Shown one piece after another: positions 1 to 33,856 of a stretch of DNA of 33,856 nucleotides. The DNA lies in IMG/VR virus record IMGVR_UViG_3300010430_000286, positions 1-33,856 of that record. One strand, 5' to 3'. The DNA comes from a virus. The notes below the pieces were generated by a model that worked only from the letters and a program-made list of their open reading frames with translations, had not been told where the DNA came from and did no database searches. Made by a program: the position numbers and the translations under genes. Each line of letters starts with the position of its first letter. Within the stretch, counting starts at the first letter, position 1.

Positions 1-115
1 CCCACAAGTGAGTTGCGTCTTTAGTTTGTTCTGCGCCACAATTCAAACACTTGCGCTTTCCATAATTGTGAATACCTTCAGCTCCTTGCTGAACCTGAAC
101 CCATCTATGAGCCAT
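1..115 (-). CDS. Small zinc-ribbon-like protein, N-terminal part (gene crosses the window ends)
   Basis: Starts at ATG 115-113 behind the ribosome-binding sequence AGAGGAA nine bases upstream. It runs off base 1 after 38 codons and one extra base. The visible part has a C-L-N-C pair about 25 residues in. If the window is circular, the split codon is completed by bases 33856 and 33855 (GGA, Gly) and the frame stays open to TAG at 33743-33741, giving 76 residues. The joined protein then has a second possible metal pair (C-x3-H). It is the last gene of the leftward operon that begins at 1370 and converges on the tail genes. Function unknown; a small nucleic-acid or protein-binding zinc ribbon is an inference. 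Confidence 0.75.
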   Translation of the reverse strand, partial: MAHRWVQVQQGAEGIHNYGKRKCLNCGAEQTKDATHLW

Positions 116-121
116 TACAGT

Positions 122-307
122 CTATTCCTCTGTTAAATACATTGTTTCACAACGATTACCACCTATATCAAGAAAGAATTCATGCTTGTTTTTGCAGGTC
201 TTGTTATATATCTTTTGTTTTGCATCAGCTAACACGTAACTCTCTGAAACCTTTTCCCCGCAAATAAGACAGTTAACCTTATAGTGCCTTCTATACTGAT
301 AAATCAT
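122..307 (-). CDS. Small hypothetical protein with a Cys pair
   Basis: This 61-residue protein starts at ATG 307; an adjacent TTG at 310 is a less likely start. It has a CLIC pair near residue 15 and another Cys about 25 residues later in a basic stretch, suggesting a small metal-binding fold, but I do not recognise the family. Its last codons GAG GAA TAG also provide the ribosome-binding site of the next gene (115-1), so the two are probably translationally coupled. Its own ribosome-binding sequence (GAGGAA, inside the end of the upstream gene) sits rather far away, about 13 bases. Confidence 0.6.
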   Translation of the reverse strand: MIYQYRRHYKVNCLICGEKVSESYVLADAKQKIYNKTCKNKHEFFLDIGGNRCETMYLTEE

Positions 308-317
308 CAAATTTAGT

Positions 318-500
318 CTATTCCTCTGGAATATTTCGATACTCTTCGTCAGTCATATCGATGCGTTTAAATCTAATGGATAATTCTTCTCCATCTTCCA
401 AATTATCGGCATATATGACGCCTTCGGTTGCATCAGTTACGGGAGTCCACGCCCCAATACCTTCCTCGTAATAAAATAAATATGGTTTCTTATCATTCAT
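318..500 (-). CDS. Small acidic phage protein of the KPYLFYYEEG type
   Basis: This 60-residue acidic protein begins MNDKKPYLFYYEEG. I prefer ATG 500, because AGGTAA lies five bases upstream; an in-frame ATG at 518 would add six residues. Short proteins with a KPYLFY..G.GAWTP beginning and an IRFKR.DMT.EE ending are, as far as I recall, found in tailed phages near the tail or lysis end; their role is unknown. It sits in the leftward accessory operon. The final GAG GAA TAG carries the next gene's Shine-Dalgarno sequence. Confidence 0.7.
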   Translation of the reverse strand: MNDKKPYLFYYEEGIGAWTPVTDATEGVIYADNLEDGEELSIRFKRIDMTDEEYRNIPEE

Positions 501-532
501 GGTCTTTACCTGTTTCATTGTCTTCTACCAGC

Positions 533-556
533 AAACCCCCAATTAAGGGGGTTTTT
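533..556 (+). terminator. Rho-independent terminator (+ direction)
   Basis: A perfect 8-bp stem AAACCCCC / GGGGGTTT with loop AATTAA is followed by two more Ts on the plus strand. Only minus-strand genes lie around it. In a circular genome it would stop late rightward transcripts that run past 33715 before they reach attP. On the minus strand the hairpin has no T-run and might only shape the mRNA ahead of the gene at 500. Confidence 0.55.
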
Positions 557-559
557 AGT

Positions 560-793
560 TTAGTGCAGCCTATCTCTATAAGTTAGGTCCGTACACAACC
601 CAAAGAAGTGCGGTGCCGACTGCATGCCTTTAACCCTTCTCGGTGGGTCGTTACATGCTGGTTTTACGCGTGAGAGTGGGGGCTGCATCCCACCATTAAT
701 ATCTTCTGTTTTTTCCAGGTAAGCAGTTACTAGCTCAGGAACCGCAAACAAACTAAACTGCAACGCAAATAGAATGTATGGTTTTTTAATCAT
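560..793 (-). CDS. Hypothetical small protein with hydrophobic N-terminus
   Basis: A 77-residue frame starting at ATG 793, with CAGGAA ten bases upstream. The first 25 residues are hydrophobic after two lysines and could be a signal or membrane segment. The rest is rich in Pro, Arg and Cys and resembles no family I know. The underlying DNA (about 595-700) is more GC-rich than its surroundings and holds repeated GCATGC/ATGCAG-like words, so a structured RNA is an alternative. Support is the good start site and its place in the operon. Confidence 0.4.
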   Translation of the reverse strand: MIKKPYILFALQFSLFAVPELVTAYLEKTEDINGGMQPPLSRVKPACNDPPRRVKGMQSAPHFFGLCTDLTYRDRLH

Positions 794-844
794 TCCTGGT
801 CTATTCCTGTTTTATATGGACTCTCAGCCCAGTTAAATCCATGC

Positions 845-934
845 TTACGTGGAAAGCTCGTAGTAAACAAGTAATGTTATAGCCGCCATTAACAACGCTA
901 ATGCTAGGCACTTAAAAAAATCTCTAATCTTCAT
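845..934 (-). CDS. 29-residue single-pass membrane peptide
   Basis: A very short frame, MKIRDFFKCLALALLMAAIT then LLVYYELST. It has a positively charged start, about 17 hydrophobic residues and a short polar tail, as expected of a one-pass membrane peptide. Its ATG (934) lies inside the last codons of the gene at 924-1370, in another frame, so it is probably translated by coupling. Small phage membrane peptides of this type can be holin-like, exclusion or toxin factors; nothing here decides between them. Confidence 0.5.
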   Translation of the reverse strand: MKIRDFFKCLALALLMAAITLLVYYELST

Positions 935-1370
935 CTAACGTCAAATCCAAACGGGTGATCACTTCCTTTCGCTCGCTACCAATGAAAGGACTATCTGTTA
1001 TAAATTGGATTTTAAAACCCACAAACTTGCTATTTATCAATCCAGTTAACTTGCGGCGGTTCCGAGCCGTATCGAGCAAATAAACGTTGTCGAGGTTTAC
1101 TCCGATCTCAATGTCGTATTCCTCGGAAAGTCGCCCTAAAACGTCCATGTGTTTGTAGCCGGTCTCTTTGCGCATGGCGGTAGATGAGGGATCGCCCGGT
1201 AAAGTGCTTAAAAGATACAGTCGGGACATTTCGTCGAGTGAAATTGCTAGATTTAAAACGCCGCCTCGAATCCCTACCAGATTTTCAATCGATAGGCCGG
1301 TTGAGGCCCACCATTCCTTGATCTCCTTAATATTTATTAATGGCCGTTTATTAATTGCTTTATTTAACAT
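924..1370 (-). CDS. Hypothetical protein, first gene of the leftward accessory operon
   Basis: A 148-residue protein starting at ATG 1370 with a strong AAAGGAG seven to eight bases upstream. It is a soluble mixed alpha/beta sequence with no signal peptide or membrane segment, and I recognise no family. It is the gene nearest attP on this side and heads the minus-strand operon 1370 to 33741. Genes in this position in temperate phages are often lysogenic-conversion cargo; that is inference only. No clear promoter was found between it and the att site. Confidence 0.7.
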   Translation of the reverse strand: MLNKAINKRPLINIKEIKEWWASTGLSIENLVGIRGGVLNLAISLDEMSRLYLLSTLPGDPSSTAMRKETGYKHMDVLGRLSEEYDIEIGVNLDNVYLLDTARNRRKLTGLINSKFVGFKIQFITDSPFIGSERKEVITRLDLTLDED

Positions 1371-1407
1371 AGTGAAACTCCTTTTCCGTTATCGGTGGCG
1401 GCAAAAT

Positions 1408-1431
1408 TTACTGTGTCACTTTTTGCGCGCA
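1408..1431 (+). repeat. attP arm-type repeat, left copy (candidate Int arm site)
   Basis: Matches the sequence at 1669-1692 at 21 of 24 positions in direct orientation; shared core ACTGTGTYACTTTTTG. The two copies flank the tRNA-like core at about 105 and 75-130 bp. Paired arm sites bound by the integrase N-terminal domain are known for lambda-type attP sites. Confidence 0.55.
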
Positions 1432-1535
1432 GTTGTTTTAAAATTGGGGAGGGTTTGAGTGGATAAGAGTGTTTATTGCTCCAAAAAGAAGCGTAAGTAA
1501 TTGATTTATATAGTGCCGGTATATCGTTAATCGTT

Positions 1536-1594
1536 CTTGAAAACCGGCATGGGTTAATAGCCCATCCAGGGTTCGAATCCCTGTCTCTCCGCCA
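1536..1594 (+). other. attP: attP core: 3' half of tRNA-Ser(UGA)
   Basis: The segment reads as the anticodon loop CTTGAAA (anticodon TGA, 1538-1540), the 3' anticodon stem, the long variable arm with stem ATGGG/CCCAT typical of tRNA-Ser, the T arm (CAGGG-TTCGAAT-CCCTG), the acceptor strand TCTCTCC, discriminator G and CCA at 1592-1594. The 5' half is absent, so this is not a working tRNA. Tyrosine integrases often cross over at the anticodon loop, so 1536-1542 is the likely overlap region and the phage copy would restore the host gene. A 7-bp palindrome follows at 1600-1617, overlapping a near-consensus IHF site (1607-1619, one mismatch). Confidence 0.85.
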
Positions 1595-1625
1595 ATTTTG
1601 GTTATTAATCAATAACCTACAAGAT

Positions 1626-1670
1626 AAAAGCCCTTGAAAAAAACCAAAATTTTTCAGGGGCTTTTTTCTT
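1626..1670. terminator. Bidirectional terminator between int and attP
   Basis: A long stem AAAAGCCCTTGAAAAA / TTTTTCAGGGGCTTTT with one G-U pair and a short loop. On the plus strand it ends in TTTTTT, on the minus strand in CTTTTATCTT. It should end the leftward integrase transcript and shield attP from both sides. Confidence 0.75.
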
Positions 1671-1692
1671 ACTGTGTTACTTTTTGTGCACA
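1669..1692 (+). repeat. attP arm-type repeat, right copy
   Basis: Second copy of the repeat at 1408-1431 (21 of 24 identical, same orientation). It lies between the terminator and the integrase stop codon, on the other side of the core, as expected for a P' arm site. Confidence 0.55.
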
Positions 1693-1698
1693 AAAATC

Positions 1699-2739
1699 TC
1701 ATTTTTTGAATTCCAATAGCTGACCGAAGCCTTCTTTTATCGATATGTTGCCGGCGGCTTTTCTCAGATGGTTAACGTCTAGATGCGCGTATCGCTTTAC
1801 CATGGAGTAACTAGACCAACCTGCCAAATCCATCAGCTCTGGCAATGAGGTTCCGTTCATAACATGCCAACTGGCCCAAGTGTGCCTTAAATCGTGCCAC
1901 CGAAAGTTTTTGATCCCGGCCTTTTCAAGTAATGGCTTCCAGGTGTCTTTGTTGTCGATTTGGCCGAAAGGCTTCCCGCGGTAAACAAAAACATTCTCTT
2001 CATGGTTTCCCATGTTTCGCAATAGTATTTTTTTTATTTCATCGGTAATTGGAATGGCGTGGATTTTTTGAGTTTTGAATACCTCGGCCGGGATCACAAT
2101 TTGTCGACTGTCCATCATTATCCAGGACCATTTGAGCCCCAGGCAGTTTGACTTCCTCACGCCACTCAATAGAGAGAATCGGATCGGATCTTTAAGGTGG
2201 TCGGGCGCGGCTTTAATTAGCTGCTGGGCTTCTTTGATTGTTAACCACCTCGGCTCTTTCTTGTGCTCTTTATAAAATCGAAGTTTGGGCGCGTATTCTA
2301 GCCAATTCCACTCGTCAGCTGCCATATTCAGCAAGCTACGTAATTGCGAAGACATTCGATTAATGCGAGCATCACCGCATTCGCGCTCGTCCTGGTACTC
2401 ATCCATAATATCTTCAATCAATTCGCGGTTTATATCTTCCAGATTCATCACAGGTTTTATTTTACCAAAAGCGATAGTGAGCATTTCAAAAGTGCTGATG
2501 TATTCGTCGAGCGTGCTCAAGTGTTTTTTTGCATTGATAAACTTGGCCAGCGCTTTGTCCCATGGGTGAGGGTCTTTTACGCCCAATTCGTGGCGCTCCC
2601 AAAGCTGACGTTTAACTCGCGCCTCTACCTGCTCCGCTTCCTCGCGATTTTTCGTCCCTGTTGAAGCACGGAAAGTGCGGCGTTTGTATTTGAAGCTGTA
2701 GTAGTAATAGGGCGAACCTTTTCGCTTGTAGACTGACAT
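1699..2739 (-). CDS. int: Tyrosine-recombinase integrase
   Basis: A full-length 346-residue phage integrase that would recombine attP (1536-1594) with the host tRNA-Ser gene. The N-terminus (residues 1-50, YYYYSFKYKRRTFRASTGT) is an arm-binding-type domain, residues 60-155 the core-binding domain, and 160-330 the catalytic domain. Visible catalytic residues are R195 (SGVRKSN), K222, H282 and R285 (WHDLRH), W308 in place of the second His, and nucleophile Y317 (KRYAHL). The ATG at 2739 follows GGAGGAGAAGG. The gene starts inside the excisionase gene (115-base overlap). Expression is from the leftward promoter near 4650. Confidence 0.97.
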   Translation of the reverse strand: MSVYKRKGSPYYYYSFKYKRRTFRASTGTKNREEAEQVEARVKRQLWERHELGVKDPHPWDKALAKFINAKKHLSTLDEYISTFEMLTIAFGKIKPVMNLEDINRELIEDIMDEYQDERECGDARINRMSSQLRSLLNMAADEWNWLEYAPKLRFYKEHKKEPRWLTIKEAQQLIKAAPDHLKDPIRFSLLSGVRKSNCLGLKWSWIMMDSRQIVIPAEVFKTQKIHAIPITDEIKKILLRNMGNHEENVFVYRGKPFGQIDNKDTWKPLLEKAGIKNFRWHDLRHTWASWHVMNGTSLPELMDLAGWSSYSMVKRYAHLDVNHLRKAAGNISIKEGFGQLLEFKK

Positions 2740-2939
2740 CCTTCTCCTCCACTAGGTTTAACTGGTTTTACATACTGCCCCTTAATAAAGTTCGCGAGCT
2801 CTCCCCGCAAAAAAACAAAAGCTCTACCAACCTTAGCACATGGCAGATCTCCCGCTGCCGCCTTTGAGGTCACCGTATTAACAGAGCATTTCAAATATTC
2901 AGCCGCTTCTTTAGCGTTTAGTGTATCAAGCGCATTCAT
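2625..2939 (-). CDS. xis: Excisionase-family helix-turn-helix protein
   Basis: This 104-residue protein has an N-terminal MerR/excisionase-type DNA-binding domain: LNAKEAAEYLKCSVNTVTSK is the helix-turn-helix, followed by a VGRAFVFLRGELANFI wing. Such proteins bend attachment-site DNA and direct integrase toward excision. The last 45 residues are low-complexity and basic and are encoded in the 115 bases that also encode the integrase start in another frame. It lies directly downstream of the DUF7220-like gene, with no gap for a separate promoter. Confidence 0.85.
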   Translation of the reverse strand: MNALDTLNAKEAAEYLKCSVNTVTSKAAAGDLPCAKVGRAFVFLRGELANFIKGQYVKPVKPSGGEGCQSTSEKVRPITTTASNTNAALSVLQQGRKIARKRSR

Positions 2940-2941
2940 TT

Positions 2942-3283
2942 TCAGCCTGCCTTTATTTTATTTAGCTCGCACGATTCACATTCAATAAAATGCTCGTCGC
3001 ACCCCTCGGGTAGATTGCACCCACAGTTATAGCAATGAATCGTTCGAGTTAATTTATTTTTGATAGTCAAGTAAACCGACCGACCGTTAAACAGCCGTCT
3101 AATACCATACGATCGCACAAAACTCACCAGGGTAAAGAAAACGGTCGTTATAACATTCTCAAAGAAGGTAAAATCTTTCCCAATAATAGGGAACCAGATC
3201 AATTGTGCCACCAATGCAGCACCCGCCCCGATAAAGATATTTGTTAGGGCTTCTAGAGCGCTATCAATTTTCGACTGCTTCAT
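2942..3283 (-). CDS. DUF7220-like membrane protein with C-terminal zinc ribbon
   Basis: A 113-residue protein. Residues 8-60 carry two hydrophobic segments with the pattern ALTNIFIGAGAALVAQLIWF..., then FTLVSFVRSYGIRRLF, which I recognise as the phage-associated DUF7220 type of inner-membrane protein (function unknown). It then has a CYNC ... CESC ribbon near the C-terminus. ATG 3283 is preferred over ATG 3289, because GAGGT sits eight bases before the former and only two before the latter. It overlaps the end of the small gene 3416-3264. Confidence 0.75.
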   Translation of the reverse strand: MKQSKIDSALEALTNIFIGAGAALVAQLIWFPIIGKDFTFFENVITTVFFTLVSFVRSYGIRRLFNGRSVYLTIKNKLTRTIHCYNCGCNLPEGCDEHFIECESCELNKIKAG

Positions 3284-3416
3284 CGTCATTTACCTCGATA
3301 ATCTCTTCATGCATTTTATGCTGTACCTTACTAACGAGCTGATTCTCGCTCACCCATCCAACCGCCTGGCGATGAATTTCGACCCCTTGCTCGTTGTAAA
3401 TAACCTGGACTTTCAT
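3264..3416 (-). CDS. 50-residue hypothetical protein
   Basis: The small frame MKVQVIYNEQGVEIHRQAVG ends ...EVNDDEAVEN. Its ATG overlaps the TGA of the upstream gene (ATGA at 3416-3413), and its end overlaps the start of the DUF7220-like gene by about 20 bases, a tight chain typical of early phage operons. Mixed charge, no membrane segment, no recognised family. The codon pattern and the double overlap argue for a real gene. Confidence 0.7.
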   Translation of the reverse strand: MKVQVIYNEQGVEIHRQAVGWVSENQLVSKVQHKMHEEIIEVNDDEAVEN

Positions 3417-3676
3417 TGCATAGCCACCTGATCAAAGGCTTGGACTGCTAATTCCCAACCCTTTGGAGGATCGTACTCACTGACAAGCCGCGACTCTTTT
3501 AAATCACCGGCCCGCTTGTGAGCGGGGAACCCGTATTGATAGCGAAGGATCTGTGATAGTGTCGTGCGCGGCATTGATAAGCGATCGGCTATCGATTGAA
3601 TGCTTTCGGTTTTTAACCAGACTTTGATCGCCTCGAGATTCTTAGCAACTTTCTTTCTTGCCTGCGCTTTCGACAC
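3413..3676 (-). CDS. Small helix-turn-helix protein
   Basis: An 87-residue protein with a GTG start (3676) behind AAGGAG. Residues 17-45 (VWLKTESIQSIADRLSMPRTT) form a clear helix-turn-helix, so a DNA-binding role is likely, perhaps regulation or excision control in the leftward operon. The tail is without known motifs. It is coupled by ATGA to the next gene downstream. I do not recognise a named family. Confidence 0.75.
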   Translation of the reverse strand: MSKAQARKKVAKNLEAIKVWLKTESIQSIADRLSMPRTTLSQILRYQYGFPAHKRAGDLKESRLVSEYDPPKGWELAVQAFDQVAMQ

Positions 3677-3678
3677 TT

Positions 3679-3780
3679 TTATTCTCCTTGCGGTAAAAAC
3701 ATATAAGGAATTTCGATAACTTCTGCGATTTCCTCAATGGTTAAGCCTTCGGCCAACAATTCAGCAATTAATTCACCCAT
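3679..3780 (-). CDS. 33-residue helix-turn-helix-like micro-protein
   Basis: MGELIAELLAEGLTIEEIAE then VIEIPYMFLPQGE. The GLTIEEIAEVIEIP stretch looks like the core two helices of a helix-turn-helix. Its ATG follows the SSB stop codon with no gap (TAA then ATG), so translation probably depends on SSB termination, and its stop lies three bases before the next gene's GTG. It could be a trimmed DNA-binding domain or a partner of the 87-residue protein downstream. Confidence 0.55.
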   Translation of the reverse strand: MGELIAELLAEGLTIEEIAEVIEIPYMFLPQGE

Positions 3781-4212
3781 TTAAAAAGGTATATCGTCGT
3801 CAAAGTTGTCATCCATTCCTGCCGGAGTGGCTGACTGAGCTTGTGCCTGGGGCTGCTCGGTCTTTTTGCCGCCTAGCCATTGGACCGTGTGACCAAAGTC
3901 TCGGACACGAATGTCAACGCCGTATTGTTTAACGCCAGCCTTTTCCCAAGAGTGGTAATTAAGCGAACCTTTCACGTAAACCCTGGAACCTTTGCAAAGA
4001 TACTTGGCGATAGATTCTGCCAGCTTGCCAAAAACCGAAACCCGGTGCCATTCGGTTTTTTCCTGCTTTTGACCGGTGTTTTTATCTAACCAACTCTCAC
4101 TAGTTGCAACACTCAAAGTCGTAATTGTGTCACCGTTAGGTGTATAACGAACCTCGGGATCACTCCCCATATCGCCAACAATCACTACGTCATTTATTCC
4201 GCGTTTTGCCAT
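3781..4212 (-). CDS. ssb: Single-stranded DNA-binding protein
   Basis: A 143-residue OB-fold SSB: GINDVVIVGDMGSDPEVRYT, the EWHRVSVFGKLAE strand and GSRVYVKGSL are the standard landmarks, followed by a Gln/Ala-rich linker and the acidic tip DDDIPF that recruits host replication proteins. The start at ATG 4212 is chosen because AAGGTGA lies eight to nine bases upstream; the frame is open to 4278 but that extension has no ribosome-binding site. It protects single-stranded DNA during replication and recombination. It is second in the leftward early operon. Confidence 0.95.
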   Translation of the reverse strand: MAKRGINDVVIVGDMGSDPEVRYTPNGDTITTLSVATSESWLDKNTGQKQEKTEWHRVSVFGKLAESIAKYLCKGSRVYVKGSLNYHSWEKAGVKQYGVDIRVRDFGHTVQWLGGKKTEQPQAQAQSATPAGMDDNFDDDIPF

Positions 4213-4297
4213 TTTATTTTTCACCTTTTTAAAAAAAATGCCGCCCAATACAACAATGGAGGATAAGAGGGCAGCCAATGCCTAGGGAGAACAAACC

Positions 4298-4540
4298 TTA
4301 AATATACTTACTACCGCACTTTGGCCAGGCGTCGACAATGCCTAAAGCTTTTTTTCGGCGATGTTGTGCTTGTGCCGTCTGAATGCCGGCCATGGTGGCG
4401 GATTTAACCGTTTCTCGCTTCAAAACCTGTTCGGCTACAGCGAACCCAATTTCAATAGAATGCTCATCAATACCTTTATTTTTGCATTCTTCGGCGATAA
4501 TTCTTTCAATTCGCTTTAATCTAATATCCTTTAGATGCAT
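4298..4540 (-). CDS. Hypothetical 80-residue basic helical protein
   Basis: Starts at ATG 4540 behind GGAGG; an upstream in-frame ATG (4582) lacks a site. Highly charged and mostly helical (KDIRLKRIERIIAEECKNKG), with a basic patch HRRKK and a late Cys. It is the first gene after the leftward promoter and its two operators, so it would be among the first made on induction. Genes here in lambda-like phages include N-type antiterminators and recombination accessories, but there is no sequence evidence for either. Confidence 0.7.
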   Translation of the reverse strand: MHLKDIRLKRIERIIAEECKNKGIDEHSIEIGFAVAEQVLKRETVKSATMAGIQTAQAQHRRKKALGIVDAWPKCGSKYI

Positions 4541-4629
4541 AATTTCCTCCGCTTTTCCCTTGTTTGAGGCGCTTTTTAACAAAAGTCCATCACTTTATTG
4601 AGATTTGCTCTTGCTCTTGATTGAATTAA

Positions 4630-4659
4630 AAAATACCATAAAGGTATTGTTAGAGTCAA
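4630..4659 (-). promoter_or_regulatory. PL: Leftward early promoter PL
   Basis: On the minus strand, -35 TTGACT (4659-4654) and -10 TATTTT (4635-4630) are separated by 18 bp. One operator (4632-4648) covers the spacer and -10, and the other (4658-4674) touches the -35, so repressor binding would block it. It drives the int-xis-ssb operon. Confidence 0.7.
4632..4648. promoter_or_regulatory. Repressor operator OL1
   Basis: AATACCATAAAGGTATT is a perfect inverted repeat (AATACC, 5 bp, GGTATT). It is the most symmetric of four related sites in the genome and overlaps the PL -10. Confidence 0.75.
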
Positions 4660-4674
4660 CACCCTAATGGTATT
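4658..4674. promoter_or_regulatory. Repressor operator OL2
   Basis: AACACCCTAATGGTATT has the same RRYACC-N5-GGTRYY layout. Its centre is 26 bp from OL1 and it touches the PL -35. Confidence 0.7.
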
Positions 4675-4698
4675 TTATGAAGCCTTTCGTATTTCCCG

Positions 4699-4727
4699 TT
4701 GTTGTATTAGCAATAAGCGGGTACAAT
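4699..4727 (+). promoter_or_regulatory. Operator-free rightward promoter
   Basis: TTGTTG (4699-4704), exactly 17 bp, then TACAAT (4722-4727), 35 bases before the start codon at 4763. No copy of the repressor operator overlaps it, so it could fire in a lysogen. Confidence 0.65.
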
Positions 4728-4762
4728 TTAAAGTGCTTTAAATTAGAATAAAGGAGCTAAAT

Positions 4763-4873
4763 ATGAAGTATTCATTTGTGTACATGTGTCCACCCGACCA
4801 GCAAGACCCACCGGATCCGAACAAGCAACCGAAGAAGAAAGACGGCGACAGCGACTCTCTAGACAAGTCGTAG
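4763..4873 (+). CDS. 36-residue Pro/Lys/Asp-rich peptide
   Basis: ATG 4763 sits behind AAAGGAGCTAAAT, the best ribosome-binding site of the cassette. The peptide is hydrophilic (PPDQQDPPDPNKQPKKKDGD) after a short hydrophobic start, with no known family. It ends five bases before the membrane-protein ATG at 4879, so it may be a leader that couples translation or a functional partner. An overlapping longer frame (GTG 4786) lacks a ribosome-binding site. Confidence 0.6.
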   Translation: MKYSFVYMCPPDQQDPPDPNKQPKKKDGDSDSLDKS

Positions 4874-4878
4874 CCGTT

Positions 4879-5412
4879 ATGTGGAGCGTTTTCGTCGAGG
4901 TTGAAGAGAATATACTTTTGGTATTGTTATTTGTATCTTTTCTGGTAGCCACAAAAACCAAACGGGGCGTGGTTGTTTCTGCCTCATTGTATTGTTTGTT
5001 TTTGATCAGCAATCTGACCCAAGAGCTTAGATACACTTCAGAACTCGCTCCACTAATCTATTTGCCATTTACCGTTTTTATGGCCAGCATCACTTGTTTT
5101 TTGATTTTGCAGTATTCAGAAAAAATACGTTTATTTGAAATATCGGTATTGATAACACTGCTCGGAGTGATGGCTCTGGCATTGGCGCGATATATCGACG
5201 CATGGTATTTACCAAATTTCAAAATGGGGTCGACCTATACAGCTATCATGATGCTGTTGGACACAATATTAGTTGGTCTCTCTTTCTATCCCAACACAAG
5301 GAAGCTATTAAACAAACTTTCAGACAGGTTAAAGAATGCAGCATTTCGTTTTGTTTTCGCTCTTCGCGGTTTTTTTGGTGACGGTTTACGGGGTTATAAG
5401 GGCAATAAGTAA
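4879..5412 (+). CDS. Multi-pass membrane protein, lysogeny cassette
   Basis: A 177-residue protein with about five hydrophobic segments (from ENILLVLLFVSFLVA, SLYCLFLIS, LIYLPFTVFMASITCFLIL, VLITLLGVMALALA and TAIMMLLDTILVGLSF) and a basic C-terminal tail. It is thus an inner-membrane protein of unknown family. ATG 4879 is taken as the start because it follows the stop of the 36-residue peptide; a start at 4786 would add a charged 31-residue N-terminus. With an operator-free promoter and a position between the control regions, superinfection exclusion or host defence is a plausible guess, not shown by sequence. Confidence 0.7.
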   Translation: MWSVFVEVEENILLVLLFVSFLVATKTKRGVVVSASLYCLFLISNLTQELRYTSELAPLIYLPFTVFMASITCFLILQYSEKIRLFEISVLITLLGVMALALARYIDAWYLPNFKMGSTYTAIMMLLDTILVGLSFYPNTRKLLNKLSDRLKNAAFRFVFALRGFFGDGLRGYKGNK

Positions 5413-5647
5413 CGCCCAAAAACGCAGTCAACTCCCGACCACCCCTCAACCCGCCACTATTCCCCCCGACCTAAAGTTGGTGGATATATCCGCCTATGCG
5501 CAAAAGAAGGAATTAGAAGATAAAAATAGAATACTTCAGATGATTGTCGATATTGATGCGTCGCGTGATTCTGACGAGGTGGCACTTGAAACCATCCGCT
5601 GCCAAATGGAGGCCGAATATATCCTAACTAAGTATTCAGAGAAATAA
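5336..5647 (+). CDS. Single-pass membrane protein, partner in the cassette
   Basis: A 103-residue protein with an N-terminal membrane helix (FVLFSLFAVFLVTVYGVIRA), a Pro-rich linker and a charged helical tail (YAQKKELEDKNRILQMIVDI). It overlaps the end of the upstream membrane gene by 77 bases in another frame, with AGG-type spacing before ATG 5336, so the two are co-translated and probably work together at the membrane. No family recognised. It converges with the minus-strand gene at 5628, overlapping by 20 bases. Confidence 0.65.
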   Translation: MQHFVLFSLFAVFLVTVYGVIRAISNAQKRSQLPTTPQPATIPPDLKLVDISAYAQKKELEDKNRILQMIVDIDASRDSDEVALETIRCQMEAEYILTKYSEK

Positions 5648-5954
5648 CATTTTTTCTAGAGTCTTTTTCGCCGGTCTTTCTGAATGGAGAATCAACCGAA
5701 AACAATTCTTCGTTCGACTCAACCAACTTATTAAACCTTCGCCACCAAACAATTAAAGATAATCTGCGCATATCGTCTGACATCGCTTCTATTGCCTGGC
5801 GCTCTATTAGCAAATCTAACGCCTGTGCCGAAACTTTCCTATAAAACCGCAGCTTTTCTAAATCTGCCGGCATTTCGGTAATTTGGTAGTTTAAATCCAA
5901 TGAATCAATAGTTGATGAGTTTCGGCGGTATAGCCGAGCAAGTAAGTTGCTCAT
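5628..5954 (-). CDS. Hypothetical helical protein near the repressor
   Basis: A 108-residue charged, helical protein (ADLEKLRFYRKVSAQALDLL; LSLIVWWRRFNKLVE), probably soluble. ATG 5954 follows AAGGAT. It has a candidate promoter of its own at 5992-6020 and lies downstream of the repressor on the same strand, so it may be expressed in the lysogen. I do not recognise it; regulator, exclusion or accessory roles are all possible. Confidence 0.65.
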   Translation of the reverse strand: MSNLLARLYRRNSSTIDSLDLNYQITEMPADLEKLRFYRKVSAQALDLLIERQAIEAMSDDMRRLSLIVWWRRFNKLVESNEELFSVDSPFRKTGEKDSRKNVISLNT

Positions 5955-5991
5955 AAAGTAATCCTTTTTAAATCAAATCCTAAACACTCTT

Positions 5992-6020
5992 AAATTATCA
6001 CTGCGGGAGATATGAATCAA
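5992..6020 (-). promoter_or_regulatory. Candidate promoter for the 5954-5628 gene
   Basis: Minus-strand TTGATT (6020-6015), 17 bp, TAATTT (5997-5992), about 38 bases before the start codon. A very AT-rich tract (6032-6060) lies just upstream and could act as an UP element. The match is moderate. Confidence 0.4.
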
Positions 6021-6084
6021 TAACATAAAAGCGATATTTATATATATTTATATATAATAAAACGCTCAGGCTGTAGAGGAGGGG

Positions 6085-6678
6085 TTATTTGTGTTTGCTT
6101 TGAAAATTTGAGTTGTTAGTTTTGCCGTTCAGATCGGTAAAAATATCATTTAGGAGTTCGGCGTAGGTTTCGCGCTCTTCTTCATCCGTCATTTTAACGC
6201 CCGGCTCATTCTTGACTTTCTGGATAAGTTCGTGAGCTAAAACCCCCGCACTTATCATGGCCTGTTTTTCAGGCGTTTCGGCCGTTGTGGGCGCAGTTGT
6301 TATCGCGCTACCCTCATAAAGATCGGCTATTATTCTCGCTAATTGCTCGCTGGAAAAATCGCCATCAATAAACCCTACAGCCCGCTGCGCATACTTCACC
6401 GCTAAAGTCATGCGTTGAATATCGATAGAACTTGTTGTCGCCTGTTTTACTCCCTGGTTGTCCAGTGAAAATTTCGGCAATTTATATGCCGCCTCGATTT
6501 TGCGCGCCATATCATCACTGATAGGGCGGCTCGGCCTTTTGGTAGCAAATTGGTTGGTGTAGGTAGAGTCTTGCCCCAATAAAACAGAGAGTTGCTTCTG
6601 AGCCCCACGTCCCTTGCTTTCAATTATAGCCCTTAAGTTCTTGTGCCTAAGTAGCTGTAACTCACTGAATTTTCTCAT
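6085..6678 (-). CDS. CI-like repressor lacking a cleavage domain
   Basis: A 197-residue protein. The N-terminal half resembles phage repressor DNA-binding domains (LRAIIESKGRGAQKQLSVLL, ISDDMARKIEAAYKLP), with a turn at GQDSTYTNQFATKRPSRP. The C-terminal half is helical and acidic and has no visible Ser-Lys S24/LexA peptidase motif. Divergent from the Cro-like gene across two operators, it is the expected lysogeny repressor. ATG 6678 is chosen since the -10 TATAAT ends seven bases upstream, predicting a leaderless mRNA; upstream ATGs overlap the promoter. It probably binds RRYACC-N5-GGTRYY. Confidence 0.85.
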   Translation of the reverse strand: MRKFSELQLLRHKNLRAIIESKGRGAQKQLSVLLGQDSTYTNQFATKRPSRPISDDMARKIEAAYKLPKFSLDNQGVKQATTSSIDIQRMTLAVKYAQRAVGFIDGDFSSEQLARIIADLYEGSAITTAPTTAETPEKQAMISAGVLAHELIQKVKNEPGVKMTDEEERETYAELLNDIFTDLNGKTNNSNFQSKHK

Positions 6679-6685
6679 AGGTTTC

Positions 6686-6715
6686 ATTATAGACAACCCT
6701 GTCAATTTTCGTTAA
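6686..6715 (-). promoter_or_regulatory. PRM: Repressor maintenance promoter (PRM-like)
   Basis: Perfect -10 TATAAT (6691-6686); -35 TTAACG (6715-6710) at 18 bp. A TTGACA at 6705-6700 is only 8 bp from the -10 and cannot pair with it. The -35 touches operator OR3-like site 6714-6730, so repressor could activate or limit its own gene. Confidence 0.6.
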
Positions 6716-6730
6716 TACCTAAAAGGTGCT
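6714..6730. promoter_or_regulatory. Repressor operator (repressor-proximal OR site)
   Basis: AATACCTAAAAGGTGCT, same layout as the OL sites (RRYACC-N5-GGTRYY). It lies at the PRM -35 and upstream of the PR -35. Confidence 0.7.
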
Positions 6731-6737
6731 GTTTTGC

Positions 6738-6766
6738 TTGCTAAAATAGCACCATAATGGTATTGT
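6738..6766 (+). promoter_or_regulatory. PR: Rightward early promoter PR
   Basis: TTGCTA (6738-6743), 17 bp, TATTGT (6761-6766). The operator at 6748-6764 fills the spacer and enters the -10, the same geometry as OL1 at PL, where the operator's final TATT also forms the -10. Confidence 0.6.
6748..6764. promoter_or_regulatory. Repressor operator (cro-proximal OR site)
   Basis: AGCACCATAATGGTATT, centred 34 bp from the other OR site and inside the PR spacer and -10. Confidence 0.7.
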
Positions 6767-6787
6767 TTTGGTTGTTCAGGAGGCGTG

Positions 6788-7015
6788 ATGAGTAGATTTC
6801 GACAGTTTGTACGAAAACTAAGGCGAGAAAATCGTCTTAAAGAGTTCGCCGAGAAGGCAAACACAACAGAAGGGTATGTGGTCTCGCATTTGTTTACACC
6901 TAACAAAGTGCCACGCCGCAAACTCTGGCGAGATCTTGTTAATGCTTCTAATGGAGAGTTAGATGATAGCTCTATGATTGAACACTTTATCAATCGTGAA
7001 AAGGAGAGTGCGTAG
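6788..7015 (+). CDS. cro: Cro-like helix-turn-helix protein
   Basis: A 75-residue basic protein with a helix-turn-helix around residues 18-40 (LKEFAEKANTTEGYVVSHLF) followed by PRRKLWRDLVNASNGELDDS, the pattern of Cro/YdaS-like regulators. First gene rightward of the repressor, behind AGGAGG at 6778-6783; the GTG at 6785 is too close to that site. Expected role: bind the same operators and favour lytic growth. It runs directly into the 102-residue gene downstream. Confidence 0.85.
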   Translation: MSRFRQFVRKLRRENRLKEFAEKANTTEGYVVSHLFTPNKVPRRKLWRDLVNASNGELDDSSMIEHFINREKESA

Positions 7016-7018
7016 ATT

Positions 7019-7327
7019 ATGAGTGGAATCAGAGATCGACTAGGCATGGGAAAGAAGACCGAGCAGCTTAAAACCAAAACCAATGAATTTTGCCACGATA
7101 CCTTCGTGAGGTTTTCTTTTGAGCTTGGCTTAAAGCCTGCAGAAGCTTTGAGAGAGCTCGCAATTATCGCCTGCATTATTTTTAAGCACTCCAGGTACTC
7201 TGAGCTAAGGCGAAAAATCAGCCAATCTAAATTAAACCAACAGGGCGTTGTGGATGAAGCCATTGATCACTATCTGCAAAAAAAGGAATCCAATGTGATC
7301 AGAATAGACCGGAGAGAAGGGGTTTGA
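7019..7327 (+). CDS. Hypothetical early protein downstream of cro
   Basis: A 102-residue charged helical protein (FSFELGLKPAEALRELAIIA; SELRRKISQSKLNQQGVVDE). It sits where lambda has cII, but I see no clear CII-type helix-turn-helix. ATG 7019 follows the cro stop by three bases, with GGAGAG upstream, so the two are co-transcribed from PR. Possible second regulator; function unproven. Confidence 0.7.
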   Translation: MSGIRDRLGMGKKTEQLKTKTNEFCHDTFVRFSFELGLKPAEALRELAIIACIIFKHSRYSELRRKISQSKLNQQGVVDEAIDHYLQKKESNVIRIDRREGV

Positions 7328-7332
7328 CAACA

Positions 7333-7351
7333 GCCATTTATGGCCTTTTTT
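7333..7351 (+). terminator. Weak early terminator (tR1-like)
   Basis: A short stem GCCA-TTTA-TGGC followed by CTTTTTT, just after the 102-residue gene. A larger inverted repeat (7347-7395, TTTTGGGCCCC and GGGGCCCCAAAA) overlaps it. It could attenuate PR transcripts. Confidence 0.4.
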
Positions 7352-7412
7352 GGGCCCCTTTTTTTGTATTCTCAAGGCCCTAATGGGGCCCCAAAAGAGA
7401 TGATTATTAACT

Positions 7413-7604
7413 TTAAGAAACGATAAAAAATTCCGGCCAAATTCCACCACCCCCTTTGGGGCGAGCATTAAGGTGGTGATGAAGGATTGTTGATTGGTTC
7501 AAGGATACTTTAAGGATTGGTGGCTCATTGCCTCCACCATTTCCACCTGGGGTCGTGACATTTACCGCAAACGAGGCAAGAAACACGATTAACATAGATT
7601 TCAT
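7413..7604 (-). CDS. Small secreted glycine-rich protein, opposite strand
   Basis: A 63-residue frame with a signal-peptide-like start (MKSMLIVFLASFAVNV), then TPGGNGGGNEPP and a Gly-rich tail. ATG 7604 has AAAAGGA seven bases upstream and a good promoter behind it (7638-7665). It lies alone against the direction of the early operon, as accessory 'moron' genes do. Family not recognised; an envelope or secreted peptide made in the lysogen is the inference. The rest of 7328-7687 holds only the inverted repeats noted above. Confidence 0.5.
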   Translation of the reverse strand: MKSMLIVFLASFAVNVTTPGGNGGGNEPPILKVSLNQSTILHHHLNARPKGGGGIWPEFFIVS

Positions 7605-7637
7605 AACTAAGTCCTTTTGTTGATCGAGAATTCAAAG

Positions 7638-7665
7638 AGTATAGCGAATTGAAACAGAAATTCAA
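7638..7665 (-). promoter_or_regulatory. Promoter of the small secreted-protein gene
   Basis: Minus-strand TTGAAT (7665-7660), 16 bp, TATACT (7643-7638), 33 bases before the ATG at 7604. No repressor operator overlaps it. Confidence 0.55.
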
Positions 7666-7687
7666 ATTTCGACAGGAGCTAAACGGA

Positions 7688-8014
7688 ATGGGTGAATTAA
7701 CAACTGCAGACATACTTAGAGCTATTGCAGACAATATGGATGCAAAAGAGACCACCGATGATAAGGCCGCCGGCCCGCCGTATCTCTTTGGTTACTTGCC
7801 AGACAACTTGCCAGATCCTAAACCAACGATTGTCTGGATGATGGAATTCGACGGCGACCAGGTTGTATTTAGGCGGTATCAAAAAGGTTTTGAAATACCC
7901 GATGAAATACATCGCCCCGCCAGCTTAAGAGAGGCGGTGGTATGGGCTGCCGCGATTATTCAGGGTTTTCAACCACCACATTCCCTTCGCGAGTGCGATA
8001 TACGTGGGGCGTAA
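7688..8014 (+). CDS. Hypothetical early protein
   Basis: A 108-residue soluble protein starting at ATG 7688 with AGGAG nine to ten bases upstream; the frame extends back to a TTG (7649) lacking a site. It begins with a helical LTTADILRAIADNMDA segment, has a Pro-rich middle (YLFGYLPDNLPDPKPT) and a helical end. No family recognised. It converges with the minus-strand gene 8174-7956 and the two share 59 bases at their 3' ends. Confidence 0.6.
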   Translation: MGELTTADILRAIADNMDAKETTDDKAAGPPYLFGYLPDNLPDPKPTIVWMMEFDGDQVVFRRYQKGFEIPDEIHRPASLREAVVWAAAIIQGFQPPHSLRECDIRGA

Positions 8015-8174
8015 ATTGAAGCTGAACAACTGTGTTTCCCCGGGATTTTAAACCATTGTATTCAAGGCCAGAAAAAGAAATTTCCCAATCATCCGGAAAC
8101 ACTTCTAGCTCCTTTTTGAGCTGACCGACGGGAATTGTGGGGATGAAAAGATCCTTTGCATTTGATTCAGACAT
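7956..8174 (-). CDS. Small conserved-looking phage protein, opposite strand
   Basis: A 72-residue protein starting at ATG 8174 behind AAAAGGA. The sequence IPVGQLKKELEVFPDDWEIS then FSGLEYNGLKSRG...VVQLQF resembles small phage proteins with a 'LKKEL..FPDD..I.F.GL.....K.RG' pattern that I recall from other early regions; function unknown. It overlaps the preceding plus-strand gene tail-to-tail by 59 bases, so transcription of one strand would give antisense RNA to the other. Confidence 0.65.
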   Translation of the reverse strand: MSESNAKDLFIPTIPVGQLKKELEVFPDDWEISFSGLEYNGLKSRGNTVVQLQFTPHVYRTREGNVVVENPE

Positions 8175-8219
8175 TATGTTTTTCCTTTTGATGTTTGTGG
8201 TGAACGCCAAAAGGATACC

Positions 8220-8239
8220 AGCGCCCCGAGAGGGGCGCT
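8220..8239. terminator. Strong hairpin in the divergent gap
   Basis: A perfect 8-bp stem AGCGCCCC / GGGGCGCT with a GAGA (GNRA) loop. The plus strand continues ACTTTCAATTT, a weak T-tract. It lies between a minus gene (8174) and a plus gene (8271) and may be a leaky terminator or an RNA processing signal. Confidence 0.5.
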
Positions 8240-8270
8240 ACTTTCAATTTGAGATAGCGAGGGAGTGAAC

Positions 8271-8618
8271 ATGCACTATACAGACGTTAGACAAACCTCT
8301 AAGGACGCTTACGCCCATATCAGAAAAGAGAAGGGCATCACGCAAGCAGACACCGTTTTACTTTGCCTGGCTGATCATGTTGGCGGGTTGGTTCGGCGAG
8401 AGGTGGCGGGGATTTTAGGCTGGTTTCCTTCTGATGTTTCGAGAAGCGTTAACGGCCTGATTGGTCAAGGCTTAGTAAAAGAAAACGGAACCCGCCGCAA
8501 ACCTTCCAAAATGTATGTGCCTGATAACGACGTTAATGAAGGTTATGAGGTGGTGGTTACTGGAAAGGGTCGCGCAAAGGTTCGAAAGCTTGCTAAAAAG
8601 GTGACGGTGGCAGGATGA
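8271..8618 (+). CDS. Winged helix-turn-helix protein upstream of the initiator
   Basis: A 115-residue protein with a MarR-like winged-helix pattern: DTVLLCLADHVGGLVRREVA, then GWFPSDVSRSVNGLIGQGLV and a basic wing ENGTRRKPSK. ATG 8271 follows GAGGGAG; a GTG at 8265 is too close. Its stop overlaps the initiator start by four bases (ATGA), so the two are coupled and it probably assists or regulates replication. Confidence 0.75.
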   Translation: MHYTDVRQTSKDAYAHIRKEKGITQADTVLLCLADHVGGLVRREVAGILGWFPSDVSRSVNGLIGQGLVKENGTRRKPSKMYVPDNDVNEGYEVVVTGKGRAKVRKLAKKVTVAG

Positions 8619-9406
8619 GCAGATCGGCAACCGATTGGGCTTGGAAGCAACCCTTAAAACCAAGCCTAAAACTTGTTTTGCTCTCGATGTCAGATCGGGC
8701 CAATGAGTTCCATGAGTGCTTTCCGTCTTATGCTCGCCTCGAAAAAGATACCGGACTCAACCGAAAAACCATTAGCGCCGCCTTAAAAAAACTGGCCGAG
8801 TTAAATATTATTCGAGACACAAAAAAACGCGTTGGCCGAACTGGGCAGGTTGTTGTTTATGAATTGATTGGTCTAAAGAGTACCGAAAACGGGACCGTTA
8901 AAGAATCCCACTTCTGGAACCCTTTAGAATCAAAGCGTCCCAAAAACGGTACGGGTAACAGTACCAAAAACGGTACGATTAAACAGTCCCAAAAACGGTA
9001 CTCAGAACCACCCAATAGGAACCACCCAATAGAACCAGAGAGAGGGACGCGCACCCCCGGTCCAATTCCAGAAGATTTCACACCCTCGGAGGTCGCGCTC
9101 TTCAATCTCGAAAAAAACAAACTCGAACCACTGAACGACTCTGAGCTGTTCGCGTTCATTTCTCACTATCAGGGGACGGGTGAAGTTAGACCAAACTGGG
9201 ACGCCGTTTACCAAAAATGGGTAGTTAACCAGCGCCGCAATTTCAAAAAGCCAACGAGGACGGCGCCACCCGCCGCAACGCCACCACCGAAAATTACCAA
9301 TTTCGAACACCTCACCCGCGAAACGACGGAAGAAGAGCGAAAGCAAAACGCTGAGCGGCTCAAAGCGTTCCAGGAAGCCGCCGAAAAAAACGGGGTGAAA
9401 AAATGA
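8615..9406 (+). CDS. Replication initiator (lambda O-like)
   Basis: A 263-residue protein. Residues 15-90 form a winged helix-turn-helix (YARLEKDTGLNRKTISAALK KLAELNIIRD) like phage O and RepA-type initiators. The middle is a flexible Asn/Thr/Lys-rich linker encoded by the iterons (8880-9001), and the C-terminal part holds PEDFTPSEVALFNLEKNKLE and a charged helical end that may contact a helicase or loader. No phage helicase gene was found nearby, so a host helicase is probably recruited. Iterons inside the gene are the arrangement known for lambda ori. Confidence 0.85.
   Translation: MSRSATDWAWKQPLKPSLKLVLLSMSDRANEFHECFPSYARLEKDTGLNRKTISAALKKLAELNIIRDTKKRVGRTGQVVVYELIGLKSTENGTVKESHFWNPLESKRPKNGTGNSTKNGTIKQSQKRYSEPPNRNHPIEPERGTRTPGPIPEDFTPSEVALFNLEKNKLEPLNDSELFAFISHYQGTGEVRPNWDAVYQKWVVNQRRNFKKPTRTAPPAATPPPKITNFEHLTRETTEEERKQNAERLKAFQEAAEKNGVKK
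8880..9001 (+). repeat. ori: Iterons: probable replication origin inside the initiator gene
   Basis: Four 16-bp repeats GTMCCRAAAACGGKAC at 8880-8895, 8937-8952, 8961-8976 and 8986-9001. The last three are spaced 24-25 bp, slightly over two helical turns; the first is 57 bp away. Each has partly symmetric ends (GTACC/GGTAC) and three are followed by an NNTTAA/GTAA-like word. Expected to bind the initiator. Confidence 0.75.
9005..9032 (+). repeat. Perfect 14-bp tandem duplication next to the iterons
   Basis: GAACCACCCAATAG occurs twice without a gap, four bases after the last iteron. As 14 is not a multiple of three, the copies are read in different frames (EPPNR and NHPIE). Confidence 0.8.
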
Positions 9407-9630
9407 TCAATTGGCGAGTGATGGATAAGTGGCACATGCGAAGTGTAACCGAGAGAGGCAAACCGGGTTTGTACACGATCATGTGGACTGGGCATACCCC
9501 TCCAAAATATCGATCAAGCCACAACAAAATTTTCATTGGCAAACCGGTTTCAAGTTTGCAGTCGGCAAAAAGACAATGCGAGAAACATTATGAGCGAATT
9601 CAAAAACGATCAGCCATTCAAGCTGCTTAA
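9403..9630 (+). CDS. Hypothetical early protein
   Basis: A 75-residue basic protein coupled to the initiator by an ATGA overlap. The first half (GKPGLYTIMWTGHTPPKYRS) looks like beta structure; the second (SAKRQCEKHYERIQKRS) is a basic helix. No family recognised. It is the first of a run of small ORFs that occupy the place of the lambda nin region. Confidence 0.65.
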   Translation: MINWRVMDKWHMRSVTERGKPGLYTIMWTGHTPPKYRSSHNKIFIGKPVSSLQSAKRQCEKHYERIQKRSAIQAA

Positions 9631-9712
9631 CAGAATCCTGCAGAGTATCGCCGCATTTCTGGTCGCAATGGCCTGCGTGTCAATTTTTCTACTGATGGGG
9701 TTGGTGTGGTGA
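9590..9712 (+). CDS. 40-residue single-pass membrane peptide
   Basis: MSEFKNDQPFKLLNRILQSI then a hydrophobic segment AAFLVAMACVSIFLLMGLVW to the stop. Nested between two genes, overlapping the upstream one by 41 bases and the downstream one by 7. The clear polar-then-membrane pattern argues for a real product; role unknown. Confidence 0.5.
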   Translation: MSEFKNDQPFKLLNRILQSIAAFLVAMACVSIFLLMGLVW

Positions 9713-9924
9713 ATATTAAATACAAGAGAATTGTTAGAGACGCCCAAAACCATTTTGGTCTTTTAGAGGAATGGATGCAGCGAATGATTGAAAAGATCAG
9801 CTATCGTGGATTGGGCATCGATTTAACGCCAGGTGAGATAAACAGCCTTGACAACATTGCTGAACACCTGGCAGTAAAAAAGCCAAAAACAAAGGCAAAA
9901 TTTTGGCCTCTGCAAGCGGACTAA
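9706..9924 (+). CDS. Hypothetical early protein
   Basis: A 72-residue protein with a GTG start (9706, or GTG 9709 one codon later) behind TGGGG. Mainly helical (QNHFGLLEEWMQRMIEKISY; LTPGEINSLDNIAEHLAVKK) with a basic C-terminus. The overlap with the membrane peptide suggests coupled translation. No family recognised. Confidence 0.65.
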   Translation: MVNIKYKRIVRDAQNHFGLLEEWMQRMIEKISYRGLGIDLTPGEINSLDNIAEHLAVKKPKTKAKFWPLQAD

Positions 9925-9926
9925 CG

Positions 9927-10103
9927 ATGCAACCACCGCTGTTCATCGAAGAAGGGGCAAAGTATACGGTTAAGTATCGAGGGCATATTGTTGACGTGTG
10001 GCGAGTTGGCAACCAATGGATGACCGACAGTTATCATGTTTGCGATGAGAGTAAGTTAGAAGTAATGCAAAGGCTAGGCACACCCTCGGAAATTTTCAAT
10101 TAA
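9927..10103 (+). CDS. Hypothetical small beta-rich protein
   Basis: A 58-residue protein from ATG 9927, just after the previous stop; a TTG at 9903 is less likely. AKYTVKYRGHIVDVWRVGNQ suggests a small beta-barrel or SH3-like fold, followed by a helix. No family recognised. It sits in the same early operon. Confidence 0.6.
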   Translation: MQPPLFIEEGAKYTVKYRGHIVDVWRVGNQWMTDSYHVCDESKLEVMQRLGTPSEIFN

Positions 10104-10115
10104 AGGAGAAGACAA

Positions 10116-10310
10116 ATGTCACAACCTAACACTGAAAACCAATGGCACAGCATTAACGCCCGAAACGAGTTAAGCCATATTGATTACAACGCAGTTCAAA
10201 AACTCGGCGCTAATAATCCCGTTTCAAGAAAAATAAAAGAAGCCGCCGCCGAGCTCGATAAGATCGAGACGCTTATAAAATTTCATCAACTCGATTCGGT
10301 GCTGTCGTGA
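10116..10310 (+). CDS. Hypothetical early protein
   Basis: A 64-residue soluble protein with a strong AAAGGAG eight bases before its ATG. Helical, with mixed charge (RKIKEAAAELDKIETLIKFH). Its TGA overlaps the GTG of the next gene. Unknown function. Confidence 0.65.
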   Translation: MSQPNTENQWHSINARNELSHIDYNAVQKLGANNPVSRKIKEAAAELDKIETLIKFHQLDSVLS

Positions 10311-10528
10311 ATAACCCGATTAACCAAATGCTTGATAGTTGGGATGCCCGCGCTGGTGGCGGTGTAAAGTACCATCAAAGCAAGCTAACTGATTTTTGCA
10401 TGAACTGCCGCCAACCTAAAAGGCCCGATCAGATGTACAAGGTGAAAGGCAAAAGACACAAGGTTTGTGACACCTGCAAGGGTCACTTACACGATTTTAA
10501 AGCAAGGCAGAAAAAACGGGGTAACTAA
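10307..10528 (+). CDS. Small zinc-ribbon protein upstream of NinG
   Basis: A 73-residue basic protein with a GTG start overlapping the previous stop (GTGA). Two Cys pairs, CMNC and CDTC, about 20 residues apart form a zinc ribbon, and the tail is Lys/Arg rich, so nucleic-acid binding is likely. Its TAA shares a base with the next gene's apparent ATA start (TAATA). Confidence 0.75.
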   Translation: MNNPINQMLDSWDARAGGGVKYHQSKLTDFCMNCRQPKRPDQMYKVKGKRHKVCDTCKGHLHDFKARQKKRGN

Positions 10529-11073
10529 TACCGAAAAAGCCAACCAAACTCAAACCGTGCGCAGTGTGCACTAATGAGTTTAAGCCGTTCAGGACGACAG
10601 ACCGTGTTTGCGAAAGCTACATTTGCCGCAGTACCTGGTCACAGCAAAAAAGGGAACAGGCCGAAGAGAGAAAAGCCAAAAATAAGGCGGCGAGCAAAGC
10701 AGAACAAGGCCGCTCAACTCGAGAGGCAAGCGCCCAAATTTGGTTTAACAGGTACATTCGGGTAATTAGGGATAAGGGCAAACCGTGCATCAGTTGCGGA
10801 ACGTTTGACGGACCGTTTCATTGCGGCCATTACCGAAGCGTTGGAAGCGCACCAGAATTAAGATTTTGCGAAGATAACGCGCACAGGCAATGTAAAGAAT
10901 GCAACATCGACAAAAGTGGCAATCACCTGGCATACAGAGAGGCCCTTAAAAAGAGAATAGGCTTAAAGCGATTTGAAGTGGTTGAAAGTTACCACCCCCA
11001 GAATCATTACACGATTCAAGAATTAATCGATATTGAAAATTATTACAAACAATTGTGCAAGGAGTTGGAATGA
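10528..11073 (+). CDS. ninG: NinG family recombination protein, apparent ATA start
   Basis: A 181-residue NinG (Rap)-type protein, which in lambda helps process branched recombination intermediates. Landmarks are the N-terminal CAVC...C...C zinc knuckle, a long charged helix (KKREQAEERKAKNKAASKAE), then CISCG, FHCGHYRSVG and CKECNIDKSGN. A GTG at 10564 would delete the first Cys of the knuckle. Upstream in the same frame the only plausible initiator is ATA 10528, in TAATA where coupled genes usually have TAATG, with CGGGGT upstream. Confidence 0.85.
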   Translation: MPKKPTKLKPCAVCTNEFKPFRTTDRVCESYICRSTWSQQKREQAEERKAKNKAASKAEQGRSTREASAQIWFNRYIRVIRDKGKPCISCGTFDGPFHCGHYRSVGSAPELRFCEDNAHRQCKECNIDKSGNHLAYREALKKRIGLKRFEVVESYHPQNHYTIQELIDIENYYKQLCKELE

Positions 11074-11417
11074 CTGAAAAAACCCCAAATTACAAAGCAG
11101 ACCAAGCAATTGAACGTCTTGAAGAAAGTAAAGGCTATGAGCCGCTTGGCGCATGCAAGTCGCAGTTTGAAATTTTCCTGGAAGAAGAGTTAAACCTGGT
11201 CAAAAAAGTGCTCGTTGAGAAAAATCGCAAATATGGTAATTCAGCCCTGGAACCTCAGCGCGTTTTTTCCAAAGCCAGCCCCTTAGAGCAGATAAACGTC
11301 AGAATAGACGACAAACTATCACGCATTGCAAACCAACAAAAGGATGAAGACGAAGATGCAGAATTCGACTTACTCGGCTACCTGTTACTCAAAATGGTCG
11401 CCAAACGATATGTCTAG
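11070..11417 (+). CDS. DUF1599-like (nucleotide-modification-associated) protein
   Basis: A 115-residue protein from ATG 11070 behind AAGGAG. The core KNRKYGNSALEPQRVFSKAS, then IRVRIDDKLSRI-like (INVRIDDKLSRIANQQ), an acidic DEDEDAEFD and LLGYLLLKMVAKRY closely follows the DUF1599 pattern that I recall as 'nucleotide modification associated domain 1'. Family members occur in phages and are linked by context to nucleotide metabolism; the reaction is not established. It overlaps NinG and the Q-like gene at its ends. Confidence 0.7.
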   Translation: MTEKTPNYKADQAIERLEESKGYEPLGACKSQFEIFLEEELNLVKKVLVEKNRKYGNSALEPQRVFSKASPLEQINVRIDDKLSRIANQQKDEDEDAEFDLLGYLLLKMVAKRYV

Positions 11418-11772
11418 TAGAAGGATTGATATTGATCATGATCTCATTCAATGGGCATTGTGGAGTAAGCGAGGCAGTGATCCGGGTATTGGTTATCCAC
11501 CTATGACACCAACCCGCAGAATCAGCGGGGCGCCACTCGAGTGGGAATATGATATTAATCACGTACCAATCGCGATCACTATATCAGACGACCGCGCGAT
11601 AAGAATCGATAAGGCCATCGCGTCACTAGAACTAGACTTAAGGACGACGATTTATCTCAAGTACCAGCGAGAGTTTCAAATTATTAAAATCGCCAAAGCA
11701 ATGCGACTTAGCAGAGATAAGGTTTCACAGAACATTCAAACGGCCAAAAGGGTTCTCCAGCACATCCTATAA
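11410..11772 (+). CDS. Q-like antiterminator
   Basis: A 120-residue protein from ATG 11410 (overlapping the previous stop). N-terminal IDHDLIQWALWSKRG with a GIGYPP patch, and a C-terminal ID.AI..L....R..IYLKYQ...IIKIAKAMRLSRDKVSQN helix-turn-helix, match the small antitermination-Q family. Its position right before a promoter followed by two terminators supports that role: it would load on polymerase at the late promoter and allow read-through into the lysis and structural genes. Confidence 0.8.
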   Translation: MSSRRIDIDHDLIQWALWSKRGSDPGIGYPPMTPTRRISGAPLEWEYDINHVPIAITISDDRAIRIDKAIASLELDLRTTIYLKYQREFQIIKIAKAMRLSRDKVSQNIQTAKRVLQHIL

Positions 11773-11775
11773 AAC

Positions 11776-11784
11776 TTATCCACA
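11776..11784 (+). promoter_or_regulatory. Consensus DnaA-box sequence
   Basis: TTATCCACA, an exact match to the strong bacterial DnaA box, 20 bases upstream of the late promoter -35. A single site could occur by chance. Confidence 0.35.
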
Positions 11785-11802
11785 GGCGCCGAAAAAAAAT
11801 AT

Positions 11803-11830
11803 TTGCATCGTGCGCGCATGGTGTTAAAAT
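11803..11830 (+). promoter_or_regulatory. Late promoter PR'
   Basis: TTGCAT (11803-11808), 16 bp, TAAAAT (11825-11830) with an extended -10 TGT directly upstream. The position between Q and the lysis genes, plus the terminators that follow, identify it as the late promoter. Confidence 0.75.
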
Positions 11831-11854
11831 AACAAGCCTAAAAACATTATTTTG

Positions 11855-11887
11855 AAAGCTGCACCCTAACGGAATGCGGCTTTTTTT
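11855..11887 (+). terminator. Late leader terminator 1
   Basis: Stem AAAGCTGCA / TGCGGCTTT (one G-U pair), then TTTTTTT. It starts about 20 bases after the predicted transcription start, as with lambda tR'. Confidence 0.8.
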
Positions 11888-11946
11888 GTGCCTGAAATTT
11901 GATGCTGCTCCTTCACCTATAACAATAAGATCTCCCTAAACTTAAA

Positions 11947-11994
11947 GCGCCTACAGGGTCTCTCCACCCTTGGCTATAGGCGCGTCTTTTTTTT
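11947..11994 (+). terminator. Late leader terminator 2
   Basis: Stem GCGCCTA / TAGGCGC, with an inner CAGGG / CCCTTG stem, followed by TTTTTTTT. It stands just before the ribosome-binding site of the first late gene. Confidence 0.75.
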
Positions 11995-12005
11995 AAAGGA
12001 TAACT

Positions 12006-12224
12006 ATGTCGACAACCGACCCCCAAAAATTAGAGGTTAAAGTTGCGGTCCTTGAAAGGGATATAGAGCATCTCACCGAAGCCGTGAAAGAGCTAACTAC
12101 CGAAGTAAAAAATAACAACGAAATTATCAAACGCTCAAAGGGGGTGGTTTTTGGTGCCTCTTTGGTTATATCTGGTGTGGTGGCGGCATTAACTGCGGTT
12201 TATAAATTTTTCATTCCATCATGA
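12006..12224 (+). CDS. XhlA-like holin or lysis membrane protein
   Basis: A 72-residue protein: residues 8-42 form a coiled coil (VKVAVLERDIEHLTEAVKEL) and residues 46-70 a single membrane segment (VVFGASLVISGVVAALTAVY). This is the layout of XhlA-type proteins that assist phage or PBSX-like lysis. ATG 12006 follows AAAGGA. First gene of the late operon, overlapping the lysin candidate by four bases (ATGA). Confidence 0.75.
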   Translation: MSTTDPQKLEVKVAVLERDIEHLTEAVKELTTEVKNNNEIIKRSKGVVFGASLVISGVVAALTAVYKFFIPS

Positions 12225-12709
12225 AAGAGCAACTATTTTACGGCCTAGCTAATAAACAAGAGGCGGTAATAATTACTCGTAAGATCTGCGACATATTAGG
12301 CCGGGGCAGCAACAACAACGCCGACCAACTTCTTATTGAAACGGCCCAGAAAGAGACCTTACTGGGATCATTTAGAGATCGACATCCGCATAAGCACGGT
12401 GTCGGCTTAAGTCAATTCGACTTAATCGGATTTAACGACGTAAAGCAGCGCACACGACCACATATTGCCGCGAAAATTTACGAAAACTTTGGTATTAAAC
12501 TCAGGCATATTGAACACCGCGATTTAGCTTTTTCGCCATTTCTATCTCTTTTATGGTGCCGCCTTTTTTATATGCTGATACCGGAACCTATTCCGACAAA
12601 CATACCCTTAAGGGCAGATTACTGGAAAAAATATTACAACACTGTCAAAGGTGCCGGAACTGCGCAGGAGTACATAACCTGCGCTAAAGAAATTCCGGTT
12701 ATGTACTGA
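12221..12709 (+). CDS. Probable endolysin (lysozyme-like fold)
   Basis: A 162-residue protein. IETAQKETLLGSFRDRHPHK followed by GVGLSQFDLIGF resembles the catalytic-Glu helix and 'G.GL.Q' loop of lysozyme and transglycosylase folds, with E46 or E50 as the candidate acid. The ending LRADYWKKYYNTVKGAGTAQ is a pattern I recall from phage proteins in lysis cassettes. No signal peptide, so export would need the holin. Placed between two lysis-type membrane proteins. Family assignment is tentative. Confidence 0.6.
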   Translation: MKEQLFYGLANKQEAVIITRKICDILGRGSNNNADQLLIETAQKETLLGSFRDRHPHKHGVGLSQFDLIGFNDVKQRTRPHIAAKIYENFGIKLRHIEHRDLAFSPFLSLLWCRLFYMLIPEPIPTNIPLRADYWKKYYNTVKGAGTAQEYITCAKEIPVMY

Positions 12710-13215
12710 TGGATTTTGATTGGAAAAAAACACTTAGCAGTATCGCCCCGACTTTAGCAACCGCATTAGGCGGCCCTATGGCAGGGGCAGCCACCAAGTT
12801 TTTGGCTGGTTCTCTACTCGACGACGAGGCAGCCAATGAGGCGGAGTTAGAGAGTTATGTTTTAAGCGCAAACCCCGACCAGCTTGCCCATATTAAAGAG
12901 ATTGATTCGCAATTTAAGTTGCAGATGGAGCAATTAGAGGTCGACGTTTTTAAATTAGAAACGACTGACCGACAAGATGCCCGCAATTTAGCTAAAGGAG
13001 ATGTGAGGCCACAGCTTATTTTGAGCGCGGTTTTCATTATCGGCTATTTCTCAATTGTGTTGTCGTTATTGTCTGGACTTATCGAAATTCCAGAAAAGCA
13101 AACGCAACTTTTAACAATGCTAATCGGTGTATTAACGGCGGCAATCACCGGGATCATTCAATTTTGGTTTGGGAGCTCTCACGGCTCTAAATCAAAAGAT
13201 AACAAAAAAGAATAA
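12709..13215 (+). CDS. Holin of the 3-TM (GTA_holin) type
   Basis: A 168-residue protein with an N-terminal Gly/Ala-rich hydrophobic segment (IAPTLATALGGPMAGAATKF), a charged helical middle (ANPDQLAHIKEIDSQFKLQM; TTDRQDARNLAKGD) and two C-terminal membrane segments (LILSAVFIIGYFSIVLSLLS and LLTMLIGVLTAAITGIIQFW). This matches the 3-TM holin family. It would open the inner membrane for the lysin. The ATG overlaps the lysin stop (ATGG/TGA junction). Confidence 0.85.
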   Translation: MDFDWKKTLSSIAPTLATALGGPMAGAATKFLAGSLLDDEAANEAELESYVLSANPDQLAHIKEIDSQFKLQMEQLEVDVFKLETTDRQDARNLAKGDVRPQLILSAVFIIGYFSIVLSLLSGLIEIPEKQTQLLTMLIGVLTAAITGIIQFWFGSSHGSKSKDNKKE

Positions 13216-13228
13216 TCAGGAATAAATT

Positions 13229-14797
13229 TTGCCACTATCAAGAGTAAGGGCAGCAGTAAGGGCCGTTCTAGTTTCTGCGGCTGTTTTTCCATTGGCGGCT
13301 AGTGAGTTTGTACCTGCCAAAATGCCAATGGAGGTTACGTTTCCCCGCCCCGATCTGGAAACACAGGCCCACGCCAGACATCGAGTGCTATCCAACGAGA
13401 TAGATAACGAATTGCCTATCGGTATTCGTGGCGGTGCCTGGCCATTTAAATATGAATTAATACAGGCTCCAGCCGGGACAACTCTTGGCGAACTTCCGAC
13501 CGATCCAGATTACGGGTTTTTAAATATTCCCAAGGAGTCTGTACCGGCAAGCGGAACGGTCACAATAACTATCCATGTGCATGACTGCGAAAATGTTTCG
13601 CCAACGGTCATCACCTGGGACCCTGTTGCTGATAACAGCGCATTTGTTTATACAGATAATAGCGTCCCCGTTTCTGGAACCGGCACACACGACAGTCCGT
13701 TAAAGGATTTTCAAGACTGGTTTTTAGACGACGAAAACGATACGACTTTCGCGAACAAGGTCGCGGTCTGGAAAACGGGAAGCGGGGCATATGTACCGCG
13801 CAGCGATGCGGGCTTTTCGAGTAACGTAAGATTTAACCAGGGATCTAAAACGCCCTCTTTTATCGCTTATCCAGGCCATTCACCTGTTTGGGATTGTACC
13901 AACGCAAAATTATTAACCGATACGCCTGGTGGGCTAGATGATCTTTTCGTTTATGGGATCACTTTTCAAAATGCCCGCCAAGATGTTTCTAACGCTCATT
14001 TTTGGTGGGTAAGGGGTGGTATACAAAGGATCACCTTTGCGAGATGCACCCTTAAAGATTTTGGTGGCGGCGGAACTGTTGGCAATGACAATACCTGTCC
14101 GATTTTTATCTCAAACGACGACACGCAAAAATATCACGTAACGATTAAAGAGAATACCTGGGATAACATATCAACGCGCATTGGCGGCGTTCAAGTATCA
14201 AATGGCTCGCTCCTTGATATGTATTACACCTTCAATATTTGTTTTGAAGGTAATATCGCGAAAAATTGCGATACCACTTATGGGTGGTGGTTTAAGGGCT
14301 CTACTGCCTTCGCTAGCTTCCGCCGAAATTATGCGGTTGAAAACATGCAAGGCCGAATTTTAACCATTGGCTATGGCGCAGAAGCGCAAGAAATACCCCA
14401 TGACCATGAAGTTTGTTGGAATACGCTAATCGGCGAGAGTGACACCGGACAAGATGTTGTTCTGTGGGCTATGTCGCCCGTTAACGCCAATTTATCCTAT
14501 AACTCATTTGAGTATCGCAATTCGATAAGCGGCCGCGTTCGTTACCAATTCTTTACGGTAACCGCAAACGATCCTCAGGAAGATTCCGAACTACTCGAGA
14601 CTCAAGACAGCATTTACATTAGCGACAACAATCCAAATCAGAATAACCATTTAACGGCCTCAGTCATCAACGAAGTAGGCCCAAGGCTAACCGATACACT
14701 CACAGGTAATTCGACAACAGACGCCACCGGGAAATTGGTCGGGCTCGCTAGAGATAACAACCTTTATTCAATAGGTCCAGAAACTCGCTATGGCTAA
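13229..14797 (+). CDS. Right-handed beta-helix appendage protein
   Basis: A 522-residue protein starting at TTG 13229 with CAGGA about eight bases upstream. The first ~23 residues look like a Sec signal or a hydrophobic anchor. The middle (about 150-430) has the short repeated strands and NN/GG turns of a parallel beta-helix (VYGITFQNARQDVSN; ARCTLKDFGGGG; FEGNIAKNCDTTYG; RRNYAVENMQGRI), as in tail spikes and polysaccharide lyases. It may bind or cut a surface glycan. An export signal on a phage structural protein would be unusual; a later start (MPMEV, residue 32) is possible. Confidence 0.7.
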   Translation: MPLSRVRAAVRAVLVSAAVFPLAASEFVPAKMPMEVTFPRPDLETQAHARHRVLSNEIDNELPIGIRGGAWPFKYELIQAPAGTTLGELPTDPDYGFLNIPKESVPASGTVTITIHVHDCENVSPTVITWDPVADNSAFVYTDNSVPVSGTGTHDSPLKDFQDWFLDDENDTTFANKVAVWKTGSGAYVPRSDAGFSSNVRFNQGSKTPSFIAYPGHSPVWDCTNAKLLTDTPGGLDDLFVYGITFQNARQDVSNAHFWWVRGGIQRITFARCTLKDFGGGGTVGNDNTCPIFISNDDTQKYHVTIKENTWDNISTRIGGVQVSNGSLLDMYYTFNICFEGNIAKNCDTTYGWWFKGSTAFASFRRNYAVENMQGRILTIGYGAEAQEIPHDHEVCWNTLIGESDTGQDVVLWAMSPVNANLSYNSFEYRNSISGRVRYQFFTVTANDPQEDSELLETQDSIYISDNNPNQNNHLTASVINEVGPRLTDTLTGNSTTDATGKLVGLARDNNLYSIGPETRYG

Positions 14798-15689
14798 TTA
14801 TGTAAGCGGCACCCAAACTAATCCAGGAGCTAACTACACCCCAGCTTCAGACGAGCTTTTGGCGTGGGTAGCTTGTTGTCGTAAGAATGGCACTAACTCA
14901 GCCTCTAACCAATTGTTTGGTGCAGCCGCAATGGTTGAGCCTGCAAACCAAGACCAATCTATTAACATGGCGGGCGGCGGCGATGTTAGCGGCTTCTTGG
15001 CTAATCTTGTTAGTCCTGGGACAACAGCTGAGGCGTTGACTGTTACGTGGGCCGAAACAGTATTAAATGATTTAGGCTTTGCAATGACAATTGCAGGCGT
15101 TGATCCAACCACACCCGTTTACCCAACTAACGGCAGCGCTGGCGGCACTTATACAGGCAACGCCAGCCCCGGCTTGGGTTATGACGCCCCCGCCGGCGCG
15201 GTTGTAGTTTATTGGCGGATACACGCGCAAGCCAGCGCGATAAATTGGACAGATCCAACAAATTTCACGCCCCGTTTTACTCAAGATTTGCTTTCCACCC
15301 CTGCCGTCCGGACGCTGCGGGTCTGGACAAGAGATGTGGCCGCCGAGGATTTAGGCGCCACGGTTGCTGCTACTAGTGATTTAGTTGGCGATGGCGGAGT
15401 CCATGGGGTTGTTGTTTATCAACCCGCCCCAAGCTCAGGCCATGATTTAACAGCGAGCAACGGCTTGATCCAGTCAATCGCACCAGGCATTACGCTAACG
15501 CAAACTCATTTGCTGAGCGGCTCTGATGGATTGATTTCATCTTTAGCGCTCGACGGGACAATCACACAAACTCATATTTTATCGGGCGACAATTCTCTCA
15601 TTCAGCCAATTGCAACAACTGGGGCTGTGGTAGTGACGCCCAACTTTAGGCCTGAGTGGGCTATTAATTCAACGGTGACACTACAATGA
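14790..15689 (+). CDS. Structural/appendage protein with ITQTH repeats
   Basis: A 299-residue protein. Residues 1-215 form a Gly/Ala/Thr-rich beta domain of unknown family. The C-terminal 80 residues hold two or three ~25-residue repeats (LTQTHLLSGSDGLISSLALD, ITQTHILSGDNSLIQPIATT) ending in a PIATTGAV cap. The same repeat and cap occur in the gene at 16059. Probably exposed fibre or decoration modules. Start overlaps the beta-helix gene stop. Confidence 0.7.
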   Translation: MANYVSGTQTNPGANYTPASDELLAWVACCRKNGTNSASNQLFGAAAMVEPANQDQSINMAGGGDVSGFLANLVSPGTTAEALTVTWAETVLNDLGFAMTIAGVDPTTPVYPTNGSAGGTYTGNASPGLGYDAPAGAVVVYWRIHAQASAINWTDPTNFTPRFTQDLLSTPAVRTLRVWTRDVAAEDLGATVAATSDLVGDGGVHGVVVYQPAPSSGHDLTASNGLIQSIAPGITLTQTHLLSGSDGLISSLALDGTITQTHILSGDNSLIQPIATTGAVVVTPNFRPEWAINSTVTLQ

Positions 15690-16054
15690 TTAAAAATCAG
15701 ACCGGCCAAATTGTTGGCGCCGATATGTTTAATTTATCTGACGGATCACCTTTCACTGGAGCGGCGTCTGTGTTTGTTGAGATAGGTGGTGGCGCCCAGG
15801 CTGCTGGCGCCGGAACTGTTTCTCACAAGGGCAACGGTTCACATGAGTATTTACCGACACAGGCAGAAACCAATGCTGATTATGTCGCTTTTATTTTTAC
15901 TGGTACCGGCGCCAAAAACGTCAAAGTGCAGGTTTATCCAGTCGTTCAGATTGATGTTGATGCAAATGGTTATGTTAGCGCCGACGTCAAAGAGATTAAC
16001 GATGCAACGGTGAACGGCAACGGAACAAGCGGTAACAAATGGCGCGGGGCTTAA
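15686..16054 (+). CDS. Small phage structural protein
   Basis: A 122-residue protein coupled by ATGA to its neighbour. TVSHKGNGSHEYLPTQAETN, then YVAFIFTGTGAKNVKVQVYP is a pattern I recall in many phage tail-appendage proteins, where it forms a beta-sandwich; the end (DVKEINDATVNGNGTSGN) is also typical. Likely structural, function unassigned. Confidence 0.7.
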   Translation: MIKNQTGQIVGADMFNLSDGSPFTGAASVFVEIGGGAQAAGAGTVSHKGNGSHEYLPTQAETNADYVAFIFTGTGAKNVKVQVYPVVQIDVDANGYVSADVKEINDATVNGNGTSGNKWRGA

Positions 16055-16058
16055 GTAA

Positions 16059-16595
16059 ATGTTTGATTCTGCCGCGTTTGATATTAGCGCGTTTGATGAA
16101 TCCGCGTTTCAATTTGACATAACGCACAATCTGACCGCTGATAGTGCCGCCGTCAACCCGGTCGCACCAAGCGCTCAAATCACACAAACCCATTTATTAA
16201 CATCGGCAAATGGCCTGGTTGCACCACAAAGCCCAGGCCAACCCATTTCTCAAACGCACCTTTTGATTGGTGCAAGCGGTCTAATAAATGCTTTGGCTAC
16301 AACCGGCAATATTACGGTTGGCGATGTGCATGATTTGTCCGCGGTAAGCTCGGCGATCAATCCATCAGCCCCAAGTGTTGCAATTACACAAACGCACTTA
16401 TTAGTGGCTGTTGATAGTAGTTTGGCAGTCCAGGCAACCACCGCCGCAATTAGCCAAACGCACAGCCTAGCGGCCCAAAATAGCCAAATAATACCGATCG
16501 CAACAACTGGCGCCGTGTATAACGCGGCGTTAATTAATTTAGATCCCCAGCTTCTCAAGATTTATTCAAGTACAAAGCGATTCACCATCGCATAA
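16059..16595 (+). CDS. ITQTH-repeat structural protein
   Basis: A 178-residue protein. After a short N-terminus (FDSAAFDISAFDESAFQFDI) it consists almost entirely of five to six ~25-residue repeats of the type H.L.A....I.P.A....ITQTH, with variants ISQTHLLIG, ITVGDVHDL and ISQTHSLAA, and the cap IIPIATTGAV shared with the 14790 gene. Low charge and strict periodicity suggest an extended beta fibre or decoration protein. Confidence 0.7.
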   Translation: MFDSAAFDISAFDESAFQFDITHNLTADSAAVNPVAPSAQITQTHLLTSANGLVAPQSPGQPISQTHLLIGASGLINALATTGNITVGDVHDLSAVSSAINPSAPSVAITQTHLLVAVDSSLAVQATTAAISQTHSLAAQNSQIIPIATTGAVYNAALINLDPQLLKIYSSTKRFTIA

Positions 16596-16610
16596 CAGAG
16601 GTATAGAACC

Positions 16611-16997
16611 ATGCCAAAATGGACCCATACAGACGTGTTAGACAACGGCCTGAATGAAATAGTTAATAATGGCGATGTATTGCATGTTATTTCCGCTTAT
16701 GCTGCCGCAGATAACTATGCGACTGTCACCGGTAATAGCGTTGCAAACTATTCGCTTGCCGGTGGTGACAAAACGCTAGCCGCCCACGCAACAACAGGCC
16801 GAAAAGTGACGATTGGAGCCAAGTCCGGAAACAACGCCACAGCGACCGCCGCATCACCCGATCTTCACTTGGCTGTGGTTGATTCCGTAAATTCAAAGGT
16901 TTTATATGTGACAGACGAGACCAGCGATCAACCAATCACCAGCGGCAATCCTGTCAACACCCCAGCATTTGACCTGCAATTGCCCCAGCCCGTTTAA
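16611..16997 (+). CDS. Conserved phage structural protein (MPKWT type)
   Basis: A 128-residue protein beginning MPKWTHTDVLDNGLNEIVNN and continuing ...GRKVTIGAKSG...LHLAVVDSVNSKVLYVTDE...NTPAFDLQL. I recognise this layout from many tailed phages; it is thought to be a minor virion component, exact role unknown. Start behind AGAGG. Confidence 0.75.
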   Translation: MPKWTHTDVLDNGLNEIVNNGDVLHVISAYAAADNYATVTGNSVANYSLAGGDKTLAAHATTGRKVTIGAKSGNNATATAASPDLHLAVVDSVNSKVLYVTDETSDQPITSGNPVNTPAFDLQLPQPV

Positions 16998-16999
16998 TA

Positions 17000-17305
17000 A
17001 TGTTTGAAATTGTCGAGTTAGTTAGGAAGGGTCGAGATAACCCTTTTTCCTTGTCTGTTAATTTTGACGGCCAACCTGTCGATTTTTCGAGTGCCTCTAG
17101 TTTTGAATTGAACGTCGGCGGCGTATCGATTACCGCTGGAATTGTTGGCAATTCGACGGGTGAGCTGACGTTTAATATTCAGGATGAGGATGTGCCAATC
17201 GGGACGCATATTGCCGAACTAATTGTTTATGATCCCGGGCATCTAGACGGGCAAGTTATTGTTGATAAGCATAGCGACAAACTGCTCAAAATAAAGTTTG
17301 TGTGA
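17000..17305 (+). CDS. Small beta-sandwich structural protein
   Basis: A 101-residue protein with alternating strands (PFSLSVNFDGQPVDFSSASS; ITAGIVGNSTGELTFNIQDE; GTHIAELIVYDPGHLDGQVI) like an Ig or BppU-N-type module. Two bases after the preceding stop (TAATAATG), coupled to the gpZ-like gene. Probable virion or appendage component. Confidence 0.65.
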   Translation: MFEIVELVRKGRDNPFSLSVNFDGQPVDFSSASSFELNVGGVSITAGIVGNSTGELTFNIQDEDVPIGTHIAELIVYDPGHLDGQVIVDKHSDKLLKIKFV

Positions 17306-17901
17306 TGGTTGGGATTAGATTCGACCACGATTTAAAGAAGTTAGAACGCGACCTCGGAAGTATATCTAAAAAGGTTTTGCCGGTAGCTATCCCTCAGGCG
17401 ATTAATAGGACTTTAAATTCTACCGCTACTAAAGCGGTTAAATTAATCTCTACTGAGACAGGCATCAAGCAAAAGACAGTTAGGGAAAAGCTGCAAAAGT
17501 TTAAAGCCTTTCGTAATAGATGGACGGCTAAGATAGACGCCCGAGAAGGGCGAGCTCATAACTTAATAGCAAGCGTGACCCAATCGCAACGCCGCCCGGG
17601 CTTCTTTAATAAGCGGCTCAAGAATGGACGCTATAAGTCCCCCGGCGTTAAGTCTCGAGCATGGAATAAGCAAAGAGTTTATAAGCACACGTTCATAGTC
17701 AATACTCGTCGCGGTCCATTAGTGGCAGCGAGAGAAGGGGCAGCGCGCAAGCCTTTAAAGTTTATTAAAGGGCCAAGCATTCGCCGAGAGTTTGACAAAG
17801 AACGGACTACTCAAGAGATGCGGGACAACGTCGACACACGGCTACCGATTGAGGTGAGCTCTGCCGTTAACAATCAATTAAGACGATTTAACCGAAGATA
17901 A
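17305..17901 (+). CDS. Minor tail protein Z-like
   Basis: A 198-residue very basic protein. PVAIPQAINRTLNSTATKAV, then STETGIKQKTVREKLQKFKA and AREGRAHNLIASVTQSQRRP match the lambda gpZ/prophage minor tail Z family, which acts at the head-tail interface end of tail assembly. ATG 17305 (a GTG at 17302 is equally in frame) overlaps the upstream TGA. In lambda Z lies among the head-tail genes; here it precedes the terminase. Confidence 0.8.
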   Translation: MVGIRFDHDLKKLERDLGSISKKVLPVAIPQAINRTLNSTATKAVKLISTETGIKQKTVREKLQKFKAFRNRWTAKIDAREGRAHNLIASVTQSQRRPGFFNKRLKNGRYKSPGVKSRAWNKQRVYKHTFIVNTRRGPLVAAREGAARKPLKFIKGPSIRREFDKERTTQEMRDNVDTRLPIEVSSAVNNQLRRFNRR

Positions 17902-17904
17902 AAA

Positions 17905-17970
17905 GGTACTTCCTAGATCTTTTTCCTTACGGGTGCGCGGCTGCGCGAGGTTTACGTTGTGCGAGGGGAT
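17905..17970 (+). other. cos: Candidate cos region
   Basis: A 107-bp non-coding gap directly upstream of the small terminase gene contains GGTACTTCCT (17905-17914), a pyrimidine-rich stretch and the GC-rich TGCGCGGCTGCGCGAGG near 17934-17950 with CGCG-GCTG-CGCG symmetry. Phages with Nu1/gpA terminases carry cos here. No cut site can be assigned from sequence alone. Confidence 0.4.
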
Positions 17971-18008
17971 TGAAACCGAGTTTTTTGTTTTCATTTAAAA
18001 GGTGGTCA

Positions 18009-18491
18009 ATGAAGGTCAATCGCAATGAGTTAGCGGCGTTGCTTGGTGTGTCACTTCCGACAATCAATGCAAAGATTAAAAAGGGGATGCCCTATGTCAC
18101 CCGCGGCGCCCGTGGCAAAGAGTGGACTTTTGAAACTGCCGATGTTTTGGCTTGGGAAAAAGACCAGGCTATAGCAAATACAATCGGCGATACACAGACA
18201 GTTGATCGCGATGAATTGTTAAAAAGAAAACTTGCCGCGGAAACAGCTCTTGCGGAAATTGAAGCGGCTAAGAAAAAAGGCGAGGTTGCGGATCTCTCAG
18301 AGATTGAGCTCGCGTGGGAAAATACTTTGGTCGAATTGCGTTCGCGCTTTCGGCAAATCCCCCAGCGAGTCGCGCTGCAGTTGTTAGGCGCAAAAAACGA
18401 AACGGATATAAAGGAGATTTTGGCCGACGAAATCGATCAATGTCTTACAACCTTAGCTTATGAATTTGACGACGACATCGACGGCGAGTGA
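18009..18491 (+). CDS. Terminase small subunit (Nu1-like)
   Basis: A 160-residue protein. Residues 1-45 are a winged helix-turn-helix (RNELAALLGVSLPTINAKIK KG) that would bind cos DNA; the rest is helical (KRKLAAETALAEIEAAKKKG) and ends in an acidic tail, as in Nu1. ATG 18009 follows AAAAGGTGG; a TTG at 17970 would extend into the cos candidate and is rejected. Overlaps the large subunit by 32 bases. Confidence 0.85.
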   Translation: MKVNRNELAALLGVSLPTINAKIKKGMPYVTRGARGKEWTFETADVLAWEKDQAIANTIGDTQTVDRDELLKRKLAAETALAEIEAAKKKGEVADLSEIELAWENTLVELRSRFRQIPQRVALQLLGAKNETDIKEILADEIDQCLTTLAYEFDDDIDGE

Positions 18492-20367
18492 CTACAGCAA
18501 CGCCCACGGAATCCGTCGAGCAATCAAAACAGCACTTCGCAGTTTAGAACCACCTGAAAAACTAAAACCCAGCGAATGGGCCGAGCGGTATTGTCGGATC
18601 CCTGCAGGTAATGCGATTCCAGGATTAATTAGATTTAGGAATGCGCCTTATCAGATTGAGCCGTTAAACATGGCTGCGAATCCAGAGTGTCGCCGGATCT
18701 CTCTGATGTGGGGAGCACAGACCGGTAAAAGCCAAGTTCAATTGATGGCCATGGGATTTTTTATTGACCACGACCCCCAATCGATAATGCATATGCAGCC
18801 GAGCCAAGGTGATTTGCAAACCTGGTTAACTGCTAAGTTTGATCCGATGGTCGATTCGACGGTTACCCTTAAATCTAAGATTGCCGCCCCGAGAAGTCGA
18901 GAAGGTGTGAACAACCAAAGGATGAAACAGTATCCTGGTGGCTTTTTAATGTTCGCTTGGTCTGGCTCGCCAAAAACAATGCGAGGCCGATCGGCCCCGA
19001 AGATTTTTCCTGACGAAACGGATGGTTATGAGCGGACAGGAGAAGGTCACCCGGTTGGGTTGATCTGGCAGCGCGCCGCGACGTTTGGCGATCAAAGGCT
19101 GTTGTTCGAGACCTCGACGCCAACCATTAAAGGCGCCAGTCATATCGAGAAAGCTTTCGATGAGGGAGATCAAAGACGTTGGCATGTTGATTGCCCGCAT
19201 TGTGGCGTTTCTCAATTTTTAAAATGGGCTCAAGTTAGTTGGAGTAAAAGTGAGGCTGGTGAGCATTTACCGGAAACAGCGGGTTATGCTTGCGAAAGTT
19301 GCGGAAGCATATGGGACGACGCCGAAAGATTCGCCGCGATTGTCGCCGGCAAATGGGTAGCCACAAAGCCATTTAGGGGACATGCCTCTTATCATCTTCC
19401 AGAGCTTGCAAGCAAGTTTCGAAAACTCCGAGACATCGTTCAAAGTTTTTTGGATAAAAAGGCTGATGGTGACTTACAGACCTTTGTCAATGTTTCGCTC
19501 GCTGAAACATGGGAAGAAGAAGGGGACAAAGTCGAGCATAGCGCGCTTTATTTGCGACGCGAGTTCTATCCTACGAAAGTGCCCTCAGGTGTTTGTGTCC
19601 TTTTTGCAGGTGTCGACGTCCAAGACGATCGACTCGAGGTCTCGGTTTATGGGGCCGGAGGTGACGGCTCGGAATTCTGGTTGATAACGCACGATATATT
19701 TAGAGGCGACCCTGGAAAAAAAGAACTATGGAAAAGGCTTGATGGCTTTTTATTGACGCCATTCAAGCATGAAAGCGGGCTAAATCTCAGGATAGCCGCC
19801 GCTGCAGTCGACACAGGTGGGCACTATACCCAGGAAGTTTATCGTTTTTGCAAGGTTCGCGAACGTAGAAATGTGTTCGCAGTAAAAGGTAAGTCGCAGA
19901 GCGGGGCGCCGATAGTTTCGAGGCCGAGTAAATCAAATGCGCTTGGTGTGAACCTTTATTCAGTGGGCACCGATACCGCTAAAGATCTAATCTATTCGAG
20001 GCTAAAAAATGGTGAACCTGGACCTGGCTTTGTTCATTTTCCAATGGGTGAGCCAGCTATCGATGAGGAGTTTTTCGAGCAATTAACTGCCGAGAAACGG
20101 ATCACTAAATATAAAAACGGTTTTCCCACAAGGCTCTATATAAAGACGCGATCACGAAATGAGGCGATTGATTGTTTTGTTTATGCACTCGCGGCATTGG
20201 AGATCTTGAAGCCAAATTACCGCGCCCTCGTTGCGATGCTTGTTAAGAAGAAAGAGAAAGAGCCGAAACCAACGAGCACTGATGATCTGACGCCTAAAAA
20301 GATAGTTAAGAAACGGAAGGCCGCTAGAACAAAGCGCAAGAAAAAATCTTATGTAAAAGGTTATTAA
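18460..20367 (+). CDS. Terminase large subunit (gpA-like)
   Basis: A 635-residue DNA-packaging motor and nuclease. Walker A GAQTGKS at residues 85-91, Walker B IFPDE at 182-186 (with the gpA-type hallmark MRGRSAPKIFPDETDGYE), a zinc pair set CPHC...CESC near 250-285, and the nuclease region beginning FAGVDVQDDRLEV (about 385). The last 40 residues are a Lys/Arg-rich tail. Works with the Nu1-like protein at cos and docks on the portal. It starts inside the small-subunit gene. Confidence 0.95.
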   Translation: MNLTTTSTASDYSNAHGIRRAIKTALRSLEPPEKLKPSEWAERYCRIPAGNAIPGLIRFRNAPYQIEPLNMAANPECRRISLMWGAQTGKSQVQLMAMGFFIDHDPQSIMHMQPSQGDLQTWLTAKFDPMVDSTVTLKSKIAAPRSREGVNNQRMKQYPGGFLMFAWSGSPKTMRGRSAPKIFPDETDGYERTGEGHPVGLIWQRAATFGDQRLLFETSTPTIKGASHIEKAFDEGDQRRWHVDCPHCGVSQFLKWAQVSWSKSEAGEHLPETAGYACESCGSIWDDAERFAAIVAGKWVATKPFRGHASYHLPELASKFRKLRDIVQSFLDKKADGDLQTFVNVSLAETWEEEGDKVEHSALYLRREFYPTKVPSGVCVLFAGVDVQDDRLEVSVYGAGGDGSEFWLITHDIFRGDPGKKELWKRLDGFLLTPFKHESGLNLRIAAAAVDTGGHYTQEVYRFCKVRERRNVFAVKGKSQSGAPIVSRPSKSNALGVNLYSVGTDTAKDLIYSRLKNGEPGPGFVHFPMGEPAIDEEFFEQLTAEKRITKYKNGFPTRLYIKTRSRNEAIDCFVYALAALEILKPNYRALVAMLVKKKEKEPKPTSTDDLTPKKIVKKRKAARTKRKKKSYVKGY

Positions 20368-20901
20368 ATGAGCGAACCGAAACGAATCACGGCGGGGAAT
20401 TCCTACAGCTGGGAAAAAAGCCTCGCTGACTTTCCGCCGGCTGACGGCTGGACCTTGCATTACTCACTAGTCAATGCGGTCAATAAATATCAGTTTGACG
20501 CGGCGGACGACGGCCAAACCTACTCGATTGCGATAGGCGTCGATGTTAGCAAAGATTTTGTGGCTGGTGAGTATAAGCTGATCGGATATGTCGCCAAAGC
20601 TGGCGAACGCAAAACCGTTTTTTCTGAGCGCTTGATTGTTCGCCCTGACTTCTCGGACTTAGCAGATTTTAGAAGCTATGCCGAAAAAGTCCTCGAGGCC
20701 ATCAACGCAACGATCGCGAAAACAGCCACAAAAGATCAGCAATCAATCACGGTCGATGGGCAAACGCTGGCCCGTCGATCGATCGCTGATTTGTTATTAC
20801 TCAAGCGCCACTTCGCGCGAGAAGTCGCCCGCGAGCGGCAAGCCGCAAAAATTAAAAAAGCGGGTGGCCTGGCTGGTCGCGTTTCTACGAGGCTTAAATG
20901 A
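20368..20901 (+). CDS. gpW-like head-tail joining protein with extra N-terminal domain
   Basis: A 177-residue protein. The C-terminal third (RSYAEKVLEAINATIAKTAT, then ITVDGQTLARRSIADLLLLK) corresponds to the gpW family, which plugs the portal; lambda gpW has 68 residues. The first ~100 residues (WTLHYSLVNAVNKYQFDAAD; GEYKLIGYVAKAGERKTVFS) are an added beta-sandwich-like domain. It lies between the large terminase and the portal, where W is found in lambda-like phages. Confidence 0.75.
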   Translation: MSEPKRITAGNSYSWEKSLADFPPADGWTLHYSLVNAVNKYQFDAADDGQTYSIAIGVDVSKDFVAGEYKLIGYVAKAGERKTVFSERLIVRPDFSDLADFRSYAEKVLEAINATIAKTATKDQQSITVDGQTLARRSIADLLLLKRHFAREVARERQAAKIKKAGGLAGRVSTRLK

Positions 20902-22493
20902 TGTTTTCATTCTTTAATAAGAATAAAACCGCTAAAAATGTGAGAAGGGCGACAACGGTCCGCCGTCCGGTTGTGAAGCTTGGCCGCGCCGCTTTTGATG
21001 CCGCACAAATCAATAATTTATTCTCCGAGTGGGAGACAATAAGTAAGCCTATAAATGCGCAGCTTGAATCCGATTTGCGAACAATGCGCGCACGCTCAAG
21101 AAACCTTGCGAAGAATAACCCCTACATGAAGCGGTTTTTTAAACTATGCCGCTCGAACATTGTAGGCGCTCAAGGTTTTATTCTAAATTCTGAGGTTACG
21201 CTAACTAATGGTAAGCCAGCGAGAATAGAAAGGGAAGCTATACAAAAAGCCTGGAAAGCGTTTTGTAAAAAAGGTGTGCCCTGCGCTAAAGGCAAAATGA
21301 CAATGAAAGACATTCAAGGAATGATTGTCAATCAGTTGTTTGGCGATGGCGAGATCATTATCAGGGTTTTACAAGGTCGTGACGTTGGCCCTCATGGAAT
21401 AGCCTTTCAATTTATCGATCCTGAATTGCTCGATGTAAATCACAAGGACAATTATAGAGGGAATCGGGTGCGCATGGGGATCGAGACTGATCTCGGCGGC
21501 CGCGTTGTTGCTTATCACTTTCATTCGACAGACTCAACTCACGAGGATTATTACACAGTCGGCGGCCGCGGCTACATCCGAGTTGATAAAGCCAATATTA
21601 TCCATGAGTTTTTTTATGAATATGTAGATCAGCTTCGCGGCTTTCCGGAAATGGTCGCGGCTATGTCCAGGCTTCGCCAGCTGGACGGATACGAAGAGGC
21701 GGAAGTCGTCGCCGCTCGGATTGGTTCCTCTGCTATGGGGTTCATTGAGCGTGGCGAAAACGGCGGCGGATTCGAGGAAAACATGACGAGCGAGGACGAC
21801 GAGCTCGACATTGAGATCGAAAGTGAAGAAGCTGACGATCCAGAAATCGAAACAAACCCCGGCGATTGGCACTACATTGACCACGGCGCAAAAATCCACT
21901 CGTGGAGCCCATCACACCCAAACACCGCCTATAAAGATTTTGTCAAAACCATCTTGAGAGGCATAGCCTCGGGGCTTGGTGTCGATTACAACACGCTGGC
22001 AAACGACCTTGAGGGCGTGAACTTTTCCAGCCTGCGCGGCGGCGTTTTAGAGTCTCGCGAGATGTGGAAGCTCGCTCAAGAATGGGTTGTCGAGCATGTT
22101 ATCGAGGAAATGTTTGAACGTTGGTTGTTCGCTGCATTGTCGACGAAAAATATCGTGATGCCTCGCGGCGATCATCTAAGCGTTCTGGACATCGATCGCT
22201 ATAAAGCGCATTCATTCCAGGCGCGCCGCTGGGCTTGGGTGGATCCCGTAAAGGATCTGCAAGCTGCAAAAATGGCTATCGATGAACGTCTCGCCAGTCG
22301 CTCAGAAATAATTCGCGAACGCGGCCGAGATCCCGATCAGGTCTGGGATGAAATCCAAAAAGAAAGCGAAGATTTAAAAAAGCGCGGTATTGAAATTAAA
22401 TCTGTGCCGACTCAATCCGTCGTGACAAATCAAAGCGAAGAAACGGAAACAAACGAGGATCCGGAAAATGTCGAAGAAACCGAAAATGAATAA
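20898..22493 (+). CDS. Portal protein (lambda gpB-like)
   Basis: A 531-residue portal forming the dodecameric ring at the capsid vertex. Recognisable family segments include RARSRNLAKNNPYMKRFFKL, GDGEIIIRVLQGRD, FQFIDPELLD and ILRGIASGLGVDYNTLANDL, then FSSLRGGVLE. The C-terminus is acidic and low-complexity. It starts at ATGATG overlapping the gpW-like stop. Confidence 0.93.
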   Translation: MMFSFFNKNKTAKNVRRATTVRRPVVKLGRAAFDAAQINNLFSEWETISKPINAQLESDLRTMRARSRNLAKNNPYMKRFFKLCRSNIVGAQGFILNSEVTLTNGKPARIEREAIQKAWKAFCKKGVPCAKGKMTMKDIQGMIVNQLFGDGEIIIRVLQGRDVGPHGIAFQFIDPELLDVNHKDNYRGNRVRMGIETDLGGRVVAYHFHSTDSTHEDYYTVGGRGYIRVDKANIIHEFFYEYVDQLRGFPEMVAAMSRLRQLDGYEEAEVVAARIGSSAMGFIERGENGGGFEENMTSEDDELDIEIESEEADDPEIETNPGDWHYIDHGAKIHSWSPSHPNTAYKDFVKTILRGIASGLGVDYNTLANDLEGVNFSSLRGGVLESREMWKLAQEWVVEHVIEEMFERWLFAALSTKNIVMPRGDHLSVLDIDRYKAHSFQARRWAWVDPVKDLQAAKMAIDERLASRSEIIRERGRDPDQVWDEIQKESEDLKKRGIEIKSVPTQSVVTNQSEETETNEDPENVEETENE

Positions 22494-24387
22494 TTTCGAG
22501 CGCAAGCTTGAAGAGTTTAAAAAAGGCCCGCAACAGCGGGCTTTTTTGATCGAGCGTGCGGACGATAGCGACGACACGATCGACACGGAAGCGCGCACGG
22601 TTTGGCTCGCGTTTTCCAGCGAGGAACCATATGAACGATGGTTCGGTAATGAAATTTTAGGCCATGACGACGGCGAGGTCGACCTCTCTCGCATGGCTGG
22701 GGCGGCTCTGCTTGTTGGTCACAATTGGGATGATCACGTCGGAGTCGTTGAGGAATATCGAGTCGATGCGGATCGCCGGGGGCGAGCATTGGTTCGGTTT
22801 GGAAAATCCGCTCGGGCGAGTGAGATTTTTGACGATGTTGTCGACGGGATCCGTCGTCAAGTCTCGGTTGGCTACATGGTGAAAGAGATGAAGCTGGTCG
22901 CAGAACGAGACGAAGGTCCGGACGATTACCGCGTCACAGACTGGCAGCCTTACGAAGTCTCGATCGTATCGGTGGCCGCTGATCCTTCTGTTGGCGTGGG
23001 TCGCCATGATGAAGCATTACAGCAAATTGAAAAAGAGACAAAAACCGAAATTGATAAACCAGAACAGGAGATCCCAAAAATGGATCCTAAAGAGAAAGAA
23101 ATTGAAACCCCGGTAAACGTTGAAGCCGAGCGAAGCGCTGCCGAGGCAAACGAAAATAATCGCGTCCAAGAAATTTTGGCCGCGGGCGAAAAGTTCGGCG
23201 CTATGGACCTGGCTTTGAACTTTGTAAAAGATCGCTCTAAATCAGTTGACGATCTGGCGTTGGCAATCCTTGAAAAGGACGGCGTCGAAGCTCAGAAAGC
23301 CGAAGATCCAGAAATCGGCATGGATGAACGAGATCTTAACAACTTCTCGTTTATTAGATTACTAAATGCCGCGGCGAACCCTACTGATAACGCCGCTCAA
23401 AAAGCCGCTGGCTTTGAGCTTGAATGCTCGCGCGCTGCCGCTGAAAAAATGCGAAAAGATGTTCGCGGGATCATGGTCCCTTATGACGTCTTAGCTCAAA
23501 AGCGTGATTTAACAGTTGCAGGCGAAGCGGCAAACCTTGTTTCTACCGATCTGCTTTCAGGCTCATTCATTGACCTGTTAACTAACATGTTAGCAATCCG
23601 CCAATGTGGCGCGACGGTCCTCGATGGCTTGAATGGTAACCTGGCGATCCCTCGTCAATTAACCGGTACTTCTCACTTTTGGGTTGGTGAAGGTGTCGCG
23701 CCTACTGAGTCAGATGTAACTTTTGATCAGGTTGCATTGACACCGCATACAGTGGGCGCATTCACAGAGTTCACTCGTCGCACGCTAAAGCAATCCTCAA
23801 TTGCTGTTGAGAACTTTATCCGAATGGATTTAGCTCGAACGTTAGCGCTCGCGATTGATGCGGCCGCTATTAACGGCAGCGGCACCGGTGACGAGCCCGA
23901 GGGCATTTTAAACGCGACCGGTGTAGGCAATAGCGCGGTCGGTGGTACAAATGGCGGCGCGCCAACCTGGCCGCACATTACCAAGATGGAAAGTGACGTC
24001 GCGGCGGCAAATGCCGACATGGGGACGCTTTGCTATCTAACCAATGCGCTAGTCCGCGGTAAGTTGAAAGAAACTGAAAAATTCGCTGCCAGCGGCCGTG
24101 AAATCTGGACAGGCGACGCGAACCCGTTAAACGGTTATCGAGCGGTTGTTTCTAACCAGGTGCCAAGCGACTTGTCGAAAGGTACATCGAACGGCATTTT
24201 GTCGGCGATGATCTTCGGTAACTTTGCCGACGTTCTTATTGGTATGTGGGGCGGTCTAGATTTATTGACTAACCCTTACAGCAAAGATACCTCGGGCGTT
24301 GTTCGCGTGACAGCATTCCAGGATGTAGACGTCGCATTACGTCACGAAGAAAGCTTCTCTGTGTTTAACGACATCGACCCGGCTTAA
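22468..24387 (+). CDS. Prohead protease-major capsid fusion protein
   Basis: A 639-residue protein. Residues 20-180 match an HK97-type (S78) prohead protease, with candidate catalytic H85 (LLVGHNWDDH) and S133 (RRQVSVGYMV). Residues 190-300 form an acidic, helical delta/scaffold-like linker (EKETKTEIDKPEQEIPKMDP). Residues 310-639 are an HK97-fold major capsid protein (LSGSFIDLLTNMLAIRQCGA; TRRTLKQSSIAVENFIRMDL; GILNATGVG). Self-cleavage should release the capsid protein. ATG 22468 overlaps the portal end by 26 bases, with GAGG nine bases upstream. Confidence 0.92.
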   Translation: MSKKPKMNNFERKLEEFKKGPQQRAFLIERADDSDDTIDTEARTVWLAFSSEEPYERWFGNEILGHDDGEVDLSRMAGAALLVGHNWDDHVGVVEEYRVDADRRGRALVRFGKSARASEIFDDVVDGIRRQVSVGYMVKEMKLVAERDEGPDDYRVTDWQPYEVSIVSVAADPSVGVGRHDEALQQIEKETKTEIDKPEQEIPKMDPKEKEIETPVNVEAERSAAEANENNRVQEILAAGEKFGAMDLALNFVKDRSKSVDDLALAILEKDGVEAQKAEDPEIGMDERDLNNFSFIRLLNAAANPTDNAAQKAAGFELECSRAAAEKMRKDVRGIMVPYDVLAQKRDLTVAGEAANLVSTDLLSGSFIDLLTNMLAIRQCGATVLDGLNGNLAIPRQLTGTSHFWVGEGVAPTESDVTFDQVALTPHTVGAFTEFTRRTLKQSSIAVENFIRMDLARTLALAIDAAAINGSGTGDEPEGILNATGVGNSAVGGTNGGAPTWPHITKMESDVAAANADMGTLCYLTNALVRGKLKETEKFAASGREIWTGDANPLNGYRAVVSNQVPSDLSKGTSNGILSAMIFGNFADVLIGMWGGLDLLTNPYSKDTSGVVRVTAFQDVDVALRHEESFSVFNDIDPA

Positions 24388-24412
24388 TTGGCGGTTAGAT
24401 AAAACCTAAAAT

Positions 24413-24437
24413 GGCGAGCTAAAAACTCGCCTTTTTT
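24413..24437 (+). terminator. Terminator after the capsid gene
   Basis: A perfect stem GGCGAG / CTCGCC with loop CTAAAAA minus its first base pairs, then TTTTTT. It would lower transcription of the downstream tail genes relative to capsid, unless polymerase is Q-modified. Confidence 0.8.
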
Positions 24438-24468
24438 ATTTCCTGCAAATCAAAAAAGGTATTCCACC

Positions 24469-24657
24469 ATGGCAAAGAAAGCCCCTGAAAAAGTAAAAAT
24501 TAAACTGTTGCGCCGGATCCTCGTTGAGGGTGAAGGTAAAGAGATCGGCGATGTGGTTAGTGTCGAGCCGAAAAAAGCGTTGGCCATTGTCAGCGCTAAA
24601 AAAGCGACGTTTGATCTCGAATTCAAAATCGACCCTCCAAAACCAACAAAAAAGTAA
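24469..24657 (+). CDS. Small basic protein of the head cluster
   Basis: A 62-residue Lys-rich protein (KVKIKLLRRILVEGEGKEIG, then VVSVEPKKALAIVSAKKA) with an SH3-like look and a Pro/Lys tail. Located between capsid and the FII-like gene, where lambda has FI; I cannot show homology to FI. Start follows AAAAGGTATTCCACC. Probably a head-completion or decoration factor. Confidence 0.65.
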   Translation: MAKKAPEKVKIKLLRRILVEGEGKEIGDVVSVEPKKALAIVSAKKATFDLEFKIDPPKPTKK

Positions 24658-24660
24658 CAC

Positions 24661-24948
24661 ATGAAGCAGAACGAACTAAACGAACTGGCCGCCGAGATGT
24701 TTGATCCCGATTTGCCGGGGGTTTTTGACGCTTATTTCGGCAATTCAAAAGCAACCGGCAAGCTTGCTAAACAATACGTCGAGACGGATCGGATCGTTGG
24801 CGTTCGTTCTACTTTTTTGTGCCCTGCGTCGCAAGTTGAAAGCGTGAAAGAGGGTGACGCTATCGAGATAAATAACTCGACTTTCACAGTTGAAGCTATC
24901 GAAACAGAGGGCGTTGCGCTAGTGCGGTTTATTCTGGGGAGATATTAA
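24661..24948 (+). CDS. Head-tail joining protein (gpFII-like)
   Basis: A 95-residue beta-rich protein: VGVRSTFLCPASQVESVKEG, then DAIEINNSTFTVEAIETEG and VRFILGRY resemble lambda gpFII, which caps the head and forms the tail docking ring. Three bases after the previous stop and three before the tail terminator gene. Position and length agree with the family. Confidence 0.75.
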   Translation: MKQNELNELAAEMFDPDLPGVFDAYFGNSKATGKLAKQYVETDRIVGVRSTFLCPASQVESVKEGDAIEINNSTFTVEAIETEGVALVRFILGRY

Positions 24949-24950
24949 CC

Positions 24951-25385
24951 ATGGCACACAGAGCAAAGGATATTATCGACGCGATTAAGACCGTCTTAAC
25001 TGGTCTGAATACGACCGGCCAAGACGTTAAAGTCTCTCGCGCTTTTCCCAGCGGCACTTTTCCGAATTTAACTATTTACCCTGGGCAAAACACAATTCGT
25101 CAAAATCTATCAAACGCGATCATGATCCGCGAGTTGGTTGTCAGGGTTGCAATTCAGGTAAACGGCAATCCGGATTTGTTGGACGATCAAATTCTACAAA
25201 TTGAAGCGGAGATCTGGCGAGCCATTATGGCGGATACAACTCTCGGCCTAAATTTTATTGACGACATCGATCCGCTTGGGCTTGGCGAGCCGGATCTGTC
25301 AAATGGCGACGAAGTCCCGACCGCTGTCGTCGAGTCATCTTGGCGCGTTGTTTACCGGCATTCGGTAAGCGATCCCGAATCTTAA
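24951..25385 (+). CDS. Tail terminator (gpU-like)
   Basis: A 144-residue protein with an RAKDIIDAIKTVLTGLNTTG start, PNLTIYPGQN, and a strand-rich middle IMIRELVVRVAIQVNG ending in VVESSWRVVYRHS. Fits lambda gpU and related tail terminators, which end tube growth and join tail to head. Gene order (FII, U, tube) agrees. Confidence 0.75.
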   Translation: MAHRAKDIIDAIKTVLTGLNTTGQDVKVSRAFPSGTFPNLTIYPGQNTIRQNLSNAIMIRELVVRVAIQVNGNPDLLDDQILQIEAEIWRAIMADTTLGLNFIDDIDPLGLGEPDLSNGDEVPTAVVESSWRVVYRHSVSDPES

Positions 25386-25398
25386 AAGGTAACTCTCA

Positions 25399-25494
25399 AT
25401 GAAAAAAACTTATGAACCCAGAAAGGGCGGATCGCGCGTGGTTGAGCCAAAAGGCAAAACCAAAGCCGACGAGCCAAAGAAAAAAGAGGCTTAA
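25399..25494 (+). CDS. 31-residue basic peptide before the tail tube gene
   Basis: MKKTYEPRKGGSRVVEPKGK then TKADEPKKKEA. ATG 25399 has AAAAGGTAA upstream. Very short Lys/Pro-rich peptides at this point of the tail cluster exist in other phages; role unknown. It ends three bases before the tail tube start. Confidence 0.6.
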   Translation: MKKTYEPRKGGSRVVEPKGKTKADEPKKKEA

Positions 25495-25497
25495 ATC

Positions 25498-26415
25498 ATG
25501 CTGGTAAAAAAAGAACTTATTCTTATTGCGATCGAATCGGCGTACAACACCGATCCGACCCCGACCGGGACAGACGCGATACTTGTCGAGGATGTTGATT
25601 TTAACTTTGAGGGCTCGAGAATGATCGAGCGCAATCCGGTTAAGCCGACGCTTGGCAAAGAAAAACAAATCTTTGGTGGAAAGCTGGCTCAAATCAGTTT
25701 TAACGCCGAATTAAAGGGATCTGGTGCCGCAGGAACCCCGCCAGAAATTGCGGCGGCCTTGCGCGCTTGCGGCTTGGCTGAGACGATTGTCGCCTCGACT
25801 TCTGTCACTTATGAGCCCGCATCCGACTCTCACGAAAGCGCCACGATCTACTATTACCAGGATGGCAAGTTGCACAAGATCACCGGTGCCCGCGGTAATG
25901 CAGAATTTACCTTTACCGTTGGCGATAAGCCAATGGTTAATTTTACCTTTACCGGTCACCATGCGGAAGAAAGCGACGCCGCTTTGATTTCTGGGACGTT
26001 TGATTCCACTTCGCCAGTACCTTTAATCAACATACCGTTTACCGTGGGTGCTTTCAATGCCGCAATTAGCGCGATGACTTTTTCTCTTAACAATGAAATA
26101 GCGACCCCCGTCTCTATTTCTGCGGTTGATGGTTACGGTGAAATCAGAATCACCGATCGCGATTGCGCGGGATCATTTGACCCCGAGGCGACTTTAATCG
26201 CTACGCAAGACTGGCGGGGTGATTGGGAAGCCGGCAACGAAAAAGGGATCACGATTGGACCCATCGGCTCGGCGGCTGGAAATAACATTGATATGTCGAT
26301 CCCTAACGCCGCCTATAGAGACTTGTCCCAGGGCGACCGAGACGCGGTTCGCACCTACGACATACCTTTTGGCGCGGTCGGCGACGATAACGCATTCTCG
26401 CTCATTTACACCTAA
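25498..26415 (+). CDS. Major tail tube protein
   Basis: A 305-residue beta-rich protein. Opening KKELILIAIESAYNTDPTPT and GSRMIERNPVKPTLGKEKQI are typical of lambda-like tube subunits, with a FNAELKGSG strand and an inner ARGNAEFTFTVGDKPMVNFT stretch. The later part (about 200-300) might be a surface domain. It polymerises around the tape measure; the next genes are the tail chaperones. Confidence 0.88.
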   Translation: MLVKKELILIAIESAYNTDPTPTGTDAILVEDVDFNFEGSRMIERNPVKPTLGKEKQIFGGKLAQISFNAELKGSGAAGTPPEIAAALRACGLAETIVASTSVTYEPASDSHESATIYYYQDGKLHKITGARGNAEFTFTVGDKPMVNFTFTGHHAEESDAALISGTFDSTSPVPLINIPFTVGAFNAAISAMTFSLNNEIATPVSISAVDGYGEIRITDRDCAGSFDPEATLIATQDWRGDWEAGNEKGITIGPIGSAAGNNIDMSIPNAAYRDLSQGDRDAVRTYDIPFGAVGDDNAFSLIYT

Positions 26416-26450
26416 ACAAAAAAAACAATCTTTAACAGGAGACAGCCCCA

Positions 26451-26804
26451 ATGTCTATTAAAGTTAATACAGGCCTCGTGGCCGATTGGTATACACCAGA
26501 AAGCGAAAAAGATTCTGACAATCCGGCTCGATTTAAACTAAAGCCGCTCGATGGACTGACTCAGGTCGACGTTTACAGCAAAGCAAAGATTACCGAGCAA
26601 GGCGGATTTGTGCCAACACGCCAAGCGGCCGAGGTAGCTTTACGCGCTTCTTTGATTGAATGGGAAAATATCGACGACGCGAACGGCCGCCCCCTCAAAT
26701 GCTCCCCGCATAACTTCCGGCACTTGCCCGGCGAAATCGTCCAGGAGCTTACGCAAGAAATATTGATCCGCTCTGACCTGGACGAGGACGACGAAAAAAA
26801 CTAA
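26451..26804 (+). CDS. Tail assembly chaperone, short form (gpG-like)
   Basis: A 117-residue protein (FKLKPLDGLTQVDVYSKAKI; AAEVALRASLIEWENIDDAN) ending DLDEDDEKN. It lies between the tube and tape-measure genes, where lambda gpG binds the tape measure. Its last codons GAA AAA AAC contain a canonical -1 slippery heptamer just before TAA, so a fraction of ribosomes would produce the longer form. Confidence 0.85.
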   Translation: MSIKVNTGLVADWYTPESEKDSDNPARFKLKPLDGLTQVDVYSKAKITEQGGFVPTRQAAEVALRASLIEWENIDDANGRPLKCSPHNFRHLPGEIVQELTQEILIRSDLDEDDEKN

Positions 26805-27097
26805 TCATCGCGGTTGAAGTTGCGAAAAATCCCGAAAGCTTCAACTGCGATGAATGTATATGGGGTGGTCACTGTGACAGTGACAATCCCGCGCCTTTTA
26901 AACAATGGGAGATCCCCGGCGTTATTGAGTCAGATATTTGCCTCAAGCCGATGATCACCGATCGGACCTATAACCTTCTCTCTCTCTATCGCCACTATAA
27001 AAACGGTTTTTTGTTCACCGGCATCGGCATCAACGATCAACCAAATGTTTATTTAAAAGCGATGGAAATAATCGACGGAACTTTTAATAGTGACTAG
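26451..27097 (+). CDS. Tail assembly chaperone, frameshifted long form (gpGT-like)
   Basis: A -1 shift at 26795-26801 joins the 117-residue frame to an open frame 26801-27097, giving about 215 residues. The T-like part (ESFNCDECIWGGHCDSDNPA, then YNLLSLYRHYKNGF) has no usable start codon of its own near its beginning, and holds a Cys cluster that may bind zinc. Long and short forms together load the tube subunit onto the tape measure in lambda. The frame overlaps the tape-measure start by eight bases. Confidence 0.85.
26795..26853 (+). promoter_or_regulatory. Programmed -1 frameshift signal
   Basis: Slippery heptamer A AAA AAC (26795-26801) in the correct phase, three bases, then a 15-bp stem (26805-26819 with 26839-26853, one G-U pair) closing a 19-base loop. 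Heptamer plus downstream hairpin is the classic layout. Confidence 0.85.
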
Positions 27098-29108
27098 CAA
27101 ATACAAATTTGAAATTGTCGGCAATGACAAAACTAAAAAAATGTTTAAGTCGATAACAGGAAACTTGCGCCGCTATTCTAATCTCGCCGGAAAGGTTGCC
27201 GGCGCGGTTGGTGTCGCGGCGGCAGCTGGTCTTGCTAAGTTTCGCGCGGAGGAAGCGAAGGTGATCGACGAGTTAGGCAAATTCTCCGATCGCTTAGATT
27301 TCACGACGGAAAAGCTCGCAGGTTATCATCATGTCACTGAATTAAACGGCGAAAGCGCGGAAAGTTTCAATAAGTCGATCGAAAAGATGGTTCGATCGAT
27401 CGGCGAATTTGATCGAGGTTTTGGCACTGGTAAAAAGGCGTTTGAGGATCTTGGTTTAACCATTGACGATCTAAAAGGCAGAAAAGCCGATGAGCAATTC
27501 GAGATCATCGCTCAAAAAATAGCGGGGCTATCGACACAAACCGAAAAGGCGAGCGTTGCCGCGGATATTTTCGGGCGAAAAGGGATCGCATTACTTAACA
27601 CTATCAACCAGGGCGCGGCAGGTTTCGAGGCTGCGCAAAAAGAGGTCGAGCTTTACGGTTTAGCGCTCGATCGGGTTGATGTTGCTAAGGTAGAAGAATC
27701 AAACGACGCGGCCCATCGTCTCGGCAAAGTCTGGAAGGGTTTTAATCAGCAATTAACGGTTAAAACTGCGCCGCTATTAACCAAGCTTTCAGAAAAAACG
27801 CAGGAATTTATCCTCAGCATGGGCGGAATGGGCGCGCTCGCTCAAAAAGTTATTATGGGCGGGGCTCGCGCCGTGGGTGTTTTTGCTGACGGCTGGCGGG
27901 GCTTGCAAGTGGTCTTTAAAGGTGTCGAGCTCGGACTGAGAACGTTACCGCTTGGCGTGACTCAATTCGCCGTAATGTGGGTAGAGGCTGGGACAACTAT
28001 TTACAATGCAATTGTCGACGGGGTTTTATGGCCAACTAGAACCGCTTTGCAACTCATCTCAAAAATACCGGGCTCGGTTGGCGAGATGGCCACGGCGGCC
28101 CTAGGAAATATCAACGAACTGTCCGAAGGTTTTAAGGTTACTATGCCCGAGTCTATGCTCGCGTTTCGCGACGCCCAGGCGGAAGCATTCGGGCAAACAA
28201 AGGCCGAGCTTGATAATTTACTGCTTTCAAAACTTCCCTCCGATGTCATTCTCGAAAACATCAACCAAATAATGAGCGAGGCCGACGCGCGCATAAAAGA
28301 AAAAATCAGCAATATGAAAAATGGCGGGCCGGCAACGCAAGGCGGCGAAGAACTGAGCATCGAGGAACAACGAGAAAAAGATCGCTTTATGCGAAAGCTC
28401 GAGCGGATGCGAACCAATTTTCTAACTGAGCAAGAATTACTAAACGAACAACGCGCGGCAGATTTGGCTGACCTTGAAGCGGCCGAAGAAAAGAAGTATA
28501 TCACCTACGCCGAATATCTCGAGCGCCGCTATAAATTAAATGCGCACTTTGACAAGCGTCAAAAAGCCCTTGATAAAAAGTCAAGCAAAAGCTCTTACGA
28601 TTTAACCGTCGGGATTTTGGACAAAATGTCCGGGGCGAGCGAGGGCCAAGGCAAGCGAATGTTTGAGTTTAGCAAGGCAGCCAGTCTAGCAAAAGCCAGC
28701 GCAACGCTACCCAGCGCGGTAATCGATACTTTCAATAATAATGGCGGCTATCCATGGGGCATTATCCCGGCCGGGCTTATGTTAAAAGAAGGGCTCAAGC
28801 AAATAAGCTCAATTAAAAAATCAAAGATTGGTGGCGGCGCGTCAACTCCCTCGGTGGGTGGCGGTGGCGGTGGCTCTAGCTTGCCAGGAAGCTCTAGCAT
28901 AAATCAAAACCCATTACAGGGGCTACCCGGCTCTAATCAGAATCAAGAAGTGCCGGAGCGCCATATCGTGATCAATTTTCATGGTGACGTTAACTCAAAC
29001 CACGCCGACACACTGATCGATGATATTCGAGAAAGATTGGCAACGACTGACAAAGAGCTGATCCCGGCGGACAGTCGCAACGCGGCGGATATTAGGGGCG
29101 ATGAATAG
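27090..29108 (+). CDS. Tape measure protein
   Basis: A 672-residue protein, GTG start. N-terminal MFKSITGNLRRYSNLAGKVA, then YHHVTELNGESAESFNKSIE, ADEQFEIIAQKIAGL and ASVAADIFGRKGIALL are typical of tape measures. Hydrophobic helices (about 245-320) may insert in the host membrane; a long coiled coil follows (about 420-520) and a Gly/Ser-rich stretch near 600. Using about 0.15 nm per residue gives a tail near 100 nm. This marks the phage as a siphovirus. Confidence 0.9.
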   Translation: MTSKYKFEIVGNDKTKKMFKSITGNLRRYSNLAGKVAGAVGVAAAAGLAKFRAEEAKVIDELGKFSDRLDFTTEKLAGYHHVTELNGESAESFNKSIEKMVRSIGEFDRGFGTGKKAFEDLGLTIDDLKGRKADEQFEIIAQKIAGLSTQTEKASVAADIFGRKGIALLNTINQGAAGFEAAQKEVELYGLALDRVDVAKVEESNDAAHRLGKVWKGFNQQLTVKTAPLLTKLSEKTQEFILSMGGMGALAQKVIMGGARAVGVFADGWRGLQVVFKGVELGLRTLPLGVTQFAVMWVEAGTTIYNAIVDGVLWPTRTALQLISKIPGSVGEMATAALGNINELSEGFKVTMPESMLAFRDAQAEAFGQTKAELDNLLLSKLPSDVILENINQIMSEADARIKEKISNMKNGGPATQGGEELSIEEQREKDRFMRKLERMRTNFLTEQELLNEQRAADLADLEAAEEKKYITYAEYLERRYKLNAHFDKRQKALDKKSSKSSYDLTVGILDKMSGASEGQGKRMFEFSKAASLAKASATLPSAVIDTFNNNGGYPWGIIPAGLMLKEGLKQISSIKKSKIGGGASTPSVGGGGGGSSLPGSSSINQNPLQGLPGSNQNQEVPERHIVINFHGDVNSNHADTLIDDIRERLATTDKELIPADSRNAADIRGDE

Positions 29109-29509
29109 TGGCAGACATTACCTATACGCCAAAGCGCGAGATAATTACGGGCGGCGGGGTTATCTCGATAGATCTAGAAGAATTTCTACTCGATATTGAC
29201 GGTATGTTCGATCGTCATTTGCCGCTTGGTGGCGGCGCTGGCGAAAATGTTTTTAAGCGCCTGGATAAAACCTATCAGCTTAGAACAACCCCAATCTATT
29301 ACGATCAGTTGCCATTGTTTCGCGAGTGGGAGGCGTCATGCGCCGCGGGTGAATTATTTACCCTCGATCCTTGGGGTAATGCGACCACCCCAGGTAATTT
29401 CCAACTTGTAGCAAACACCTATCAAGAACAAAAGAACAACAATTTCTATTATCAGATTTCTTGTAAATTGCGAGAAATTGATCCGGCCGTTGGTGGGAGT
29501 TATTCATAA
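29108..29509 (+). CDS. Distal-tail-like protein, single-domain copy
   Basis: A 133-residue protein with a GTG start overlapping the tape-measure stop. Its whole length is similar to the first ~135 residues of the next gene: ITYTP.RE...G, LEEF / LSEF, LPLGGGAGENVFKRLDKTYQ versus TPLAGGQGETVLAYREIIYN, LF.EW.ASCA.GE.FT.DP.GNA. Likely a ring component below the tube (Dit or lambda gpM position). Confidence 0.75.
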   Translation: MADITYTPKREIITGGGVISIDLEEFLLDIDGMFDRHLPLGGGAGENVFKRLDKTYQLRTTPIYYDQLPLFREWEASCAAGELFTLDPWGNATTPGNFQLVANTYQEQKNNNFYYQISCKLREIDPAVGGSYS

Positions 29510-31216
29510 ATGGCAGTTATCACTTACACGCCTACCCGAGAGGTTATTGGCGGCAGCGGAGCTATTGCGATCGACCTCTCCGAATTTAATCGCAAGCCTA
29601 AAAGCAAAGCGACTCAATTCACACCATTAGCGGGCGGGCAGGGCGAAACGGTCCTTGCATACCGGGAGATTATTTATAATTGTACGACGGACCTAGTCCA
29701 CCACAGCCAATTTGAACTATTTAAGGAATGGTTCGCCTCTTGTGCGTCCGGCGAAACGTTTACTTTCGATCCTTACGGTAACGCCGCGACCGCCGGCGTC
29801 TATCAGTTTGTAAAAAACAGCTTCAACTTTCAGCGAGCAGGCGGAAAGTATTTTATTGCCCGCTGGCAAATGCTCGAGTTGGTCGCACCGGTCGGCGGCG
29901 GGTTTAATGTACCACCTCCGGCAGTTGGTGATTATCATTGGCCTCTTTCAGATCTACCCAATAAAACCTATTTCGAACCAGGATCTCAATATTACCGAAC
30001 TCTACAAACCCCGGTCGCGCTGCCCGTTGGGTCGACTATTCAGATCACTTATAGAACAAACGGCACCGCCTTTAATGACACCTTTTTCTCTTCAAGTCTC
30101 GGGGCAACAAATCAGTTTTACGTTAAGACTAACCCTCAAGGCAACGAGTTAATATTCTCAGGCTGTACGGTCGAAATAAACGGCGCGCCGGTTGGCCAAC
30201 TCGCGAATACGTTTTATTCTGGCTTTGTGACTTTGATCGCCACCATAACAGCGCCAACAGATATAGAATTTATTAGCTGGGACGGCACGGGCACGAATGA
30301 AGCAAACACGCATTTTTATTTATTTGATTTAATCGTCAACGACACGGCCGACACCTATCAGTGGGAGCTGGTTGGTAATAACCAAACGGATCCAGAGTTA
30401 AATTTTGGGACAAATAGCAATACGTTAAGTTTGTACACAGTCGCACTCGCGCGGGATTATGGTTGGGCTAAATCATCCGGGGTTTTATCTGTTGAAGATG
30501 GCGAACCGATCTTAAATCCATCTAACAACAGCTTAAACGATCTTGACGTCCGCGGCCCCAGCTTGAGAGATGATGGGGCGGGTTATTCCGTTAACTTTTT
30601 GAACACGGCCAATATGCGTAGGGATATGAACATTGCATACAACCAAGGCTTTACGATTGAATGCATCAATCGGATCGGCTCATTCCAGAATAGCGGATCT
30701 TGGGATGTCGGCAACGTTATAAATGCCGCTCATAATCTTTTTTCAGACAATCTCTGGGTGATGCGCTGGGATGATTTTGACAATGGTACTAATTTGCGAG
30801 CGGTATTTACACTAGTAAAAAGGAACACCCTTTACAGTTCAGGCAACGATCACCCGGCCAACGTAGAGGCTGAGGTTCGATCAACAAACATATTTCCAAC
30901 AGGAACCAATGCCTATCATTTTCTAGCAACAATCCGCCCGTCTAATAACACAATAGAGCTCTGGATCGATGGCGTGTCGCAGGGGATCGCGTCATTTACA
31001 AATGAGTGGTTATGGGGTGAGGGCGGACAGGGTGGAGTTTCCGATCTCTTGACTGGTAACAAAGCGACCGCTTTTTCTCCAGGGGCGGGCTATTTAGACG
31101 GCGCTTGGCGCGCAGGTAATACCTACCTCCAGGATATTAGAATTCATTTATTAGAAGCCGACGAGAATTTCGCTCAAAAACAATATAACGGCAATCGCCC
31201 ACTAAAAGACTCATAA
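29510..31216 (+). CDS. Distal-tail domain fused to a lectin-like domain
   Basis: A 568-residue protein. Residues 1-135 repeat the preceding protein's domain; 135-290 form a second beta domain (PVALPVGSTIQITYRTNGTA); 300-560 look like a LamG/concanavalin-type lectin (GFTIECINRIGSFQN; AYHFLATIRPSNNTIELWID; LDGAWRAGNTYLQDIRIHLL). The fused module probably binds host-surface sugar. It starts on the base after the stop of the single-domain copy, consistent with tandem duplication followed by domain gain. Confidence 0.8.
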   Translation: MAVITYTPTREVIGGSGAIAIDLSEFNRKPKSKATQFTPLAGGQGETVLAYREIIYNCTTDLVHHSQFELFKEWFASCASGETFTFDPYGNAATAGVYQFVKNSFNFQRAGGKYFIARWQMLELVAPVGGGFNVPPPAVGDYHWPLSDLPNKTYFEPGSQYYRTLQTPVALPVGSTIQITYRTNGTAFNDTFFSSSLGATNQFYVKTNPQGNELIFSGCTVEINGAPVGQLANTFYSGFVTLIATITAPTDIEFISWDGTGTNEANTHFYLFDLIVNDTADTYQWELVGNNQTDPELNFGTNSNTLSLYTVALARDYGWAKSSGVLSVEDGEPILNPSNNSLNDLDVRGPSLRDDGAGYSVNFLNTANMRRDMNIAYNQGFTIECINRIGSFQNSGSWDVGNVINAAHNLFSDNLWVMRWDDFDNGTNLRAVFTLVKRNTLYSSGNDHPANVEAEVRSTNIFPTGTNAYHFLATIRPSNNTIELWIDGVSQGIASFTNEWLWGEGGQGGVSDLLTGNKATAFSPGAGYLDGAWRAGNTYLQDIRIHLLEADENFAQKQYNGNRPLKDS

Positions 31217-31222
31217 AAAACG

Positions 31223-33715
31223 ATGAGAATAAATTCCCCAAACTTTGACGCGGCCAACAATGCCGCCTCGAAAGAGATCCGCCTTGTTATAGAGATCTTG
31301 TTCGATACGCCAGTCTATATTACTTCTCACACCGGGATCGATGTGATTGGTGATGTTCTCGACGGGATGCTTAAAAAGACAAGCGCGAGCTCGCAAAAAC
31401 TCAATCCGCTCGAGGCTAGATCTGAAATCGGATCAATATCCTTTGAAGCGGTCGACATTGGCGGCGCGGTTACCGATAAGCTTCGCGAGAAAGATGTCGC
31501 GGGCGAAGGTTTGCGCGGAACCTTTGTTCGGCTTTGGCTGGGGTATCCTGAATTGCCGTTTGTTCAATACCGCCTTGAGCAAACCCAGGTAATCGACAAG
31601 CCGGTCGAGTTTGACGGCGGCACCTATAAATTTAAATGTCGTGATATTTTGCGCGAAGCCAGGAAGGATATTTTTGATCTGGCTTCGACGCGTGTTTCTC
31701 AGGATTTTTTGATCGGAGAAACCGCCACTTTAAACGTCTTGACCACGGACCGTTTTGAGGCCGCAACTCACGGCCCAGAATGGGGGCTTGATCCAAGTTC
31801 AACCGTTTACTATTTGCAGATCATAAAAGATAAACAATTCGAAATTATTAGCGCAACGGGTAAAACAAGCAACACCTTTACCAGCCTAACGCGGGCGCTA
31901 TTTGGAACGACTGAAATCGATCACACGGTCCCCGCGGGCGGCTCGACACCAACAACCGGCCCGGAGGTTCGCGAGCTCGTCTATCTCGAGGGAACTGGCC
32001 CCCATGTCGCCTATCAACTCTTAACCGGGAAAAACTTCTCGGATGTCGACGTGCTGCCGAGCTCCTGGCATTTAGGTATTGATCCGGCTTACGTTGATAA
32101 AACGAGTTTTGAAAATATCGGCGAAGATCTCCACGATACAGCAGACGCCAACAAAGGCTTTTTTCTGCGCGCCGAAGGAATTAAAAAAACCGACGGAAAG
32201 CGCTTTATAGAAACTGAGATTTGCCGATTAATGTCCTGTTATCCGCTTGTTGGGCCGGATGGTAAAATCTACCTGCGCAAGATGCAAAGCGCGCTCTCGA
32301 CCGCGACCTATGTCGACACGCTAGACAATACCAATATCACCAAAGCAAGCGGTTATTCTCACAACCTGGACGATGTTAAAAATGTGATTGTTGTTGATTG
32401 GGCTTATTTGGCCACGGTCAACGATCAGGATCCCGGGTTTTATCGCACTAGCTATTTAATCGATGCGGATAGTGTGACAAAAAATAAGGGTGAATCTAAG
32501 CATTACAGCATGAAGTTTAAAATGCTGCATTCCGCCCGGCATACACAATCAACACTCAACACGGCCCTAAACGGGATCCGCGATCGCCATGCTGGCCCGC
32601 CTGAAAGAATCAAGCTCGATCTCTTGCCGTCAAAAAATAATATTGAAGTCGGCGACGTCGCGCGGGTTAATCTGACACACCTGAGAGATTACCAGGGGCC
32701 AGCCAACCTCGATCGGCCAATGGAAGTACAGCAGCGCACCATTGATCAAGTTAATCAGCGCGTGACGGTTGCCATGTTTGGATCGTCGGCGGAAGCTTCG
32801 CCATTAGGCTTGTCTGATGGTGGCGGTGGTCCAGGCGGGTTTGAGTTGCCCGATGATTGGTACACGGCCAACGTGGTCGAACTTGGGACCGAGCTCTCGA
32901 CCGTGTTGACTATCGACGGTTCAGGGTTTGTCACGGCCGACGGAACCTTAAACGGTAGCTTGGCGAGTCGGACCGTTTTTTATTATGACGGCGATCTCAC
33001 CATTCAATCCGGCGTGACTATTACCGTAAACGATAACGTCGAGATCAGGGTTAAGGGGCATCTACAGATTGACGGTGTTTTTGATGTCAATTCCTCCGCG
33101 ATCGGTAGTTATATCGGAAGTGGCCGCGGCGGCGATTCGGTTCGTGAGGGTGGCGGGCCTAGCGATGGGATTATCAATGGCGATCCTACCAATGGAAGCA
33201 ATGATCAGCTGCCTAACTTGATTGTGACTAATTCAGACGGGGCTATCTCGGGCGTTCCTTTTAATATGTGCGGCTCTCAAGGGGGTAACGGTGCCGACAA
33301 TGAATTCTGGATCGTTGGCGACCAAGTCTATGAAGAAACGCAGATCGGCGGTGTAGGCGGCAAGGGCGGCGGCTCAATTGTGTTTGTGTCTCGTGGCGCT
33401 GGGTTTGGGGCCGCTGGCGAAATCATTCTATCTGGTGCAAGCGGGGCCGGACCTACTGACGCCCCCGGCTGGCCGGGTGGCGGTCCTGGATCTGGGGCTG
33501 GTTCGGGCATGGGTGGCGCGCCTGGGTGTTGCGTCTTTTTGATTGATGGAACCAGCGGAACCAACTTTCCTATATTAGCGGGCAATATCGAGGCGCTTTA
33601 TGGCACATCACCCGGCCCAGCATCCGGGCAAAATAACGGGACTGATTTGGGCACCAATACAAGCGTAGTTATGTACGTTCCAAACTCACCAGGCGGTTAT
33701 CCTTCCTACCCCTAA
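31223..33715 (+). CDS. Tail tip/hub protein with glycine-rich receptor-binding end
   Basis: An 830-residue protein. Residues 1-160 (LVIEILFDTPVYITSHTGID; RLWLGYPELPFVQYRLEQTQ) and 270-520 (hub-like, with HNLDDVKNVIVVDWAYLATV and IEVGDVARVNLTHL) fit a tail-tip hub family. Residues 540-620 are beta-strand repeats. The last ~200 are Gly-rich loops (GGVGGKGGGSIVFVSRGAG; GWPGGGPGSGAGSGMGGAPG), like the polyglycine sandwich of T4 gp38-type adhesins. It is the last rightward gene; a minus-strand gene ends 26 bases later. Confidence 0.82.
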   Translation: MRINSPNFDAANNAASKEIRLVIEILFDTPVYITSHTGIDVIGDVLDGMLKKTSASSQKLNPLEARSEIGSISFEAVDIGGAVTDKLREKDVAGEGLRGTFVRLWLGYPELPFVQYRLEQTQVIDKPVEFDGGTYKFKCRDILREARKDIFDLASTRVSQDFLIGETATLNVLTTDRFEAATHGPEWGLDPSSTVYYLQIIKDKQFEIISATGKTSNTFTSLTRALFGTTEIDHTVPAGGSTPTTGPEVRELVYLEGTGPHVAYQLLTGKNFSDVDVLPSSWHLGIDPAYVDKTSFENIGEDLHDTADANKGFFLRAEGIKKTDGKRFIETEICRLMSCYPLVGPDGKIYLRKMQSALSTATYVDTLDNTNITKASGYSHNLDDVKNVIVVDWAYLATVNDQDPGFYRTSYLIDADSVTKNKGESKHYSMKFKMLHSARHTQSTLNTALNGIRDRHAGPPERIKLDLLPSKNNIEVGDVARVNLTHLRDYQGPANLDRPMEVQQRTIDQVNQRVTVAMFGSSAEASPLGLSDGGGGPGGFELPDDWYTANVVELGTELSTVLTIDGSGFVTADGTLNGSLASRTVFYYDGDLTIQSGVTITVNDNVEIRVKGHLQIDGVFDVNSSAIGSYIGSGRGGDSVREGGGPSDGIINGDPTNGSNDQLPNLIVTNSDGAISGVPFNMCGSQGGNGADNEFWIVGDQVYEETQIGGVGGKGGGSIVFVSRGAGFGAAGEIILSGASGAGPTDAPGWPGGGPGSGAGSGMGGAPGCCVFLIDGTSGTNFPILAGNIEALYGTSPGPASGQNNGTDLGTNTSVVMYVPNSPGGYPSYP

Positions 33716-33740
33716 ATTACCGAACAATTAAACTTTTCCT

Positions 33741-33856
33741 CTATTTATTTAACAATTTCTCAATTCTGTTGAGAAGATGTTTATCATAAACTTCTGATAT
33801 GTGCATTAAATTCATTCCGTGAAAATGATTGCATCGACCATAATAAATGGCGTATC
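33741..33856 (-). CDS. C-terminal part of the zinc-ribbon-like gene that starts at 115
   Basis: A minus-strand frame open from the window end to TAG 33743-33741, reading YAIYYGRCNHFHGMNLMHIS then EVYDKHLLNRIEKLLNK. The phase exactly continues the frame that leaves base 1 (1 + 2 bases complete a Gly codon), so both belong to one 76-residue gene in a circular genome. It faces the tail-tip gene with a 25-base gap lacking a hairpin terminator. Confidence 0.75.
   Translation of the reverse strand, partial: YAIYYGRCNHFHGMNLMHISEVYDKHLLNRIEKLLNK

Follow-up and report, generated by a model that had tools for sequence, protein, structure and literature searches.

In phage lambda the operators are 17-bp gapped palindromes; the outer operator lies in the core of the early promoter PL or PR, a second operator cluster is present at PL, and repressor bound at OR2, near -42, activates the repressor promoter PRM. 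Lambda has three OR sites and PY54 a single easily recognised operator, and leaderless cI mRNAs have been reported for both phages (PMC4488713). The distance between OL and OR in lambda is roughly 2.3 kb (PMC5880393). The Rep protein of the Salmonella phage SPC32H has a C-terminal domain that serves for tetramerisation and also binds an antirepressor (PMC9986798), and the non-proteolytic repressors of other phages depend on antirepressors or other proteases (PMC10432266).

The window analysed here is the entire virus record IMGVR_UViG_3300010430_000286 (33,856 bases). We propose that it contains the region governing immunity in a lambda-like temperate phage, with shut-off of PL and PR, repressor self-activation and a Cro protein tipping the switch to lysis, a reading that we hold with high confidence from the sequence comparisons described below. 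Its core is a set of four 17-bp sites, to which the on/off regulators encoded by the phage itself very probably bind. The original prediction located four sites of the form RRYACC-N5-GGTRYY at 4632, 4658, 6714 and 6748, and exact matches are found at each position, namely OL1 (AATACCATAAAGGTATT, 4632..4648), OL2 (AACACCCTAATGGTATT, 4658..4674), the OR2-like inner OR operator (AATACCTAAAAGGTGCT, 6714..6730) and OR1 (AGCACCATAATGGTATT, 6748..6764). It also anticipated that a genome-wide scan would yield only these four strong sites, and this is what the scan of the whole record returned: four zero-mismatch matches, all within two intergenic control regions, and no match with one mismatch. Sites with two mismatches are at chance level (20 total matches versus 22 expected in the record), and a backwards control pattern gave 0 matches in the same 33,856 bases. 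A weight matrix built from the four sites scores them at 19.4-23.8 bits, the next position in the record reaching 15.1, which leaves two strong sites per cluster in the window. With each site left out in turn and the arms used alone, every site ranks second or third among all window positions.

The consensus had been fitted post hoc in the original prediction, so independent tests were applied. Fitting after the sites had been seen, together with the abundance of AT-rich palindromes in shuffled sequences, is what could favour chance palindromes in AT-rich intergenic DNA as the explanation. When palindromes of the window were clustered de novo, the operators did not stand apart from such chance palindromes, so that the operator claim is carried by the motif scan and by cross-phage tests. 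For the latter we used an Aliikangiella coralliicola prophage (L005), whose repressor is 52% identical and which was the single relative from one genome search, and IMGVR_UViG_3300032255_000017 (L012, here the IMG/VR relative), which was found through its Cro (37%) and has a repressor 45% identical to that of the window. Further searches of viral contigs and whole genomes with Cro and the post-cro protein returned the same three phages and no others. When an arm matrix derived from the window only was applied to the Aliikangiella prophage, positions 9973, 7887, 9997 and 7950, which are its OL and OR sites, ranked 1-4 of 16,558; the naive chance of all four falling in the two control intergenic regions of that prophage is about 3e-7. 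These out-of-sample ranks, and the score gap to the next sites, in effect refute the chance explanation, whose probability we regard as practically nil.

The gene order of the Aliikangiella prophage is the same as that of the window: a leftward operon, OL, a gene for a short Pro/Asp-rich peptide, a membrane-like gene, a gene of 103-121 aa, an opposing gene of ~107 aa, the repressor gene, OR, cro and a gene of ~100 aa. In the window and both relatives, repressor and cro-like genes diverge from an intergenic region that carries repeated operators, and a further cluster of these operators is found at the early promoter that points leftward. The spacing between the centres of OL1 and OL2 is 26 bp in the window, 24 bp in the Aliikangiella prophage and 25 bp in the IMG/VR relative. 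The assignment of the sites as a repressor and Cro operator set, also made in the original prediction, is thus strongly supported by phylogenetic footprinting with two distant relatives of the same gene order. At the level of sequence, the comparison establishes four predicted operators that share one specificity, with one pair at PL and the other between repressor and cro, and with positions that are kept in the relatives.

The two early promoters share the near-identical geometry that had been claimed for them. PL, on the minus strand, is TTGACT-18-TATTTT (-35 at 4654..4659, -10 at 4630..4635), and PR, on the plus strand, is TTGCTA-17-TATTGT (-35 at 6738..6743, -10 at 6761..6766); in both, the last TATT of the operator forms the first four bases of the -10. 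OL1 lies within the spacer and -10 of PL and OR1 within the spacer and -10 of PR, OL1 having counterparts and OR1 the same geometry in both relatives, and OL2 overlaps the PL -35 at its upstream end. Each of the six early promoters of the three phages has a -10 that begins with operator bases 14-17; their -35 elements are TTGACT, TTGCTA, TTGACA, TTGATC, TTGACC and TTGAAA. Averaged over these six promoters, a -10 start at operator position 14 gives a mean promoter score of 8.83 of 12, the best over 90 offsets (background mean 4.61, sd 0.86; next-best offset 6.17). By this geometry alone, operators overlap PL and PR in such a way that binding would occlude the polymerase. The same fixed offset bears on the reading of the repeats as transcription terminators or RNA hairpins, for which a terminator-like match spanning 4641-4665 could be cited. 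Two adjacent operators in inverted arrangement account for that match, and it was rejected as a terminator; each site is itself a gapped palindrome at a promoter with the same -10 offset in three phages, and we consider the terminator or hairpin reading extremely unlikely.

The inner OR operator appears to have a role of its own, which was overlooked in the original prediction. The predicted repressor promoter PRM (TTAACG-18-TATAAT, 6686..6715, minus strand) has a TATAAT whose first base keeps a distance of exactly 40 bp to the inner OR site in each of the three phages, so placing the operator centre at -43 from the predicted PRM start. The inner site of the IMG/VR relative scores poorly, at 6.8 bits, and ranks 19th in its locus and second in the intergenic region, and the third instance of -43 is therefore not independent proof. 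The centre spacing between OR1 and the inner site varies, being 34 bp in the window and the IMG/VR relative and 63 bp in the Aliikangiella prophage. We infer from its likeness to lambda OR2 that the inner site would serve repressor self-activation. In the window 7 nt separate the end of the PRM -10 from the repressor ATG, and across the three phages the interval is 6-7 nt. A ribosome-binding site would not fit there, and the repressor mRNA is therefore predicted to be leaderless, apparently in all three. No OR3-like site over PRM is present among the top-scoring matches listed for the window and the IMG/VR relative. The Aliikangiella prophage has a fifth, weaker site at 7976-7992 (TTTAGCTAAAAGGTATA, 13.3 bits) over the PRM -10, which is placed on PRM as OR1 is on PR and resembles OR3.

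The IMG/VR relative keeps the 6-N5-6 frame with its half-site shifted to TTTAGC. Its sites are OL1 at 3199 (TTTAGC-AAAAC-GCTAAA, a perfect palindrome), OL2 at 3224 (AATATC-AAAAC-GCTAAA) and OR1 at 7055 (TATAGC-ATTTT-GCTAAG, palindromic at 10/12). The half-site thus reads AATACC, TATACC and TTTAGC across the three phages at an unchanged position, and the segment of the repressor aligned with the expected recognition helix reads STYTNQF in the window, PTYTGQF in the Aliikangiella prophage and STQTSQF in the IMG/VR relative; the recognition region of Cro also differs among the phages. Co-variation of the operator half-site with the recognition helices of repressor and Cro is suggested by these sequences, which come from three phages. 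Such a change of half-site at a fixed position fits a co-varying, phage-encoded regulator and speaks against a host regulator that would hold the phage under host control. Host-regulated prophage promoters do exist in general, but the relaxed pattern occurs 38 times in the Aliikangiella genome against 33 for the reversed control, with no regulon evident, and binding by a host protein seems very unlikely to us. A stronger competitor is that the sites serve one regulator alone, Cro or the repressor, and that the other uses other sites. PY54 provides a precedent, in which Cro binds a single 16-bp site, OR3, and the CI sites are of marginal similarity (PMC4488713). On the other side, no second palindrome common to the two control regions of the window was seen, and the recognition regions of both proteins differ together with the operator in the IMG/VR relative; we judge a one-regulator arrangement rather unlikely and favour operators shared by repressor and Cro.

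Both regulator genes of the original prediction are present, the 197-residue repressor at 6678..6085 on the minus strand and the 75-residue Cro analogue at 6788..7015 on the plus strand, the latter with a predicted helix-turn-helix (HTH) fold and a confident model (pLDDT 89). Directly after cro, a conserved 102-aa protein (7019..7327, plus strand) is encoded in all three phages with 43% identity. It has no clear family match and stands about where lambda carries cII; it could be a third regulator. The PL operon starts with a gene at 4298..4540 followed by an SSB gene at 3781..4278 (Pfam SSB, E 3e-31), both on the minus strand, and the integrase gene lies farther left. Between OL and OR, three plus-strand genes (4763..5647) are transcribed toward OR and encode a 36-aa peptide (4763-4873), a membrane-like protein (4879-5412) and a 103-aa protein (5336-5647), each with a similar gene in the same order in the relatives, as judged by eye. 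A 108-aa gene (5628..5954, minus strand) follows the repressor gene in the same orientation, and both relatives have a similarly placed gene. Rightward of cro there are genes for an O-like replication protein, NinG and a Q-like antiterminator, then terminase, portal and tape measure genes. The Q-like protein (11326-11772; a weak match at E 6e-4, below the Pfam cutoff) is likely the late-gene regulator. The gene order is lambda-like.

The membrane-like protein, whose family is unassigned, is also encoded in the Aliikangiella prophage (9256-9792, minus strand) and the IMG/VR relative (3417-3956, plus strand), and the proteins of the window and the IMG/VR relative have the motif ARYIDAWY in common. 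In all three phages its gene stands after that of a 36-38-aa Pro/Asp-rich peptide, between OL and the repressor gene, and the two are candidates for a superinfection-exclusion or lysogenic-conversion cassette. At 6461-6877 the Aliikangiella prophage has another gene for a repressor-like HTH protein, which runs against its early right operon.

The repressor (6085..6678, minus strand), a CI analogue, comprises an HTH domain and a C-terminal half predicted to be all-helical in a low-confidence model (pLDDT 61). No Pfam match was obtained for any of the three repressor orthologues, and hence no S24 peptidase domain was detected. The first ~100 residues match phage transcriptional regulators in PHROGs, and the N-terminus is ~37% identical to cI of SfV, SfIV and cdtI over the HTH. 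Among solved structures, the best match to the N-terminal domain is SPC32H Rep (PDB 5d4z/5d50), a weak one at E 0.06. Structural alignment to 5d50 gives Z 7.3 (rmsd 3.3, 67 aligned, 27% identity), which we call tied with the Z of 6.7 for lambda repressor 1lmb. Foldseek aligned 192 columns to 5d50, but with a TM of about 0.3 and E 0.034, and fold searches with the repressor and Cro models gave no match at E <= 0.001. A search of the phage collection returned no repressor relative, and the DNA of positions 4000-12000 gave no near match. More distant repressor matches mostly cover the HTH region alone; three of them (L055, L037 and L036) were set aside, as the 6-5-6 palindromes near the gene are unlike these operators, and in L036, where the sole reading frame of the three was recovered, the tail is LexA/S24-like by eye. 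In the collections searched, full-length relatives are confined to the three phages. Judged from its sequence, the repressor family is uncharacterised and has no detectable S24 domain; the protein is probably unable to cut itself, and induction would then probably proceed via another protein and not by RecA-stimulated self-cleavage. A perfect CTGT-N8-ACAG, resembling a LexA box, was noted at 13623-13638, inside a 522-aa open frame (13229-14797). As an SOS handle it was discarded: it is a single match within a large open frame and probably due to chance.

In the mechanism that we propose, dimers of the 197-aa repressor would occupy OL1 and OR1, covering the spacer and the first four bases of the -10, and would silence the two early operons. 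Once bound to the inner OR operator, at -43 of PRM, the repressor would touch RNA polymerase and activate its own apparently leaderless transcript, and the 75-aa Cro would bind the same sites with a different preference, tipping the switch to lysis. Induction would probably be via another protein, as in SPC32H, 186 or N15. OL and OR may also be brought together by looping. The outer sites are separated by 2116 bp from centre to centre, in agreement with the 2.1 kb first given, and OL1 and OR1 lie 2110 bp apart in the Aliikangiella prophage; both values are near the roughly 2.3 kb of lambda. In the IMG/VR relative the distance is 3856 bp, lengthened by a toxin-antitoxin-like pair, one member of which resembles a CopG antitoxin, and by a gene of ~229 aa (4548-6079), all located between the genes on the OL side and the repressor gene, so the 2.1-kb spacing is not fixed and the exact distance not essential. 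In a bolder version, repressors of a small non-peptidase family would operate a minimal lambda-type switch of 2+2 sites; their helical C-terminal domain would form tetramers and link OL to OR over a distance of two or nearly four kb, and induction would be antirepressor-driven and not RecA-driven. Taken as a whole, we find this version doubtful. SPC32H Rep and other non-proteolytic repressors are here a lead for induction and looping, not a demonstration.

We regard the finding as solid but largely textbook, the unusual part being the repressor. Through it, the immunity specificity is fully predicted for a group of phages of which no relative has been described. With half-site and recognition helices shifting while the promoter geometry stays fixed, the three phages offer a natural test of a specificity change in two regulators, and also of a possible requirement of lambda-like looping for three sites or for a CI of the S24 type.

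Compared with described phages, the window resembles lambda in its divergent repressor and cro genes, 17-bp gapped palindromes, an outer operator in the PL and PR promoter core (OL1/OR1), an inner OR site near -42/-43 of PRM, a PL cluster about 2 kb away, a repressor mRNA that is leaderless (predicted here) and Q-, NinG- and O-like genes downstream. It differs from lambda in having two operators per cluster, where lambda has three with OR3 over PRM, in a repressor without an S24 peptidase match, in the other genes between OL and the repressor gene, and in the OR1-OR2 spacing (34 bp, and 63 bp in the Aliikangiella prophage). The cI proteins of the SfV/SfIV/cdtI type, several of which are annotated as UmuD-like, match the window repressor for about 73 residues, after which the match ends. 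SPC32H Rep is close to it in length (199 versus 197 aa) and gives the best, though weak, solved-structure match to its N-terminal domain, but the C-terminal halves show no significant match in sequence, and no antirepressor was recognised here. Among the telomere phages with an immB switch, N15 has a non-proteolytic repressor (PMC10432266), as is probable here, and likewise two OL operators, but it carries three OR sites and an OL that overlaps the repA promoter. PY54 has a leaderless cI mRNA (PMC4488713), as predicted here, and, with its one recognised operator, indicates that two-site clusters rule out a copy of lambda and not the wider lambdoid kind, of whose known switch the present system is a new, somewhat reduced member.
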